Source: Hydrogenophilales bacterium (GTDB taxonomy: Bacteria > Pseudomonadota > Gammaproteobacteria > Burkholderiales > Thiobacillaceae). From it: a stretch of 64,000 bases of DNA. The position numbers were made by a program, and so were the translations under genes. This document shows, piece after piece, positions 1 to 64,000 of this stretch (positions are counted from its first letter, which is position 1; the number at the start of each line of letters is the position of its first letter). The notes under the pieces are model-generated. The model searched no databases and was not told where the DNA came from. It saw only the letters and a program-made list of their open reading frames with translations. Where the stretch lies: contig JAHFRD010000004.1 in assembly GCA_023258975.1 (NCBI GenBank), forward strand, positions 124,001-188,000, written 5' to 3'.

Positions 1-1351
<1,351 letters not shown>

Positions 1352-1364
1352 TCAGCCGCCTCGG

Positions 1365-1394
1365 GTGACAGGCCGGCGCGGGCGCGTTTATACT
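1365..1394 (+). promoter_or_regulatory. Predicted sigma-70 promoter of the phosphoribulokinase gene
   Basis: GTGACA (1365-1370, 5/6 match to TTGACA) is separated by 18 bases from TATACT (1389-1394, 5/6 match). Transcription would start near 1401, leaving a leader of about 115 bases. That leader carries a direct repeat of GTTTCATCTTTC around 1471-1497 and a GGGGGAG ribosome site before the ATG. I saw no convincing CbbR site. Confidence 0.4.
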
Positions 1395-1515
1395 CGCGCG
1401 CCCCATTGCGGTTTCGTCGGGGTGAGAAGCGAAACATCAAACGTGGTGGCGCGCGCATTCCGCCGACACGTTTCATCTTTCCCGTTTCATCTTTCACGTT
1501 TTTGGGGGAGCACCC

Positions 1516-2406
1516 ATGTCCAAGAAGCATCCCGTCGTCGTCGTCACCGGCTCGTCCGGCGCCGGCACCACCACCGTCAAGCGCGCGTTCGAACACATCT
1601 TCTCGCGCGAGAAGTTGACCGCCGCCGTCATCGAAGGCGACAGTTTCCACAGCCTGGGCCGCGCCGAATTCAAGGAGGCCATGAAGAAGGCGGAAGCCGC
1701 CGGCAATCACAGCTTCAGCCACTTCGGCCCGGAAGCCAACGACTTCGCCGGCCTGGAAAATCTGTTCAAGACCTATGGCGAAACCGGTGGCGGCCAGCGC
1801 CGTTACTACATCCACAGCGATGAGGAAGCGGCCGAACACAACGCCAAACTGGGCACCCACCTTACGCCGGGCGAGTTCACCCCCTGGCGCGACCTGCCCG
1901 GCGGCAGCGACATCCTGTTCTATGAAGGCCTGCACGGCCTGGTGAAGACCGATGCCGTCGATATGCCGAAACATGTGGATCTGGGCGTCGGCGTGGTGCC
2001 CGTGGTCAACCTGGAGTGGATCCAGAAGATCCACCGCGACGCGGCCGAGCGCGGCTATTCCGCCGAGGTCATCGTCGATACCATCCTGCGCCGCATGCCG
2101 GACTACGTGAACTACATTACCCCGCAGTTCTCGCAGACCGACGTGAACTTCCAGCGCGTACCCCTGGTGGATACTTCCAACCCCTTCATCGCCCGCGACA
2201 TCCCCACCCCGGACGAGAGCCTGGTGGTGGTGCGTTTCCGCAATCCCAAGGGCGTGGACTTCCCCTACTTCCTGAACATGATCCCGGGTTCCTTCATGTC
2301 GCGCCCCAACAACCTGGTGGTGCCCGGCGGCAAGATGGGCTTCGCGATGGAAGTGGTTCTCGGCCCGATCATCGAGCGCATGGTGGAAGAAAGCCGCAAG
2401 GCCTGA
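1516..2406 (+). CDS. cbbP: Phosphoribulokinase (Calvin cycle)
   Basis: ATP-dependent phosphorylation of ribulose 5-phosphate to ribulose 1,5-bisphosphate, the substrate of RuBisCO. The 296-residue product matches the length of the octameric proteobacterial class I enzyme (about 290). A Walker A-type loop GSSGAGTTT is at residues 12-20. IEGDSFHSL and the FYEGLHG block are characteristic of this family. The start is set by a GGGGGAG ribosome site 5 bases upstream. It stands alone, with its own promoter and terminator, away from any RuBisCO genes in this window. Its presence is the main evidence for autotrophic CO2 fixation. Confidence 0.95.
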   Translation: MSKKHPVVVVTGSSGAGTTTVKRAFEHIFSREKLTAAVIEGDSFHSLGRAEFKEAMKKAEAAGNHSFSHFGPEANDFAGLENLFKTYGETGGGQRRYYIHSDEEAAEHNAKLGTHLTPGEFTPWRDLPGGSDILFYEGLHGLVKTDAVDMPKHVDLGVGVVPVVNLEWIQKIHRDAAERGYSAEVIVDTILRRMPDYVNYITPQFSQTDVNFQRVPLVDTSNPFIARDIPTPDESLVVVRFRNPKGVDFPYFLNMIPGSFMSRPNNLVVPGGKMGFAMEVVLGPIIERMVEESRKA

Positions 2407-2423
2407 ACCTCCCGCCTTCCCTG

Positions 2424-2452
2424 AAAAAAGCCGGGCTTTGCCCGGCTTTTTT
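2424..2452 (+). terminator. Rho-independent terminator after phosphoribulokinase
   Basis: An inverted repeat (GCCGGGC, 3-4 base loop, GCCCGGC) flanked by six A residues before and six T residues after. It sits 18 bases past the stop codon and could work in both directions. Confidence 0.85.
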
Positions 2453-2509
2453 CTTTTCCGCGATGGCGTACCCTACGCGCGTTTTCATCGGATCGACGGA
2501 TGCCCCGCC

Positions 2510-3469
2510 ATGACGAGCCCCTGGAAAGACAGCATCTACCTGCAACGCGAGCAACTTGCCCTGCTCCTGCAGGAACCCCTCGCGCGCCTGGCCGAGCAAT
2601 GCGCGCCGGCCTGGGCTGATCGCGAACGCCTGAACGCTGCGCTGATACAAGGCTTTGCCGGCATTCCCCATTGCACCTTCCTGTATTGCCTCGGCTTCGA
2701 CGGCATTCAGGTCTGTGACAACGTCGGCGAGGACGCAGGCAAGCCGGCGCTGATTCCCGGCCACTTCGGACGCGACCGCTCGCAACGGCCTTACCTGAAC
2801 GAAGCGGTGCCGGCCTGGGGATTTCTGCTCTCGGATGCTTATATCAGCCTGTTGAAGCGGCGCCCCTCGCTGACCGCCCTGCAGATCGTGCGGAACCGGG
2901 AAGGCGCCGCGCTGGGCTATCTGGGCGCCGATTTCGACCTGCGCAACCTGCCGGCGACCACCCATATTTACGAAGAGCCCGGCCATTGGCGCCAGATCAA
3001 GGGCGACCCGTCGATTCGCGGCGCGGTATTCCAGCAGTGCCGCGTCGACAGTCCGATGGATTTGAGCCTGGACAAGGGCTTGTCCATCCTGGAGGAACTT
3101 CTGACCCATCGCGGCGTGTTCCAGTGCCAGATCCATTTCTCCAGCAGCCAGGCCACCATCTGGACGGTGCAGGATCCCTACCGCTACCGCATCCTCGACC
3201 AGGATGCCCTGAGCGATCCGGATATCTGCCTGGTCTATCCGCTGCAACCCTACCCGGACGATGCGCTGATTCCGGAGCAGGACATCGCGCGCATCCTCGC
3301 CAACCTGCGCTCGCTGCGCCTGGCCGACGAGAACATCTATCTGCGCATGTCCTCGATCAACATCTTCAACGGCATGGTCAGCCTCACCTTCTCCTGCGAC
3401 GGCTCGCATTACCTGCGTTACGACGAGTTTCTCGGCAGCGGCAGCCCGTTCGAGTTCGTCGGGATTTGA
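2510..3469 (+). CDS. PDC/Cache-like sensor domain protein
   Basis: A 319-residue protein without an obvious signal peptide or membrane helix. The middle part, from about residue 80 to 150, has the flavour of PDC/Cache sensor domains: FGRDRSQRPYLNEAV, then SDAYISLL, then ALGYLGADFDLRNLP. Such domains normally bind small ligands outside the cell, so an apparently cytoplasmic stand-alone copy is unusual. I started it at MTSPWKDSIYLQ (2510) because the upstream in-frame codons run back into the terminator. Adjacent genes give no functional clue. Function is unknown; the domain assignment is from motif impression only. Confidence 0.7.
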   Translation: MTSPWKDSIYLQREQLALLLQEPLARLAEQCAPAWADRERLNAALIQGFAGIPHCTFLYCLGFDGIQVCDNVGEDAGKPALIPGHFGRDRSQRPYLNEAVPAWGFLLSDAYISLLKRRPSLTALQIVRNREGAALGYLGADFDLRNLPATTHIYEEPGHWRQIKGDPSIRGAVFQQCRVDSPMDLSLDKGLSILEELLTHRGVFQCQIHFSSSQATIWTVQDPYRYRILDQDALSDPDICLVYPLQPYPDDALIPEQDIARILANLRSLRLADENIYLRMSSINIFNGMVSLTFSCDGSHYLRYDEFLGSGSPFEFVGI

Positions 3470-3552
3470 GCCGGTTGAACCTGCCCGCGCGGAGCGCTGG
3501 ATGGGTGGGCGGGCGGGAAACAAGAGGCGGCATGGCGGCGCCGGCCACCGGG

Positions 3553-6228
3553 TTACTTGCCCGAAGCCGCCTTGATCGCCAGCACTTCCACCGCCTGTTC
3601 CAGGGTGACCGTATCCGGATTCATGTCCTTGGGCAGGGTGGCGTTGAGCTTGCCGTGCTGCACATAGGGGCCGTAGCGGCCGGATTTCAGGGTGACGGGT
3701 TTGCCGTCGCCCGGGTGGGTGCCGAGCGCCTTGCCCGGTTCGGGCGCGGCACGTTTGCTGGCGCCTTCCGCGCGCGGCTCGAATTCGAAGCTGACCTTGC
3801 CTGCCTTGTCACGCACCAGGAAGGCGGAGAACTTGCGCCGGGTACGGGCGGAAACAAAGCCGGTGAGCAGATCGGTTTTGCCCTCCATCAGCAGCTTCCG
3901 CATCTGTTCGCGTTCCACCGGCTGTTGCAGGATCAGCTTGCCGCTGCGGAAATCACAGTTGCGCTCGGCGCCGACGCCGCGTTCACAGACGTAGGAATTG
4001 CCGTGTTCGTACACGGCCGCGCCGCACTTGGGGCACGCGCCCAGGCTTTCCTGGGCGGAGAAATCCACCGCCTCGGCCGCCTCACCCTCGCGCGGCTGGC
4101 CGAAGTCGAATTCCGGCATCTTGTCGTCGTTGAGGCGGATTTCCGCGTCGAACGGACGCCCCATCTTGTTTCTGAAGCCGGTGAGCGGGCCGATCTTGCC
4201 CAGGCTCAACAGGGCTTCCATCTCGGCCACCTCGAACTGGCGGCTGGCTACGATCTTCCAGGTGCTCCAGTCGCAGGCCTGGCAGGCGAATTTCTTGTAG
4301 TTTTCCTTCACCACGCCGCCGCATTTCGGGCAGGGCGTTTTCAGGATGGCGAAGTCGCCCGGCACGGTGTCGGACTCATAGCGTTTGGCGCGGTCGACGA
4401 TTTCCTGGGTCAACGCGGTGATGTGGCCCATGAACTCCTCGCGCGAGAGCTTGCCGCGCTCCAGTTGCGCCAGTTTGTATTCCCATTCGCCGGTGAGTTC
4501 CGGCGAGGCCAGTTCGGTGACGCCCAGGCCGCGCAGCAGGGTAATCAGCGAGAAAGCCTTGGCGGTGGGGATCAAATCGCGTCCCTCGCGATGCAGGTAG
4601 ACCTCGGAAATCAGGTTCTCGATGATCTGCGCCCGCGTCGCCGGCGTGCCGAGTCCACGCGCGCCCATCGCGGCACGCAATTCCTCGTCTTCCACCATCT
4701 TGCCGGCGCCTTCCATCGCGGAAAGCAGCGTGGCTTCGTTGAAGCGCGCCGGCGGCCGGGTGAAGGCGGCCTTGATGTCGACGGTTTTCGTGTCCAGCGT
4801 TTCACCGGGAACGATGGGCGCGAGGGAGGGGCCGCCCTCGCCATCCTCGACCTGGGCTTCCTTGCCGTAAACCGTCAGCCAGCCGGCGTTCACCAGTACC
4901 TTGCCTTCGGTCTTGAACGCTTCTTTCGCGACACGGGTGATGCGGGTGGTGATCGAATATTCCGCCGCCGGGTAGAACACCGCCAGGAAACGGCGAGTGA
5001 CCAGATCGTAGAGTTTCTGTTCGACCTCGTTCAACGATTTGGGCGCGGTGCCGGTGGGGATGATGGCGAAGTGGTCGGAGATCTTGGTGTTGTTGAAAAT
5101 GCGCTTGTTCAGCGGCTTTTTCTCGTCCAGCCAGTTCTTTTCCAGGATGGTGGCGGCCAGCGGCGCGTATTCCTCGGGCAGGTTGCCCAGCACTTCCTTG
5201 ACCGTCGGCAGGTAGTCCTCGGGCAGGGCGCGGGCGTCGGTACGCGGGTAGGTCAGCACCTTGTGTTTTTCGTACAGCGCCTGCGCCAGGCCCAGCGTGG
5301 TCTTGGCGGAAAAGCCGAAACGGCCGTTGGCCTCGCGCTGCAGGCTGGTGAGATCGTAGAGCAGCGGCGACAGCTGGCTGGAAGGCTTGGTTTCTTCTTC
5401 CGCGTGAGCGGGCTGGCCCAGGCAGGCGGCGCGAATCGCCTCGGCGCGCGGCTGCTCCCAGAGACGGTACGAGGTGGCGTGTTCGTCGTCCTCGATCTTC
5501 TTGAATTTCTCGTCGAACCAGCGCCCGGTGTATTCGCCCTTCTCACCGGCGAAGCGGGCTTCGATTTCCCAGTAGGCGCGCGCCACGAACTTGCGGATGC
5601 GCTCCTCGCGCCCGACCACGATGGCCAGGGTGGGCGTCTGCACGCGGCCGACGGTGGTGAGGTGGAAACCGCCGGTCTTGGAATTGAACGCGGTCATCGC
5701 GCGGGTGCCGTTGATGCCGATCAGCCAGTCGGACTCCGCGCGGCTGATGGCGGCGGCGCGCAGGCCGGCCATTTCCGAGGCCTCGCGTAGCGAGCTGAAG
5801 CCGTCGCGGATGGCGTTCTGGGTCATCGACTGCAACCAGAGGCGGCGCACTGGCTTCTTGGTGCCGCTGTGCTGGGCGATGTAATTGAAGATCAGCTCAC
5901 CCTCGCGCCCGGCGTCGCAGGCATTGATGAGGCCTTCCACATCCTTGCGCTTGATTAGCCGGGTCAGCAGTTTCAGGCGGTCTTCGGTCTTTTCGACGGG
6001 TTTCAGCGAGAAGTGCGGCGGAATCACCGGCAGATTGGCGAACGACCACTTGCCGCGTTTGACCTCGTATTCCTCCGGCAAGGTCAGCTCCAGCAAATGG
6101 CCGACGGCGGAAGACAGCACGAAGTGTTCGGATTCGAAGAAATCCTTTTCTTTCTGGAAACCACCCAGGGCGCGGGCGATGTCCTGAGCGACCGAGGGCT
6201 TCTCGGCAATGATGAGTTGTTTGGACAC
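3553..6228 (-). CDS. topB: DNA topoisomerase III (type IA)
   Basis: Relaxes and decatenates DNA by single-strand passage. The 891-residue protein opens with a Toprim domain (IIAEKPSVAQDIA, then DAGREGELIF at 105-114). The catalytic tyrosine is Tyr327 in LTYPRTDARALP. Zinc-ribbon cysteine clusters follow (CPKCGG, CQACDW, CPKCGA). The C-terminal repeat (KSGRYGPYVQHGKLNATLP) resembles the TopA C-terminal module, which is typical of the longer betaproteobacterial TopB. The chosen start is GTG at 6228 because SKQLIIAEKPSV is the conserved N-terminus. No start ATG exists nearby in frame except far upstream inside smg. Confidence 0.93.
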   Translation of the reverse strand: MSKQLIIAEKPSVAQDIARALGGFQKEKDFFESEHFVLSSAVGHLLELTLPEEYEVKRGKWSFANLPVIPPHFSLKPVEKTEDRLKLLTRLIKRKDVEGLINACDAGREGELIFNYIAQHSGTKKPVRRLWLQSMTQNAIRDGFSSLREASEMAGLRAAAISRAESDWLIGINGTRAMTAFNSKTGGFHLTTVGRVQTPTLAIVVGREERIRKFVARAYWEIEARFAGEKGEYTGRWFDEKFKKIEDDEHATSYRLWEQPRAEAIRAACLGQPAHAEEETKPSSQLSPLLYDLTSLQREANGRFGFSAKTTLGLAQALYEKHKVLTYPRTDARALPEDYLPTVKEVLGNLPEEYAPLAATILEKNWLDEKKPLNKRIFNNTKISDHFAIIPTGTAPKSLNEVEQKLYDLVTRRFLAVFYPAAEYSITTRITRVAKEAFKTEGKVLVNAGWLTVYGKEAQVEDGEGGPSLAPIVPGETLDTKTVDIKAAFTRPPARFNEATLLSAMEGAGKMVEDEELRAAMGARGLGTPATRAQIIENLISEVYLHREGRDLIPTAKAFSLITLLRGLGVTELASPELTGEWEYKLAQLERGKLSREEFMGHITALTQEIVDRAKRYESDTVPGDFAILKTPCPKCGGVVKENYKKFACQACDWSTWKIVASRQFEVAEMEALLSLGKIGPLTGFRNKMGRPFDAEIRLNDDKMPEFDFGQPREGEAAEAVDFSAQESLGACPKCGAAVYEHGNSYVCERGVGAERNCDFRSGKLILQQPVEREQMRKLLMEGKTDLLTGFVSARTRRKFSAFLVRDKAGKVSFEFEPRAEGASKRAAPEPGKALGTHPGDGKPVTLKSGRYGPYVQHGKLNATLPKDMNPDTVTLEQAVEVLAIKAASGK

Positions 6229-6239
6229 GGGGTGGCTCG

Positions 6240-6719
6240 TTAGTGGAGGGTGGGTTGCCAGCCGCCGTCTTCGTCGCCGCCCTCGTCGCCGCCACCGCGC
6301 ACCAGGTCTTCCAACCAGAGCACGTCGCCGGCGCCATTGAGTTTCCAGAGGGCGAGCAGGGCGATCCACTTGATGCGGTCGGCGGAGACTTCGGTGTCTT
6401 CCAGAGCCATCGCCTGGTCGATCACCCATTCGCGGGCCTGCGCGGAAAGCAGGCCGCTGCCTTCCAGGAAGGTCAGGAAACCGCGCCCCTCGGTGGCCAG
6501 GCGGCTGACTTCGGTGTCGCTGTAGCAACGTAGCGAAGGCACGCCATCGGCGACATCGTCCGGGGCCAGCGTATCCAAAGCCGCCAGCCAGTTCAGGGCG
6601 GCGCCGATATCGTCATCCTCGAAACCGGCGGCGGACAGTTTGCGGGAAAGCTGTTCCGGGGCCGGGAAGTGATCGGAAAACAGATAGGTGTCGTAGAGGT
6701 AGAGGAGGATGTCGAACAT
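6240..6719 (-). CDS. smg: Smg/DUF494 family protein
   Basis: A small conserved proteobacterial protein of 159 residues whose biochemical role is not established. It begins MFDILLYLYDTYL and has the acidic, tryptophan-containing core ALNWLAALDTL and KWIALLALWKLNG found in the family. It sits directly downstream of dprA, its usual partner, with the start codon overlapping the dprA stop, so the two are almost certainly co-transcribed. The acidic tail GGGDEGGDEDGGW is low-complexity. Confidence 0.88.
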   Translation of the reverse strand: MFDILLYLYDTYLFSDHFPAPEQLSRKLSAAGFEDDDIGAALNWLAALDTLAPDDVADGVPSLRCYSDTEVSRLATEGRGFLTFLEGSGLLSAQAREWVIDQAMALEDTEVSADRIKWIALLALWKLNGAGDVLWLEDLVRGGGDEGGDEDGGWQPTLH

Positions 6720-7795
6720 TATTGGAAGAGTCGTTGGTAGAGGCCGCCGGGCAGTCGAGCGATGTGACCGTCCATTTCGGCCGCGAGAAGCCTGACCGAA
6801 AGCGTTTCCACCGTCAAGCCAAGGCGGTCGGCGAGCTGATCTGGCGAAAGCGGGCCACCGGCCAGCATTTCCAGCATTTCGTCGGAGGCTTCCACGGGCG
6901 CCGCCACAGGGCCGCCGGCGGGGAGCCGGCGCCCCAGTTCCTCCAGAATGTCGCTGGCGGATTCCACCAGTTTCGCGCCCTGCTGGATCAATCGGTGGCA
7001 GCCCTTGGAGAGTGGCGAATGAATGGAACCGGGAATCGCGAACACGTCGCGCCCCTGTTCGCCGGCCAGGCGCGCAGTAATCAGCGAACCGCTTTGCAGC
7101 GCCGCTTCCACCACCAGCACGCCCAGCGAAAGGCCACTGATGAGGCGGTTGCGGCGTGGGAAATGGCCGCGCTTCGGTGCGGTGCCGATGGGAAATTCGG
7201 AGACGATGGCGCCGCCCGCCGCCAGTCGGTGCGCCAGTTCGCGGTTGCGCGCCGGATAAACGCGGTCGAGGCCGGTGCCCACCACGGCCACGCTGCTCGC
7301 CAGGCCCTTGAGGCCGCCCTCGTGGGCGGCGGCATCCACCCCCAGCGCCAGGCCGCTGACGATGGTCAGCCCCGCTTCCGACAAGGTTTCGGCGAAGGCG
7401 TGGGCATCGCGCAGGCCCTGCGGAGTGGCGTGGCGGCTGCCGACGATGGCCAGCATCGGCCGCGCCAACCAGGCCGGGTCGCCCTTCACGTAGAGCCAGG
7501 CGGGGGCGTCGGGCAGGTCGCGCAGTTGCGCGGGGTAGGCCGGGTCGCCCCAGGTGATCAAATGATTTTCCGGCGCCGCCAGCCAGTCCAGGCCGGGTTG
7601 CGGAGCTGCCGCGTCTACGCCGGCGATGCTGCGGGCGAGTTTGTCACCGACCAGGGGCGCCAGTTGGGCGGCCTTCGCCCGGCAGATGGACTCCACGGAA
7701 GGAAAGTGGTCGAACAAGCGCCGCAGGCCGTCCGGGCCGAGGCCGGGCACGGCTTCCAGAGTCAGCCAGTAAGCGGCGTCGGGACGTTGCGGCAT
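6719..7795 (-). CDS. dprA: DNA processing protein DprA
   Basis: Loads RecA on incoming single-stranded DNA during natural transformation. The 358 residues show a helix-hairpin-helix-like N-terminus (AVPGLGPDGLRRLF). A Rossmann-like core follows, with AIVGSRHATPQG, SGLALGVDAAAH, GTGLDRVYPARNREL and FPRRNRLISGLS. A winged-helix C-terminal domain (GGPLSPDQLADRLGLTVETL) completes the usual architecture. It leads the dprA-smg-topB operon and is divergent from def, with the LysM gene upstream on the same strand. No other competence genes are in the window. Confidence 0.95.
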   Translation of the reverse strand: MPQRPDAAYWLTLEAVPGLGPDGLRRLFDHFPSVESICRAKAAQLAPLVGDKLARSIAGVDAAAPQPGLDWLAAPENHLITWGDPAYPAQLRDLPDAPAWLYVKGDPAWLARPMLAIVGSRHATPQGLRDAHAFAETLSEAGLTIVSGLALGVDAAAHEGGLKGLASSVAVVGTGLDRVYPARNRELAHRLAAGGAIVSEFPIGTAPKRGHFPRRNRLISGLSLGVLVVEAALQSGSLITARLAGEQGRDVFAIPGSIHSPLSKGCHRLIQQGAKLVESASDILEELGRRLPAGGPVAAPVEASDEMLEMLAGGPLSPDQLADRLGLTVETLSVRLLAAEMDGHIARLPGGLYQRLFQ

Positions 7796-7841
7796 GGTGT
7801 GTGGCCAGATGGCCGGCGCTATGGCCGGCGAGATGGCCGGA

Positions 7842-8945
7842 TCAAGGATTGCGAGCGTGGTCGCCCAGGCTGATCTGCTCGCTGCTCTTCATCACCAGGG
7901 CGTAGGCCACCTTGTTGAACACCCGGTAGACGAAAGCCAGGCCGACTCGCGTGTCGGGCAGGGTGCTCTTGTCGTTCTTGTTGGGCTCGCAGTCATTGGC
8001 GTGACCTTCGCCGCCCGCCAGGAAGGCGATCTTGTTGGCGCGCACGCACTTGGGATCGGCCACCGAGCGGCCGGCTCGGAACAGCGCCAGGACATGGCCC
8101 TGTTCCAGGCCGTCGCGCAGCCCCTTGTCGAGGACCACGGTCATCCAGGCGCCGGCATGCACGGTGCCCCCCAGGGTGGCGGCCACCTTGGCGGCAATGG
8201 GTTTTTCCGGAGCGTGCGGCACATATTGAATGGGCTCCGTTTTCCAGGCCGGCAGCAGGCGATCGCGCTCCAGGATTTCCTGCTCCGCGCGCGTGATGCG
8301 CAGCAGTTGCGGGTTGCCCGGCTGCACGGTCTGTCCCTCGCCGGCATACACCAGCTCATAGGCCAGAACTTCCTCCTTGTTGTCCGGATTCCGGATCGGC
8401 TGCCCCAGGCGCACGATGCGCCAAGCCACGGTGTCGCCGTCGCCACGACCCGCATAGACGTGGTCGTGCAGGCCGAACATCACGCGCGCGTCGCTGGAGC
8501 CGAGGATGCGCGGCGCATTTTCCAGATCACTCGGATCGCCCACTCCACCGCGCGACAGCAAAGGCGTGATGGCTTTCTCGGGAATGCTGGAAATGCCGGG
8601 TTCCTTGGTGATGATGGGCTCGCCATATGCGCGCGGCGAAAGCTTTACCGTCTCATTGAGGCGCGGCCCCTTTTCCAGGGTGAGGCGAACCTTGCCGTCC
8701 GCGTCGCGGGTGAGCCGCACCACGTCGCCGGGATAGATCAGATGCGGGTTCTTGATTTCATCCCGATTCAGCCGCCAGACGTTGGGCCACTGCCAGGGGT
8801 CTTTCAGGAAGGTTTCCGAAATATCCCAGAGGGTGTCGCCCTTGACCACGACGTGCTGATCGGGCGCGTTGTCCTGGAGGCGAACCTGATCGGCCCAGGC
8901 CGGGAACGTCAGGGATAAGGCGGCAATCAGAAAAAAGGTACGCAT
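7842..8945 (-). CDS. LysM domain periplasmic protein
   Basis: A 367-residue exported protein with a Sec signal peptide (MRTFFLIAALSLTFPAWA, cut before DQ). A LysM peptidoglycan-binding domain follows at about residues 30-80 (HVVVKGDTLWDISETFL to IYPGDVVRL). The remaining 280 residues are a conserved region of unknown fold found in the protein that often lies between dprA and def in betaproteobacteria. It probably binds cell wall or organises envelope structure; a catalytic role is not visible. It is divergent from def. A triple ATGGCCGGCG-like direct repeat lies just past its stop codon (about 7808-7838). Confidence 0.88.
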   Translation of the reverse strand: MRTFFLIAALSLTFPAWADQVRLQDNAPDQHVVVKGDTLWDISETFLKDPWQWPNVWRLNRDEIKNPHLIYPGDVVRLTRDADGKVRLTLEKGPRLNETVKLSPRAYGEPIITKEPGISSIPEKAITPLLSRGGVGDPSDLENAPRILGSSDARVMFGLHDHVYAGRGDGDTVAWRIVRLGQPIRNPDNKEEVLAYELVYAGEGQTVQPGNPQLLRITRAEQEILERDRLLPAWKTEPIQYVPHAPEKPIAAKVAATLGGTVHAGAWMTVVLDKGLRDGLEQGHVLALFRAGRSVADPKCVRANKIAFLAGGEGHANDCEPNKNDKSTLPDTRVGLAFVYRVFNKVAYALVMKSSEQISLGDHARNP

Positions 8946-8986
8946 GGTTCCTGCCCTATGGCGTCAAAGCGCGAAACACGCTGATT

Positions 8987-8992
8987 TATAAT
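8987..8992 (+). promoter_or_regulatory. Predicted -10 element for def
   Basis: A perfect TATAAT lies about 60 bases upstream of the def start codon in the divergent dprA-side/def region. The -35 position is poorly conserved, so the call rests on the -10 box and location. Confidence 0.4.
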
Positions 8993-9051
8993 GGAGTCCG
9001 ACGTGAACTTAAACCAGTTTCTTCGAATTTGCACCTACCTCCCTATAGATC

Positions 9052-9555
9052 ATGGCCCTGCTCAAGATTGTCCATTACCCCGATCCACGCCTGCACAAGG
9101 TTGCCCAACCCATCGCCACGGTGGATGACGAGATCAAGGCCCTGGCGGCGGACATGGCGGAAACCATGTATGCCGCGCCCGGCATCGGCCTCGCCGCCAC
9201 CCAGATCGACCGTCCTGTGCGCTTGATCGTGGTGGATATCAGCGAGACGAAAGACGACCTCAAGGTGTTCATCAATCCGGAAATCCTCTCGGCCAGTGGC
9301 CGTGGCGAACATGAGGAAGGCTGCCTCTCGGTGCCCGGCATCTACGACATGGTCACCCGCCCGGAACGCATCCGGGTGCGCGCCCTGAACACCCAGGGGC
9401 AATCCTTTGAACTGGAGGCCGATGGCCTGCTGGCGGTATGTATCCAGCACGAAATCGACCACCTCGACGGCAAGGTATTCGTGGAATACCTCTCTCGCCT
9501 GAAACAGGATCGCATCCGCAAGAAACTCCTGAAACATGCGCGGGAAGCGATGTGA
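9052..9555 (+). CDS. def: Peptide deformylase
   Basis: Removes the formyl group from nascent N-terminal formyl-methionine. The 167-residue protein has all three family motifs: GIGLAATQ (44-51), EGCLSVPG with metal ligand Cys91, and QHEIDHLDG, where His133 and His137 bind metal and Glu134 is catalytic. Its TGA overlaps the fmt ATG by one base, so the formylation and deformylation enzymes are translated in coupled fashion, as in most bacteria. Confidence 0.98.
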
Positions 9556-10478
9556 TGCGGATCATCTTCGCCGGAACCCCCGACTTCGCCGCCGCCGCCC
9601 TGCAAGCCCTGATCGCCGCCGGGCACGAGATTTCCCTGGTCTTGACCCAGCCGGACCGGCCCGCCGGGCGCGGCATGAAACTCAAGGCCAGCCCGGTGAA
9701 GGAAGTCGCCCTGGCGCATGGCCTGACCGTGGCGCAGCCGGAAAATCTGAAAACGGAAGCGGCGCGGCAACCGATCCGCGATGCCGCCGCCGAGGTCATG
9801 GTGGTCGCCGCCTATGGCCTGATCCTGCCGGAAGCCGTGCTGGCCCTGCCCCCCCTGGGGTGCGTCAACATCCACGCCTCGCTGCTGCCGCGCTGGCGCG
9901 GCGCCGCCCCGATCCACCGCGCCATCGAGGCCGGCGATGCGGAAACCGGCATCACCCTGATGCAAATGGACAAGGGCCTGGATACCGGCGCCATGCTCAC
10001 GCGCGCCGCCCTGCCCATTCTGGACACGGACACCACCGGCAGCCTGCACGACAAACTGGCCGAACTGGGCGCGCGTGAAGTCGTCGATTTACTGCCGCGC
10101 CTGGTCGCCGGAGAAATGGCGGCGGTGAAACAGGACGACGCCCTGGCCACCTACGCGAAAAAGATCGGCAAGGACGACGCCCGCCTGGACTGGCGCCGCC
10201 CCGCCGTGGAACTGGATCGCCAGATACGCGCCTTCAACCCTTTTCCCGGCGCCCATGCCCTGTTCGCCGGCGAAGCGATCAAGATCTGGCGGGCGCGCCC
10301 GGTGGCGGGCGCCGGCCAACCCGGCACGGTGCTGGCGGTGGGCAAGGATGGCCTGCGCGTCGCCTGCGGCGCGGACTCGCTGGACATCACTGAAGCGCAG
10401 AAACCGGGTGGCAAGCGCCTGCCCATCGCCGCCTTCCTGGCCGGAAGTTCAATCAAAACGGGCGACCGGCTGATGTAG
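9555..10478 (+). CDS. fmt: Methionyl-tRNA formyltransferase
   Basis: Transfers formyl from 10-formyltetrahydrofolate to initiator Met-tRNA. The 307 residues begin [16 protein letters not shown], with the folate-binding block [18 protein letters not shown] that holds the catalytic Asn-His-Asp triad region. The C-terminal OB-like domain includes [13 protein letters not shown]. It is coupled to def through a TGATG junction. Confidence 0.98.
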
Positions 10479-10542
10479 CGCCTGTTTCCAGCCGGATCTT
10501 CCCGCCACCAACAAACGGGCGTGTCCAACCGAGGTTTCCAGG

Positions 10543-10569
10543 TTGAATTTTTTCCGCCATCCCACATCT
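10543..10569 (+). promoter_or_regulatory. Possible heat-shock (sigma-32-like) promoter of htpX
   Basis: TTGAAT, a 12-base spacer and CCCACATCT resemble the sigma-32 pattern (CTTGAA then CCCCATnT). htpX is a heat-shock gene in enterobacteria, so the position about 40 bases before the start is sensible. The match is imperfect. Confidence 0.3.
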
Positions 10570-10605
10570 ATGGCGTCAGTCGAATTCGATAGAGGAACCC
10601 CCTCC

Positions 10606-11451
10606 ATGCTCAACAACTGGCTGAAAACCACTCTCCTGATGGCCGCCATCGTCGCCCTGTTCGGCGCGGTGGGCATGTTGCTTGGCGGCGCCACCGGCAT
10701 GTTGATCGCGCTGCTGCTGGGGGGGGCCATGAATCTGTGGGCTTACTGGAATTCCGACAAGATGGTTCTGCGCATGTACAACGCCCAGGAAGTCGGCCCG
10801 GAAGACGCGCCGGAGTTTTACAACATCGTCGCGGAACTGGCGCGGCGCGCGAGCCTGCCTTGCCCCAAGGTCTACCTCATCGACGAGGCGCAGCCCAACG
10901 CCTTCGCCACCGGGCGCAGCCCGGAACACGCTGCGGTGGCCGCCACCACCGGCATCCTGCGCATGCTCTCCGCGCGTGAGTTGCGCGGGGTGATGGCGCA
11001 CGAACTGGCGCACGTGAAGAACCGCGACATTCTCACCTCGACGATTTCCGCCACCGTGGCCGGCGCCATCGCCGCGTTGGCACAGTTCGGCTTTCTGTTC
11101 GGCGGTGACCGCGAACGCCCCAACTTTATCGTGCAACTGGTCATCATGATCCTGGCGCCGCTGGCCGCCACCCTGATCCAGATGGCCATCTCGCGCGCCC
11201 GTGAGTTCGGCGCCGACCGTGGTGGCGCGGAAATCTCCGGCGATCCGGAAGCGCTCGCCGCCGCCCTGCGCAAGATTGAGGCCTACGCGCGTGGCACGCC
11301 GCTGGAGACCGCCGACCTGCACCCGGAAACGGCGCAGATGATGATCATCAACCCACTTTCCGGCGGCGACATGGCCGGCCTGTTCCGCACCCACCCGGCC
11401 ACCGAACAGCGCGTCGCCCGCCTCCTGGAACTGGCTCGGCGCGGGGGCTGA
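10606..11451 (+). CDS. htpX: Membrane metalloprotease HtpX
   Basis: Zinc-dependent M48-family protease that degrades misfolded inner-membrane proteins. Two hydrophobic segments occupy residues 6-48. The zinc motif HELAH is at 132-136, followed by VKNRD. Further membrane segments cover [20 protein letters not shown] and [16 protein letters not shown], and the third zinc-ligand helix contains [17 protein letters not shown]. The length of 281 is normal for the family. [12 protein letters not shown] was taken as the start because it directly precedes the first membrane helix. Confidence 0.95.
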
Positions 11452-11530
11452 ATCACCGCGCTTTCCAGGTTAAACGCGGCGCGGGGAAGGGCCGCGATTT
11501 TTCCCGCCACCACGGCTTCGTTCCAACTCT

Positions 11531-11572
11531 TTGATCCACATCATTTTTCATGCGGCACCAGTGGCGTAGAAC
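11531..11572 (+). promoter_or_regulatory. FNR-type box and -10 element of the octaheme cytochrome gene
   Basis: TTGATCCACATCAT (11531-11544) matches the FNR/DNR consensus TTGAT-N4-ATCAA in all but the last base. A -10-like TAGAAC (11567-11572) lies 32 bases from the box centre, exactly where a class II FNR-activated promoter needs it. The predicted transcription start is near 11579 and the gene starts at 11613. Confidence 0.6.
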
Positions 11573-11612
11573 CCCTCATGTCCATGTGGGCAACAACTAC
11601 AAGGGGACTGCG

Positions 11613-12863
11613 ATGATGCGTCTGGTTCTGCTACTACTTACCTTCTTCAGCTTCGGCGCCTGGGCCGATGACTGCGTCGACTGCCACAAGAAGACCTCGC
11701 CCGGTATCGTTGCCGACTGGAATCTCAGCAAGCATTCCACCGCCAAGGATGGCGCCAGTTGCCACACTTGCCACGGCAAGGCGCACAAGAACAAGGACGA
11801 TGCCAAACTGGCCAGGATGCCCACGGCGGAAACCTGCGGCTCCTGCCACGACAAGCAGGAAGACCAGTTCAAGAAAGGCAAACACAATCATGCCTGGCTG
11901 GCGATGTCGGCCATGCCCACCACCCACATGCTGCCCAAGCAGTTCTCCGAGGGCATGAAAGGTTGCGGCGGTTGCCACAAGCTTGGCGTCGGCAAGGAGG
12001 AGCAGAAGAAACTGCGCGCCGAGGGCCAGCACGGCATGGCCTCGTGCGATGCCTGCCATACCCGCCACCTCTTCAGCAAGAAGGAGGCGCAGCAGCCGCA
12101 GGCCTGCCAGACCTGCCACATGGGCTTCGACCATCCGCAATGGGAGATGTACTCCGCCTCCAAACACGGTGTGCGCGCGCTGTTGAAGCAGTCCGGCATC
12201 CTGCCCGAGACCGCCGCCGCGCCGACCTGTCAGACCTGCCACATGCAGGAAGGCAACCACGAAGTGCGCACCGCCTGGGGTTTCCTCGCCGTGCGCCTGC
12301 CGCTGCCCGACGATCCGCAATGGAAAGCCGATCAGGTCACCATCCTGCAGGCGCTGGGCGTGCTTGACCCCAGCGGCAAGCCCACCGCCCGTCTCGAAGC
12401 GGTCAAGGCCGCCGACGTGGCGCGCCTGACGGCGGAAGCATTCCAGAAGGAACGCGAGAAGATGGTCAAGACCTGTACCCAGTGCCACGCCGAGTCGTTC
12501 GCGCGCGGCGAACTGGAGAAGGGCGACAAGATCATCCGCGAGGCCGACCACCTGCTGGCTCAGGGCATCCGCATCATCGCCGACCTGTACAAGGATGGCG
12601 TGATCGAGAAACCCGCCGGCTACGCCTACGCCTTCCCCGACCTGCTGGCCTTCCACGACGCCCCGCGCCCGATCGAGCACAAGCTGTTCGTCATGCACCT
12701 GGAGCACCGCATGCGCACCTTCCAGGGCACCTTCCACGCCAACCCGGACTACGCCCTCTGGTACGGCTGGAGCGAGATGCTGCGCGATCTGGCCGAAATC
12801 AAGGAAATGGCCGCCGACCTGCGCGACAAGCACGCCAAGGAGAAGAAGACCGCGAAGAAGTAA
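11613..12863 (+). CDS. Octaheme c-type cytochrome, hydroxylamine oxidoreductase-like
   Basis: A 416-residue periplasmic multiheme protein. After a Sec signal peptide (cut near AWA-DD) there are exactly eight CxxCH heme sites, starting at Cys21, 50, 75, 118, 145, 165, 206 and 288. Spacing and the C-terminal helical part with PDYALWYGWSEM recall the HAO/epsilonHao family of octaheme cytochromes. In that family heme 4 (here CGGCH) is the active site. Members without partner haoB/cycAB genes are thought to act on hydroxylamine, NO or nitrite; which applies here is not shown. It is a single gene with an FNR-type promoter and a strong terminator. Ribosome site AAGGGGA precedes the ATG. Confidence 0.88.
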   Translation: MMRLVLLLLTFFSFGAWADDCVDCHKKTSPGIVADWNLSKHSTAKDGASCHTCHGKAHKNKDDAKLARMPTAETCGSCHDKQEDQFKKGKHNHAWLAMSAMPTTHMLPKQFSEGMKGCGGCHKLGVGKEEQKKLRAEGQHGMASCDACHTRHLFSKKEAQQPQACQTCHMGFDHPQWEMYSASKHGVRALLKQSGILPETAAAPTCQTCHMQEGNHEVRTAWGFLAVRLPLPDDPQWKADQVTILQALGVLDPSGKPTARLEAVKAADVARLTAEAFQKEREKMVKTCTQCHAESFARGELEKGDKIIREADHLLAQGIRIIADLYKDGVIEKPAGYAYAFPDLLAFHDAPRPIEHKLFVMHLEHRMRTFQGTFHANPDYALWYGWSEMLRDLAEIKEMAADLRDKHAKEKKTAKK

Positions 12864-12891
12864 CGCGGAGGCGGCACCCGCCGCCACCTTG

Positions 12892-12927
12892 AACGGGGGC
12901 CACGCCGGCATGGGTGGCCCCCGTTTT
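12892..12927 (+). terminator. Terminator after octaheme cytochrome gene
   Basis: A strong inverted repeat (GGGGGCCAC paired with GTGGCCCCC) with a short T run, about 30 bases past the stop codon. Confidence 0.75.
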
Positions 12928-13061
12928 CATGGGCGGAAACGTTCTGAAACAGCTCCTTGCATCCGGTAATGGTTCGGACATACCAGGTTGACGGCTCCAG
13001 CCCAGAGTGGACTCACCCGCCACGCATTTCGCGCGACGGGACAACCTCAAGGAGTCCGATC

Positions 13062-13577
13062 ATGAAAACCCCCATGAAAACCCTGGCATCCGTTGCCTGT
13101 CTCGCCATCCTTTCTCTCGGCGCCAGCGCCGCCCAGGCTGACGGCCGTTCCTGTCCGCCCGACTCGGCGACCCCCTCCGCCAGGCAAATCACGCCCACCC
13201 CCGGCCCCATGCCGGGCGCCCGCATGAATATGTCGCCCGGCGACATGGGAAAAATCGGAATGGGCCAGATCGAAGCCGCGCTGCGTGGTGGCCAGATCAC
13301 CCCCTATGAAGCCGGCCGCCTGATGCGCCAGCAATGGGAAATCGCGCAGTTCCAGCGTGGCTTCCTGGAAGGCGCGCAACCGGCGCGCGGTAACGCGGAA
13401 GCGGGCGGCGGCGGTTGTGGCGCGGGCCTCGGCCTCGATCTCGCCCCGCTGGGCGACATGGCCGGCGGCATGGCGAAAAACGGCATGCAGACCGCCACCA
13501 AGGTGATGCGCGCCCTGATGCGGGAAACCGAGCGGCTGATCCAGGAAAAGGCGGCGGCGGAGGGTAATGCGCTCTGA
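13062..13577 (+). CDS. Small periplasmic protein of unknown function
   Basis: A 171-residue protein with a clear signal peptide (SVACLAILSLGASAAQA, cut before DG). The mature part starts with a Pro/Thr/Met-rich stretch. It then has an amphipathic helix region (QIEAALRGGQITPYEAGRLM), a glycine-rich patch GGGGCGAGLGLDL, and a charged C-terminal helix. The start has an AAGGAG ribosome site 7 bases upstream. Cys residues at the Gly-rich patch and near the mature N-terminus could pair. I do not recognise a family. Confidence 0.75.
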   Translation: MKTPMKTLASVACLAILSLGASAAQADGRSCPPDSATPSARQITPTPGPMPGARMNMSPGDMGKIGMGQIEAALRGGQITPYEAGRLMRQQWEIAQFQRGFLEGAQPARGNAEAGGGGCGAGLGLDLAPLGDMAGGMAKNGMQTATKVMRALMRETERLIQEKAAAEGNAL

Positions 13578-13635
13578 GCCTGGCTCCCCCTCGCGAGAGG
13601 TATTTCGCGTGTTGGGGAAACGCTGAACGATTCAC

Positions 13636-13697
13636 TTCGCGGCCAAGCCCGCTCCCACGAAATCAAGTGATCGAGGGAGCGAACCTGGCCGCGATAA
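13636..13697. repeat. Palindromic repeat family A, degenerate copy 1
   Basis: The first half, TTCGCGGCCAAGCCCGCTCC, is an eroded version of the family A arm (TCGCGGGCAAGCCCGCTCCC). The second half, GAGGGAGCGAACCTGGCCGC, is its imperfect complement. It lies between the small periplasmic protein and the efflux operon, where it could form a hairpin. Better copies are at 28401, 35544 and 37946. Confidence 0.6.
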
Positions 13698-13797
13698 AGG
13701 GTTGTCCGGGAATAAAAGTCTTCCCCTTTTTCTCTTACGGTGATGGTCGCGCGCGTGCTTTCCGCATGCGCGTTTCTGCGGCGGGCCGATTCCTTCG

Positions 13798-13826
13798 CTG
13801 ACAAGCGGTCGGCGGGTAGGTATAAA
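13798..13826 (+). promoter_or_regulatory. Predicted sigma-70 promoter of the efflux operon
   Basis: CTGACA (13798-13803, 5/6) and TATAAA (13821-13826, 5/6) are separated by exactly 17 bases, the best-looking sigma-70 promoter in the window. Transcription would begin near 13833, 28 bases before the adaptor gene. Confidence 0.6.
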
Positions 13827-13860
13827 TCGCGTTCATATTTTTTCTCCCCATCGCTCAACC

Positions 13861-15147
13861 ATGAAACGCTGGCTTGGTTTTCTCCTTGTTTTCCTTGTGG
13901 CGGGCGCGTCGCTCTGGGCCTGGCAACCGTGGAAGAAGGCGGATGCCGGGCCGCGTTTCCGCCTCGGCAAGGTGGAGCGTGGCGCCTTGTCGGCGGCGGT
14001 GTCGGCGAGCGGGGCGTTGAATGCGTTGGTGACGGTGCAGGTGGGCTCGCAGGTTTCCGGCCTGATCAAGGAAATCCACGCCGATTTCAACGCCGAGGTG
14101 AAGCGCGGCCAGGTGATCGCGCGCCTCGATCCGGAGACTTTCGAGACGCGCGTGGCGCAGGCCGAGGCGGATGTGAACGCGGCCGGGAGCGCGGCCGAGG
14201 TGGCGCGCGGGACTTTGCTGGCGCGCCAGGCGGAGGAGAGCAAGGCGCGCATCGCGCTGGACGACGCCACGCGCGCGCTTGAACGCAAGCGGTCGCTGCT
14301 GGCGCGGCAGTTCATATCGCCGGCCGAGATGGATACGGCCCAGGCCGCCGCCGATACCGCGCGTGAGCATGTGCGTCTGGCCACGGCGGATATCGGCGTC
14401 GCCACGGCGCAGGTGGGCAGCGCGGTGGCCGGGGTGGCGCAGAGGCAGGCGGCGTTGCGGCAGGCGCGGGTGGAACTGGGGCATACGGTGATCCGTTCGC
14501 CGGTGGAGGGAGTGGTGATCAGCCGCAACGTGGATGTGGGCCAGACCGTGGCGGCCTCGTTCCAGGCGCCGGTGCTGTTCGTCATCGCGCGCGATCTGGC
14601 CAAGATGGAGGTCAACGTGGCGGTGGACGAGGCCGACGTGGGCCGGGTGCTGCCGGGCCAGAAGGTGCGTTTCAGCGTCGATGCTTTCCCCGGCGAGCGC
14701 TTTACCGGCCAGGTCAGCCAGATTCGCAAGGCGCCGCAGAGCAACAACAACGTCACCACCTACAGTGTCATGGCCACCGTGGCGAATCCGGAATTGAAGC
14801 TGCTGCCGGGCATGACCGCGAACGCGCGCATCCTCACCGAGGAACGCAAGTCGGTGCTCAAGGTGCCCAACGAGGCGCTGCGTTTCCGCCCGGTGAGCGC
14901 CGACGGCACGCCGGTGAAGCTGGAAGTGCGCGGCCGCGAGGAAGGTCCAGGCATCCCCGGCCGCGTCTGGATCGCGGGCAAGGACGGCCAGCCGAAGCCC
15001 ATCGTGGTGCGCCTGGGGGTGAGCGACGGCAAGGCCACGGAAATCCTCAAGGGTGACGTGGCCGAGGGCATGGAAATCATCCTCGGCATGGCCGAGGGCG
15101 CCGCCAAGACCGCGAAGCCGGCGCGCCCATTCGGGATGGGGATGTGA
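13861..15147 (+). CDS. MacA-like periplasmic adaptor of an efflux pump
   Basis: A membrane-fusion (HlyD/RND-type) adaptor of 428 residues that would link an inner-membrane ABC transporter to an outer-membrane channel. An N-terminal membrane anchor ([17 protein letters not shown]) is followed by the beta-barrel and lipoyl half motif [13 protein letters not shown] coiled-coil hairpin follows (about 85-200, Ala/Glu-rich), then the second lipoyl half [20 protein letters not shown]. The C-terminal part ends in a Lys/Pro-rich tail. The next two genes encode ATPase and permease; no TolC-type gene is nearby. Confidence 0.9.
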
Positions 15148-15172
15148 GGCCGGACGAAATCCGAAATCTCCC

Positions 15173-15943
15173 ATGCCTCTGATTGAAGTCCACGACCTCG
15201 CCCGTGATTACCGGGTCGGTGAAGTCAGCGTGCCGGCGCTGCGCGGGGTTTCGCTGTCCATCGAGCGGGGCGAATTCGTCGCGGTGATGGGGCCGTCCGG
15301 GTCCGGCAAATCGACTTTCATGAATCTGCTGGGGTGCCTCGATGTGCCGAGCGCCGGGCGCTACGCGCTGGCCGGCGAGGCGGTGAGCGGGCTGGGGCCG
15401 GATCGCCTGGCCGGCATCCGCAACCGTTACCTGGGTTTCGTGTTCCAGAACTTCAATCTGCTGCCGCGCGCGACCGCCCAGGAAAACGTGGAACTGCCCT
15501 TGCTCTACGCCAATGTCCCGGCGGCGGAGCGGCATCGCCGCGCCCGCGAGAAGCTGGCGAAGGTGGGCCTGGCCGAACGCGCCCACCACCGGCCCGCGCA
15601 GCTTTCCGGCGGCCAGCAACAGCGCGTGGCCATCGCCCGCGCCCTGGTCAACGAGCCGCCGCTGATCCTGGCCGACGAACCCACCGGCGCGCTGGACACC
15701 CACACCAGCCGGGAATTGATGACCCTGTTCCAGGAACTCAACGCGACCGGGATTACCGTGGTGCTGGTGACGCACGAGCCGGACATCGCGGCGTATGCGA
15801 AGCGCCTGCTGGTGTTTCGCGATGGCTTGCTGATCGAGGACAAGGCCGGAGGGGGCGAACCTGTAGCGCCGGCGTCCTCGCCGGCGGGGGTAAAAGACGC
15901 CGGCGCTACAGTCAGCTTCCCCGAGCGGCTTGAACTGACATGA
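15173..15943 (+). CDS. MacB/LolD-like ABC transporter ATPase
   Basis: Energises the neighbouring MacB-like permease. The 256 residues contain Walker A GPSGSGKS, the Q-loop [11 protein letters not shown], signature [15 protein letters not shown], and Walker B with catalytic Glu in [12 protein letters not shown]. It is longer than usual (about 230). The extra C-terminal residues [20 protein letters not shown] are encoded by a palindromic repeat (family B, 15862-15910) inserted in frame just before the stop. The stop overlaps the permease start (ATGA). Confidence 0.93.
15862..15910. repeat. Palindromic repeat family B, copy 1 (inside ATPase gene)
   Basis: A perfect 15-base inverted repeat, TGTAGCGCCGGCGTC at 15862-15876 and its complement at 15896-15910, encloses a secondary CCTCGCCGGCGG palindrome. 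It lies wholly inside the C-terminal coding sequence of the ATPase and keeps the frame. Confidence 0.85.
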
Positions 15944-17172
15944 ACCTCCTCGACACCACCCGCTCCGCGCTGCGTTCCCTGCGCGCCAACAAGCTGCGTA
16001 GCGCGCTCACGGCGCTGGGCATCATCATCGGCGTGGCGGCGGTGATTACCATGCTGGCGGTGGGCGAGGGGGCCAGGCGCCAGGTGGCGGAGAAGCTGAA
16101 AAGCCTGGGCACCAATCTGCTGGTGATCTATCCGGGCGCCGTCACCAGCAGCGGCGTGCGCCTGGGTTCCGGCAGCCGCAATACCCTGACCGAGAACGAT
16201 GCCCGCGCCATCCAGGACGAGGTGGCGCGCGTGTTGGCGGCGGCGCCGGGCCTGCGCGGCACTGGCCAGGTGGTGAACGGCAATCTGAACTGGTCCACCG
16301 TCATCTATGGCGTCGGCCCGGAATACCTGACGGCGCGCGAGTGGCAAGTGCCGCGCGGGCGCGCGCTGGATGAAAACGATGTGCGTTCTTCGGCCAAGGT
16401 GGCGTTGGTGGGGCAGACCGTGGCGCAGATGCTGTTCGGCGGCACCGACCCGACCGGCCAGACCATCCGGGTGAAATATGTGCCGTTCACCATCGTCGGC
16501 CTGCTTGATGCCAAGGGGCAGAATCTGAGCGGCCAGGATCAGGACGATGTCATCCTGATTCCCATCAACACCGCGCGCGGCCGCATCCTCGGCCAGGCGC
16601 AGGGGCGCAGCCGCGCGGTGGGGCACATCTACGTGAAAATGGCCGACGGCGCCGACATGAAGGCCGCCGAGACCCAGGTGCGCGAACTGTTGCGGCAGCG
16701 CCATCGCCTGCAGGCGGATCAGGATGACGACTTCAACATCCGCAACCTGTCCGAGGTGGTTCAGGCGGAACAGGCGGCGTCGGACGTGCTGTCCAGCCTG
16801 CTCGCCGCCGTGGCGTCGGTGTCTCTGCTGGTGGGCGGCATCGGCATCATGAACATCATGCTGGTGTCGGTGACCGAGCGGATTCGCGAGATCGGCATCC
16901 GCCTGGCGGTGGGCGCCCGGCCGCGCGACATCCTCACCCAGTTCCTCGCCGAGGCGATCATCCTTTCCCTGCTGGGCGGCCTGGTGGGGATCGCCCTGGG
17001 GGTGGGCGGATCGCTCGCCCTGGCGCACTTTGCCGGCTGGGAGGTGCTGTTGCAGACTCGGGCGATCGTCCTGGCCGTGGCCTCGGCCAGTATCATCGGG
17101 GTATTCTTCGGCTGGTATCCGGCGCGCAAGGCATCCCGCCTCGCGCCTATCGAAGCCCTGCGTTACGAGTAA
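15940..17172 (+). CDS. MacB-like ABC transporter permease
   Basis: A 410-residue MacB/FtsX-type permease. One N-terminal membrane helix ([20 protein letters not shown]) is followed by a large periplasmic domain (about 45-280). Three C-terminal helices start at [20 protein letters not shown]. The conserved motif [20 protein letters not shown] is present. ATPase and permease are separate genes here, unlike E. coli MacB, where they are fused. Substrate unknown: macrolide, peptide or lipoprotein export are all possible. Confidence 0.92.
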
Positions 17173-17176
17173 TTGC

Positions 17177-17857
17177 ATGAAATCGCCTTTCCTCTTTGCC
17201 GCTGTGCTGCTGGCCGGCCTCGCGGTTCCCGCCCTGGCCGCCGAGAAAGCACAGGACAAAGTGCCCGCCAAGGCATCCGCCAAGTCCGCCCCGCCGGCTC
17301 CCTCGCTGTCCGATCTCGGGCATTCCTTCAAGAATGCCCTGACCGAAGAGGAAACCAGCCTGTTGATCGAATACATGCGCGATTCGGTGCTGGCCGCCTT
17401 CAAGGACGAGGAAGTGACGTTGCCGCCGGATCTGGCGTTCAAGCTGGAGGTGCTGAAACAGCGCCTGAAGAAGGAGAGCAACTTCTATCTCGATAACCTG
17501 ATGAAGCAACTGGAAGCGGATATCAAACGTTCCCTCAAGGAAAAAATGGAAGTGCCGCCGCCAGTGCCCTATACGCCGCCCGAGGTGCCGCTTCTGCGGC
17601 CGGCCATGAAAGTGCCCCCTCCGCAGCCGGTTCCGGCCGCGAATGGCGCGCCCCCGGCAATGATCCAAGCGCCGGCGGCGGCGATTTATGCGCCCCCACC
17701 CACCAATTTCAGCCCGCCGCCCTGGGGCTATGTGCCGTGGTTCTATCTGCCGCAGCCCACATACCAGGCGCCGAATGCTCAAGTACCCGCCTACACGCCG
17801 CCGGAACCTCCCCGGTTTTTCCCGCCCGCTCCGGCCGAAGCCGAGAGGCCGAAGTAA
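17177..17857 (+). CDS. Proline-rich periplasmic protein of unknown function
   Basis: A 226-residue exported protein starting 4 bases after the permease, so probably part of the efflux operon. Signal peptide MKSPFLFAAVLLAGLAVPAL with the cut after ALA. A Lys/Ala linker follows, then a helical region (about 50-130, NALTEEETSLLIEYMRDSVL onwards) with coiled-coil character. The C-terminal half is very rich in Pro, Ala and aromatic residues (PPPWGYVPWFYLPQP). The Pro-rich tail suggests an extended periplasm-spanning or wall-associated segment. I do not recognise a family. Confidence 0.75.
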   Translation: MKSPFLFAAVLLAGLAVPALAAEKAQDKVPAKASAKSAPPAPSLSDLGHSFKNALTEEETSLLIEYMRDSVLAAFKDEEVTLPPDLAFKLEVLKQRLKKESNFYLDNLMKQLEADIKRSLKEKMEVPPPVPYTPPEVPLLRPAMKVPPPQPVPAANGAPPAMIQAPAAAIYAPPPTNFSPPPWGYVPWFYLPQPTYQAPNAQVPAYTPPEPPRFFPPAPAEAERPK

Positions 17858-17937
17858 GAGCGAGCGCCGCGCGCGCGAAATACGTTCCGACGTTCCGCGT
17901 GGCGCGCCACGCCGTTTTTTTTCGTTTCCCCGTTTGC

Positions 17938-20652
17938 ATGCCGCGACTTCCCGAATACACCGAAGCTGACCTGACGCGCTGGTATGGCGTGGAGAAATTG
18001 GACAAGGCGCGCGCCTTCCTCGGTGGGGTCACCCAGGTCGAGGTGCGGCCACCGCGCATCGCCGCCAGCGTCAAGGGGCGCGAGCGCCAGCCCTATCGCG
18101 TGGTCATCAGCCTGGATCTGGTCAAGAATCGCAAACCGCGCGCCATTTCCGGCTGCACCTGCGGCGATGGCTGGATGTGCGAGCATGCCGCCGCCGTCAT
18201 GCTCGCGCTGCTTCAGGACAAGCGTCTGGCGGTGCCGGCGGGCGATCCGCCGCGCAAAACCCGCTCCGCCTATCGGGACGACGACGATCTGGATCCGGTC
18301 ACCGCGCCACCCACCGGCGCGCCGGCCACCTCATTGGCAACCGCTCCCGGCCGCGCCGCGCGCCTGATCGACGTCGACCCGGTGGCGCTACTGCGGATCG
18401 GCACGCTGGACGTCTACGATATCGGCCGCTTCCGCCGCTACTCGCACAGCGACCGCCACTTCGATTTCCTGCATCCCGTTTTCAAATATGGCGATGCGTT
18501 GCTCGATGCCGGCGGAGATGGCGATGGCGACGTGCTCACCATCGGCAATGGCGAAACCGTGTGGGTGCGGCGTCGTCCGGCGGTCGAGGCCGCCTTGCTG
18601 CGCGCGCTGGAGCGGGCCGGCGTGGAACGGGTGCCGCCGCATACCCTGTTCGCGGTGCGTTCCCGGCCGCCGCGCCTGTGGGGGCTGGAAAGCCCTTCGC
18701 ACTGGCCCGAGTTCATGTCCGAGCACCTGCCCGACCTGCGCGCCGCCGGCTGGCGGGTGGAAATGCCCGCCGACTTCCGCCATCTGGTGCGCGATGTGGA
18801 GTCCTGGGAGGCCGAGATCGGCGAGGATGCCGGTGGCTGGTTCAACCTCGACATGGGCATCGTCGTCGATGGACTGCGCCTGCCGCTGGCGCCGCTGCTC
18901 CACGACTTGTTCCGCAACGATGCGCGCTGGCTCGACGCCGCCCTGTTGCACAAGCTGCCGGATGAGGCGCCGGTCATTCTCACCACGCCCACGGGGGTGC
19001 GCCTGCGCGTGCGGGCCGGCCGCATCAAGCCGCTGGCGCTGACCCTGATCGACCTGTTCGACGGGCCGCCGGGGCAAGGCCCGCTGCGTGTCTCGCGCCT
19101 GGACGCGCCGCGTCTGGCGCGGCTGACGGAGATGCGGAACTGGCGGTTTGGAGTCGTCGAGTCGGTCGAGCAACTGGCGCGCTCGCTCCAGCACGGCGCC
19201 GGCATCCAGCCGGTCGCGGCGCCGCGCGGTTTCGCCCTCACGCTGCGCCCGTATCAGCAGGAGGGCCTGGCCTGGCTGCAATACCTGCGCGAACACGGGC
19301 TGGCCGGAATCCTGGCCGATGACATGGGCCTGGGCAAGACCGCACAGGCCCTGGCGCATCTGCTGCTGGAAAAGGAGTCCGGGCGCATGGACCGGCCCTG
19401 CCTGGTGGTGCTGCCCACTTCCCTGATCTTCAACTGGAAGCGCGAGGCGGAACGCTTCGCCCCCGGCCTCAGGGTGCTCTCGCTGCACGGATCGGCGCGC
19501 GCCGAACGCTTCGCCTCCATTCCCGAGCACGATGTCGTGCTCACCACCTACCCGCTGCTGTGGCGCGATGAGGCGGTGCTGACCGCGCGGGAGTACCACC
19601 TGCTCATCCTGGATGAGGCGCAGACCGTGAAGAACGCCGCCGGCAAGGCCGCCCAGGCGGTGCGCCGCCTGACCACGCGGCACCGCCTGTGCCTCACCGG
19701 CACGCCGCTGGAAAACCATCTGGGCGAACTCTGGACCCAGTTCGATTTTCTCCTGCCCGGCTTTCTCGGCGATGCCAGGGGGTTCACGAAAACCTGGCGC
19801 ACACCCATCGAAAAGCACGGCAACAGCCTGCGCCGCGACCTGCTCGCCGCGCGGGTGCGGCCGTTCATCCTGCGCCGGCGCAAGGAAGATGTGGCCAAGG
19901 AGTTGCCCGCCAAGACCTTGATCGTGCGCGGCGTGGAACTGGAAGGCGGGCAGCGCGACCTGTATGAGGCGGTGCGCAGCGCGATGGACGCGAAAGTGCG
20001 CGAGGCCATCGCCGACAAGGGCTTCGCGCGCAGCCACATCGTCATCCTCGACGCGCTGCTGAAGCTGCGCCAGGTCTGCTGCGATCCACGCCTGGTCAAG
20101 CTGGACGGCGCGAAAAAAGTGAAGGAGCGCGCCAAGCTCGACCTGCTCATGGACATGCTGCCGGAACTGGTGGACGAGGGCCGCCGCATCCTGGTGTTTT
20201 CCCAGTTCACCAGCATGCTGGCCCTGATCGAGGACGAACTCGTGGCGCGCAGGCTGGACTACGTCAAACTGACCGGCGATACCCAGGACCGCGAGGGCGT
20301 GGTCCGCCGCTTCCAGGATGAGGATGTGCCGATTTTCCTGATCAGCCTCAAGGCCGGCGGCGTCGGCCTCAACCTGACTGCGGCCGATACCGTGATCCAC
20401 TACGACCCCTGGTGGAACCCGGCGGTGGAAAATCAGGCCACCGACCGCGCCCACCGCATCGGCCAGAAGAAAAAGGTGTTCGTCTACAAGCTGGTGGTCG
20501 CCGGCAGCATCGAGGAGAAAATTCTCGCCCTCCAGGAAAAGAAAGCCGAACTCGCCGCCGGGGTACTGAGCGAGGACGCGGGCGCCATGAGCAAATTCGG
20601 CGAGGCGGATATACGCGCCCTGCTGGCCCCCTTGCCGCTGGGAAAGGGGTGA
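17938..20652 (+). CDS. SWIM zinc finger SNF2-family helicase
   Basis: A 904-residue superfamily 2 ATPase. An N-terminal SWIM zinc finger (CTCGDGWMCEH, Cys73, Cys75, Cys81, His83) precedes a roughly 300-residue spacer domain. The SNF2 core follows: ADDMGLGKTAQAL (motif I), LDEAQTVKN (DEAQ instead of DEAH), LTGTPLENHLGELW, VFSQFTSM, LKAGGVGLNLTAADTVIHYD and ATDRAHRIGQ. Bacterial members are thought to remodel RNA polymerase or DNA-bound proteins, but their roles are poorly known. It is monocistronic with no linked genes of the same pathway. Confidence 0.92.
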   Translation: MPRLPEYTEADLTRWYGVEKLDKARAFLGGVTQVEVRPPRIAASVKGRERQPYRVVISLDLVKNRKPRAISGCTCGDGWMCEHAAAVMLALLQDKRLAVPAGDPPRKTRSAYRDDDDLDPVTAPPTGAPATSLATAPGRAARLIDVDPVALLRIGTLDVYDIGRFRRYSHSDRHFDFLHPVFKYGDALLDAGGDGDGDVLTIGNGETVWVRRRPAVEAALLRALERAGVERVPPHTLFAVRSRPPRLWGLESPSHWPEFMSEHLPDLRAAGWRVEMPADFRHLVRDVESWEAEIGEDAGGWFNLDMGIVVDGLRLPLAPLLHDLFRNDARWLDAALLHKLPDEAPVILTTPTGVRLRVRAGRIKPLALTLIDLFDGPPGQGPLRVSRLDAPRLARLTEMRNWRFGVVESVEQLARSLQHGAGIQPVAAPRGFALTLRPYQQEGLAWLQYLREHGLAGILADDMGLGKTAQALAHLLLEKESGRMDRPCLVVLPTSLIFNWKREAERFAPGLRVLSLHGSARAERFASIPEHDVVLTTYPLLWRDEAVLTAREYHLLILDEAQTVKNAAGKAAQAVRRLTTRHRLCLTGTPLENHLGELWTQFDFLLPGFLGDARGFTKTWRTPIEKHGNSLRRDLLAARVRPFILRRRKEDVAKELPAKTLIVRGVELEGGQRDLYEAVRSAMDAKVREAIADKGFARSHIVILDALLKLRQVCCDPRLVKLDGAKKVKERAKLDLLMDMLPELVDEGRRILVFSQFTSMLALIEDELVARRLDYVKLTGDTQDREGVVRRFQDEDVPIFLISLKAGGVGLNLTAADTVIHYDPWWNPAVENQATDRAHRIGQKKKVFVYKLVVAGSIEEKILALQEKKAELAAGVLSEDAGAMSKFGEADIRALLAPLPLGKG

Positions 20653-20757
20653 GATTCTCCCCCCGCCAATCCGGTTCGGGTCGAGTCAGGCTGGAGGGCG
20701 CGGGCGGCGGATAGAGCCGTGCTTCCAGTTCTGTCTCGCTGATTCCGCCCTGCTGGC

Positions 20758-21342
20758 CTATTCCGGCCGGGCCGAGAAAGCCACGTCCTCGTATATCTCG
20801 TCGAGCGTCAACGTCACGCCCGGATCAAGCAATTCGATCTTGTCCTTGTCGCCGACTGATTCCAGCACCCAGCGGCCGTCCTCGCCGCGTCGGAACAGGT
20901 CGATGTGGCGGCGATCCTGTTCCACCAGCAGGTATTCGCGCAGAGTGTCGATCTTGCGGTAATGCTCGAACTTGAGGCCGCGGTCGTAGGCGGCGGTGGA
21001 TTCAGACAGCACTTCGACGATCAGGCTGGGGTGGCGTTTTGCGCTGTCGGCTTCCGGGGTCTTGTCGCGCGGGTCGCAGGTCACCAATACATCCGGGTAG
21101 AACACCGCGTCGGCGGCATCCACGCGCAGTTTCATATCGGCGATGAAGGCGCGGCAGGGGGTTCCACGCAGGGTGGCGCGCAGGCCGCTCGCAATGTTGA
21201 GCGCGATGGTGTTGTGTGTATCGCGCGCGCCGGTCATGGCGAATACTTCGCCGTTCAGATATTCGTGGCGTTCGGCCTGTTCGGCTTCCCAGCCCATGTA
21301 GTCGTCGATGCTGAAACGTGGTTCGATTTGCGGCAGGCCCAT
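20758..21342 (-). CDS. Uma2 family (PD-(D/E)XK nuclease-like) protein
   Basis: A 194-residue DUF820/Uma2 protein. The nuclease-like core is visible as VFYPDVLVTCD followed by PSLIVEVLSEST and the YRKIDTLREYLLVEQDRRHI block. The conserved Asp and Glu-X-X residues are kept, so a metal-dependent nuclease fold is expected, but biological roles of this family are not established. It begins MGLPQIEPRFSIDDYMGWE. Solitary gene between the helicase and the LysR regulator. Confidence 0.88.
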   Translation of the reverse strand: MGLPQIEPRFSIDDYMGWEAEQAERHEYLNGEVFAMTGARDTHNTIALNIASGLRATLRGTPCRAFIADMKLRVDAADAVFYPDVLVTCDPRDKTPEADSAKRHPSLIVEVLSESTAAYDRGLKFEHYRKIDTLREYLLVEQDRRHIDLFRRGEDGRWVLESVGDKDKIELLDPGVTLTLDEIYEDVAFSARPE

Positions 21343-21386
21343 GACGGATGGCTCCCGTTGTCAGACGAGGCGAGTATAGCCAGCGC

Positions 21387-22313
21387 CTACGCCCGATACA
21401 CCTCTTCCATGATCTCGATGAAGCGCCGCGCCTGCGGTGACAGGAAACGGCCACGGCGCAACACCAGGCCATAGCTTCGCTTCGGAAAGTATTTGGTGAG
21501 CGGGATGCTGACCAGTTCTTCCTTGCCGGTGAGGCAGATGTCGGTGACGATGGAAATGCCCATGCCCAGTTCCACGTACTTCTTGATGACTTCCCAGCCG
21601 CCGGCTTCCAGGGTGACTTCGAAGGTCAGGTTGTGCTGCTGGAACACGTATTTGACGATGCGCCAGGTGGACAGGTGCGCGGGCGGCAGGATCAGGCCGA
21701 AATGGCTGACGTCTTCCAGGGTGACTTCCTCGCCCGCAGCCGACTTCACCGCCAGCGGGTGGTCGAGCGGGGTAATCAACATGGGGTCGTAGCTCACCAC
21801 CGGCTGGTATTCGATGTCTTCCGGCACTTCCAGCATGGAGCCGACGGCGAAGTCGATTTCGTCCGAGCGCAGCATCTTGAGGCCGTCGCGGCCGGTGACG
21901 TTGTGCATTTTTAAATGCACCTTGGGATAGGCCACCACAAAACGGCGCACCGGTTCCGGCAAGGTGTAGAGGATGGTGGACTCGCCGGCGCCGATGTTCA
22001 GATCGCCCGATTCCAGTTTGCCGAAGTGGGCGGCGAAGCTTTCCTGCAATTTGTCGATGCCGTCGACCAGCGGCTCCGAGAGCTGGTAGAGCACCTCGCC
22101 TTCCGGGGTGAGCTTGAGATGCGGGCCGCGCCGCTCGAACAGCACCACTTCCAGTTCCCGCTCCAGCGCCTGAATCTGCAAGGAGACCGAGGGCTGCGAC
22201 AGAAACAGTTTTTCCGCCGCTTTCGAGATGCTGCCGCAGCGCACCACCTGGTAGAAGGCGCGCAGTTGCTTGAGCCGGTTGCTCTTGTAATAGAGCTGGG
22301 CATCGGAAGGCAT
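21387..22313 (-). CDS. LysR-type transcriptional regulator
   Basis: A 308-residue LysR regulator. The N-terminal winged helix is RLKQLRAFYQVVRCGSISKAAEKLFLSQPSVS (read in two parts), and the C-terminal ligand-binding domain resembles CysB/Cbl-type proteins (GMGISIVTDICLTG). An AAGGAG ribosome site precedes the ATG at 22313. It is divergent from rnfB-nifJ-rnf. The 168-base gap contains an imperfect palindrome TTCAAGATTGAA (about 22362-22373) and a CCCGACAAATCGGG hairpin near 22450. Control of the PFOR/Rnf operon, and its own promoter, is the natural hypothesis but is not proven. Confidence 0.9.
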   Translation of the reverse strand: MPSDAQLYYKSNRLKQLRAFYQVVRCGSISKAAEKLFLSQPSVSLQIQALERELEVVLFERRGPHLKLTPEGEVLYQLSEPLVDGIDKLQESFAAHFGKLESGDLNIGAGESTILYTLPEPVRRFVVAYPKVHLKMHNVTGRDGLKMLRSDEIDFAVGSMLEVPEDIEYQPVVSYDPMLITPLDHPLAVKSAAGEEVTLEDVSHFGLILPPAHLSTWRIVKYVFQQHNLTFEVTLEAGGWEVIKKYVELGMGISIVTDICLTGKEELVSIPLTKYFPKRSYGLVLRRGRFLSPQARRFIEIMEEVYRA

Positions 22314-22481
22314 GGGGTTCTCCTTGGATTTGCTGCATTGCATCATTAAAACGGCCAATGTTCAAGATTGAAATTATTGGCCGATCACATGGGTGCCATC
22401 TCAATACACTGTGCACTGCAACATTTAAGGACTTGATGGTCTTTAGATTCCCGACAAATCGGGTCAGGTAAAGGAGTTCGC

Positions 22482-23366
22482 ATGGAGATGATGGCAGGCG
22501 TAGCGATGGCGGGGGCATTCATGGCGCTCCTGGGCGGCGCTTTGGCCTGGCTGCTGGCGTTGGCCAACAAGCGTCTTTATGTCTACGAAGACCCGCGCAT
22601 CGGCGAGGTCGAGGAAATGTTGCCCAAGTCCAACTGTGGCGCCTGCGGCACGGCCGGTTGCCGCAATTTCGCGGAGCAGGTGGTGGCGGGGCAGATTCTC
22701 CCGGCCCAATGCACCGTCAATTCCCCCGACATGAACGCCACCATCGCCGGTTTTCTCGGTGTGGCGCTGGGCGAGGTGGAAAAACGGGTGGCGCGCCTGG
22801 CCTGCGCCGGCGGCAGCCATGTCGCCAGGGTGCGCGCCAGTTACAAGGGGATGTCCACCTGCCGCGCGGCGGCCACCGTGTCGGGTGGCGGCAAGGCCTG
22901 TGCCTGGGGCTGCCTGGGTCTGGCGGACTGCGAGGTGTCGTGCGAATTCGACGCCATCGCCATGAATCAATACGGCCTGCCGGTGGTGGATGCCGACCAA
23001 TGCACGGCCTGCGGCGATTGCGTCGAGGTGTGCCCGAAAGACCTGTTTTCCTTGCAGCCCGTGAGCCACAAGCTCTGGGTGGCCTGCAAGAGCCGGGCGG
23101 ATGGCGATATTTCCGAAGCGCAATGCGAGGTGGCTTGTACCGCCTGCGGCAAGTGCGTGATGGACGCCGCTCCCGGTCTGATCCGCCTGGACAACAACCT
23201 GGCGGTGATCGACTACGCCCTGAACCCCTTGGCGTCTCCCGTGGCGATCGAACGCTGCCCCACCGGGGCCATCGTCTGGCTGCAAGGCAAGCAGCCTTTG
23301 AGCGGGCGCGAAGCCAAGAAGATCATCCGCAAAGCGGCGCTCCCAGTGAACGCCAATGTCGTCTGA
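22482..23366 (+). CDS. rnfB: Electron transport complex subunit RnfB
   Basis: Ferredoxin-like entry subunit of the ion-translocating ferredoxin:NAD oxidoreductase. The 294 residues start with a membrane anchor (MAGAFMALLGGALAWLLALA). The conserved [4Fe-4S] module NCGACGTAGC (Cys52, 55, 60) follows, then ferredoxin clusters CTACGDCVEVCP and CTACGKCVMDAAPGL. The C-terminal part is longer than E. coli RsxB (192 residues), as in many anaerobes. It leads the operon and ends 13 bases before nifJ, tying PFOR output directly to Rnf. Confidence 0.92.
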   Translation: MEMMAGVAMAGAFMALLGGALAWLLALANKRLYVYEDPRIGEVEEMLPKSNCGACGTAGCRNFAEQVVAGQILPAQCTVNSPDMNATIAGFLGVALGEVEKRVARLACAGGSHVARVRASYKGMSTCRAAATVSGGGKACAWGCLGLADCEVSCEFDAIAMNQYGLPVVDADQCTACGDCVEVCPKDLFSLQPVSHKLWVACKSRADGDISEAQCEVACTACGKCVMDAAPGLIRLDNNLAVIDYALNPLASPVAIERCPTGAIVWLQGKQPLSGREAKKIIRKAALPVNANVV

Positions 23367-23379
23367 GAGGCACTACCCC

Positions 23380-26300
23380 ATGATCAAGAACCCCATTTCC
23401 AAACTCCTCGGCCAGATGCATCTGATGGAGCCGGGCCGCAGTGGCCAACCCGCCGCCAAGGCGGCCGCCGGGAACGTGAAGTATCCCGGCGTGCGCGACG
23501 CCATCGACGGCAACACCGCCGTCATCCTGGTCGAACGCGAAGCTTCCGACGCCGCCGGCGCCTACCCCATCACGCCGTCCACGCAGATGGGCGAATACTG
23601 GGCCGAGGCCGCCGCCGCCGGGCATGTGAACATCTCCGGCCGGCCGCTGATCTTCCTGGAGCCGGAATCCGAACACGCGGCCGCCGGCGTCACCGCCGGC
23701 ATGGCCATGACCGGTCTGCGCGCGGTGAATTTCACCTCCGCCCAGGGCCTCGCCTTCATGCACGAATCGCTCTACGGCGCGGTCGGCAAGCGTCTGCCCT
23801 ATGTGCTCAACCTGGGCTGCCGCGCCATCACCAAGGCCACGCTCAATGTGCATTGCGGCCATGACGACTACCACTGCGCCGACGATACCGGCTTCATCCA
23901 GGTGTTCGCCAAGAGCGCGCAGGAAGCCGCCGACCTCAACCTGATCGCGCGCAAGACCGCCGAACTGTCGCTGACCCCGGCGATGGCGGCGATGGATGGC
24001 TTTCTCACCACCCACCTGATCGAGCCGGTGCTGGTGCCGGAAAAGGAACTGGTGGCCGAGTTCCTCGGGCGTCCGGACGACCTCATCGACACCCCGACCC
24101 CGGCGCAGGAAATGATCTACGGGCCGAAGCGCCGCCGTGTGCCGGCGATCTGGGACGTGGACTCGCCGATGGTGTCCGGCGCGGTCGCCAACCAGGACGC
24201 GCACATGCAGGCCACCGCCGCGCAACGTCCCTACTTTTTCGAGCATATCCCGGCGATCCTGGATCAGTGCATGGCGGAGTATGGCGAGCTGACCGGGCGC
24301 CATTACAGCCGCGTGGACGCCTACCGCTGCGACGACGCCGAATACGTCATTCTCGGCATGGGTTCCATGTGTGTGCAGGCGGAAGCCGTGGCCGACTGGC
24401 TGCGCGACACCCGCAAGCTGAAAGTGGGCGTGGTCAACCTGACCACCTTCCGCCCCTTCCCCGGCGACCTGCTGGGCACGATTCTCAAGGGCAAGAAAGG
24501 CGTGGCCGTGCTGGAGCGCACCGACCAGCCACTATCCGAAGACCTGCCGCTGATGCGCGAGGTGCGCGCGACCATGAGCAAGTGCATGGAGAATGGCGTC
24601 GAAGCCGATACCTATCCCGGCTATGCCGCCTACGCTTCCACCAAGGACATGCCGCGCCTCTATTCCGGCTGCTATGGCCTCGGCTCGCGCGACCTGCAAC
24701 CGGAAGGCCTGGTCGCGGCAATCGAGAACATGCTGGATGGGGTTGGCAAAAGAGGCGCGCACAAGAAGTTCTTCTATCTTTCCATCGATTTCATCCGCGA
24801 CAAGGCGGCCAATCCCAAGCAGGAAATCCATCAGCAGGAACTCCTCGCCGCCTATCCCAAAATCAAGGAACTCGCGCTGCGCGGTTCGGAAAATCCCAAC
24901 CTGCTGCCGAAGGCCGCCATCGCCGTGCGCATGCACTCGGTCGGCGGCTGGGGCGCGGTGACCACCGGCAAGAACCTGGCGATGACCTTGTACGAACTGC
25001 TCGGCTGGGACATCAAGGCCAACCCGAAATACGGCTCCGAGAAAAAGGGCCAGCCCACCACCTACTTCCTTTCCGCCGCGCCGGAGCCGATTCGCGTCAA
25101 CTGCGAATACACCCATGTCGACGTGGTGCTCTCGCCCGACCCGCAGGTGTTCCTGCACACCAACGCGGTGGCCGGCCTGAAGAAAAACGGCGTGCTCATC
25201 ATCCAGAGCAATCTGCCGGATGCCGCCGCCGTCTGGGCCACCTTCCCGATCCACGCGCAGAAGACCATCGCCGGCAACGACATCAAGGTGTTCTATCTGG
25301 ACGCCTTCAGCATCGCCCGCGAGGAATCCTCCAACCCCGATCTGCAATTGCGCATGCAGGGCAACGCCTTCCAGGGCGCCTTCTTCCACGCCTCCGACGT
25401 CAAGGAGCGCGCCGGCCTGACCGAGGAAATCCTGTTCAAGGCCATCGAGAACCAGCTCAACGACAAGTTCGGCAAGAAGGGCAAACGCATTGTCGATGAC
25501 AACCTGCGCGTGGTGAAGCGCGGCTACACGGAAATCCACGAGATTCCCGCCGAGGTGAAAAAGGTCGGCGTGCGCGAGCCCGCCGGCTTCAAGGCCACGC
25601 CGTCGCTGCCCATCATGTTGAAGCGCATGCCGGAAAACGACGGCGCCCTGGCCAAGACCGCCGATACCCATCGCTTCTGGGAGCAGACCGGCAATTTCTA
25701 CATGTCCGGCAAGGGCTCCGACAACCTCGCCGACCCGTTCATGGGCATGGCCCTGATTCCCGCCGTCACCGGCGTCTATCGCGACATGACCCAGATCCGC
25801 TTCGAGCACCCGGTGTGGATCGCGGAAAACTGCACGGCCTGCGGCAACTGCTACACGCAATGCCCGGACTCCGCCATTCCCGGCCTGGTCTCCACTGTCG
25901 GCGACGTGCTCAACACCGCAGTCGGCAATATCGAGATGAGCGGCCGCATCACCCGCTTCCTGCGCAAGGGCTCCCGCGTCATCGAGAAGAAACTGCGCGG
26001 CGTGCTGGAAAAAGACGGGCTCGACGTGCGCGCCCTGCTCAAGCGGGCCATCGAGGAGGCCATGCACGAAGACGCCAACCAGGGCAACGCGGCGATGGAG
26101 GAGGAATATCACCTCCTGGAAAAAGAGATCGGCGAATTCCAGTTCGCCACCACCAAGCCGTACTGGACCAACAAGGAGAAGAAAGGCAAAGGCGGTGGCG
26201 GCCTCTTCTCCATTACCGTCAACCCCTACACCTGCAAGGGCTGCGCCCTGTGCGTGGAAGTTTGCGAGGACGACGCCCTGAAGATGGTCACCCAGACCGA

Positions 26301-28386
26301 CGACAGCATCGTGCAATTGCGCCGCGAATGGGATTTCTGGCTCGACCTGCCGACCACGCCCCAGGAATACAACCGCATCGACGATCTCGACGAGAAGATC
26401 GGTGCCCTGGAAACCCTGCTCCTGGACAAAAAGAACTACAGCAGCATGGCCTGTGGCGACGGCGCCTGCCTGGGTTGCGGCGAGAAGACCGCCATCCACA
26501 TCTTCACCGGCACGGTCACCGCGCTGATGCAACCGCGCGTGGCCGCCTTCGTGGCAAAGCTGGACGGCCTCATCGACGGCCTGGAAAAGCATCTGCGCAT
26601 GAAGCTCACCGAATCGGTGAACCTGTCCGACACCAGCGCCGTGATGGCCGCCGTCGCCGCGTGTGAAGCCAACCGAATGGGCGGCGACCTGACCCTGGCC
26701 AACCTGTCGCAAAGCCTGATGGCCGGCCACGCCGCGCAGCCCATCGACCCGCAATGGCTGAAATGGGTGACGCAGTTGCTGGCGCGCCTGAAAGACCTGA
26801 AGTGGCGTTACGTGGAAGGCCCGAGCAAGCGCGGCCGCGCCGAGATGGGCATCGTCAACTCCACCGGCTGCACCTCGGTGTGGGGCTCCACCTTTCCGTT
26901 CAACCCCTACCCCTTCCCCTGGACCTCGCACCTGTTCCAGGATTCCCCCTCGGTGGCGATGGGCCTGTTCGAGGGCCACATGAGCAAGATGGCGGACGGC
27001 TTCAAGGCCGTGCGCATGGCGGAACTGGAACTGGGTTTGTGTGGCAACTCCGGCGGCTACAACCCGGCCGCGCATGACGCCGAGTTCACCTACTTCAACT
27101 GGGAGAAATTCTCCGAGGAAGAGTGGCACCTGTGCCCGCCCGTGGTGGCGGTCGGCGGCGACGGCGCCATGTACGACATCGGCTTCCAGAACCTGTCGCG
27201 CGCCCTGATGACCGGCATGCCGGTGAAGATTCTCGTGGTCGATACCCAGGTGTATTCCAACACCGGCGGCCAGGCCTGCACCTCCGGCTTCATCGGCCAG
27301 GTGGCCGACATGTCGCCCTACGGCAAGAAGGATCACGGCAAGAAGGAAATCCGCAAGGAAATCAGCGTCATCGGCATGGCGCACCGTTCCGCCTTCGTCG
27401 CCCAGAGCGCCATCTCCAGCCCCACCCACCTGATCGAAAGCTACATCGACGGCCTCAATTCCCGGCGTCCGGCGCTGTTCAACATCTACGCGGTGTGCCC
27501 GCCGGAACATGGCGTCGGCGACGACACCTCGGTGGAACGCTCGAAGCTGGCGGTGGAATCGCGCGCCTACCCCCTGTTCCGCTACGACCCCGACCAGGGA
27601 ACCACTTTCAGCGAGTGCGTCAGCCTGGAGGGCAACCCGGAGATGGAGGCCGAGTGGCCCACCTATACCCTGGCCTACAAGGAGGAGGACGGCGGCGAGA
27701 AGAAGATGGAACTGCCGATGACCTTTGCCGACTTCGCCCTGGGCGAGGGCCGCTTCGCCAAGCAGTTCCGCAAGGCGCCGCCGGACACCTGGAACGATGA
27801 CATGGTGTTGCTGGCCGACTTCCTGAAATTCGATGCCGATGCGCGTGACGGCAAGTTCCCCTACATCTGGGCGGTGGACAAGAAGCAGCGCCTGATGCGC
27901 GTGCTGGTGTCGGCGGAACTGGTGAACTCCTGCGAGGAACGCCAGCAGTTCTGGCAACAGTTGAAGGATGTGGCCGGCCTGAACACCCCCGCCGTGGATG
28001 AGGAAGCCATCGCCAGCCGGGCGCGCGCCGAACTGCTGGGCGAAATCAGCGCCAGCCTGGCGAACTTCGGCACGGGTGTTGTAGCGCAGGCGTCCTCGCC
28101 TGCCACCGTTCATGCAAGCGAGACGCCCGCGCTACAGGGGGATGCGGTCTATGTCGATACGCCAGAGTGCACCGCCTGCGACGAATGCACCACCATCGCG
28201 CCGAAGACCTTCGCCTACAACGGTGACAAGAAAGTCATCGTCATCAACCCGCAAGGCACGAAGTTCGCCGATCTGGTCAAGGCCGCCGAGAAATGCACCG
28301 CCGGCTGCCTGCACCCCGGCACGCCCTGGAACCTGGGCGAGCCGAATATCGACAAGCTGATCGCCCGGGCGGCGAAGTACAACTGA
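23380..28386 (+). CDS. nifJ: Long pyruvate:ferredoxin (flavodoxin) oxidoreductase with C-terminal ferredoxin
   Basis: Interconverts pyruvate + CoA and acetyl-CoA + CO2 with low-potential electrons. The 1668 residues exceed the usual 1170-1200. Order: TPP/pyruvate domain (AYPITPSTQMGEYW); CoA and gamma domains (VGGWGAVTTGKNLA); two ferredoxin clusters (CTACGNCYTQCP near 818, CKGCALCVEVC near 951). Next come the CLGCGEKT cluster near 1030 and the TPP site VGGDGAMYDIGFQNLS with NTGG near 1260. Last is an extra single-cluster ferredoxin, CTACDEC near 1597. The linker before it (about 1568-1586) is encoded by palindromic repeat B2. Start MIKNPISK follows a GAGAGG ribosome site; MSSERHYP eight codons earlier is possible. 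Confidence 0.93.
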   Translation: MIKNPISKLLGQMHLMEPGRSGQPAAKAAAGNVKYPGVRDAIDGNTAVILVEREASDAAGAYPITPSTQMGEYWAEAAAAGHVNISGRPLIFLEPESEHAAAGVTAGMAMTGLRAVNFTSAQGLAFMHESLYGAVGKRLPYVLNLGCRAITKATLNVHCGHDDYHCADDTGFIQVFAKSAQEAADLNLIARKTAELSLTPAMAAMDGFLTTHLIEPVLVPEKELVAEFLGRPDDLIDTPTPAQEMIYGPKRRRVPAIWDVDSPMVSGAVANQDAHMQATAAQRPYFFEHIPAILDQCMAEYGELTGRHYSRVDAYRCDDAEYVILGMGSMCVQAEAVADWLRDTRKLKVGVVNLTTFRPFPGDLLGTILKGKKGVAVLERTDQPLSEDLPLMREVRATMSKCMENGVEADTYPGYAAYASTKDMPRLYSGCYGLGSRDLQPEGLVAAIENMLDGVGKRGAHKKFFYLSIDFIRDKAANPKQEIHQQELLAAYPKIKELALRGSENPNLLPKAAIAVRMHSVGGWGAVTTGKNLAMTLYELLGWDIKANPKYGSEKKGQPTTYFLSAAPEPIRVNCEYTHVDVVLSPDPQVFLHTNAVAGLKKNGVLIIQSNLPDAAAVWATFPIHAQKTIAGNDIKVFYLDAFSIAREESSNPDLQLRMQGNAFQGAFFHASDVKERAGLTEEILFKAIENQLNDKFGKKGKRIVDDNLRVVKRGYTEIHEIPAEVKKVGVREPAGFKATPSLPIMLKRMPENDGALAKTADTHRFWEQTGNFYMSGKGSDNLADPFMGMALIPAVTGVYRDMTQIRFEHPVWIAENCTACGNCYTQCPDSAIPGLVSTVGDVLNTAVGNIEMSGRITRFLRKGSRVIEKKLRGVLEKDGLDVRALLKRAIEEAMHEDANQGNAAMEEEYHLLEKEIGEFQFATTKPYWTNKEKKGKGGGGLFSITVNPYTCKGCALCVEVCEDDALKMVTQTDDSIVQLRREWDFWLDLPTTPQEYNRIDDLDEKIGALETLLLDKKNYSSMACGDGACLGCGEKTAIHIFTGTVTALMQPRVAAFVAKLDGLIDGLEKHLRMKLTESVNLSDTSAVMAAVAACEANRMGGDLTLANLSQSLMAGHAAQPIDPQWLKWVTQLLARLKDLKWRYVEGPSKRGRAEMGIVNSTGCTSVWGSTFPFNPYPFPWTSHLFQDSPSVAMGLFEGHMSKMADGFKAVRMAELELGLCGNSGGYNPAAHDAEFTYFNWEKFSEEEWHLCPPVVAVGGDGAMYDIGFQNLSRALMTGMPVKILVVDTQVYSNTGGQACTSGFIGQVADMSPYGKKDHGKKEIRKEISVIGMAHRSAFVAQSAISSPTHLIESYIDGLNSRRPALFNIYAVCPPEHGVGDDTSVERSKLAVESRAYPLFRYDPDQGTTFSECVSLEGNPEMEAEWPTYTLAYKEEDGGEKKMELPMTFADFALGEGRFAKQFRKAPPDTWNDDMVLLADFLKFDADARDGKFPYIWAVDKKQRLMRVLVSAELVNSCEERQQFWQQLKDVAGLNTPAVDEEAIASRARAELLGEISASLANFGTGVVAQASSPATVHASETPALQGDAVYVDTPECTACDECTTIAPKTFAYNGDKKVIVINPQGTKFADLVKAAEKCTAGCLHPGTPWNLGEPNIDKLIARAAKYN
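28080..28136. repeat. Palindromic repeat family B, copy 2 (inside nifJ)
   Basis: TGTAGCGCAGGCGTC at 28080-28094 is answered by GACGCCCGCGCTACA at 28122-28136, with the inner palindrome AGGCG...CGCCT. The repeat is translated in frame as VVAQASSPATVHASETPAL between the TPP domain and the C-terminal ferredoxin domain. Confidence 0.8.
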
Positions 28387-28400
28387 GACCGGAGATGATT

Positions 28401-28460
28401 CGTGGGAGCGGGCTTGCCCGCGATGTTGCCGCCGCAATCGCGGGCAAGCCCGCTCCCACG
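28401..28460. repeat. Palindromic repeat family A, copy 2 (before rnfC)
   Basis: A perfect 23-base inverted repeat: arms 28401-28423 and 28438-28460, 14-base loop. The core is GTGGGAGCGGGCTTGCCCGC. It ends only 11 bases before the rnfC ATG, so its hairpin abuts the translation start, where no Shine-Dalgarno sequence is visible. Confidence 0.92.
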
Positions 28461-28471
28461 GTGAATCGACC

Positions 28472-29833
28472 ATGAACTTCCTGCCCTTCTTCAAACAAAA
28501 CACATTCGCGCGTGGGGTTCATCCCGACGCGCAAAAGAGCACTGCCGGCAGTCCGATTCGTCGGATGCCGTTTGCGTCGCGCATGATCCTCCCCCTCGTG
28601 CAACACATCGGTAAGCCGGCAGTGCCCCTTGTTCGGGCCGGCGAGGAGGTCGTTCGTGGCCAACCCCTAGCCCGGGCCGACGGGTTTTTGTCGGTTCCCA
28701 TTCATGCCCCCGCCGATGGCGTCATCGAAGCCATCGAACTGAAACCCTCGGCGCGCGGCCCCTGGGTCGAATCCATCGTCCTGCGCGTGTATGAGGGTTC
28801 CACCCAGGAAGTGCGTTGGGCCAATCCGCGCGACATCGACGCGATGGCGCCCGCCGAAATCCTGCAAGCCATCCAGGACAGCGGCATGGTCGGCCTCGGC
28901 GGCGCGGCCTTCCCCAGCCACGCCAAGCTCGCGGTGCCCGCCGAAACGAAGATTCACACCCTGGTGGTGAACGGCTGCGAGTGCGAGCCCTATCTCACCT
29001 GCGACCACCGCCTGATGCTGGAATACCCGGAAGACCTCATGACCGGCATTCGCCTGGCCATGAAGGCGGTGGGCGCGGAGCGCGCCATCATCGGCGTGGA
29101 AGACAACAAGATGGACGCAGTGGCGGCCATTCAAGCCGCGATTGAAAAAGTTGGCCTGGCCGATGGCCGCGTCACGGTTCAGGCGGTGCCGACCAAATAC
29201 CCCCAGGGCGCGGAAAAGATGCTGGTGAAGTCGCTGCTGGGGGTGGAAGTCCCGGCGGGCGGCCTGCCCATGCATATCGGCGTGGTGGTCAACAACGTCG
29301 GCACCCTGGCGCTGCTGGGCAGCCTGCTGCCCGAGGGCTGCGGCATGACCGAGCGCGTCGTCACCGTCACCGGCCCCGGCATCCGGAAGCCGGGCGATTA
29401 CTGGGTGCCCCTCGGCACGCCGATGCGCACGGTGCTGAAATGGGCCGGAGTCAATAACGCAAACGAGGACGCCGGCGAGCGGGAAATCATCCTCGGCGGC
29501 CCGATGATGGGCCAGGCCGTCGCCTCGCTCGATGTGCCGGTGACCAAGGGTGTCTCCGGCATCCTGGTGTTCGACAAACTTCGGATCGAAGATGATCGCA
29601 AGCTGTGGCCCTGCATCAAGTGCGGCGAATGCGTGAAGGCCTGCCCGATGGGCCTCAATCCTTCCATGCTGGGCATGCTCGCCGGGCGCCGTGAATATGA
29701 GGAAATGGGCGCCCACTATCACCTGGGCGACTGCTTTGAATGCGGTTGCTGCACCTATGTCTGCCCCTCCCACATCCCTCTGGTTCAGCAATTCCGCGTG
29801 GCCAAGGGGATTCTGCGGGGGAAGGCGACCTGA
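28472..29833 (+). CDS. rnfC: Electron transport complex subunit RnfC
   Basis: NADH/FMN-binding peripheral subunit. The 453 residues carry the GVHPDAQK-type N-terminus, the FMN/NADH-binding fold GMVGLGGAAFPSHAKL with VNGCECEPYLTCDHR, and two [4Fe-4S] motifs (CIKCGECVKACP and CFECGCCTYVCP). It lacks the long repetitive C-terminus of E. coli RsxC. No ribosome site is visible between the upstream hairpin repeat and the ATG, which may limit or regulate translation. Confidence 0.95.
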   Translation: MNFLPFFKQNTFARGVHPDAQKSTAGSPIRRMPFASRMILPLVQHIGKPAVPLVRAGEEVVRGQPLARADGFLSVPIHAPADGVIEAIELKPSARGPWVESIVLRVYEGSTQEVRWANPRDIDAMAPAEILQAIQDSGMVGLGGAAFPSHAKLAVPAETKIHTLVVNGCECEPYLTCDHRLMLEYPEDLMTGIRLAMKAVGAERAIIGVEDNKMDAVAAIQAAIEKVGLADGRVTVQAVPTKYPQGAEKMLVKSLLGVEVPAGGLPMHIGVVVNNVGTLALLGSLLPEGCGMTERVVTVTGPGIRKPGDYWVPLGTPMRTVLKWAGVNNANEDAGEREIILGGPMMGQAVASLDVPVTKGVSGILVFDKLRIEDDRKLWPCIKCGECVKACPMGLNPSMLGMLAGRREYEEMGAHYHLGDCFECGCCTYVCPSHIPLVQQFRVAKGILRGKAT

Positions 29834-29882
29834 GTCGCCGTTTGCCCACACTTCCCCCCATTCAGACCCTCAGACCAAGCCC

Positions 29883-30566
29883 ATGAAACTCACCCTGACC
29901 CGCGAATTCATCACCGATGCGCTCTCCCGCTCCGTTCTGGATACCAAGGCGCGCGCCCTCTATGACCTGTGCTTCATGTACCGGCACCACATGCGCGACG
30001 AGATCGTGTCCGACAAGCTGCGCCTGATTACGCGTCTGCACAGCGATTCGCCGGCCTGGCCGGGCAAGGCGTTTTCCGCCGAGGCCGCCGCGCACAACCT
30101 GACGCAATCGCCGGTGGATCACTGGTTCGGCGCGCTCTCCACCGCCGAGCAACTGGATTCCGGCCTGCTGCTGGAATTGCACAAGCGCCTGATGGGAGTG
30201 TTCGAAGGGATCAGCGACGAGGAGGCGCGCTCTCTGGCATCGAAATACCTGCACTTCCATTTCCCGGAGCTGTTCTACGTCTACGACAGCCGCATCGCCG
30301 GCGCGCTCTCCCTGCTCATGGAGGGCGATTGCGGTTTTCTGGCGCTGGCCGAGTTCGATCCCGCCTATGGCCGTTTCCACGCCTGCTGCCGCAAGCTCGT
30401 CGAGCGCATCGCGCCGCTGGTCGGGCGCGCCCTGAGCCCGCGCGAACTGGATCGCGTGCTGCGCGCATGGCTGGACAATTCCGGTTTCGAGTGGCCGGTC
30501 GCGAGTTACGAGTTGCCCAACCATGCGCGGGATGTTGATTCGCGTCTCGCAACCCTCAACGCGTAA
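29883..30566 (+). CDS. Hypothetical protein inside the rnf operon
   Basis: A 227-residue soluble protein between rnfC and rnfD, starting 49 bases after rnfC and ending 13 before rnfD. It is rich in His, Arg and Leu and has no signal peptide, membrane segment or metal cluster motif. The stretch SKYLHFHFPELFYVYDSRIA recalls a motif (SK-LHF-P-LF-DS) present in several uncharacterised bacterial families; that similarity is only an impression. Codon use and GC fit the neighbours. The position suggests co-transcription with rnf, but no Rnf system I know requires such a subunit. It may be a late insertion. Confidence 0.72.
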   Translation: MKLTLTREFITDALSRSVLDTKARALYDLCFMYRHHMRDEIVSDKLRLITRLHSDSPAWPGKAFSAEAAAHNLTQSPVDHWFGALSTAEQLDSGLLLELHKRLMGVFEGISDEEARSLASKYLHFHFPELFYVYDSRIAGALSLLMEGDCGFLALAEFDPAYGRFHACCRKLVERIAPLVGRALSPRELDRVLRAWLDNSGFEWPVASYELPNHARDVDSRLATLNA

Positions 30567-30579
30567 CTCGCGACGACTT

Positions 30580-31665
30580 ATGACCACCCGCATCGAACTG
30601 CGCACCTCGCCGCATGTGGTGAAGGGCACCAGCGTGGAACGCATCATGTTCCACGTGGTGCTGGCCCTGCTGCCCATCGCCACCTTCTCGGTGTGGCAAT
30701 ACGGGCTTTCCGCGTTGGCGCTGATCGTCACCGTGACACTCGCCTGCCTGGGTGGCGAACGCCTGTTCAACCACTTGAGCGGCCAGCAAAGCACCCTTTC
30801 GGACTGGAGCGCGACCATCACCGGCCTGCTCCTGGCGCTCACCCTGCCGCCCGCCTTCCCTTTGTGGATGGGCGCGGTGGCCGGGTTCGCGGCCATCGCC
30901 CTGGGCAAGGCGCTGTTCGGCGGCATCGGCTACAACGTGCTGAACCCCGCTTTGGTCGGCCGCGCCTTCGTGCAGGCGGCCTTCCCGGTCGCCATCACCA
31001 CCTGGGTGCCGGCCTTCGCGCCCGGCCGCTTCGGTGGGTTCGCGCCGACCACCTTCACCGCGCCGCTGATGACGCCGCCCGACCTCTCCGCCTGGGCCAA
31101 ATCCGCATTGGATGGCTTCACCGGCGCCACGCCGCTGGCGCGCTGGAAGTTCGACAACGTGCTGGCGACGCCGCAAGACTTCCTCAGCGGCGCGGTCACC
31201 GCCTCGGCGGGGGAAACCTCGGCCATTCTCATCCTGCTCTGCGGCGCTTATCTGGCCGCGCGCAAGTTCATGGACTGGCGCATCCCGGCCGCGGTACTGG
31301 GCGGCGCCGCGCTCACCGCGCTGCTGTTCCAGATGCTCGACCCGGCGCGCTACCCCGACCCGCTGTTCGTGCTGCTTTCCGGCGGCCTGATGCTGGGCGC
31401 GGTGTTCATGGCCACCGACATGGCCACTTCGCCGGTGACGCCGGTTGGGGTGTGGATCTATGGCGCCCTGATCGGCGTGGTGACGGTGATGATCCGCTAC
31501 TTCGGCGGCCTCACCGAAGGCGTGATGTACGCCATCCTGCTCGGCAACGCCCTGGCGCCCCTGATCGACCAGGTGACGCAACCCAGGGTGTTCGGCGAGG
31601 TGAAGGCCAAATCGGTGAAGGCAAAATCGGTGAGGGCCAAACCGTTGAAGGGGGAAAAGGCATGA
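30580..31665 (+). CDS. rnfD: Electron transport complex subunit RnfD
   Basis: Integral membrane flavoprotein of Rnf, 361 residues, about nine or ten membrane helices. The covalent FMN site is the Thr in DGFTGATPLA; NVLNPALVGRAFVQAAFP is the family signature. The C-terminal tail has a short tandem repeat (KAKSVKAKSVRAK), from DNA repeats at about 31604-31647. The TGA overlaps rnfG as ATGA. Confidence 0.95.
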   Translation: MTTRIELRTSPHVVKGTSVERIMFHVVLALLPIATFSVWQYGLSALALIVTVTLACLGGERLFNHLSGQQSTLSDWSATITGLLLALTLPPAFPLWMGAVAGFAAIALGKALFGGIGYNVLNPALVGRAFVQAAFPVAITTWVPAFAPGRFGGFAPTTFTAPLMTPPDLSAWAKSALDGFTGATPLARWKFDNVLATPQDFLSGAVTASAGETSAILILLCGAYLAARKFMDWRIPAAVLGGAALTALLFQMLDPARYPDPLFVLLSGGLMLGAVFMATDMATSPVTPVGVWIYGALIGVVTVMIRYFGGLTEGVMYAILLGNALAPLIDQVTQPRVFGEVKAKSVKAKSVRAKPLKGEKA

Positions 31666-32348
31666 ACGCGCCGTCCGTCCCCGCCTCGCAACCCGCCACC
31701 CCCGGCGCCGCGATGATCCGCACCCTCGGCCTGGTCGCCACGGTGTGCGGCATCCTCATCGTCACGGCCTACCAGGGCACGCTGGAATCGGTGGCCGCGA
31801 ACAAGAAGATCGCCCTGGAGCGCGCCGTGTTCAAGGTCATTCCCGGCGCCTCCAGCGTCAAGGAGTTCGTCGCCGGAACGGGTGGCGTGCGGCCGGCGGG
31901 AGGCAGCGTTCCGGAAGGCGCGGTGAAGTTCTATGCCGCCTACGATCAGGCCGGCGTTCTCAAGGGGCTCGCCGCCGAGGGCGCGGCCAAGGGCTATGCC
32001 GATACCGTGCGGGTGCTCTACGCCTACGATCCGGAGAAACAGGCCATCACCGGCCTCGGCGTGGTGTCCATGCGCGAGACGCCCGGCATCGGCGACAAGA
32101 TCTATACCGACGCGGCCTTTTTGAAGAACTTCGTCGCGCTCGACGCGAAGCTGGGCGGCGACCTGAAATCCCTGGCCAACAGCATCAAGGTGATGAAGCA
32201 CGGCACCCGGCAGAACCCCTGGGAGATCGACGCCATCGCCGGCGCCACGGTGACTTCCAAGGCGGTGGGCAAGGGCATCAACGAGAGCGCGCAAAAACTG
32301 CTGCCGTTGCTGGTTCCGCATCTCGATACCTTGCAAGGAGGGCAATAA
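31662..32348 (+). CDS. rnfG: Electron transport complex subunit RnfG
   Basis: Periplasm-facing flavoprotein with one N-terminal membrane anchor (TLGLVATVCGILIVTAYQG). The covalent FMN attachment motif is present in IAGATVTSKAV. MRETPGIGDKIYTD is the conserved core of the family. Length 228. It is translationally coupled to rnfD by ATGA overlap. Confidence 0.94.
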   Translation: MNAPSVPASQPATPGAAMIRTLGLVATVCGILIVTAYQGTLESVAANKKIALERAVFKVIPGASSVKEFVAGTGGVRPAGGSVPEGAVKFYAAYDQAGVLKGLAAEGAAKGYADTVRVLYAYDPEKQAITGLGVVSMRETPGIGDKIYTDAAFLKNFVALDAKLGGDLKSLANSIKVMKHGTRQNPWEIDAIAGATVTSKAVGKGINESAQKLLPLLVPHLDTLQGGQ

Positions 32349-32350
32349 GC

Positions 32351-33004
32351 GTGAGCATTCCCGGCCAGAAACCACTCTCCAACCTGGAAGAACTGCTGGA
32401 AGGCGTCTGGAAACAGAACCCGGTGTTCGTCATGGTGCTGGGCATGTGCCCGACGCTGGCGGTGTCGGTGTCGGCGATGAACGCGGTGAGCATGGGCCTG
32501 GCCACGACCTTCGTGCTGCTGGGGTCCACCCTGCTGGTGTCGCTGCTGCGCAATGTCATTCCCAAGGAAGTGCGCATCGCCACCTACATTCTCATCATCG
32601 CCACCTTCGTCACCGTGGTGGACTACCTGATCCAGGCCATCAGCCTGGCGGTCTATGACGCGCTGGGCGCCTTCATCCAGCTCATCGTGGTCAACTGCAT
32701 CATCCTCGGCCGCGCCGAGGCGCACGCCTCGAAAAACCCGCCGCTGAAGGCCGTGCTCAATGCGCTGGGGATGGGGGTGGGCTTCACCCTCGGCCTGTTC
32801 GCGCTGGGCGGGGTGCGGGAAATCCTGGGCGCCGGCAAGCTGTTCGGCATTTCCCTGTTCGGCCCCGATTTCCAGCCCTGGGTGGTGATGGTGCTGCCAC
32901 CCGGCGGCTTCTTCGTGCTGGGCGCCTGGCTGTTGCTGTTCAACTGGCTGAACAGCCGCAAGGCCGCGCCGGTCAAACCCGTGGAGGGCCACGCTCATGT
33001 CTGA
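32351..33004 (+). CDS. rnfE: Electron transport complex subunit RnfE
   Basis: Six-helix membrane subunit, 217 residues. The start is GTG at 32351: AAGGAGG lies 9 bases upstream, while no ATG gives the conserved N-terminus (NLEELLEGVWKQNPVFVMVL). LGMCPTLAVS and VVNCIILGRAEAHASKNP are the typical half-channel motifs, whose Cys residues hold an intramembrane iron-sulfur centre with RnfA. It overlaps rnfA by 8 bases. Confidence 0.94.
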   Translation: MSIPGQKPLSNLEELLEGVWKQNPVFVMVLGMCPTLAVSVSAMNAVSMGLATTFVLLGSTLLVSLLRNVIPKEVRIATYILIIATFVTVVDYLIQAISLAVYDALGAFIQLIVVNCIILGRAEAHASKNPPLKAVLNALGMGVGFTLGLFALGGVREILGAGKLFGISLFGPDFQPWVVMVLPPGGFFVLGAWLLLFNWLNSRKAAPVKPVEGHAHV

Positions 33005-33581
33005 ATCCCTTTCCTCCATCTTTATCGGCACCCTCCTGGCCAACAACCTGGTGTTGGCCATGTTCCTCGGCCTGTGCCCGTTCCTGGGCGTCTCCGCGCG
33101 CCTCAATACCGCCCTGCCGATGGGCGCGGCGACCACCTTCGTGATGCTGGTGGCCAGCCTCTGCGCCTTCGGCCTCAACTGGCTGGTGACCGCCTTCCAC
33201 CTGGAGTTCCTGCGCCTGATTTCCTACATCGTGATCATCGCCTCGGCGGTGCAACTGGTGGAAATGGTGCTGAAGAAGTACAGCCCGGTACTGTTCCGCG
33301 CCCTGGGTATCTACCTGCCGCTGATTACCACCAACTGCGCCGTGCTCGGCGTGGCGCTGTTCCAGACCGCGCGCGATTACAGCTTCGCCCAGTCGGTCAC
33401 CTTCGCGGTGGCCGGCGGCGGCGGCTTCACCCTGGCCTTGCTGCTGATGGCCGGCCTGCGCGAACGCCTGAGTCTCGCCAGCGTGCCCAACGTGGTGCGG
33501 GGCACCGCCCTGTCGCTGATGCTCGCCGGCCTGCTTTCGCTCGCCTTCATGGGCTTCGCCGGCCTGGGAGCGGGGGAGTAG
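32997..33581 (+). CDS. rnfA: Electron transport complex subunit RnfA
   Basis: Six-helix membrane subunit, 194 residues, homologous to RnfE in inverted topology. LANNLVLAMFLGLCPFLGVS and ITTNCAVLGVALF carry the two conserved Cys residues for the intramembrane cluster. It overlaps the rnfE end by 8 bases. Confidence 0.95.
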   Translation: MSESLSSIFIGTLLANNLVLAMFLGLCPFLGVSARLNTALPMGAATTFVMLVASLCAFGLNWLVTAFHLEFLRLISYIVIIASAVQLVEMVLKKYSPVLFRALGIYLPLITTNCAVLGVALFQTARDYSFAQSVTFAVAGGGGFTLALLLMAGLRERLSLASVPNVVRGTALSLMLAGLLSLAFMGFAGLGAGE

Positions 33582-33585
33582 CCCG

Positions 33586-33771
33586 ATGCGCACCTACCTC
33601 GTCACCATCGCCCTGATTATGGGCATCGGCCTCATCGGCATCGCCGTAGACCGTCTCTACCGTGGGTTTGCCAAAAAAAACCCGCAACTCGGCCCGTTCC
33701 GCGACAGCGGCAAGTGTGGTTCCTGTTCGGGGGGGAGTGGCTGTAGCGGGAGTAGTGGCTGCGCTTCGTAG
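33586..33771 (+). CDS. Small Cys-rich membrane protein (NqrM-like)
   Basis: A 61-residue protein 4 bases after rnfA. One membrane helix (TYLVTIALIMGIGLIGIAV) is followed by a basic stretch and a Cys/Gly/Ser-rich tail (CGSCSGGSGCSGSSGC) with four Cys. The arrangement resembles NqrM, the small maturation factor that delivers iron to the Cys pairs of the homologous Na+-NQR complex. By analogy it could help build the RnfA/RnfE intramembrane centre. The homology is an inference from size, topology and position. Confidence 0.65.
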   Translation: MRTYLVTIALIMGIGLIGIAVDRLYRGFAKKNPQLGPFRDSGKCGSCSGGSGCSGSSGCAS

Positions 33772-33802
33772 GTCGGGTCGCGGATTCCTGTTCTCGGCGG
33801 CG

Positions 33803-35077
33803 TCACCGCGTATCGGCTCGCCAACGCGGTTGCGGGTCGCGCAGGATCAGCTCCGGCGCTGAAAACGGGGCCAGTCTTTCGAGAAAATCGAGCAGTTCCA
33901 GGGCCGGCGAATTGCGGAAGAAACGCGCCTGGGGGGTCTCCATCCAGATGCGGTCGGCGTAGTAATAGAGCGCATACGGGGTATCGCCGATGCCGTCGCC
34001 GTCGCGGTCGAAGCCTTCGTAATCGTCCCATTCATTGCCGCGCCAGTCGTTGCCGCGCGCGCTGGTGGAGGCGGATACGCCGACCTGCATGAGGTTTTTC
34101 TCGAAGCGATTGCCCCGCACGACATGCCCCCCCTTCTCGCCGTAGAAGTACATGCCGGTGACGTTGTGGGCGAAGCGGTTGCCCTGGAAGCGGTGGCGCG
34201 CCTCGGGGTAGGGCGGGGCGTCGGCCTGGACGCCCACCGTGCAATGCAGGACGGTGTTGCCCGTGACTTCGGCCTGGCCGCTGCCCTTGAAGGCGAGCCC
34301 GGCTCCGGCGACGTCGCGCACGTGTTCGATGCGGTTGCCGTGCAGCGTCACCTGGTCGGAATACAGCACGGCGATGCCGGTGGTGGTGTGGCTGACCAGA
34401 TTGCCTTCGATGTGGTTGCGCGGCGAGAAGATGAGTTGCATGCCGTAGCGCCCGTTGACGATGCGGTTGCCGGTGAAGCGGTTGTCGGTCGAGTTGGCGA
34501 CAGTGATATCGCGGCTGTCGCTGACGCGGTTGTTCTCGATCCGGTTGAAATGGCTGTTCCACAGGCGGATGCCGTCGCCGCGCAGGTTGAGCTCCGCCTC
34601 GCGGCCGCGAATCGTGTTGCCGCGTACCAGGGAGTGGCTGGATTGCTTGAGGTGGATGCCGAACAGCACCTGGTCGATGACGTTGCCTTCCACCCGCGCG
34701 CCATCCACCTCGTCGATCATCAGGCCGGCATCGACGCCGTCGTGGGTGGCGCCGGAATTGGTCAGGCGCATGCCGCGCACCGTGACGTCGGCGGCGCGCA
34801 CGCTCAGTACGGTGCCGTGGCCGCCGCCGTCCAGGGTGACGCGGCCGCCGCCATCCAGGATCAGGGGTTTGCCGATGACGGCCGGGCCGGCGTAGCGCCC
34901 GGCGGGCGGGCGCAGCGCGGCGCCGGCGGGGGTGGCGTCGATCAGGGGTTGCAGCGGGGGGAGGGCGGCCTGGGCGGAGACGGCCAGGAAAAACAGCGCG
35001 GTGGCCAGGGTGCACCGGCATTCGCTCGCTTGTTCGGCAAAGACGCCGGCGGGGACGCCGGCGCTACAGGAGGTCAT
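33803..35077 (-). CDS. nosD: NosD-like copper-site maturation protein, second copy
   Basis: Periplasmic right-handed beta-helix protein of 424 residues that, with NosF/NosY, supplies the CuZ site of N2O reductase. Repeated turns (GNTIRGREAELNLRGDGIRL, NRVSDSRDI) and the C-terminal DDYEGFDRDGDGIGDTPYAL plus RLAPFSAPELILRDPQPRW match the first NosD at 39779. The signal peptide core is TLATALFFLAVSAQA, but it is preceded by residues SCSAGVPAGVF encoded by a family B repeat. ATG overlaps the stop of the thioredoxin-like gene (ATGA). It is the last gene of the nos cluster and converges on the rnf operon. Confidence 0.9.
   Translation of the reverse strand: MTSCSAGVPAGVFAEQASECRCTLATALFFLAVSAQAALPPLQPLIDATPAGAALRPPAGRYAGPAVIGKPLILDGGGRVTLDGGGHGTVLSVRAADVTVRGMRLTNSGATHDGVDAGLMIDEVDGARVEGNVIDQVLFGIHLKQSSHSLVRGNTIRGREAELNLRGDGIRLWNSHFNRIENNRVSDSRDITVANSTDNRFTGNRIVNGRYGMQLIFSPRNHIEGNLVSHTTTGIAVLYSDQVTLHGNRIEHVRDVAGAGLAFKGSGQAEVTGNTVLHCTVGVQADAPPYPEARHRFQGNRFAHNVTGMYFYGEKGGHVVRGNRFEKNLMQVGVSASTSARGNDWRGNEWDDYEGFDRDGDGIGDTPYALYYYADRIWMETPQARFFRNSPALELLDFLERLAPFSAPELILRDPQPRWRADTR
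35014..35069. repeat. Palindromic repeat family B, copy 3 (5' end of second nosD)
   Basis: Read on the minus strand it starts TGTAGCGCCGGCGTCCCCGC and continues GCCGGCGTC, then an AAGCGAG word shared with copy 2. The closing arm is lost. It is translated as residues 4 to about 22 of the second NosD. Confidence 0.6.
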
Positions 35078-35640
35078 TTTTTCAGCAGCGGCGCCAGTGC
35101 CTGGTTCAGGTCTTTTTCCGCGATCAGGCCGCGCTTGGCGTAGACCACGCGGCCTTCGCCATTGACCACCACGGTGTATGGCATGCCCGCCTGGGTGTTG
35201 CCCAGCGCCTGCATCAGGGCAATGGCCGGTTCGCGCCCGGCGGCGACGGGGTAGCGCAGGCCGTAGGCGCCGGCGTATTCGCCGACGAATTCGGCGTTGT
35301 CTTCCACGGCCAGGCCGAGGAAGGCGATCTTGTCGCCATATTTCTTCTTGTAGCGGCTGTGCAGCCTGGCCAGCAGCGGTAATTCCTCGCGGCAGGGCGG
35401 GCACCAGGTGGCCCAGAAGTTGATGACCGCCGGGCGCCCCTTGAGCACCTCGGTTTTCAGGCTGCCGCCGCCTGGTTGCGCAAAGCTGGCGTTGGAAACG
35501 GCATGGAAGTTGACGGGCTCCTGAGCGAATACGGCCGAAGCCAGTAGGAGCGGGCTTGCCCGCGATAGCAACCGCGCTACCGGCAACCACCCTATCGCGG
35601 GCAAGCCCGCTCCCACAAGTCGCCAGATGTTCAAGTTCAT
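35074..35640 (-). CDS. TlpA-like thioredoxin-fold protein of the nos cluster
   Basis: A 188-residue periplasmic thiol-disulfide protein with the active site WATWCPPCREE, likely keeping copper-site cysteines of NosZ or NosL reduced or acting in copper transfer. Fold landmarks: AVINFWATWC, IAFLGLAVEDN, GMPYTVVVNGEGRVVYAKRG. Most of its signal peptide (roughly residues 8-32, VGAGLPAIGWLPVARLLSRA) is encoded by palindromic repeat A3; the expected cut is after AVFA. The start overlaps nosY by ATGA and the stop overlaps the second nosD, so it is firmly inside the operon. Confidence 0.9.
   Translation of the reverse strand: MNLNIWRLVGAGLPAIGWLPVARLLSRASPLLLASAVFAQEPVNFHAVSNASFAQPGGGSLKTEVLKGRPAVINFWATWCPPCREELPLLARLHSRYKKKYGDKIAFLGLAVEDNAEFVGEYAGAYGLRYPVAAGREPAIALMQALGNTQAGMPYTVVVNGEGRVVYAKRGLIAEKDLNQALAPLLKK
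35544..35616. repeat. Palindromic repeat family A, copy 3 (inside tlpA-like signal peptide)
   Basis: Arms of 25 bases (35544-35568 and 35592-35616) with one mismatch and a 23-base loop; core GAGCGGGCTTGCCCGCGATA. The whole element is coding sequence for the signal peptide of the thioredoxin-like protein. Confidence 0.92.
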
Positions 35641-36488
35641 AGCAGGTCTCCACGCCGGAACAGGCGATACCCTCCGACCGCGCAAAGGGTGCCGATCAGG
35701 GTCGGCCAGGCCAGGGCGAAGATCTTGTACCCGAGGGCGCCGAACAGGTCGAAGATCACATAGGCCGCCGGCCCCAGGACGATGAGTTGCGGGTCGAACA
35801 GCATCAGGGCGGCGGTGCGGAAGGATTGCAGCGGGTTGAACAGGGCGATGGCGACGGCCACCTCGGCGGGCGCGTGTTCCTGGATCATCACCCCGAGCAG
35901 GATCAGGTCGAGGAACAGCAGCAGCACCAGCCAGGTGAGGAAGGCCGCGCCCTGCGCCACGTCGGTGGAACGCGCCAGGGTGGAGATCAGCATGGCGATG
36001 CCGAGGAAGCACCAGGTCATGGCGGCGAGCAGGGCGGTGTAATAGCCGAACATGCCCCAGGGCACCGGGATGTTGCGCAGCAGCGCCCATAACGTGGCGC
36101 CCAGCATGGCCAGGAACACCGGCGCGAACACCATCAGGTAGCGGCCCAGGAACTTGCCCCAGAACCAGGCCCCCAGCGACACCGGCAGGGCCAGCAGGTA
36201 TTCGAACACGCCCGCCTCGCGGTCGCCGGCCACCGAACGCACCGTGGTGATGAGCACGAAGATGGGCAGGATGGCCATCGCCAACTGGATGTAGGTCACC
36301 AGCAGGCGCGACAGGCCGATGAAGCCCAGCACGCGCGATTCGGTCAGTCCGAAGACGAAGAGCAGGGCGACGATGCCGCCGAACACCAGGGAATGAACGG
36401 CGAACCAGCGCGCGCGCAGCGAGGTGTTCATCTCCAGGCGCAGGGTGGGCCAGAAATCGTTCGTTTTTGCCATCGCGTTCGCCATCAT
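35637..36488 (-). CDS. nosY: NosY, ABC-2 permease for N2O reductase maturation
   Basis: Membrane partner of NosF; the pair moves a still-debated sulfur or copper-related species for CuZ assembly. 283 residues with about six helices: VHSLVFGGIVALLFVFGL, YIQLAMAILPIFVLI, FAPVFLAMLGATLWAL and others. VAGDREAGVFEYLLALPVS is the ABC-2 signature loop. The start codon overlaps the nosL stop and its stop overlaps the next start, both as ATGA. Confidence 0.93.
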   Translation of the reverse strand: MMANAMAKTNDFWPTLRLEMNTSLRARWFAVHSLVFGGIVALLFVFGLTESRVLGFIGLSRLLVTYIQLAMAILPIFVLITTVRSVAGDREAGVFEYLLALPVSLGAWFWGKFLGRYLMVFAPVFLAMLGATLWALLRNIPVPWGMFGYYTALLAAMTWCFLGIAMLISTLARSTDVAQGAAFLTWLVLLLFLDLILLGVMIQEHAPAEVAVAIALFNPLQSFRTAALMLFDPQLIVLGPAAYVIFDLFGALGYKIFALAWPTLIGTLCAVGGYRLFRRGDLL

Positions 36489-37042
36489 TTGCCTCTGGCC
36501 AGAATGTCCGCCTTCATGACGGCGAACCCGACGCTGCCCGCCTCGGCTTGCGCCAGGGCGCCGAAGCCGTAGGCCATGGGCGAGGTTTTTCCGGGCAGGT
36601 ACTGTGCCTTGCGGGCATCCAGCCATTCGCCGGTGCGGAAATCGTTGACCCAGACCTCGGTCTCCGGCGCTTCGGCCCAGGGCTGATCCTTGAGCCAGAA
36701 CAGGGCGCAGCCGATGTCGTCGAACTTGAACACCTCGTGCTTCGGCCCGCCACGCACCTGGGCGGCGTAGTGGCGGTCGCTCACCGACATGCCGCAACGC
36801 TTGCAGCTGTCGCGATCCCAGTGCACCTCACCGGGGCCGTGGCCGCTGTCGCGCGAGCAGGCAGGGAGGAAGGGGAGGGCGGCAAGGGCGAACAGACGCA
36901 GCCGGCCGCGCTGAACCCGTAGCGCCGGCGTCCCGCCGGCATCGCCCGCCAAAGGCGGGCCTTCGGCCCGCTTGCCGGCGGGGCCCTGAAGGATACCGTC
37001 CCTACGGGACATAACGCCGGCGCTACGAGGGACGTTGCTCAT
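36485..37042 (-). CDS. nosL: NosL, copper chaperone lipoprotein
   Basis: Outer-membrane lipoprotein that binds Cu(I) for NosZ. A 185-residue product with lipobox FLPAC and the metal motif DSCKRCGMSVSDRHYAAQ, then KFDDIGCALFWL. Its N-terminus is abnormal. Between the ATG (37042, ATGA overlap with nosF) and the hydrophobic core LRLFALAALPFLPAC lie about 40 residues (SAGVMSRRDGILQGPAGKRA and on) encoded by a family B palindrome. A start at the later ATG (MSRRDG) would not avoid it. The lengthened n-region may still work because the h-region and lipobox are intact. Confidence 0.9.
   Translation of the reverse strand: MSNVPRSAGVMSRRDGILQGPAGKRAEGPPLAGDAGGTPALRVQRGRLRLFALAALPFLPACSRDSGHGPGEVHWDRDSCKRCGMSVSDRHYAAQVRGGPKHEVFKFDDIGCALFWLKDQPWAEAPETEVWVNDFRTGEWLDARKAQYLPGKTSPMAYGFGALAQAEAGSVGFAVMKADILARGK
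36918..37027. repeat. Palindromic repeat family B, copy 4 (inside nosL)
   Basis: Outer arms CGTAGCGCCGGCGT at 36918-36931 and its complement ending at 37027 enclose nested palindromes: GCCCGCCAAAGGCGGGC at 36945-36961, GGCCTTCGGCC, and TCCCTACGGGA. It is the largest copy of the family and is entirely coding (N-terminus of NosL). Confidence 0.85.
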
Positions 37043-37893
37043 GCCTGTTCCTCCATTTCGATGTGGGTGAGTACCCCGACGTAACGCGCCAGCATGCCCA
37101 GGAAGCGCAGCCGGTCCGGGCCGGCGATGGCGCCTTGCCAGACGAGCTGGTCGGCGTCGCCGCTCAAGCCCCATTCGCCCAGGGTCTTGGCGATGGCGGA
37201 TTCGGCGCGGCGCAGGATCAGGCGGCAGCGCACCTTCCCGGCCAGGGCGACGTCATCGGCCACCCGGTCGTCGAGGACGATGCGTCCCATGTCCAGCTCC
37301 AGCACCCGGTTGACCAGGGGCGCCACCTCGTCGAGGCGGTGGCTGGAAATCAGCATGGTGGCGCGGCCCAGGCGTTCGGCGAGGAGGCCGAAGAAGGCGT
37401 GGCGCGCTTCCGGGTCGAGGTTGGCGGCGGGTTCGTCGAGGATCAGCAGTTCGCAGTCGCGGCCGAGGGCGACGGCGATGAGGATCTTCTGCTTCATGCC
37501 GCCGGAGAGTTTGACGAAGGGAAGGTGCCGCACCTTCGCCACGTCCAGGCCCAGTTGCGCGGCGACGGTGTCGAAGCGGCCGGCGTCGCAGCCGGAGAGT
37601 TCGCCGGCGAAGCGCAGCAGGTCGCCCACGCTCATGCGCAGCGGCGGCGGCAGTTGCGGCACGAAGCCGATGCGGCGCAACAGATCGGCGCGCGCCTGGC
37701 GCGGGTTCAGGCCGAGCACGGAAAGCTCGCCGGCATGCACGTATTCGCCCAGCAGGCAGCGAATCAGGGTGGTCTTGCCGGCGCCGTTGGAGCCGATCAG
37801 GGCGATGCGCTCACCGGCGGCGACGCTGAGATTCAGGTCGTCGAGGACGACGCTCTTCTTGAATTGCTTGGTGACGTGGCGAAGTTCGATCAT
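37039..37893 (-). CDS. nosF: NosF, ABC transporter ATPase
   Basis: ATPase of the NosFY transporter, 284 residues. Walker A GSNGAGKTT, signature LSGGMKQKILIAVAL, Walker B LLILDEPAANLD and the switch His in LISSHRLDE are all intact. The 133-base gap from nosH is the only sizeable one in this half of the cluster and holds repeat A4. The stop overlaps nosL (ATGA). Confidence 0.94.
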   Translation of the reverse strand: MIELRHVTKQFKKSVVLDDLNLSVAAGERIALIGSNGAGKTTLIRCLLGEYVHAGELSVLGLNPRQARADLLRRIGFVPQLPPPLRMSVGDLLRFAGELSGCDAGRFDTVAAQLGLDVAKVRHLPFVKLSGGMKQKILIAVALGRDCELLILDEPAANLDPEARHAFFGLLAERLGRATMLISSHRLDEVAPLVNRVLELDMGRIVLDDRVADDVALAGKVRCRLILRRAESAIAKTLGEWGLSGDADQLVWQGAIAGPDRLRFLGMLARYVGVLTHIEMEEQA

Positions 37894-37945
37894 GCGAGGC
37901 TTCCGATAATGTGGGCTGCGGCGCTGGCGCAGGGCGTTTTGCCCG

Positions 37946-38002
37946 CCGTGGGAGCGGGCTTGCCCGCGAATAGCGTTATCGCGGGCGAGCCCGCTCCCAC
38001 GG
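37946..38002. repeat. Palindromic repeat family A, copy 4 (between nosH and nosF)
   Basis: Arms 37946-37969 and 37979-38002 (24 bases, one mismatch) with a 9-base loop; core GGGAGCGGGCTTGCCCGCGA. It is intergenic and could stabilise or attenuate the nosH transcript end before nosF. Confidence 0.9.
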
Positions 38003-38026
38003 CTGTATCCATTGCGGTATTCAGGC

Positions 38027-38998
38027 TCACAGCCATTTGCTCAAGCCCTTGACCTCGAAATGCAGGGCGCCGCTCGGGCAGACGTCCACGCACAGGCCGC
38101 AGCGGGTGCAGTCGGCGCCGATGTCCATCGTCTCGGCGGTGGCGCGGCCCTTGATGACGCATTCCAGCACATGCGGCACCAGGCAGACCTTGCGGCAGTC
38201 ACCTTCGTGGAAACAGTGCTCCAGGCGGTAGCCGACCTGTACCGGGGAGGGCAGTCCGACCACGCCATAGGTCAGGCCGATGGGGCAGAAGTAGCGGCAC
38301 CAGGCGCGGCGCGAGTAGAACACCTCGATCAGCAGCCAGAACAGCACCCAGAGCAGGGCGAGGCCGGGGCCGTAGATCAGGGCGCGCGAGACGATGCCGG
38401 TGAGCGACAGGGTCTCGAACACGGTGTAGCCGGTGGCGAAGGCCAGCGCCGCGAACAGCAGCCAGAGCACCACGCGCAGGCCGCGATGGAAGGCGCGGTC
38501 GCTGACCTTCTTCTTGTCCACCAGGTACAGGTGCAGGCTTTCCGCCCATTCCGCGAGCAGGTGGTAGGGGCAGACCCAGGAGCAGTACGTTCGACCGCCC
38601 AACAGCACCCAGAGCACGAACACGGTGGCGGTGCCGATGACCAGGTTCACCAGGATGTGCTTGTGCGCCAGCATCACCTGGAGCGCGGAATTGAGGTCGA
38701 TGAGGTGGAAGCCGAGGAAGCGCGAGGCGGTAAGCGCGCCTTCGAGAATCTGGATGTCCAGCCAGAAGGACAGCACGAACAGCAGATTCACCGCGATCAG
38801 CACCGCCCAGCGCCGGTTGCGCCAGGTATGGGTATGGCGATGCTGTTTGTGCATCTCCTCCGCCAGCGCCTTGCGGTTCACGCCATCCATGCGCTTGAGT
38901 TCATGTACCTGGCGCGCGCCGGGGGTGTAGTCCTCGGCTGCGGGTTTGCGTACTTCGCCACCCAACAGGAGCCTTGCCGATTCACGCAGCGACATCAC
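38027..38998 (-). CDS. nosH: NosH, NapH-like membrane polyferredoxin
   Basis: Quinol dehydrogenase membrane component, 323 residues. At least four helices (AVLIAVNLLFVLSFWLDI, ILVNLVIGTATVFVLWVLL and two more) carry the cytoplasmic CSWVCPYHLLAE and CRYFCPIGLTYG motifs. The C-terminal ferredoxin cluster is CTRCGLCVDVCP. With NosG it should pass quinol electrons to the periplasm for NosZ in clusters that lack NosR. It overlaps nosG by ATGA. Confidence 0.92.
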   Translation of the reverse strand: MMSLRESARLLLGGEVRKPAAEDYTPGARQVHELKRMDGVNRKALAEEMHKQHRHTHTWRNRRWAVLIAVNLLFVLSFWLDIQILEGALTASRFLGFHLIDLNSALQVMLAHKHILVNLVIGTATVFVLWVLLGGRTYCSWVCPYHLLAEWAESLHLYLVDKKKVSDRAFHRGLRVVLWLLFAALAFATGYTVFETLSLTGIVSRALIYGPGLALLWVLFWLLIEVFYSRRAWCRYFCPIGLTYGVVGLPSPVQVGYRLEHCFHEGDCRKVCLVPHVLECVIKGRATAETMDIGADCTRCGLCVDVCPSGALHFEVKGLSKWL

Positions 38999-39801
38999 GC
39001 CTCCCAGCCGCGGCGCGGGTCGATGACGATGGCCGCCGGTTCCGTCGGGCAGGCCATTTCACACACCCCGCAGCCCACGCAGGGCTCATGCACCACCGGG
39101 GTCTTGAAGCCATTGGCCAGCGGTTCCAGGCTGATCGCCCCCTTGATCGGGCAGGTGCGCACGCACAGATCGCACACGGGCACGTCGAAGGGGTGGTCGT
39201 TGAGGGGGATGGGGCGCCAGCGATCCACGTCCATGAAGCGCAGGTAGCCGTCGTAACCGGCCGCTCGCGCCGCGCCCTTCCAGCCCTTGCCTTGCCGCGC
39301 CAGGCACAGATCGGGCCGGGCCAGGCGCGCCACGCCGATGCGCTCCTTCAGGTTGAGCGTGGGTTCCGGGTCTTTTTCCTTGGCCAGGAGAATGGGCGCG
39401 GCGGCCAGGCGCATGGCGCCGCGCGTGTCCATGTGCTCGGGTTTCGTATAGGTGAGGGCGCCGGTGGGGCAGGCCAGGATGCACTGCACCGCGTCGCAGG
39501 AAAAATCGCAGGCCTGGGCGCGGGCGTCGATGTAGGGCGCGCCGACGCCATAGCCGTCACCGAGGTCGCCAAGTTTCAGGGCGCTGACCGGGCAGACCTG
39601 CACGCATTGGCCGCACTTGATGCAGGAGGCGAGAAAATCGTCCTCCTCCAGGGCGCCGGGGGGGCGCAGGTGGGTCTTGCCGCCGTAGGCCAGCGGCAGC
39701 CAGCCGGCGCCGCCGGCGGCGAGCAGGGCGCCGCCGCCGATGAGGGCGCGCAGGAAGCGGCGGCGCGCCTGTTCCGCCTTATGCGGGAGGTTGGATGCCA
39801 T
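38995..39801 (-). CDS. nosG: NosG, NapG-like periplasmic ferredoxin
   Basis: 268-residue iron-sulfur protein with a twin-arginine signal (RRRFLRALIGGGALLAAGG), so it is exported folded with clusters. Four [4Fe-4S] motifs are visible: CIKCGQCVQVCP, CDAVQCILACP, CDLCVRTCP and CVGCGVCEMACP. It works with NosH as a quinol dehydrogenase. Its start lies within the end of nosD (23-base overlap). Confidence 0.92.
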   Translation of the reverse strand: MASNLPHKAEQARRRFLRALIGGGALLAAGGAGWLPLAYGGKTHLRPPGALEEDDFLASCIKCGQCVQVCPVSALKLGDLGDGYGVGAPYIDARAQACDFSCDAVQCILACPTGALTYTKPEHMDTRGAMRLAAAPILLAKEKDPEPTLNLKERIGVARLARPDLCLARQGKGWKGAARAAGYDGYLRFMDVDRWRPIPLNDHPFDVPVCDLCVRTCPIKGAISLEPLANGFKTPVVHEPCVGCGVCEMACPTEPAAIVIDPRRGWEA

Positions 39802-41140
39802 GACGTGCAGGTTTCGTGAAGCGCGGCGTGGCGTCGCGCAGGATCAGGTTGGGGCTGGAGAAGGGGGCGAGACGCTCCAGGAAATCCAGGGCTTCCATCA
39901 GCGGCGCGTTCTTGAAGAACAGGGCGTGCGGCTTTTCCATCCAGATCTGGTCGGCGTAGGCGTAGGCCTCGTAGGCGCTGTCGCCGCGTCCGTCGTTGTC
40001 GCGGTCGAAGCCCTGGTAGTCGTCCCAGTAATTACCCTCCCAGGTGTTGCCGCGCACGTTGCCGGCGCCGTTCACCGCCACATGGGTGAGATTTCCCTCG
40101 AACACGTTGTCGGTGACGATGTTGCCGACCCGCTCGTTGTTGAACAGGATGCCGATGCCGTTGTAGGCGATGCGGTTGTTGCGGATCCAGATTTTGGTGT
40201 CGGGCTGATAGGGCGACAGGTCGGAGGCGATGCCGGTGGCGCAGTAGATGATGTCGTTGTTCTCCACCACGGTGTTGCTCGCCTCCTTGAAACCGATGCC
40301 CATGCCGGTGGCGCCGGTTGCGTGCGAGATCAGGTTGTTGCGGATGATGATGCCTTCCGTGTACATGACATAGATGCCCACGGCATTGTCGTAATAGCGG
40401 TTGCCTTCCACCAGGTTGGATTGGGCGAACATGAAGTGCATCGAGTAGCGGCTGCGCCGGCCGATATTGTCGCGGATGGTATTGCCGTTGGAATACCAGA
40501 CCACGAAATCGCGCGTGTCGATCAGGCTGTTGCCCTCGACCCGGTTGTTCATGCTGTACCACAGGCGCAGGCCGTCGCCGCGCACGCCGAGATCGGCGTG
40601 TTTGGAGGTGATGCGGTTGTTGCGCACGATGTTTTCATTGGACTGGCGCAGGTCGATGCCGAACAGGCAGTTGTCGATGACCAGGTTTTCCACCACGTTG
40701 CGGTGTCCGCGTATCTCCAGGCAGGCGTCCTCGGTGTCGTGCACATCGCCGGAGCCGGTGAGGTGGACGCCGCGCAGCGTGGCGCCATCGGTTTCGAGGG
40801 TGAACACGCTGCCCTTGTCGCCGGCGTCGATGCTGACCCGGCCACCCCCCTCGATGGTGAGCGGCTTGTTCAGGTTCACCGGCCCGGCATAACTTCCCGG
40901 TGCCGGCCGCAACACGGAACCGGCCGGCGCGGCGTCCACCAGGGCCTGGAACGGTTTCAGGCCGTGGATGCGTTTGTCGCGCAGGTAGAGCGGGAACACC
41001 GGTTTGGGCGCATTTACTTCGGCGCGCACTTCGGCATGCTCCGATGCCCCGCGCGCGGGTTCCTGTTCCGGCGCGAAGCCGACCGAGGCGGTGGCGCTCA
41101 GGGCCAGTGCCGCGAGCAGGAGCGGGCGGGCGAGGCGCAT
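39779..41140 (-). CDS. nosD: NosD, periplasmic copper-site maturation protein (first copy)
   Basis: 453 residues: signal peptide MRLARPLLLAALALSATASV, then a parallel beta-helix of short repeats rich in Asn (NRITSKHADLGVRGDGLRLW, NTIRDNIGRRSRYSM). It ends with the family tail DDYQGFDRDNDGRGDSAYEA and RLAPFSSPNLILRDATPRF. It is required for CuZ assembly in studied species. It sits between nosB and nosG, the normal clade II position. A second complete NosD lies at the far end of the cluster. Confidence 0.94.
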   Translation of the reverse strand: MRLARPLLLAALALSATASVGFAPEQEPARGASEHAEVRAEVNAPKPVFPLYLRDKRIHGLKPFQALVDAAPAGSVLRPAPGSYAGPVNLNKPLTIEGGGRVSIDAGDKGSVFTLETDGATLRGVHLTGSGDVHDTEDACLEIRGHRNVVENLVIDNCLFGIDLRQSNENIVRNNRITSKHADLGVRGDGLRLWYSMNNRVEGNSLIDTRDFVVWYSNGNTIRDNIGRRSRYSMHFMFAQSNLVEGNRYYDNAVGIYVMYTEGIIIRNNLISHATGATGMGIGFKEASNTVVENNDIIYCATGIASDLSPYQPDTKIWIRNNRIAYNGIGILFNNERVGNIVTDNVFEGNLTHVAVNGAGNVRGNTWEGNYWDDYQGFDRDNDGRGDSAYEAYAYADQIWMEKPHALFFKNAPLMEALDFLERLAPFSSPNLILRDATPRFTKPARHGIQPPA

Positions 41141-41152
41141 CGCGGTCGCTAC

Positions 41153-42109
41153 TCAGGCGCCGCCGGTTTCTTCACGCATCGCCTTGCGGCGCAGCAGGAT
41201 GGCGGGCAGCAGGAGGCCACTCACCAGCAGCAGCAGGCCGTAGCCGATGTAGGGATAGGAATAGGTGGAGAACTGCGCCACCTTGCCTTCCCCGAACACG
41301 GTGGGCATGAAGGCCTTCACCGTGAACGCCCCCCAGGGGTGCAGGTTGTGGCCGAAGAACCAGAGCCAGGCGGCGTAGTCGATGACGAAGAACACCGGCA
41401 GCAGGGCCGGCACCAGAGCCAGCAGGAGGGAGAACGGACGCGAGTACCAGACTCCGGCGAGCACCACCAGCATGGCCACCACCAAGCCCGCCATGGTCGC
41501 CTTCAGGGCCAGTGCCAGGTTGGCAGTCCAGCGTGCGATCACGGCGGGTTCGTTGAAGTAGGCGCCGGCGGCGACACGGTAGTGTTCCAGCAGTTCGCCC
41601 AGGCGCCCGGCGCCGAGCATCTCGCCGCCCATCCAGGCGGCCACCGCGAGAAATCCCAGCGCCAGGACGGTGACCTGGGCCTTGCGCGAGGGGAAGGCGA
41701 AAGCGGCGAGCATGGCCGCGAAGAAACCGAAGAAATAGCGCGACAGGCCGCGCTCCACCGGCGCCCCGGCGTCGATGGGGTACATGCCGACGTAATGGTT
41801 GATGGTGTTCATCTCGTGGACACAGTTCAGTGTCTGGGTCTGCGCGGTCTGCAGACGCATCTCGTCCTCGCGCTCGTCGCCCAGGTCGCCCTGGAATATC
41901 TCGTTCTTCTTGATGACCGTGCCCTTGCAGCCGTTGAACACGCCATTGAAATGGAAATGGATGCGGATGCCGTCCGGGAAGGCGTCGGGCGGGTAGTTCG
42001 GCGCGGTCAGCGAAACCCACCAGATCGGCGCGAAATAGGTTGCCACCAACACCACAAGGGCGACGAGCGTGAGTAGCCGGGGGGTTCGTGTGGAGGCGCT
42101 GGGCATCAT
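41153..42109 (-). CDS. nosB: NosB-like membrane protein of clade II nos clusters
   Basis: A 318-residue integral membrane protein directly before nosD, the place of the NosB protein that marks clade II (Sec-type) nos operons. Helices include LVALVVLVATYFAPIWWVSL at the N-terminus and four or five C-terminal ones (YFFGFFAAMLAAFAF, LALALKATMAGLVVAMLVVL and others). A periplasmic loop has conserved-looking His and Cys (HFHFNGVFNGC, NCVHEMNTINHYVG). No biochemical function is proven; a role in NosZ maturation or membrane electron transfer is assumed. Confidence 0.85.
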   Translation of the reverse strand: MMPSASTRTPRLLTLVALVVLVATYFAPIWWVSLTAPNYPPDAFPDGIRIHFHFNGVFNGCKGTVIKKNEIFQGDLGDEREDEMRLQTAQTQTLNCVHEMNTINHYVGMYPIDAGAPVERGLSRYFFGFFAAMLAAFAFPSRKAQVTVLALGFLAVAAWMGGEMLGAGRLGELLEHYRVAAGAYFNEPAVIARWTANLALALKATMAGLVVAMLVVLAGVWYSRPFSLLLALVPALLPVFFVIDYAAWLWFFGHNLHPWGAFTVKAFMPTVFGEGKVAQFSTYSYPYIGYGLLLLVSGLLLPAILLRRKAMREETGGA

Positions 42110-42175
42110 GGAATCCTGAATGTCAAAGGGGTGAAGAAGGAAGGCGGGCGCAAAGACAGGCGCCCGCCACGGGCA

Positions 42176-42814
42176 TTACTTCTTCTTGGCGAGCGGCAGG
42201 CGCGACATGAAATCGCTGACCGCTTCGATGTCGGCATCGCTGTAGGATTTGATGACCTTGAGCATGTCCTTGTCGGCGTTTTTGCGCTTGCCGGCGCGCA
42301 TTTCCCCGAGTTGGCGCTGCATGTACTTGAAATGCTGACCGGTCAGCATGGGGATGAATTTGGCCTCGTCGCCTTCACCGCCGGCTCCGTGACAGGACTT
42401 GCAGTCCTTTTCATAGATCGCGCCGCCTTGCTTCACATTCTTGCCGGAACCCTTGCCGTTCTTGGTCGAGAGCTTGAGGGTGTGCATGTGGGCGGCGCTG
42501 TCGGCCATCTCCTGCGGCGTCATGGATTGCGCGAACGGGTACATGGTGGGGTTGTCGCGGTGGCCGGTGCGGATGTCCACCATCTGCTTGATCAGCACGG
42601 CGGTGTGCTGGCCGGCGACGACCGGCAGCGTGCCATCGGAGCGGCCGATGCCGCTGGCGAGATGGCAGCCGGAACAGACTTCATAGACTTCCTCGCCCTG
42701 TTTGGCGTTGCCCTTGAGCTTGAGCGGGTCGGCGCCGTCCGCAGCGGGCGGGCTGGCCCAGGAAGCGGTAGCGGCGAGGGCGAGACAAAGGGAGAGTAAT
42801 TTTGCGGATTTCAT
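42176..42814 (-). CDS. Diheme cytochrome c (c4-like)
   Basis: 212-residue periplasmic cytochrome with a signal peptide (LLSLCLALAATASWA). Two heme sites, CSGCH at 47-51 and CKSCH at 138-142, each in a class I domain, as in cytochrome c4. The likely job is electron donor to NosZ, upstream of which it does not sit: it follows nosZ, after a terminator, behind its own double FNR-type promoter. The start at 42814 has AGGAG 9 bases upstream; an in-frame ATG 31 codons earlier would spoil the signal peptide. Confidence 0.92.
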   Translation of the reverse strand: MKSAKLLSLCLALAATASWASPPAADGADPLKLKGNAKQGEEVYEVCSGCHLASGIGRSDGTLPVVAGQHTAVLIKQMVDIRTGHRDNPTMYPFAQSMTPQEMADSAAHMHTLKLSTKNGKGSGKNVKQGGAIYEKDCKSCHGAGGEGDEAKFIPMLTGQHFKYMQRQLGEMRAGKRKNADKDMLKVIKSYSDADIEAVSDFMSRLPLAKKK

Positions 42815-42906
42815 GTGTGGGGCTCCTGGTGTGTCCTGATCTCTCTGGCTGGGGCGAAGCGCTGGGCGCCTGGCCGTCATGAAATGCCAAAGACTGGAAT
42901 AGGGCA

Positions 42907-42938
42907 TTGATGAACGTCAAATAGTTGACCACCATCAA
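42907..42938 (-). promoter_or_regulatory. Tandem FNR-type boxes before the nos cytochrome c gene
   Basis: Two near-consensus sites on adjacent helical turns: TTGATGAACGTCAA (42907-42920) and TTGACCACCATCAA (42925-42938). Each has one mismatch to TTGAT-N4-ATCAA, and their centres are 18 bases apart. The gene starts 93 bases away at 42814. The further box would place a -10 region at CTATTC (42902-42897). Confidence 0.7.
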
Positions 42939-42952
42939 GCTTTTTCACGAAC

Positions 42953-42977
42953 AAAAAGGGGGAGCCGAAGCTCCCCC
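42953..42977 (-). terminator. Rho-independent terminator of nosZ
   Basis: On the minus strand a perfect GGGGGAGC-TTCG-GCTCCCCC stem with an ultra-stable tetraloop and five T residues, 19 bases beyond the nosZ stop. It should separate a nosZ-only transcript from the rest of the cluster. Confidence 0.92.
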
Positions 42978-42995
42978 TGTTTGCCTGTCAGATGT

Positions 42996-45290
42996 TTATT
43001 TCACCTTCCTGGCGCCGTTCTGCTCCAGATAGGTCTTGGCGCGCAGGCCCAGGTCGGCGGTCTTGACCTGGTACTGCCACCATTGGCCTGCCCACAGGGT
43101 GGCGTTCTGCCAATCCTGCGCCTTGACGGCGGCTTCCATCTTGACCTTGACGTCCTTGGTCTTGCCCAGTTGGTCGAAGGCGTCTTCCACCATCGCCACG
43201 GCTTCCGGGAAGTCCTTGTAGTTGACGCTGGTGATGTAACCCACGACCTGGTCGATGACCGCCTGGGTGTCCAGGTTGGTCTTGTGCTGCTTCTCGTAGT
43301 CGGCCTTGGTGTAGACCTTGGCCTCCGCCTTGGCCGCCTTGCCCGGTTTCCAGCCCTTGGGCTTGACCAGCAGGTAGCCTTGCATCTCCAGGTGCAGCGC
43401 CGAACAGAACTCGGTGCAGTAGTAGGGGAAGACGCCTTCGCGATCAGCCTTGAACTTGACCGTGGCCGTCTTGCCGGGCTCGACCGAGGCATGCACGTTG
43501 AAGCCGCCGACGGTGAAGCCGTGGGTTTCGTCCTGGGCGCGTTCGAGGTTGGTGAGGTGGATGGTCACTTCGTCGCCCACGTTCACGTTGTCGATGATTT
43601 CCGGAACGATGTGCGAGCGGATCAGGGAGCCATAGACCGTCACCTTGTTGCCCTTCTTGACCACCTTCTCCTCGCCACCCTTGGCCGCGCCGGGGTGCGG
43701 GCTGTCGGTACGGCTGTTGGTGCCCAGCTTGTAGCGGATGCCGGGTTTCAGGCTGCTGGCGGCGATGGCCACGGCGTAGTGCGGCTCACCCAGGGGAACC
43801 GGCATGTCGTAGAGCAACTGCATCTTGTCGCTGTCGATGTCGATCAGCTGGTGGTTCTGCGGATGCAGGGGGCCGACCGGGTTGAAGCGGTCGATGGCCA
43901 GCTTGTTGAGCGCGACCAGATACTTGCCCTTGGGACTGGCGGAATCGCCTTCCATCGTCATCAGATGGCCGATGTTGTAATGCACGGAGATCTTGTCCAG
44001 CACCTTGCCCTTGCAGTAGTCCCACTTCGCCACCTGGGAGTCCACGTACAGCGACGTGTAGGCCTCGCAGGGGGTGGAGTCGAACTGGGTGTGGAGCGGG
44101 CCGAGGCCGAGTTGCACCTGCTTGTCCAGGGCGTCCTTCATGCCGATGATGGGGATGCCGTAGGGGTCTCTGCCCTCGAATCGACCGGCCTTGATGGCCG
44201 CCTGGATCTTTTCAAAGCTGAACACGGATACGTGGGTGTCGAGCTTGCCGGCAACGATGATGAACTTGCCGTCAGGCGTGACATCGACGCCGTGCGGGCT
44301 CTTCGGCTCGGGGATCAGGAACAGGGCGCCCGCCTTGACCGCCACGTCCATCGGGATGACCTTGTGGCCATTGATGATCTTGGCTTTACCCTGGGCGATC
44401 AGTTGCTCGCCGATCTTCCAGTTGAGGACGTGCATGTAGTCGGTGTCCTTGGCGGAACAGCCCGCCTCGAACGGCGGCCGACCCCGTTCGATGCCACCGA
44501 CGTAGCGCTCGGAGCAGAACGAGTTGGTGAAGGCCCAGCCTTCCGACGGCCCCTTGCCGGCGTCGGACAAGTCCTGGCTGTAGGGCGGCAGTTCAAAGGA
44601 GAAGGATTTGCCGGTGTCGATGCGGCCCTTCTTGCGATCGAATTTCCAGAACGACATGCCGCCGCGGTACTTGTCGTTGAACTCCTCCAGCGGCGCGAAT
44701 TTGCCATCCAGCGGCGCGGCGTACTGTGACGCCTCGATCACGTATTCCGTGTTGGTGGTGACGAAGGCGCCACCGTGTTCGGATTTGAACACCGGGTTGG
44801 CGATGATCTGCTTGGTCTCGAAGTCGCGCAGGTCGATGACGGCGATACGCGGGTTGGCCTTGTCGTTGATGAACAGGAACTGGCCGTCGTAGTTGCCGTT
44901 GGTTTCGGAGATCGCCGGGTGGTGCGAGTCGCCCCAGGTGATTTCCTTGCCGTTGATCCAGCCGCCCTTCATCACCGCCTTGGATTCCTCGTCGTAGCCG
45001 TAGCCCTGCCAGGGTTCGGGCGTGAACACGCCGATGTACTTGAGGATACGCATGGACGGGATGCCATAGACCATCACCTGGCCGCTATGGCCGCCGGAAC
45101 TGAAGGCGACGAAATCATCGCGTTTGCCGGTGGGGACATAAGTTTTCGCTGCGGCGAGCAGGTCTTGCTGGGATAGCCCGCGTTTCTTCATGACGTCCTG
45201 CAGGGAATCCGCCGACCAACTGATACCGGCCGAAAGTCCCAGCGCGGACGCCATCAATAGCGACAGGGCGTGGAGGGTAGCGCGCTTCAT
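42996..45290 (-). CDS. nosZ: Nitrous oxide reductase, clade II (Sec-exported)
   Basis: Reduces N2O to N2 in the periplasm, the last step of denitrification. 764 residues; Sec signal peptide (HALSLLMASALGLSAGISWSA) without twin arginine, the mark of clade II. The CuZ domain propeller shows WGDSHHPAISETNGNYDG (His123, His124). The CuA site is CTEFCSALHLEM (Cys625, Cys629, His633, Met636). About 120 residues follow CuA, without a CxxCH heme motif. The start at 45290 was chosen because AGGAGG lies 5 bases upstream; an ATG 12 codons earlier lacks this. Neighbouring nosB/D/G/H/F/L/Y genes confirm the assignment; nosR is absent. Confidence 0.98.
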   Translation of the reverse strand: MKRATLHALSLLMASALGLSAGISWSADSLQDVMKKRGLSQQDLLAAAKTYVPTGKRDDFVAFSSGGHSGQVMVYGIPSMRILKYIGVFTPEPWQGYGYDEESKAVMKGGWINGKEITWGDSHHPAISETNGNYDGQFLFINDKANPRIAVIDLRDFETKQIIANPVFKSEHGGAFVTTNTEYVIEASQYAAPLDGKFAPLEEFNDKYRGGMSFWKFDRKKGRIDTGKSFSFELPPYSQDLSDAGKGPSEGWAFTNSFCSERYVGGIERGRPPFEAGCSAKDTDYMHVLNWKIGEQLIAQGKAKIINGHKVIPMDVAVKAGALFLIPEPKSPHGVDVTPDGKFIIVAGKLDTHVSVFSFEKIQAAIKAGRFEGRDPYGIPIIGMKDALDKQVQLGLGPLHTQFDSTPCEAYTSLYVDSQVAKWDYCKGKVLDKISVHYNIGHLMTMEGDSASPKGKYLVALNKLAIDRFNPVGPLHPQNHQLIDIDSDKMQLLYDMPVPLGEPHYAVAIAASSLKPGIRYKLGTNSRTDSPHPGAAKGGEEKVVKKGNKVTVYGSLIRSHIVPEIIDNVNVGDEVTIHLTNLERAQDETHGFTVGGFNVHASVEPGKTATVKFKADREGVFPYYCTEFCSALHLEMQGYLLVKPKGWKPGKAAKAEAKVYTKADYEKQHKTNLDTQAVIDQVVGYITSVNYKDFPEAVAMVEDAFDQLGKTKDVKVKMEAAVKAQDWQNATLWAGQWWQYQVKTADLGLRAKTYLEQNGARKVK

Positions 45291-45341
45291 GGTGCCTCCT
45301 GGAAAAAAGGGATAGGGGTGCGACAAATTGCCGCAGCGGAC

Positions 45342-45383
45342 TATTTAGTCCTTTCCGGAGGGTTTTATCTTGATGTTTGTCAT
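45342..45383 (-). promoter_or_regulatory. FNR-type box and -10 element of nosZ
   Basis: On the minus strand ATGACAAACATCAA (45383-45370) has one perfect half-site (ATCAA). A -10-like TAAATA (45347-45342) has its centre 32 bases from the box centre, the class II geometry. Predicted transcription start near 45335. Confidence 0.5.
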
Positions 45384-45466
45384 GTATCGAACAAAAAGGC
45401 ATTGGCTGCCGCGTGGGCGTTGGTGATACCGGCCCGTGGCCGCGCCCGCCATCGCTGCGCGCGGGA

Positions 45467-45922
45467 TCAGCGCAGCAAGGCGAGGATGGCGACGATCAGC
45501 GCGAGCAGCGCGATGCCCGTGACAGTAGCCTCGCGGCGCCAGGCGCCGTTTTCCCGCCGTTCCATTTCATCAACGCGGGCCTGCAATGCGGCGGCCACGC
45601 TTTCCACCCGGGTGGCCTGCTCCCGCGCCAGGGCGGTGGCGCTTTCGCAGCGAGCGAGGGCGTCATGCAGGGCGGCGAGGCGTTGCGCCAGGTCGGTTTC
45701 ACCCGCCGCGATCGCGGAGAGGGCTTGTTCAAGCCGCGCCGCGAGTCCCTTCACCGTTTCGGCATTGCCGGTGACCGCCTCCTGGAGTTCGGTGATCTGG
45801 CGGGCGACCAGATCGCCAGTGGCATCCTGCCCACGACGCGCGGTGAACACGGGGAGCGCCGCTGCCACGATATTGCCGACGTAGGGCAGGGCGGCCTTGA
45901 GGACGGGGAGCCAGGCGGGCAT
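45467..45922 (-). CDS. Coiled-coil membrane protein of unknown function
   Basis: 151 residues. An N-terminal hydrophobic stretch (LKAALPYVGNIVAAALPVF) is followed by a long Ala/Glu/Arg helix with heptad character (residues about 35-125) and a C-terminal membrane helix (TGIALLALIVAILALL). The long amphipathic Ala-rich helix resembles phasin-like or chemotaxis-type coiled coils only in composition. It starts 6 bases after a tiny Lys-rich gene, so the two are likely one transcript. No family recognised. Confidence 0.7.
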   Translation of the reverse strand: MPAWLPVLKAALPYVGNIVAAALPVFTARRGQDATGDLVARQITELQEAVTGNAETVKGLAARLEQALSAIAAGETDLAQRLAALHDALARCESATALAREQATRVESVAAALQARVDEMERRENGAWRREATVTGIALLALIVAILALLR

Positions 45923-45928
45923 GGCCGG

Positions 45929-46036
45929 TTACTGGCGCTGTTTTTCCTCTTTCTTGGCTTTCTTGTCCGCCTTTTTTTCCTTCATGGTCTTGGCGGGTTC
46001 TTTCTTCGCCGTTTTCTTGCTTTCCTGGCCTTTCAT
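45929..46036 (-). CDS. Very small lysine-rich protein
   Basis: A 35-residue open frame, MKGQESKKTAKKEPAKTMKE and on, with about 40% lysine. It is preceded by a clear AGGAG ribosome site (7 bases) and followed 6 bases later by the coiled-coil protein start. The basic, Ala/Lys/Glu composition resembles nucleic-acid-binding or histone H1-like tails. Too short for homology; the good ribosome site and tight spacing are the evidence. Confidence 0.45.
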   Translation of the reverse strand: MKGQESKKTAKKEPAKTMKEKKADKKAKKEEKQRQ

Positions 46037-46171
46037 CGTCTTCTCCTGGTTTGTTACGGGTCGATGTCGGCGCGACGGCCGGCGCGGGAATGATACTTCG
46101 CCATGAGAGGCGCGGCGCGCCGGGGAGGATGAAAGACTTGCGGCTGCCGTATCCGGGGTGAGGCAGCGCAG

Positions 46172-47131
46172 TCAGCGCAGCAGCGTGATCCACCCCGGCA
46201 GGGTCAGCAGGAACAGCAGGCTGCTCCAGCTCGCGGTGAGCGCGGCCGCGCGCACGTCGAGGTGGAAACGGTCGGCGAAGGAGGCGGCCATGAGCATGGT
46301 GGGCATGGCGGTTTCCAGGATGGCGCCGGCCTGGGCATTGCGCAGGTCGCCGAAGCTGGCGCGCGCCAGGGCGTAGATCAGCAGCGGCGCGATCAGCAGT
46401 TTCACGGCGACGGCGGCGAGCACCGGGCGGGTGGGTTTGAGATCGCCCCAGGGGATCGACAGGCCGAGGCTGAACAGCATGATGGGGATGGTGGCCTGGC
46501 CCATGAATTTCGCGGCCTTGATGAGGGGTGCGACCTCGATGCCGGAGAGGTTGACCGCGAAGCCGAGGACGAACCCCCAGATCGGCGGCAGCGCCAGCAC
46601 GGTGTGGAACAGGCTGTCGCGTTTGCCTCCCTCGTGGCCGCCTTCATGGCCCAGACGGGTGGCGATCCAGACCCCGAAAGTCCAGACCAGCGGCGTCGAG
46701 GCCAGCACGTCGGCGAAGGCCGCGTAACTGCCGCCGATATCTCCGTAAAGAAAGGTGAGGGTGGGGTAACCCATGAACAGCACGTTGCCGAAGGTGCCGG
46801 CGAGCAGGATGGCGGCGCGTGTCTCGCGCCTGAGTCCGCGCCCCAGGGCGGTATGCCAGAGCAGCGGGTAGAGCAGGGCGAAGCAGATGGCGATGCCGGC
46901 GATAGTGAGCAGCGGAACGGTGAGTAGTTCGCGGCTGATCGTCGCCTGCGCCGAAAGCGCGAACAGCAGGGGTGGCGCGAATACGTCGATCACCAGCCGG
47001 TTCAGGTTGACGCGTAGCGCGTCGGCCGGGAATTGCGGGCGAAAACGCACCCAGGCGCCGCCGGCCGCGACCAACAGGGCGATGGGCAGCCAGACTTGCA
47101 GGAGGAGCTGGAGGAGGAAGTCGGGGGTCAT
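46172..47131 (-). CDS. AEC family (auxin efflux carrier-like) transporter
   Basis: 319-residue membrane protein with two bundles of about five helices each and a charged middle loop (RLGHEGGHEGGKRDS). Typical family features are FAPPLLFALSAQA, the GTFGNVLFMGYP crossover motif and GQATIPIMLFSLGLSI. Such carriers export malonate, malate or other carboxylates in bacteria; substrate here is unknown. Its ATG lies inside the end of the PIN toxin gene (ATGA overlap), so translation is coupled to the toxin-antitoxin pair. Confidence 0.88.
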   Translation of the reverse strand: MTPDFLLQLLLQVWLPIALLVAAGGAWVRFRPQFPADALRVNLNRLVIDVFAPPLLFALSAQATISRELLTVPLLTIAGIAICFALLYPLLWHTALGRGLRRETRAAILLAGTFGNVLFMGYPTLTFLYGDIGGSYAAFADVLASTPLVWTFGVWIATRLGHEGGHEGGKRDSLFHTVLALPPIWGFVLGFAVNLSGIEVAPLIKAAKFMGQATIPIMLFSLGLSIPWGDLKPTRPVLAAVAVKLLIAPLLIYALARASFGDLRNAQAGAILETAMPTMLMAASFADRFHLDVRAAALTASWSSLLFLLTLPGWITLLR

Positions 47132-47559
47132 GCTTCTTCAGGCATGGTGTCGCGGAAAGGATTCAGCACGCGAACACCGTCATAACCTTGACCGTGGCTG
47201 AGGTCTTCGGAATAGACGCAAGCCGCGCCAAGCGCCTGGGCGGCGGCGATGATGGCGGCATCCCAGAACGAGATCTGGAAGCGCTGTTTGATGTCGAGCG
47301 CATTCAGCATAAGTGCCGCGTCGTTGACGGCGAGCGGGCGCAGCAGGAATTGCCGGATGGCCGTCTCGGCCAGCGCATGGCTCATGGCCGGCATCGCGCC
47401 CCGCGTGGCATTGACGTAGAACTCCTGCAATACCTGGGTAGACAAGCCCCAGTCGCCGCCGCCGAGCAGTTCACGCGCAATCCGCCGTTTATCCGCTTCC
47501 GCCGGTTCCGTCGAAATGGCGTAAAGCAGGATGTTGGTGTCAAGCAGGGCGGCGGTCAT
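47128..47559 (-). CDS. PIN domain ribonuclease toxin (VapC-like)
   Basis: 143-residue PIN protein. Acidic active-site residues are seen in LLDTNILLYA (Asp7), QEFYVNATRG, SFWDAAIIAAA and VYSEDLSHGQ. It is predicted to cleave RNA and stop growth unless held by the antitoxin encoded immediately upstream, which it overlaps by 20 bases. The toxin stop overlaps the AEC transporter start. Confidence 0.9.
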   Translation of the reverse strand: MTAALLDTNILLYAISTEPAEADKRRIARELLGGGDWGLSTQVLQEFYVNATRGAMPAMSHALAETAIRQFLLRPLAVNDAALMLNALDIKQRFQISFWDAAIIAAAQALGAACVYSEDLSHGQGYDGVRVLNPFRDTMPEEA

Positions 47560-47779
47560 GGGCTTGTTCCCGGCTCAGTCGATCCGCCGCGCGGAATTCA
47601 CCCGCCTGATCCAGAGCGGCAAACAGCGCGGCGCTGGGATCGGGTGCCGCGCCGGAAGGGCGTATGAAGGCTTGCAGATAATCACGCACCAGGGCGCTGA
47701 CCGAGGTGTTGCGCTCCGCCGCCGCGATGCGTGCCTGGCGATAGGTTTCGTCGTCCAGCGAAAGGGTCAGGTTTTTCAT
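47540..47779 (-). CDS. Ribbon-helix-helix antitoxin (VapB-like)
   Basis: 79 residues. The N-terminal MKNLTLSLDDETYRQARIAA followed by NTSVSALVRDYL is a ribbon-helix-helix DNA-binding fold. The C-terminal part (about 45-79) should wrap the PIN toxin. The antitoxin-first order with overlapping genes is standard. It probably represses its own promoter in the 50 bases upstream, which contain a short CAGTTACACAGTTTCTGTGA near-palindrome. Confidence 0.85.
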   Translation of the reverse strand: MKNLTLSLDDETYRQARIAAAERNTSVSALVRDYLQAFIRPSGAAPDPSAALFAALDQAGEFRAADRLSREQAHDRRPA

Positions 47780-47829
47780 GTGTGTCTCACAGTTACACAG
47801 TTTCTGTGATACGCAGTATAGCGTCGGCG

Positions 47830-49227
47830 CTACTCGTCACCCGCTTCCATTCCCAGTTCCTGGATCTTGCGGGTGAGGGTGTTGCGCCCCCAGCCGAGCA
47901 GGGTGGCGGCCTCGATCTTGCGGCCACCGGTGTGGGCCAGCGCCACGCGGATCAGGGTGCGCTCGAATTCGCTGGTGAGGCCGTCGAGGATGCCGGATTC
48001 GCCACGCGTGAGAAGGGTCTGGGCGGTGCGGGCGAGGGCTTCGCTCCAGTCCAGGGTGGTCATGGCCGCTTCCTGATGCGCTTCCGGCGGCAGGTCTTTG
48101 GCTTCGACGACCTGGCTGGGCGCCATGACGGTGAGCCAGTGACACAGATTTTCCAGTTGCCGCACATTGCCGGGGTAGGGCAGGGCGGCCATCGCCTGCA
48201 TCGCATCGTCCGCTATCTGCTTCATTTCCACGCCCAGTTCCCGCGCGCTTTTCTGCAGAAAGTGGCGCGCCAGGAGGGGGATGTCTTCACCGCGCTCACG
48301 CAGGGAAGGCAGCTTGATGCGGATGACGTTGAGACGGTGGAACAAGTCTTCGCGGAACAGGCCGGCGCGCACCCGATCTTCCAGATTCTGGTGGGTGGCG
48401 GCGATGACGCGCACATTGACGCGCACCGGCGCGTGGCCGCCGACGCGGTAGAACTCGCCATCGGCCAGTACCCGCAGCAAGCGGGTCTGTAAATCGGACG
48501 GCATGTCGCCGATTTCGTCGAGGAACAGGGTGCCGCCATCAGCCTGCTCGAAGCGGCCACGGCGCGAGGCGGTGGCGCCGGTGAAGGCGCCGCGTTCGTG
48601 GCCGAACAGTTCCGATTCCAACAGATCCTTCGGGATGGCGGCGGTGTTCAGCGCGATGAAAGGTTTGTCGCGGCGCGGGCTGTGCCGGTGCAGCGCGTGG
48701 GCGACCAGTTCCTTGCCGGTGCCGGTTTCGCCGGTAATCAGCACGGTGGTGTGGCTCTGTGCGAGGCGGCCGATGGCGCGGAACACATCCTGCATCGCCG
48801 GGGCTTGGCCGAGCATGGACTGGCCGGCGGGGCCGACCTCGAGGCCGCTGGTGGCATCGATGCGATTGCCTTCTTCCAGTGCGCGATGGATCAATTCCAG
48901 GGCGTGATTCACATCGAACGGCTTGGGCAAGTATTCGAAGGCGCCCCCTTGAAATGCCGAAACCGCCGAATCGAGGTCGGAGTAGGCGGTCATGATGATG
49001 ATGGGCAGGCGTGGGTGCTCGGCCTTCAGTCGTTCCATGAATTCCAGGCCGCTCATGCCGGGCATGCGGATGTCGGACAGCACCGCGCCGGGCGCTTCCT
49101 TGTCCAGGGCGCGCAAGGCGGCTTCGGCGCTGTCGAAGATGCGATGCGGCAGGTTTTCCCGCGCCAGGGCTTTTTCGAACACCCAGCGTATGGAGCGGTC
49201 GTCGTCGATGATCCAGACAGGTTTCAT
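47830..49227 (-). CDS. ntrC: Nitrogen regulator NtrC (NR-I)
   Basis: Sigma-54-dependent response regulator activated under nitrogen limitation. 465 residues: receiver domain with phosphorylatable Asp52 (VLSDIRMPG). The AAA+ domain has GETGTGKE, the sigma-54 contact loop GAFTGA (ERGAFTGATASRRG) and LFLDEIGDM. A Fis-type helix-turn-helix is at the C-terminus (KIEAATLLGWGRNTLTRKI). It overlaps ntrB by ATGA. Targets probably include glnA in this window. Confidence 0.97.
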   Translation of the reverse strand: MKPVWIIDDDRSIRWVFEKALARENLPHRIFDSAEAALRALDKEAPGAVLSDIRMPGMSGLEFMERLKAEHPRLPIIIMTAYSDLDSAVSAFQGGAFEYLPKPFDVNHALELIHRALEEGNRIDATSGLEVGPAGQSMLGQAPAMQDVFRAIGRLAQSHTTVLITGETGTGKELVAHALHRHSPRRDKPFIALNTAAIPKDLLESELFGHERGAFTGATASRRGRFEQADGGTLFLDEIGDMPSDLQTRLLRVLADGEFYRVGGHAPVRVNVRVIAATHQNLEDRVRAGLFREDLFHRLNVIRIKLPSLRERGEDIPLLARHFLQKSARELGVEMKQIADDAMQAMAALPYPGNVRQLENLCHWLTVMAPSQVVEAKDLPPEAHQEAAMTTLDWSEALARTAQTLLTRGESGILDGLTSEFERTLIRVALAHTGGRKIEAATLLGWGRNTLTRKIQELGMEAGDE

Positions 49228-50255
49228 TTGATCGGCAGGTAGATGGAGAAACAGGTGCGGCCGGGGTGGCTTTCCAGATGAATGGCGCCCTCATGGCGCT
49301 GCACCAGGGTCTGCGCCAGGGTGAGGCCGAGGCCGCTGCCGCCTTCGCGTCCGGAAATCAGCGGGAAGAACACCTGATCGCGCATGTCTTCCGGGATGCC
49401 GGGGCCGTTGTCGATCACGTCGATGCGCAAGGCCAGCTTCCAGCGTTTCATGGCCAGCGTGACCTGGCGCGCGACGCGGGTACGCAACACGATGCTTCCG
49501 GCGCCTTCGAGCGCCTGGGCGCCGTTGCGGGCAATGTTGAGCACGGCCTGGATCAATTGTTCCGGGTCGCCTTGCAGGTCGGGCAGGCTGATGTCGTAGT
49601 CGCGGCGAATTTCCAGGCGTGGATATTCGGCCAGGAGCAGGCTGCGTACCCGCTCCAGCACTTCGTGCAGATTGACCGTCCGCACCACCGGTCGTTTCGC
49701 GGGCGCCAACAAGCGGTCGAGCAGGCTTTGCAGGCGGTTGGTTTCCTGGATGATGACCTGGGTGTATTCCTTGAGGTCGCTTTCTTCCAGCTCCGCTTCC
49801 AGCAATTGCGCCGCGCCGCGGATGCCTCCCAGGGGATTGCGGATCTCATGGGCCAACTGGCGCAGCAGGGTCTGGCTGGCCTGGCTTTGCGCCATCAACT
49901 GCTCATCGTGGGCGATGCGAGCGCTGCCGCCCGCCGCGCAGAGTTCCACGACGGCGGAGCCGGGGGCGGTTTCCAGGGGGGTGACGGTGGCGCTCAACGT
50001 GAGAGACTGGCCCGGCAGGTGCAGGGCCAGGTCATGTTCGGTGAAGCTGACGCCCTCATGCAGGGCAGATTCCAAAACACGCACCAGATCGGTGCATTCT
50101 CCCAGGGCGCTGATGAGAGGGCGTTCCAGCGCGTGGTAAGCGGAGACCCCCAGTAAATTCTCCGCCGCCGGGTTGATATAGCGGATGACCTGCATCTCAT
50201 CGACGATGAGCACCGCAGTTGCCAGCAGATCAAGGCTTGGAGCAGCGTGGTTCAT
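49224..50255 (-). CDS. ntrB: Nitrogen sensor kinase NtrB (NR-II)
   Basis: Cytoplasmic histidine kinase/phosphatase paired with NtrC and controlled by PII. 343 residues: PAS-like N-terminus (LLATAVLIVDEMQVIRYINP), phospho-acceptor His in LAHEIRNPLGGIRGA, and ATP-binding boxes NIARNGAQAL, DNGPGIP and GGSGLGLTLAQTLVQRHEG. It starts at MNHAAPSLD (50255) and is coupled to ntrC. Confidence 0.96.
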   Translation of the reverse strand: MNHAAPSLDLLATAVLIVDEMQVIRYINPAAENLLGVSAYHALERPLISALGECTDLVRVLESALHEGVSFTEHDLALHLPGQSLTLSATVTPLETAPGSAVVELCAAGGSARIAHDEQLMAQSQASQTLLRQLAHEIRNPLGGIRGAAQLLEAELEESDLKEYTQVIIQETNRLQSLLDRLLAPAKRPVVRTVNLHEVLERVRSLLLAEYPRLEIRRDYDISLPDLQGDPEQLIQAVLNIARNGAQALEGAGSIVLRTRVARQVTLAMKRWKLALRIDVIDNGPGIPEDMRDQVFFPLISGREGGSGLGLTLAQTLVQRHEGAIHLESHPGRTCFSIYLPIK

Positions 50256-50319
50256 GGGGTTGGCGGAGTGGAAGATGCTTCCTGTAAAGCAATAAGCAGG
50301 CCAGGGCCCACTCCCCAAG

Positions 50320-50802
50320 CTACCGAATATGCGACAACTCCTTGTTGAGCATTTCGATGTTCTTTTCATGCAGACGCACGGCGTCCAACAGTTGATTGAG
50401 GTCGGCGCCGGGTTGGCGGCGGCCACCGATATAGGCGGATTGGGCGGCGCTGAGGTTGCGTTGCTCGCTGCTCAATTCTTCCACCAACAGTTGCCGGCGC
50501 ATGTCGTCGCGCTTGCTCTGGGTACCGGGGTCGACGCGCGGAAAGTAGGCAGGTGTGGGGTTGCTGGAGGCCGAACGCTTTTTCTCGATCCGGTTCGCGT
50601 GCGCGGGCGGCGCGTCCTTGCTTGGCCCCAGGTCGAGCTTCTTGGCGCCCGGGCGTGGCATGTTGGTATAGGTGACATGGCCGTTGTCGTCGATGAACTT
50701 GTAGATTTCGCCGTGCGCGACCTGCGTCCACAGCAGGCAGGCCAACCCGGCCGCCAGCGCGCGTCGGCATGGAAATGGGAGGGGATGTGGTGGCGTGGAC
50801 AT
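50320..50802 (-). CDS. DUF4124 domain periplasmic protein
   Basis: 160 residues. A signal peptide with a long n-region (ALAAGLACLLWTQVAHG) is followed directly by the DUF4124 domain, EIYKFIDDNGHVTYTNMPRP. A charged coiled-coil C-terminus (about 100-160, EELSSEQRNLSAAQS) completes it. It regularly lies between glnA and ntrBC in betaproteobacteria, with unknown role. A MITE-like element begins 27 bases upstream of its start and must have replaced or supplied its promoter region. Confidence 0.88.
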   Translation of the reverse strand: MSTPPHPLPFPCRRALAAGLACLLWTQVAHGEIYKFIDDNGHVTYTNMPRPGAKKLDLGPSKDAPPAHANRIEKKRSASSNPTPAYFPRVDPGTQSKRDDMRRQLLVEELSSEQRNLSAAQSAYIGGRRQPGADLNQLLDAVRLHEKNIEMLNKELSHIR

Positions 50803-50829
50803 GGCGTTCCCTGGTCGGTTGTCCGCGCG

Positions 50830-51145
50830 ATTATCCTGGAAACGGCAGTTGAACGCGCCTGCTGGTGCGTCCGGGCGGGTGGCTGGCGCGAAGCGCTTAT
50901 CTGCAACTGAGCGCAGCGGGCCGGGGCCCGCAAGGATAAGCAGGGACTTGGCCGCCGTCTTTTGGCGGCTTAGTCCTTCGCTTAGTAGTTTCATCAGGAG
51001 CGACAAAGCCAGACGCCCGCCTGGACGTGCCAGCGGGTGCGTAGGGGGCTCACCCAATGGGCGAGCGTGATCGAAGGCACTTTCGCCAGCATCCACGCGG
51101 CCTCACGAGGGTGAATCCGCGTTCAACTGCCGTTTCCAGGATTAT
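50830..51145. mobile_element. MITE-like non-autonomous element with perfect TIRs and target duplication
   Basis: This 370-base gene-free gap holds a 306-base element (50835-51140). Its terminal inverted repeats are perfect over 23 bases: CCTGGAAACGGCAGTTGAAC(GCG) at 50835-50857 and the complement at 51118-51140. Both ends are flanked by the direct repeat ATTAT (50830-50834 and 51141-51145), a 5-base target duplication. No transposase is encoded. The interior is strongly structured: a GCTTATC/GATAAGC stem around GCGGGCCGGGGCCCGC (50896-50941) and a GGACTTGGCCGCC/GGCGGCTTAGTCC hairpin (50944-50974). Element family not identified. Confidence 0.75.
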
Positions 51146-51172
51146 GAGAGCCGACCGTTGCCGCAGTTGTGG

Positions 51173-52807
51173 CTACCCTAATCGGAAGCGGCTTGCCGCC
51201 ACGGTCAAGCGGGTGGACAGATCGGCCAGGTTCGTGGCCGCGCTGGCCGAATTCTCCGCCGTCATGCGGTTTTCACTGGCCATGCTCAGGATTTCCTGGA
51301 CGCGTTGGCTGATGTCGCGACTGGACGCATCCTGCCTGGCGCGGATGCTGTCGATGGTATGGATCTGCTGGCTCAGGCTCGCTACCGCGTGGTTGATGTC
51401 GGTGATGGCGCGATCCCCCTCGTTGGCTTTCCCCACGCCTCGGGTCACCGCCTGTTGCGCCGATTCCATCGCCTGAACCGCCTCGCTGGTCTCGCTCTGG
51501 ATGGTGCGTACCGTGGAGGAGATTTCTTCCGTGGCCCCTGCGGTCCGCTCGGCCAGTTTGCGTACTTCATCGGCGACCACGGCGAATCCGCGCCCCTGCT
51601 CACCGGCGCGCGCGGCCTCGATGGCGGCATTGAGCGCGAGCAGATTGGTCTGGTCGGCGATGTCCTTGATGACGCCGACGATGCGGCCGATGACGTCCGA
51701 GTGGTTGCCCAGGGAAGCGATGACGCTGGAGGTCTGGTTGACCGATTGCGAAATGGATTCGATGCCGACCGCAGCCTCGCCGATGACTTTCTGGCCGGTG
51801 CGGGCGAGCTCGCTGGCCTGGTCGGCCGCCTTCACCATGCCGCTGATGTTTTCACCCACTTCCGCCAGCGCCAGGGTGAGCGCGTGGGCGGCCGAACTGG
51901 CGTTGTCGGCGCATTGTTCCTGGCGGCTGGAGGCGGCGGCGACATGCCGGCTGTTTTCGGCGGCGTGGATGGCCGTGTCGCTGATCTGGTCGGCGGCTCC
52001 CCTGATCTCGCCGATGATGCCGCTGAACTCCGTGGACATGTGGTTGAAGGCGCCGGCAACCTGAGTGAATTCGTCGTTGCCCGTGATCGCGACGTTGACT
52101 CCCAGCTCGCCCCGGGCCAGACGCGTGGCGGCGGTTTCCAGGCCGGCGACGCCGCGCATGATGGACAGCCGAATGACCAGGCCGAGCGCGATGGAGAGCG
52201 TCAGGCCGATGGCCACGCCAATGATGGCGGCCAGGTTGAGTATCCTGGCCAGGCTTTCCACCTGTTGCCGGTAAGCGCCGGCCTCTTGGGTCAGATGGTC
52301 GATGAGCGCATCGGTGGCCTTGAGCACACGCGCGAACGTGGGAGCCATGACTTCCCGGCTCAGTTTGTCGGCGGCGTCGAAGTTCTCGCTGCTCAACAGA
52401 TCGCGCATCTTGCCGATGCCGTTGATGCCGAAGTCCATGCGCGCGGCCAGATAGGCGTCCAGCAGTTTCTTTTCCTCGGGGGAGAGGGGTTGCTTCTTGT
52501 ATGCCTCCAGCGATTCGCTGATCTGGCGTATGCGTTTGTCGATCTGGTCAAATCTTTCCTGGGCGACAAAACCATCCTTCGCCAAGCGTGCCTCGAAGAT
52601 GTCGCCGCGAATCTGAAACTGGCTGACACGCACGCCCTGCAACTCGTTGATGGAAGTCAGGTGGCGGTCATAGACCTGGGTGAGCGCCTTGCTGCTCTGC
52701 TGGATGCCCCAGACGCCGACCAGGCCGACCGCAAGCAATAGCGAGGAGGTGATGACGGTCAATGCGATCAGACGGGTGCCGATCTTCAGGTTGTTGAGGA
52801 GGTTCAT
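51173..52807 (-). CDS. Methyl-accepting chemotaxis protein (four-helix bundle sensor)
   Basis: 544 residues. First membrane helix [20 protein letters not shown]; periplasmic four-helix bundle domain (about 35-190); second helix near 192-212 ([20 protein letters not shown]). HAMP and a signalling domain follow, with the hairpin tip [20 protein letters not shown] and [15 protein letters not shown]. There is no C-terminal CheR-docking pentapeptide. It interrupts the usual glnA-to-ntrB neighbourhood. Its ligand is unknown. Confidence 0.93.
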
Positions 52808-52858
52808 GCCTGTCTCCGGCCGGTGGTGTCGACAAACCCCCTTGGTGGCCCGGCGGGC

Positions 52859-52893
52859 AAAAAAAAGAGGGCGGGATGCTATCCCGCCCTCTT
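52859..52893 (-). terminator. Rho-independent terminator of glnA
   Basis: On the minus strand a perfect 13-base stem (AAGAGGGCGGGAT, 3-base loop) followed by eight T residues, 41 bases after the glnA stop. One of the strongest terminators here. Confidence 0.93.
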
Positions 52894-52933
52894 CATCGGC
52901 GTCCGGATCAAATTCTTTAATCCGCTCCGTGTA

Positions 52934-54349
52934 TTACAGGCTGTAGTACATATCGAACTCGACCGGGTGAGAGGTCATGCGGAAGCGGGTGACTTCCTCG
53001 TTCTTCAGTTCGATGAAGGCATCGATCATCTCGTTGGAGAAGACACCGCCACGGGTCAGGAACTCGCGATCCTTGTCGAGGTGCTCCAGGGCCATTTCCA
53101 GGCTGTGGCAAACCTTCGGGATGGCCTTTTCTTCCTCGGGCGGCAGGTCATACAGATTCTTGTCGGAGGGGTCGCCGGGATGAATCTTGTTCTGCACGCC
53201 GTCCAGGCCGGCCATCATCAGTGCCGCGAAGCACATGTAGGGGTTGGCGGACGGATCCGGGAAGCGGGTCTCGATGCGGCGGGCCTTGTCGGACGCCACG
53301 TGCGGGATGCGGATGGAAGCGGAACGGTTGCGCGCGGAGTACGCCAGCATCACCGGGGCTTCGAAGCCGGGCACCAAGCGCTTGTAGGAGTTGGTGCCGG
53401 GGTTGGTGATGGCGTTCAGCGCCTTGGCGTGCTTGATGATGCCGCCGATGTAGTACAGCGCGAACTCGGACAGGCCGGCGTAGCCGTTGCCGGCGAACAG
53501 GTTCTTGCCGTCTTTCCAGATGGACTGGTGCACATGCATGCCGGAGCCGTTGTCGCCGACGATGGGCTTGGGCATGAAAGTGGCGGTCTTGCCGTAGCTG
53601 TGGGCGACGTTGTGCACCACGTACTTCAGGATCTGGGTCCAGTCGGCGCGCTGCACCAGAGTGGAGAACACGGTGCCGATCTCGCACTGGCCGGCGGTGG
53701 CGACTTCGTGGTGATGCACTTCGACGGGCACGCCCATCTCTTCCATAGCCATGACCATGGCGCCACGGATGTCATGCAGGGAGTCAACCGGGGGAACCGG
53801 GAAATAGCCGCCCTTGACGCCGGGACGGTGGCCCATGTTGCCGCCTTCGTATTTCTTGCCGGAGGACCAGGCGGCCTCTTCGGATTCGATGGCGACGTGG
53901 GTGCCGGACATGTCGGAGCCCCAGGTCACGGAATCGAAGATGAAGAATTCGGGTTCCGGGCCGAAGTAGGCGGTGTCGCCCAGGCCGGTGGATTTCAGAT
54001 AAGCCTCGGCGCGCTTGGCGATGGAACGCGGGCAACGGTCATAGCCCTTGCCGGTGTCGGGTTCGATGACGTCACAGGTCAGGATGAGGGTCGGCTCATC
54101 CATGAAGGGATCCAGGTTGGCGGTGTCCGGATCCGGCATCAGCAGCATGTCGGAAGCCTGAATGCCTTTCCAGCCGGCGATCGAGGAACCGTCGAAGGCA
54201 TGGCCCTCGGTGAATTTGTCTTCGCTGAAACCATTCTTGGAAACCGGCACGGTGACGTGCTGTTCCTTGCCTCGGGTATCGGTAAAACGGAAATCGACGA
54301 ATTTGACGTCGTTATCCTGAATCATCTTCATTACATCGGCGACCGCCAT
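52934..54349 (-). CDS. glnA: Glutamine synthetase type I
   Basis: ATP-dependent assimilation of ammonia into glutamine. 471 residues of the GSI-beta (adenylylated) type. Markers: [19 protein letters not shown], the glutamate/ammonia-site region [31 protein letters not shown] and [13 protein letters not shown]. The adenylylation tyrosine is Tyr400 in NLYDLPPEE. The start at 54349 ([11 protein letters not shown]) has an AGGAG ribosome site. It has a sigma-54 promoter and a strong terminator, so it is its own unit. Confidence 0.98.
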
Positions 54350-54408
54350 TTCAAACTCCTTGTCTGAGCTGGATTGCAATTTGGGTGGGTTATCCACGGA
54401 GGGTGGTT

Positions 54409-54425
54409 AAGCAGGTTCCGTGCCA
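54409..54425 (-). promoter_or_regulatory. Sigma-54 promoter of glnA
   Basis: Minus strand TGGCACGGAACCTGCTT matches the -24/-12 consensus, with GG and GC separated by exactly 10 bases. Predicted transcription start near 54399, 50 bases before glnA. Needs phosphorylated NtrC for activity. Confidence 0.8.
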
Positions 54426-54497
54426 CGCACCGTAAGAGGACAAAACATTGTGCCACAAGGGCTTGAATCGGGGCGGGGAAATAATGAAGGCGGGAAT

Positions 54498-54534
54498 AGC
54501 CCCATTCTGGTGCATTGCGCATCATATTGGTGCG
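54498..54534. promoter_or_regulatory. Candidate NtrC enhancer sites for glnA
   Basis: Two imperfect versions of the NtrC operator (TGCACC-N5-GGTGCA): a TGCACCA half-site on the minus strand in 54498-54514, and TGCGCATCATATTGGTGCG at 54516-54534. They lie about 100-135 bases upstream of the predicted start, the usual enhancer distance. Confidence 0.5.
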
Positions 54535-54615
54535 TTGGCGAGGCCGCACGCACTGGTTTCTGTAACCGTGAACGTCAGGTAGCCTTCGCCCACCCGAGCC
54601 ATTTTCCCTCTGACC

Positions 54616-55473
54616 ATGTCTGTTTCGCCTCCCTCCGACCGCTATGCCGTTTTCGGCAATCCCATCGCCCATTCCAAATCGCCGCGCATCCATGCCGCTT
54701 TTGCCGAACAGACCGGCCAGAGATTGACCTACGAAGCGCTTTTCGCCCCGCTGGACGGCTTCGCCGCCGCCATTGCCGGGTTTCGCGGGGAAGGCGGGCG
54801 TGGCGCCAATGTCACGGTGCCCTTCAAGGAACAGGCTTATGCCTTGTCCGCCCGCCTGAGCGCGCGCGCCGAGGCGGCCGGCGCGGTGAATACCCTGGCG
54901 TTCGACGCGGACGGGATTTACGGCGACAACACCGATGGTGTCGGCCTGGTCAACGATCTGGCCGGCAATCTCGGATTGCGCCTGGCCGACAAGCGCATTT
55001 TGCTCATGGGCGCCGGCGGCGCCGCGCGTGGGGTGGTGTTGCCGCTCCTGGAACAGGGGCCGGCGGAATTGTTCATCGTCAACCGGACGGCGGCGAAGGC
55101 GGAGGATCTTGTGGCGCAAGCATCCTTGCTTGCCAGCCGGCTGGATAGCGGCGCCGCGACACCCGCGCGACTGTCGGCTGGTGGTTATGAGGCTCTGGCG
55201 GGCCGCCATTTCGACCTGGTCGTCAACGCCACCGCCGCCAGCCTGGCGGGCGATCTGCCGCCGCTGCCGGCCGGCCTGTTCGCCGAGGGCGCGCTGGCCT
55301 ACGACATGATGTACGGTCGCGACACCCCCTTTCTCGCCCGCGCGCGCGGCGAGGGCGCGCGTGGCGCCGATGGCCTGGGCATGCTGGTGGAACAGGCGGC
55401 GGAGGCGTTCTTCCTGTGGCGTGGCGTGCGCCCCGCGACCGCGCCGGTCATCGCCCTGCTGCGGGCCGGCTGA
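54616..55473 (+). CDS. aroE: Shikimate 5-dehydrogenase
   Basis: NADPH-dependent reduction of 3-dehydroshikimate in aromatic amino acid synthesis. 285 residues: substrate-binding [14 protein letters not shown] and [12 protein letters not shown] with the catalytic Lys, then [11 protein letters not shown]. The NADPH Rossmann motif [14 protein letters not shown] and NRTAAKA follow. The end [12 protein letters not shown] and [11 protein letters not shown] is typical. The TGA overlaps the mtgA ATG. Confidence 0.96.
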
Positions 55474-56162
55474 TGTTGCGCCTGATCTGGAAAAGCCTGC
55501 TGCTGCTGGCAGCCCTGTTCCTGTTGATGCAACTCTGGTATCTGGGCCATGTGCTCTGGTGGAAGGCCTTCGACCCGTCTTCCACCGCCTTCATGGAGGC
55601 CGGCCTGGAGCGCATGCAGGAGAAGAATCCGGACGCGGAATTGCGCCATCGCTGGGTGGAGTACCCGCGCATCTCGATCAACCTGAAGCGCGCCGTGGTC
55701 GCCGCCGAAGACAGCAAGTTCATCGCCCATGAGGGGTTTGACTGGGAAGGCATGGAAACGGCCATGCAGAAAAACCTGAAAAAGGGGCGCATCGTCGCGG
55801 GCGGATCCACCATCAGCCAGCAACTGGCGAAAAACCTGTTCCTTTCCGCCTCGAAGAATCCGTTGCGCAAGCTTCAGGAAGCGGTCATCACGGTGATGAT
55901 CGAGAAGCTCTGGAGCAAGCGCCGCATTCTTGAGGTGTATCTCAACGTCATCGAATGGGGCAACGGCATCTACGGCGCCGAGGCCGCCGCGCGACGCTAC
56001 TTCAAGAATTCAGCCGCCGCGCTCGGGCCGGGCGAGGCCGCGCATCTGGCGGCAATGATCCCCAATCCGCGCTATTACGAGAGCCATCGCAACGCGCGCG
56101 GCCTGCTCAAGCGCCAGGGCATCATCGCCGCGCGCATGTGGCAGGTTTCCGTGCCGAGGTAA
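55473..56162 (+). CDS. mtgA: Monofunctional peptidoglycan glycosyltransferase
   Basis: Polymerises lipid II into glycan strands. 229 residues with one N-terminal membrane anchor (LLLLAALFLLMQLWYLGHVL). The GT51 domain shows the catalytic EDSKFIAHEGFDWEG, GGSTISQQLAKNLFLS, KRRILEVYLNVIEWG and the AAAHLAAMIPNP-like GEAAHLAAMIPNP. It lacks a transpeptidase domain. Coupled to aroE (TGATG), an association common in betaproteobacteria. Confidence 0.96.
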   Translation: MLRLIWKSLLLLAALFLLMQLWYLGHVLWWKAFDPSSTAFMEAGLERMQEKNPDAELRHRWVEYPRISINLKRAVVAAEDSKFIAHEGFDWEGMETAMQKNLKKGRIVAGGSTISQQLAKNLFLSASKNPLRKLQEAVITVMIEKLWSKRRILEVYLNVIEWGNGIYGAEAAARRYFKNSAAALGPGEAAHLAAMIPNPRYYESHRNARGLLKRQGIIAARMWQVSVPR

Positions 56163-56169
56163 GTCCCGC

Positions 56170-57819
56170 TCACACCCGGAATCTCGCCACCGAGGCGCCG
56201 AGTTCGCCCGCCAGGGCTTCCATTTCCCGTGCCGAGTCGGCGGTGCGACCGACGGCCGCGCTGTTTTTCTCCGCCATCTGGGCGATGCGCTCGACGCCGC
56301 CGGCCAGGGACTGGGCGGCGATGGACTGTTCACGCAGGGCGGCGGCGATGTCGTCCACCACGTTCACCACGCGCGCGGCGCCTTCCTGGATGCCGACGAT
56401 GGAATCGCCGGCGCGATGCGCGAGTTGCACGCCCTCGCCCACGCGCGTCACCCCCGCCTCCATTTCCGACACGGCGCGACGGGCGCCGTTCTGGACCTTA
56501 TCGATCATGCCGGCGATCTGCTGCGTGGAATTGGCGGTACGTTCCGCCAGTTTGCGCACTTCGTCGGCCACCACCGCGAAACCGCGCCCCTGTTCGCCCG
56601 CGCGCGCAGCCTCGATGGCGGCGTTGAGCGCCAGCAGGTTGGTCTGGTCGGCGATCTCGCGAATCACGCCGACGATGGCCGAAATCTCGTTGGAATAGCC
56701 TTCCAGTTCGCGGATGCTGGATGCGGACGTGTTGACTGCGTCCGCGATGCGGCCGATCTCGTTGGCGGCGGAGTGCACCACCTCTCCGCCTTCGCGCGAC
56801 TGCTCGCCCGAGTGCAGGGATTGCGCATGCGCCTCGCGCGCGTGGTCACCCACCTGGTCGATGGAAACACTCATTTCCTCGACCGAAGCGGCCATGCCGG
56901 ACGCGGCCTCGCTCTGCTCCTCGCTGGCGCGGGCGACCTCGGACGCGGACGCGGACAGCGCGCGCGCGGCGTCGCCGAGCCGCAGCGCATGATGCTGGTT
57001 GGCGCGCACCATTTCTTTCAGGCCTTCCTGCATGCAAGCCATCGCGTTCAGCAGGCGACCGACCTCGTTGCGGGCGCCGCTGTCGATGGGATGGCTCAGG
57101 TCGCCCTGTGCCACCGCTTCCGCCAACTCCACGGCCTGCTTGAGCGGATGCGTGATGGAGCGGATCAGGAAGAAGGCGAACAGCCCGGTCAGGCTCAGGC
57201 CACCCACGATCAGGCCGAGAAACAGCATCTGATTGCGTTGGTAGAGGGCATGGCCCTGTTCGTATTCGTTTTTCGCCACCTTGGCCTGGAGCTGGATCAG
57301 ATTGCCCAGCGTGGTCAGCGCGGCTTCGCCACTTTTCTTGCGCTCATTGAGGAATCCGACCAGCGCCTCCTTCTCGAAATCGTGGGCGGCCAGCTTGCCG
57401 AATGCCGGCTGGCAGGCCACCAGCCAGGCTTGCCGCTGGGTTTCGAAATCGGCCACCAGCGCCTTTTCTTCATCGGTCAGCAGAGTGGCCGTGTAATCGT
57501 TCCATAACTTGTTGATTTCCTTGCGCCGCTCCACGAAGGCTTCGAGATGCATCTCGATGGGGTGGTCGTGCAGATGGGCGGCTGGGGAGTTCGGGTCGTG
57601 CTGATAGGCCAGAAGGATTTCCGTCAGATTCTTCTGCAGCAGCATCTGCATGCGCGCCAGATCCCGCATCGGCACGGCGCGATCCTGGTACACCGTGTCC
57701 AGGCTGTGGGTCATCGTCTTCATGCCTTGCCAGCCGATGAACGCGACCGCGAACAGCAGCATGCCACCGGCAAGCATGAGCGCCAGGATGCGGTGGGCCA
57801 CGGCGAGATTCTTGAACAT
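56170..57819 (-). CDS. Methyl-accepting chemotaxis protein
   Basis: 549 residues. First helix [20 protein letters not shown]; periplasmic helical sensor (about 35-190) with His-rich segment [15 protein letters not shown]; second helix [24 protein letters not shown] and a signalling domain follow, with [20 protein letters not shown] and [15 protein letters not shown]. The signalling domain is nearly identical at the tip to the receptor at 51173, but the sensors differ. No CheR-docking pentapeptide. GGGAG ribosome site before the ATG at 57819. Ligand unknown. Confidence 0.93.
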
Positions 57820-58022
57820 GGTGATATCTCCCTTATTGGATTGCGTGTTTATCGGAGTACGAGGGGATTTCTTTAGTACTTTTTGTTCAGCCCGAGTGGG
57901 TAAGGAATATGTCTTTTGACCAGCCCGCGCCGACTGGAGCAAATGCCGTCGAGGCTTGTGTTTTTCCCGCGCCGGGGGCGGCGCCAAGCCATTAGAATCG
58001 GCGGGCTTTTTCCCGCCCGCCC

Positions 58023-59480
58023 ATGTCCGACCTACACGAAACTCCCGCGCAAGCCTCTGTCGAGGACAGCCTGAAGCAGGTCATGGATCTGCTGGCGCGT
58101 CATCGTCTGGTGGAAAACCTGGTGCACAAGCAGGAATTGTCCCGTCCCGACATGCCGCGCCACGAACTGGTCGAGTCGCTGGTGCACAAGCAGAACCTGG
58201 CGGAACTCCAGAAGAAACTGGACAAGCTCCACCCGGCGGACGTGGCTTACATCCTGGAAGCCCTGCCGCTGGAAGACCGCCTCCTGGTCTGGGATCTGGT
58301 CAAGGCGGATCGCGACGGCGACATCCTGCTGGAAGTCTCCGACGCGGTACGGGAATCCCTGATCGCGACGATGGACATGCGCGAGCTGGTGGCCGCCGCC
58401 GCCAGCCTGGATACCGACGAGATCGCCGACCTCGCGGTGGATTTGCCCAAGGATGTCGTCCAGGAACTGATGAAGTCGCTGGGCGAGGCCAAACGCGCCC
58501 AGGTCGAGTCTTCCCTGTCCTACGACGAGGAATCGGTCGGCGGCCTGATGGACTATGACTTCGTCACCATCCGCGCCGATGTCACCCTGGAAGTGGCGTT
58601 GCGCTACCTGCGCTTCCTCGGCGAACTGCCGCCGCACACCGACAAGCTGTTCGTAGTGGAGCGCGATGGCCGCCTGATCGGCACCCTGCCCCTGAAACGC
58701 ATGCTGGTGCACGACCCGGAGGCGCACGTGGCCGCCGTGATGACCGACGACCCGGTGCTGTTCCACCCCGCCGACGAGGCGGAGGATGCCGCTCAGGCAT
58801 TCGAACGCTATGACCTGGTGACCGCGCCCGTGGTGGACCCCAACAACCGCCTGGTCGGCCGCCTCACCGTGGACGTGGTGCTCGACTTCATTCGTGAGCA
58901 GGGCGAGCAGGACATGCTGCAACTGGCCGGCTTGCGGGAGGAGGAAGACCTGTTCACCACGGTCTGGAAAGCGGCCAAGAACCGCTGGCTGTGGCTCGCC
59001 ATCAACCTGTGCACCGCCCTGGTCGCCTCGCGCGTGGTGGGCGCCTTCGAGGGCAGCATCGAGAAACTTGCCGCGTTGGCCGCCCTCATGCCCATCGTCG
59101 CCGGCATGGGCGGCAACTCCGGCAACCAGACTTCCACCCTGGTGGTGCGTGGCCTGGCGCTGGGCCTGATCAATCGCGACAACGCGCGCCGCATCCTCAC
59201 CAAGGAACTCGGCATCGCCCTGCTCAACGGTTTTGTCTGGGGTGGGGTGATGGGGGTGGTGACCACCCTGCTCTACCACAACGCCGCGCTGGGCGCGGTC
59301 ATGGCATCCGCCATGCTGCTCAACCTGTTGGTGGCCGCGATAGCCGGTTACGTGGCCCCGGCCGCCATCGACCACTTCGGCCGCGACCCCGCCTTCGGCT
59401 CGGCGGTGCTCACCACCTTCATCACCGACAGCATGGGTTTCTTCATCTTCCTGGGGCTGGCGACGCTGGTGCTGCTGTAG
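58023..59480 (+). CDS. mgtE: Magnesium transporter MgtE
   Basis: 485-residue Mg2+ channel. N-terminal helical superhelix domain ([19 protein letters not shown]); CBS pair (about 165-290, [12 protein letters not shown] and [13 protein letters not shown]). The five-helix pore domain contains [17 protein letters not shown] and ends [14 protein letters not shown]. The first 60 residues hold a tandem duplication, [12 protein letters not shown] and [12 protein letters not shown], 24 residues apart. No Mg-sensing leader was recognised in the 200-base gap upstream. Confidence 0.95.
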
Positions 59481-59509
59481 CCCCGGCGTTGCAAGGGCGC
59501 GCATCCGGT

Positions 59510-59539
59510 TTGAGCCGCCCCGCCCCAGGCGCGTATATT
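59510..59539 (+). promoter_or_regulatory. Predicted sigma-70 promoter of uvrA
   Basis: TTGAGC, 18 bases, TATATT (5/6). It is 29 bases upstream of the uvrA start. No LexA-type operator (CTGT-N8-ACAG) was seen beside it. Confidence 0.4.
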
Positions 59540-59567
59540 CGGCCGTTTCGATTCACGGCCTAGCACC

Positions 59568-62396
<2,829 letters not shown>

Positions 62397-62554
62397 GGGG
62401 AGCCGGGGATCATCATCACCGCAGGGCCGAACGGCGCGGGCGGGGCGGATCATGCTGGAGCAGATCGCCGAGCCTATCCGCCGACGGACAGGTTTCGCGT
62501 TCGAAACCGCCCGATACGGTAGCGCCAGAAACTGCCCGGCGTGATCGGCGCGCG

Positions 62555-62935
62555 CTACTCCTTCATCACGAACGTGCTCTTGCCCAGCGACGAGCGGTCG
62601 CCGTTGTCGCGGCGGATCGTGAAATATTCGACGCTCCACTGGCCGTAACGGCTTTTGAAGCTGGGGATGATGATCGACCCGGCGCCCGATCCGCCCGCCC
62701 AGATGCCGAACGGGCCTTGATCGAACTTCTCTCCGCTTGGCGCGGTCACGGTGTAGCCGTACATGAAGGTGTTTCGCGTCTGGTCGTCCTTGCCGATCGG
62801 CGCCCAGCATCCGAACGGGTATTGGGTCGATCCGGAAAACGCGCCGACGCGTTCGAGAGCCGACGCCGAGAACTCCTTCTGTTGTGACTTGACGTTGATG
62901 TTGCCGTTGTCGTTACGGAATTCTCCGCACTTCAC
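62555..62935 (-). CDS. Secreted-domain protein lacking a signal peptide (second half of a split pair)
   Basis: 126 residues, clearly homologous to the protein encoded just upstream (62932-63423). Shared landmarks in order: CGEF/CGLF, FGCW, a YGYT/YSYR strand with APSG/NPSG, GPFGIWAGGSG/GPYGIQAGGFG, GQWSVEY/GRWSVEF. The ATG overlaps the upstream stop as ATGA, so it could be made by re-initiation, but it would then stay in the cytoplasm. Alternatively, a -1 frameshift at 62968-62974 joins it to the exported first domain (289 residues in total). Function unknown. Confidence 0.7.
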   Translation of the reverse strand: MKCGEFRNDNGNINVKSQQKEFSASALERVGAFSGSTQYPFGCWAPIGKDDQTRNTFMYGYTVTAPSGEKFDQGPFGIWAGGSGAGSIIIPSFKSRYGQWSVEYFTIRRDNGDRSSLGKSTFVMKE

Positions 62936-63423
62936 CTTGTCGTCGCCACGATAGGGCTGGGCGATTTGTTTTTTTCGGCGGGTTTGTCGGCCATCTCGAA
63001 TGAAATGCTTCCGATCGACTGTTTTGCGAAATTCCCCCGGTCGACCAGGAGAAATTCCACCGACCAGCGGCCAATCGGCTGCTTGTCGAGCGCGGCCTGG
63101 ATGAAGGCGCTGCCAAAGCCGCCGGCCTGGATGCCGTAAGGCCCCATTTCGCGAGTCGCCCCCGAGGGGTTGGTAAACCGGTAGGAGTACATCTTGCCGC
63201 CGCGAAGTTGCTGATCCTGGCCGATATTGATCCAGCAGCCGAACGCGATGTCCCGGCCAAGGAAGCCACCTTTCGCCTCAATGTCCTTCATGGTGAAGCC
63301 ATTGGCCGACTCGATGACGCCGACATGGCCGGAGTCTTCCTTGAACAGCCCGCATTGCGGCGCGGAACCGGCCTGGGAGGACGCGGAAAAAATTCCGAGT
63401 AACACCAATGTTGCGGTTTTCAT
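62932..63423 (-). CDS. Small secreted protein, first half of a split two-domain pair
   Basis: 163 residues with a signal peptide (MKTATLVLLGIFSASSQAGS). A beta-rich domain of about 110 residues follows, ending near ISFEMADKPAEK. After an A-rich stretch the frame gives only KSPSPIVATTR before a stop. In the -1 frame the reading continues QIAQPYRGDDKVKCGEF into the second homologous domain. Tandem domain duplication plus the slippery run suggests one original secreted two-domain protein. Family not recognised. Confidence 0.78.
   Translation of the reverse strand: MKTATLVLLGIFSASSQAGSAPQCGLFKEDSGHVGVIESANGFTMKDIEAKGGFLGRDIAFGCWINIGQDQQLRGGKMYSYRFTNPSGATREMGPYGIQAGGFGSAFIQAALDKQPIGRWSVEFLLVDRGNFAKQSIGSISFEMADKPAEKNKSPSPIVATTR
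62968..62974 (-). other. Candidate -1 ribosomal frameshift heptamer A AAA AAC
   Basis: In the frame of the 62932-63423 gene the codons read GAA AAA AAC, so the heptamer A AAA AAC is in exact slippery phase. Slipping one base back gives AAA AAA and then CAA ATC GCC, opening the frame of the second domain. Whether a stimulating structure follows is unclear. A plain indel in a seven-A run is the alternative. Confidence 0.45.
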
Positions 63424-63508
63424 TGCATATCTCCTTCAAAAAAACCAATCAGTCGGTTCATTTTCCACCGTCGCGCGCCGCGCGCCGCGCGGGGAGAGGA
63501 ACCACGCG

Positions 63509-64000
63509 CTACGCCGGTTCCAGCAACCGTTCAAATTCCTTCACCGGCACCGGTCGGCTGAACAGGTAGCCCTGGTAGGCGTGGCAGCCGTGACCGGCGA
63601 GGAATTCGAGTTGCGCTTCGCTTTCCACGCCTTCGGCGATGACGTTGAGGCCGAGGGTGCGGCCCATGGTGATGATGGTCTGGACGATGGCTGCGTCGTT
63701 GGGGTCGTGGGCGAGGTCGCGTACGAAGGAGCGGTCGATCTTGAGCTGATCCAGCGGCAGGCGCTTGAGGTAGGAGAGCGAGGAGAAGCCGGTGCCGAAA
63801 TCATCCATCGAGAAGCTGATGCCGATGGCCTTGAGGGCCTGCATGCGGGTGATGGTGTCGGCGACGTTGTCGATCACCAGGCTTTCGGTGAGTTCGATCT
63901 TGAGTCGGGAAGGGTCGATGTCGTAGTCGTCGAGCAGCGCTTCCACCTCGGCGACGAAGCCGGGCTGGCGGAATTGGCGCGCGCTGACGTTGACCGCCAG
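63509..64000 (-). CDS. EAL domain protein, C-terminal part (truncated by window edge)
   Basis: The 163 visible residues are the end of an EAL-type cyclic-di-GMP phosphodiesterase. IELTESLVIDN holds a catalytic-site Glu, DDFGTGFSSLSYLKRLP is the dimerisation loop 6 motif, then IDRSFVRDLAHDPNDAAIV, AEGVES and QGYLFSRP. The EAL signature itself and any GGDEF, PAS or membrane segments lie beyond the right edge. Most such proteins also carry GGDEF, so the activity cannot be assigned fully. Confidence 0.93.
   Translation of the reverse strand: MAVNVSARQFRQPGFVAEVEALLDDYDIDPSRLKIELTESLVIDNVADTITRMQALKAIGISFSMDDFGTGFSSLSYLKRLPLDQLKIDRSFVRDLAHDPNDAAIVQTIITMGRTLGLNVIAEGVESEAQLEFLAGHGCHAYQGYLFSRPVPVKEFERLLEPA

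Follow-up and report, generated by a model that had tools for sequence, protein, structure and literature searches.

Three consecutive, overlapping genes of a nos operon in a Hydrogenophilales bacterium carry mobile palindromic repeats just behind their start codons, and the orthologous operons of related genomes hold other copies, other repeat families or no repeat at the same places. The pattern suggests a repeatedly used and tolerated landing spot, and not a conserved regulatory device. The explanation that we consider quite probable is that RAYT transposases mobilise REP elements, which land again and again in the n-region of signal peptides, the sole slack of a gapless operon, and are tolerated there. 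The window, that is, the whole 64,000-nucleotide stretch of DNA that was analysed, contains the features listed in Table 1.

Table 1. Genes of the nos region and repeat elements, with positions in the window
Feature	Position	Strand	Basis or remark
nosF ATPase	37039..37893	-	no N-terminal insert
nosL, 185-aa lipoprotein-like product with lipobox Cys62	36485..37042	-	PF05573
nosY-like ABC-2 permease	35637..36488	-	PF12679
TlpA/Redoxin-like exported thioredoxin-fold protein	35074..35640	-	PF08534
Second NosD (nosD2), exported beta-helix protein	33803..35077	-	TIGR04247, PF05048
B4, family-B REPIN-like insert, nosL codons 6-42	36919..37026	-	108 nt, in frame
A3, family-A REPIN, tlpA-like codons 9-33	35544..35616	-	73 nt
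B3, single family-B REP, nosD2 codons 4-12	35044..35067	-	24 nt
A4, family-A REPIN between genes, upstream of nosF, an ordinary extragenic copy	37948..38000		
Further family-A REPIN, also intergenic	28402..28459		
Family-B REP close to a called gene's 3' end	15863..15886	+	

The observation of an earlier note on this DNA is confirmed: nosL, the tlpA-like gene and nosD2 each begin at an ATGA overlap and have a palindrome near the start, which lies within the first 42 codons or so. On the minus strand, the overlaps join the nosF stop to the nosL start (37042), the nosY stop to the tlpA start (35640) and the tlpA stop to the nosD2 start (35077). NosD2 scores 346.7 bits to TIGR04247 (cut-off 300); NosL lies barely above the PF05573 cut-off (24.3 bits against 24) and has no NCBIfam match. 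The nosL insert runs from GTAG to CTAC and consists of two inverted family-B halves around a spacer, one half being interrupted; its type was called by eye, with 5 mismatches to the family-B pattern. The tlpA insert is a complete REPIN of two inverted REPs (GTGG...CTAC), and nosD2 has a lone B palindrome with no pair. The nosY start, between nosL and the tlpA-like gene, has no REP in the window, also as described earlier. In NosL, the TlpA-like protein and NosD2, a hydrophobic segment and then a lipobox or A-x-A-like site follow the insert (read by eye), and A3 itself appears to supply part of the hydrophobic region of the TlpA-like signal peptide.

The palindromes are GTAG-type REP/REPIN elements. 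Chance palindromes were ruled out, since, allowing up to 3 mismatches, the own genome has 176 matches to family A and 106 to family B, where reversed-pattern controls gave 5 and 1, respectively. The outer-end tetranucleotide of the inserts is GTAG or GTGG and the doublets close with CTAC; the tlpA element of one relative (L065) has a degraded 5' half. In a sample comprising the first 100 of the 176 family-A matches, 100 of the 106 family-B matches and copies from the matches listed for relatives, most elements, 216 of 303 (105/157 own, 111/146 relatives), were intergenic according to a custom gene caller, which missed the tlpA start, in sequence that is 87-89% coding. Three proteins of the own genome exceed the NF047646 (RAYT) cut-off of 80 bits (154.5, 92.6 and 86.9), a fourth stays under it (78.9), and family-A REPs adjoin the strongest of them (the L001 RAYT); matches above the cut-off occur in 5 of 6 genomes, the sixth being G028. 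TnpAREP is described as cleaving at CT (PMC8266576), and CT directly precedes GTAG in 29/91 own and 10/42 relatives' copies of family B, where about 5% is expected, but in just 1/82 own and 0/10 relatives' copies of family A and 3/151 copies of a third family, C. A single CT rule for all families is thus unsupported and, as the base preceding GTAG varies between families, no single target rule was established.

The comparison covered 7 operons, the window plus relatives' loci, of which L069 is partly masked (nosY/tlpA) and L068 starts within nosL; L065 to L068 were taken, by match positions, as the operons of G017, G018, G011 and G006, respectively. Repeats fill the nosL site in 4/7 operons, the tlpA site in 4 of the 6 readable and the nosD2 site in 3/7, giving 11/20 against 0/13 for the nosF and nosY starts, a contrast whose counts are not phylogenetically independent. 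The nosY start is REP-free in all 7 operons read. Of the relatives, five have nosF, and their tblastn matches to it include its first residue, so it bears no N-terminal insert. Seven of the 11 filled sites fit the A, B or C pattern with at most 3 substitutions, the B-type assignment of the others (nosL of the window and L068, nosD2 of L065 and L068) having been made by eye.

The inserts had been expected to be absent from close relatives and the ATGA junctions to be kept. The second expectation was borne out, ATGA/GTGA overlaps being retained, and the first in part: N-termini are REP-free, wherever readable, in the same-genus genome G018 and in two outgroups, while G017, G006 and G011 hold other copies, or family C, at the same places. 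The retrieved loci L066, L069 (partly masked) and L104 contain zero A, B or C matches, and G018, with all three sites empty, has low repeat loads (A 10, B 60, C 5). Family C numbers 0 copies in the window genome (G000), 135 in G017, 760 in G006, 5 in G018 and 551 in G011, and the tlpA insert belongs to family C in exactly G017, G006 and G011 and to family A in G000. Load alone does not predict which site is filled, since G011 has an empty nosD2 site despite its many copies of A, B and C. The coexistence of filled and empty states at orthologous sites implies past insertions. Because the pattern-confirmed families differ within one site (B and A in nosL, A and C in tlpA), at least 5 separate events, nosD2 included, are needed at the three sites; the tree allows 7, but its placement of L066 is weakly supported (52), which makes any count above 5 uncertain. 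If 5-7 events fell at random on five starts, both nosF and nosY would stay untouched in about 8-3% of cases.

These data also bear on the notion that the N-terminal residues are old protein features merely resembling repeats. B-type residues are indeed common to the window, L065 and L068 in both nosL and nosD2. Against this stand the REP-free N-termini of L066, L069 and L104, the different families at orthologous sites and the hundreds of further copies that the genomes contain. The earlier note had reasoned that shared residues in distant genera would speak for ancestry; the orthologues from other genera are instead REP-free wherever readable, and an ancestral origin, which we consider scarcely credible, was rejected.

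That three hits in one operon are unlikely by chance, as had been argued, stands only in part. The patterns miss the interrupted nosL element, so that the nos region in fact holds four REPs, but three REPs within 3 kb were also counted at 5 further sites of the own genome as sampled; clustering by itself is therefore not unusual, and the idea that it is special to nos was discarded. The unusual feature is that all three inserts lie in start regions, a pattern repeated in relatives. A restriction of such palindromes to signal peptides is likewise not supported, since N-terminal REPs also occur in a CopA-like ATPase, a glycosyltransferase and a GspE-like ATPase (named by eye), which look cytosolic or membrane-bound. 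Among the sampled elements, a loose rule gave 28 N-terminal candidates, the interrupted nosL element never among them and tlpA entered with a GTG inside the REP as its start; removal of 5 RAYT genes, of 2 genes in which an ATG with SD lies downstream and of 2 nos genes left 19. A leader was scored with a crude, rule-based predictor that over-calls, either in the whole protein or in the part after the REP, while the base rate came from one reading, a difference that biases towards enrichment. With two readings per protein, 9/19 were leader-positive against a base of 26.7% (p = 0.04); with one, 8/19 or 7/19 (p = 0.11 and 0.22); and once likely false calls were dropped, 6/19 (p = 0.40). Genome-wide enrichment of N-terminal REPs in exported proteins is thus at most weak, or absent.

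Di Nocera et al. (2013) propose that many N-terminal REPs in other species are untranslated, being probably extragenic (PMC3733652), and the repeats could likewise be leader sequence in front of mis-called starts; a good ATG does follow the REP in 2 of the 28 candidates of this genome. However, 8 of 10 readable filled sites have no in-frame ATG, GTG or TTG from the insert to the end of the signal peptide, the other two having a weak GTG/TTG downstream, so the REP is probably translated. Moreover, the empty orthologues share the ATGA/GTGA start (L104 nosD2 excepted), and starts inside the insert, present in some cases, such as the ATG at codon 11 of the window nosL, would leave a portion of the REP within the translated sequence. 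Mis-called starts thus seem very unlikely.

Alternatively, the inserts might be kept as strong stem-loops behind coupled starts, setting the ratios of NosL, TlpA-like protein and NosD2 to their upstream partners. The three sites are repeatedly hit in related species and, in predicted folds (-30..+130), REPIN-filled nosL and tlpA starts reach -75 to -91 kcal/mol in 6/7 cases, the half-element of L065 tlpA giving -54.6, against -39 to -63 kcal/mol at 5 empty sites. Nevertheless, nosD2 starts with a single REP (n=3, -55 to -74) are not stronger than empty ones (n=4, -65 to -95), and the predicted accessibility of -15..+3 is not lower in filled sites. Families and sizes differ from species to species, and L066, L069 and L104 lack REPs wherever readable; the conserved structure expected of a regulatory RNA is thus not seen among orthologues, where the element is missing or belongs to a different family. 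Selection for hairpins as tuners of coupled translation, one of the readings put forward earlier, hence found no positive support, and we regard it as unlikely.

The other reading put forward, mobile palindromes, is supported by the empty sites in relatives, the kept overlaps and the presence of RAYTs. In this tolerated-landing explanation, non-autonomous REP/REPINs would presumably be moved as single-stranded DNA by RAYT (TnpAREP) transposases and land close behind the starts of three overlapping genes. With no gap between the genes at these points, an insert ahead of the functional core could survive only in the n-region, or in a replaceable h-region, of a signal peptide. The n-region is under weak constraint of sequence and length and would be removed after export, and translation of the REP would add a short stretch to the N-terminus. 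In the TlpA-like protein of the window, the REPIN appears to replace part of the hydrophobic core. Inserts preserving the frame and the ATGA overlap may be nearly neutral, persist and be inherited, and other families would have settled in the same slack in other species. A bolder version, which we advance only tentatively, is that the n-regions of signal peptides in overlapping operons offer RAYT-mobilised REPINs a recurrent safe harbour, where selfish palindromes rewrite the leaders of exported proteins, the TlpA-like REPIN now being part of a working signal peptide.

The operon amounts to a clean natural experiment, showing at which places within genes small mobile DNA is able to persist. 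Three sites, empty or filled, with several families and the REP loads of five related genomes, allow insertion pressure and tolerance to be told apart from selected function more clearly than a catalogue of intragenic REPs would permit. The contribution of mobile elements to signal peptides becomes directly testable, and caution is advised with 'conserved' N-terminal residues such as CSAGVPAG, VGAGLPA and GTLRFAQPT, which are repeat-derived.

Among the papers listed, none was identified as dealing with REPs within nos genes or with signal peptides as recurrent sites of REP insertion, although the gene list of PMC3733652 may include nos genes; the words intragenic, N-terminal and signal peptide are absent from RepRanger (PMC12306157). 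REPs inside ORFs, N-termini included, have been known since 2013: PMC3733652 describes GTAG-headed, RAYT-linked REPs, some wholly within ORFs (Thauera among the examples) and more commonly at the NH2 than at the C terminus. The present inserts resemble them, but alternative starts are largely absent here, the elements affect three genes within a single operon, and the comparison shows empty sites among orthologues as well as more than one family per site. The inverted doublets, high copy number, GTAG motif and RAYT genes agree with the REPINs of Bertels and Rainey (2011, PMC3116915), which are described as mostly extragenic, whereas the present ones lie inside signal peptides and are apparently translated. 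Rickettsia palindromic elements are likewise palindromic selfish DNA kept in frame within protein genes (PMC3733652, PMC2229807); they are described as other element families, RPE-4 and RPE-6 being of the CGTC type without a dedicated transposase (PMC3733652). The nearest precedents among the papers listed are PMC3733652 and PMC2229807, the latter, a review, reporting a palindromic Yersinia MITE that forms part of the YPO1552 signal peptide. There, as apparently here, a signal peptide stems partly from a mobile palindrome, but YPO1552 is a putative exported protein, while the genes hit here encode known maturation factors with empty-site orthologues.

The nosL, tlpA-like and second nosD (nosD2) genes of the window each start at an ATGA overlap and carry a palindromic insert in the N-terminus, as the earlier note had described. 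Domain searches identified the tlpA product as a Redoxin/TlpA-like protein and the nosD2 product as NosD; the NosL match lay barely above the Pfam cut-off, with none in NCBIfam.

Genes of the nos operon and their inserts in the window
Gene	Position	Strand	Overlap of start with preceding stop	Insert
nosF	37893-37039	minus		
nosL	37042-36485	minus	ATGA	36919-37026
nosY	36488-35637	minus		
tlpA-like	35640-35074	minus	ATGA	35544-35616
nosD2	35077-33803	minus	ATGA	35044-35067

The palindromes belong to two REP families, A (GTRGGAGCGGGC-NN-GCCCGCGA; 176 matches in the window's own genome, G000, versus 5 for a reversed-pattern control) and B (GTAGCGCCGGC...; 106 versus 1), both headed by GTAG/GTGG as in GTAG-type REPs, and frequently arranged as inverted pairs (REPINs). 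Four genes resembling REP-associated transposases (RAYTs) were found in the same genome, three above the NCBIfam cut-off and the fourth at 78.9 versus 80, and family-A REPs surround the strongest. With up to 2 mismatches, family A numbers 175 matches in G000 and, among same-genus genomes, 86 in G017, 47 in G006, 10 in G018 (control 2) and 375 in G011, with 0 in G028 (same taxonomic family, other genus); family B numbers 82 in G017 (control 1), 112 in G006, 60 in G018 and 191 in G011. A third GTAG-REPIN family, C, has 0 matches in G000, 135 in G017, 760 in G006, 5 in G018 and 551 in G011 (controls 0). RAYT matches reach about 194-208 bits in G006, G011 and G017, and at best 155 in G000 and 88 in G018; those of the first three genomes may go with family C.

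The NosD2 of this operon is present in five of 23 same-genus genomes, namely the window's, G017 (operon L065), G018 (L066), G011 (L067) and G006 (L068), and the operon also occurs in a Gallionellaceae MAG (L069) and in G028 (L104). N-termini are REP-free in all three genes of L066 and L104 and in nosL and nosD2 of L069 (tlpA masked), the fetched loci of these three operons giving zero A, B or C matches at up to 3 substitutions; examples of empty sites are L066 nosL (MTSKPQRDRLRLLAAL...LPAC) and the GTGA-coupled L066 tlpA (VKHWLLIGLLAASGAMA). The nosL insert is B-type in the window, L065 and L068 and A-type in L067; that of tlpA is A in the window and C in L065 (half an element), L067 and L068; that of nosD2 is B-type in the window, L065 and L068, with none in L067. 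Thus 4/7 nosL, 4/6 tlpA and 3/7 nosD2 sites are filled, seven of the 11 inserts being assigned by pattern match and four (window and L068 nosL, L065 and L068 nosD2) by eye. ATGA or GTGA overlaps are retained at the junctions read by eye, which exclude the unreadable L068 nosL and L069 tlpA starts, with the exception of L104 nosD2 (ATGC). Filling of tlpA by C is confined to the three C-rich genomes and filling by A to the genome with no C; in G018, where A and B are scarcest and C is also low, all three sites are empty, and nosD2 of G011 is empty although that genome is rich in all three families. Read by eye, the window's tlpA lacks the native hydrophobic stretch of L065 (WLLLVGLLAVSG) and has in its place REP-encoded residues ending SPLL together with LASAVFA. 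In L068 nosD2, the B-type REP is accompanied by about 195 nt beyond L065 before the signal-peptide end, partly repeat-like and encoding PPFSKGGWGGF.

On the concatenated operon-protein tree, (window,(((L065,L068)90,L067)70,L066)52)85, seven insertions without losses fit; if the window may group with L065 and L068, the minimum is five, two in nosL (B, A), two in tlpA (A, C) and one in nosD2 (B). The nosF (6) and nosY (7) starts are REP-free in 13/13, against 11/20 filled for the other three genes (Fisher p = 0.0009, shared descent ignored; about 0.08-0.03 when counted as 5-7 events).

In eight of ten readable filled sites, no in-frame ATG, GTG or TTG lies between the insert and the signal-peptide end; weak GTG/TTG codons are retained in L067 nosL and L068 nosD2, and several inserts contain start codons themselves. 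The earlier note had also considered hairpins selected for tuning coupled translation. Predicted folds of -30..+130 reach -75 to -91 kcal/mol in 6/7 REPIN-filled nosL/tlpA starts (-54.6 for the L065 tlpA half-element) and are weaker, -39 to -63 kcal/mol, in five empty ones. Nevertheless, such tuning is not favoured by the predictions, since filled nosD2 starts fold no more strongly than empty ones (-55 to -74 versus -65 to -95) and filling does not lower the predicted accessibility of -15..+3.

The other reading of that note, that REPs are tolerated only in signal peptides, is not borne out genome-wide: in the sampled stretches (613 kb of G000, around REPs and the window, and 491 kb of G006, G011, G017 and G018), N-terminal inserts were also found in CopA-like, glycosyltransferase and GspE-like (G000) and HpcH-like (G017) proteins. 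In G000 the exported or leader-type examples are a TPM-like exported protein and two prepilin-like leaders, in G017 an ApbE-like lipoprotein and an exported protein, and in G006 a lipoprotein; all these names, and those of the preceding proteins, were given by eye. Intergenic elements account for 216/303, though 87-89% of the sampled sequence is coding by our own gene caller. From 28 N-terminal candidates under a loose rule, 19 remained after removal of five RAYT genes, two nos genes and two candidates that have an ATG and SD downstream. When a leader in one or other of two readings was counted, nine of the 19 were positive, compared with 229/858 (26.7%) for a base scored on a single reading (p = 0.043); single readings gave 8/19 (whole protein, p = 0.11) and 7/19 (after the REP, p = 0.22), and dropping three that looked false by eye gave 6/19 (p = 0.40). 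Signal peptides thus harbour REPs often though not exclusively, and enrichment is unproven. Five other places in the own-genome sample have three REPs in 3 kb. At C9:94584 and C35:97416 of G000, B-type REPs lie in the prepilin leader of two type IV pilin-like proteins, before a G|FTL cleavage-like site; near L255:1501, the start called for an exported protein (MPALQECLVAVVFFFSAASAHA...) is apparently an ATG within a B-type REP, which may supply the start codon.

The likeliest explanation of these observations is that REPs, presumably mobilised by RAYTs, land in many places; where an operon of coupled genes leaves no gaps, most insertions would break a gene, and those in frame in the signal-peptide n-region would spare both coupling and the mature protein and so persist, provided that the insert is translated, then cleaved off, and nearly neutral.

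REPs also occur in other genes. An A-type remnant encodes EGNRGQARSY inside a valyl-tRNA synthetase-like protein (by eye) at G000 C5:276524 and L317:5007, and because the same peptide is present in two species, intragenic REPs can apparently be inherited. Within a very large ORF (window 23380-28383), a REP variant (GTAGCGCAGGC...) at 28081-28104 encodes the linker that precedes an iron-sulphur-like segment (PECTACDECTTIAPK), and G017 has a REP-like linker in the corresponding position (L320:2853). In a cobalamin-like operon (G000 C37:28164-30155), neighbouring genes have REPs inside or at their starts, one of these being a REPIN internal to a histidine-phosphatase-like ORF (names by eye). Furthermore, a family-4 uracil-DNA glycosylase gene (L002:787-2115, minus strand, own genome) has a RAYT within its N-terminal linker, in frame and flanked by REP-encoded linker peptides, and the same arrangement is seen in relatives (L328-L332, L334, L335). 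A single open frame, a candidate fusion protein, is found in 8/23 same-genus genomes, and contig ends truncate two more (G006, G009); the glycosylase stands alone in 12, and one (58% complete) gave no match. None of the papers listed by a literature search dealt with such a fusion; long TnpAY1 fusions were dropped from the survey in PMC6006769.

GTAG REPs within ORFs, with the N terminus affected more often than the C terminus, have been described by Di Nocera et al. 2013 (PMC3733652), who suspected many of the N-terminal ones to be untranslated; a signal peptide partly formed by a MITE is mentioned in a review (PMC2229807), and the CT adjoining a REP is the TnpAREP cleavage site (PMC8266576). 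To this, the present analysis adds a comparison of empty and filled orthologous sites, in which the three signal-peptide positions hold differing families, and the absence of alternative starts from most filled sites.
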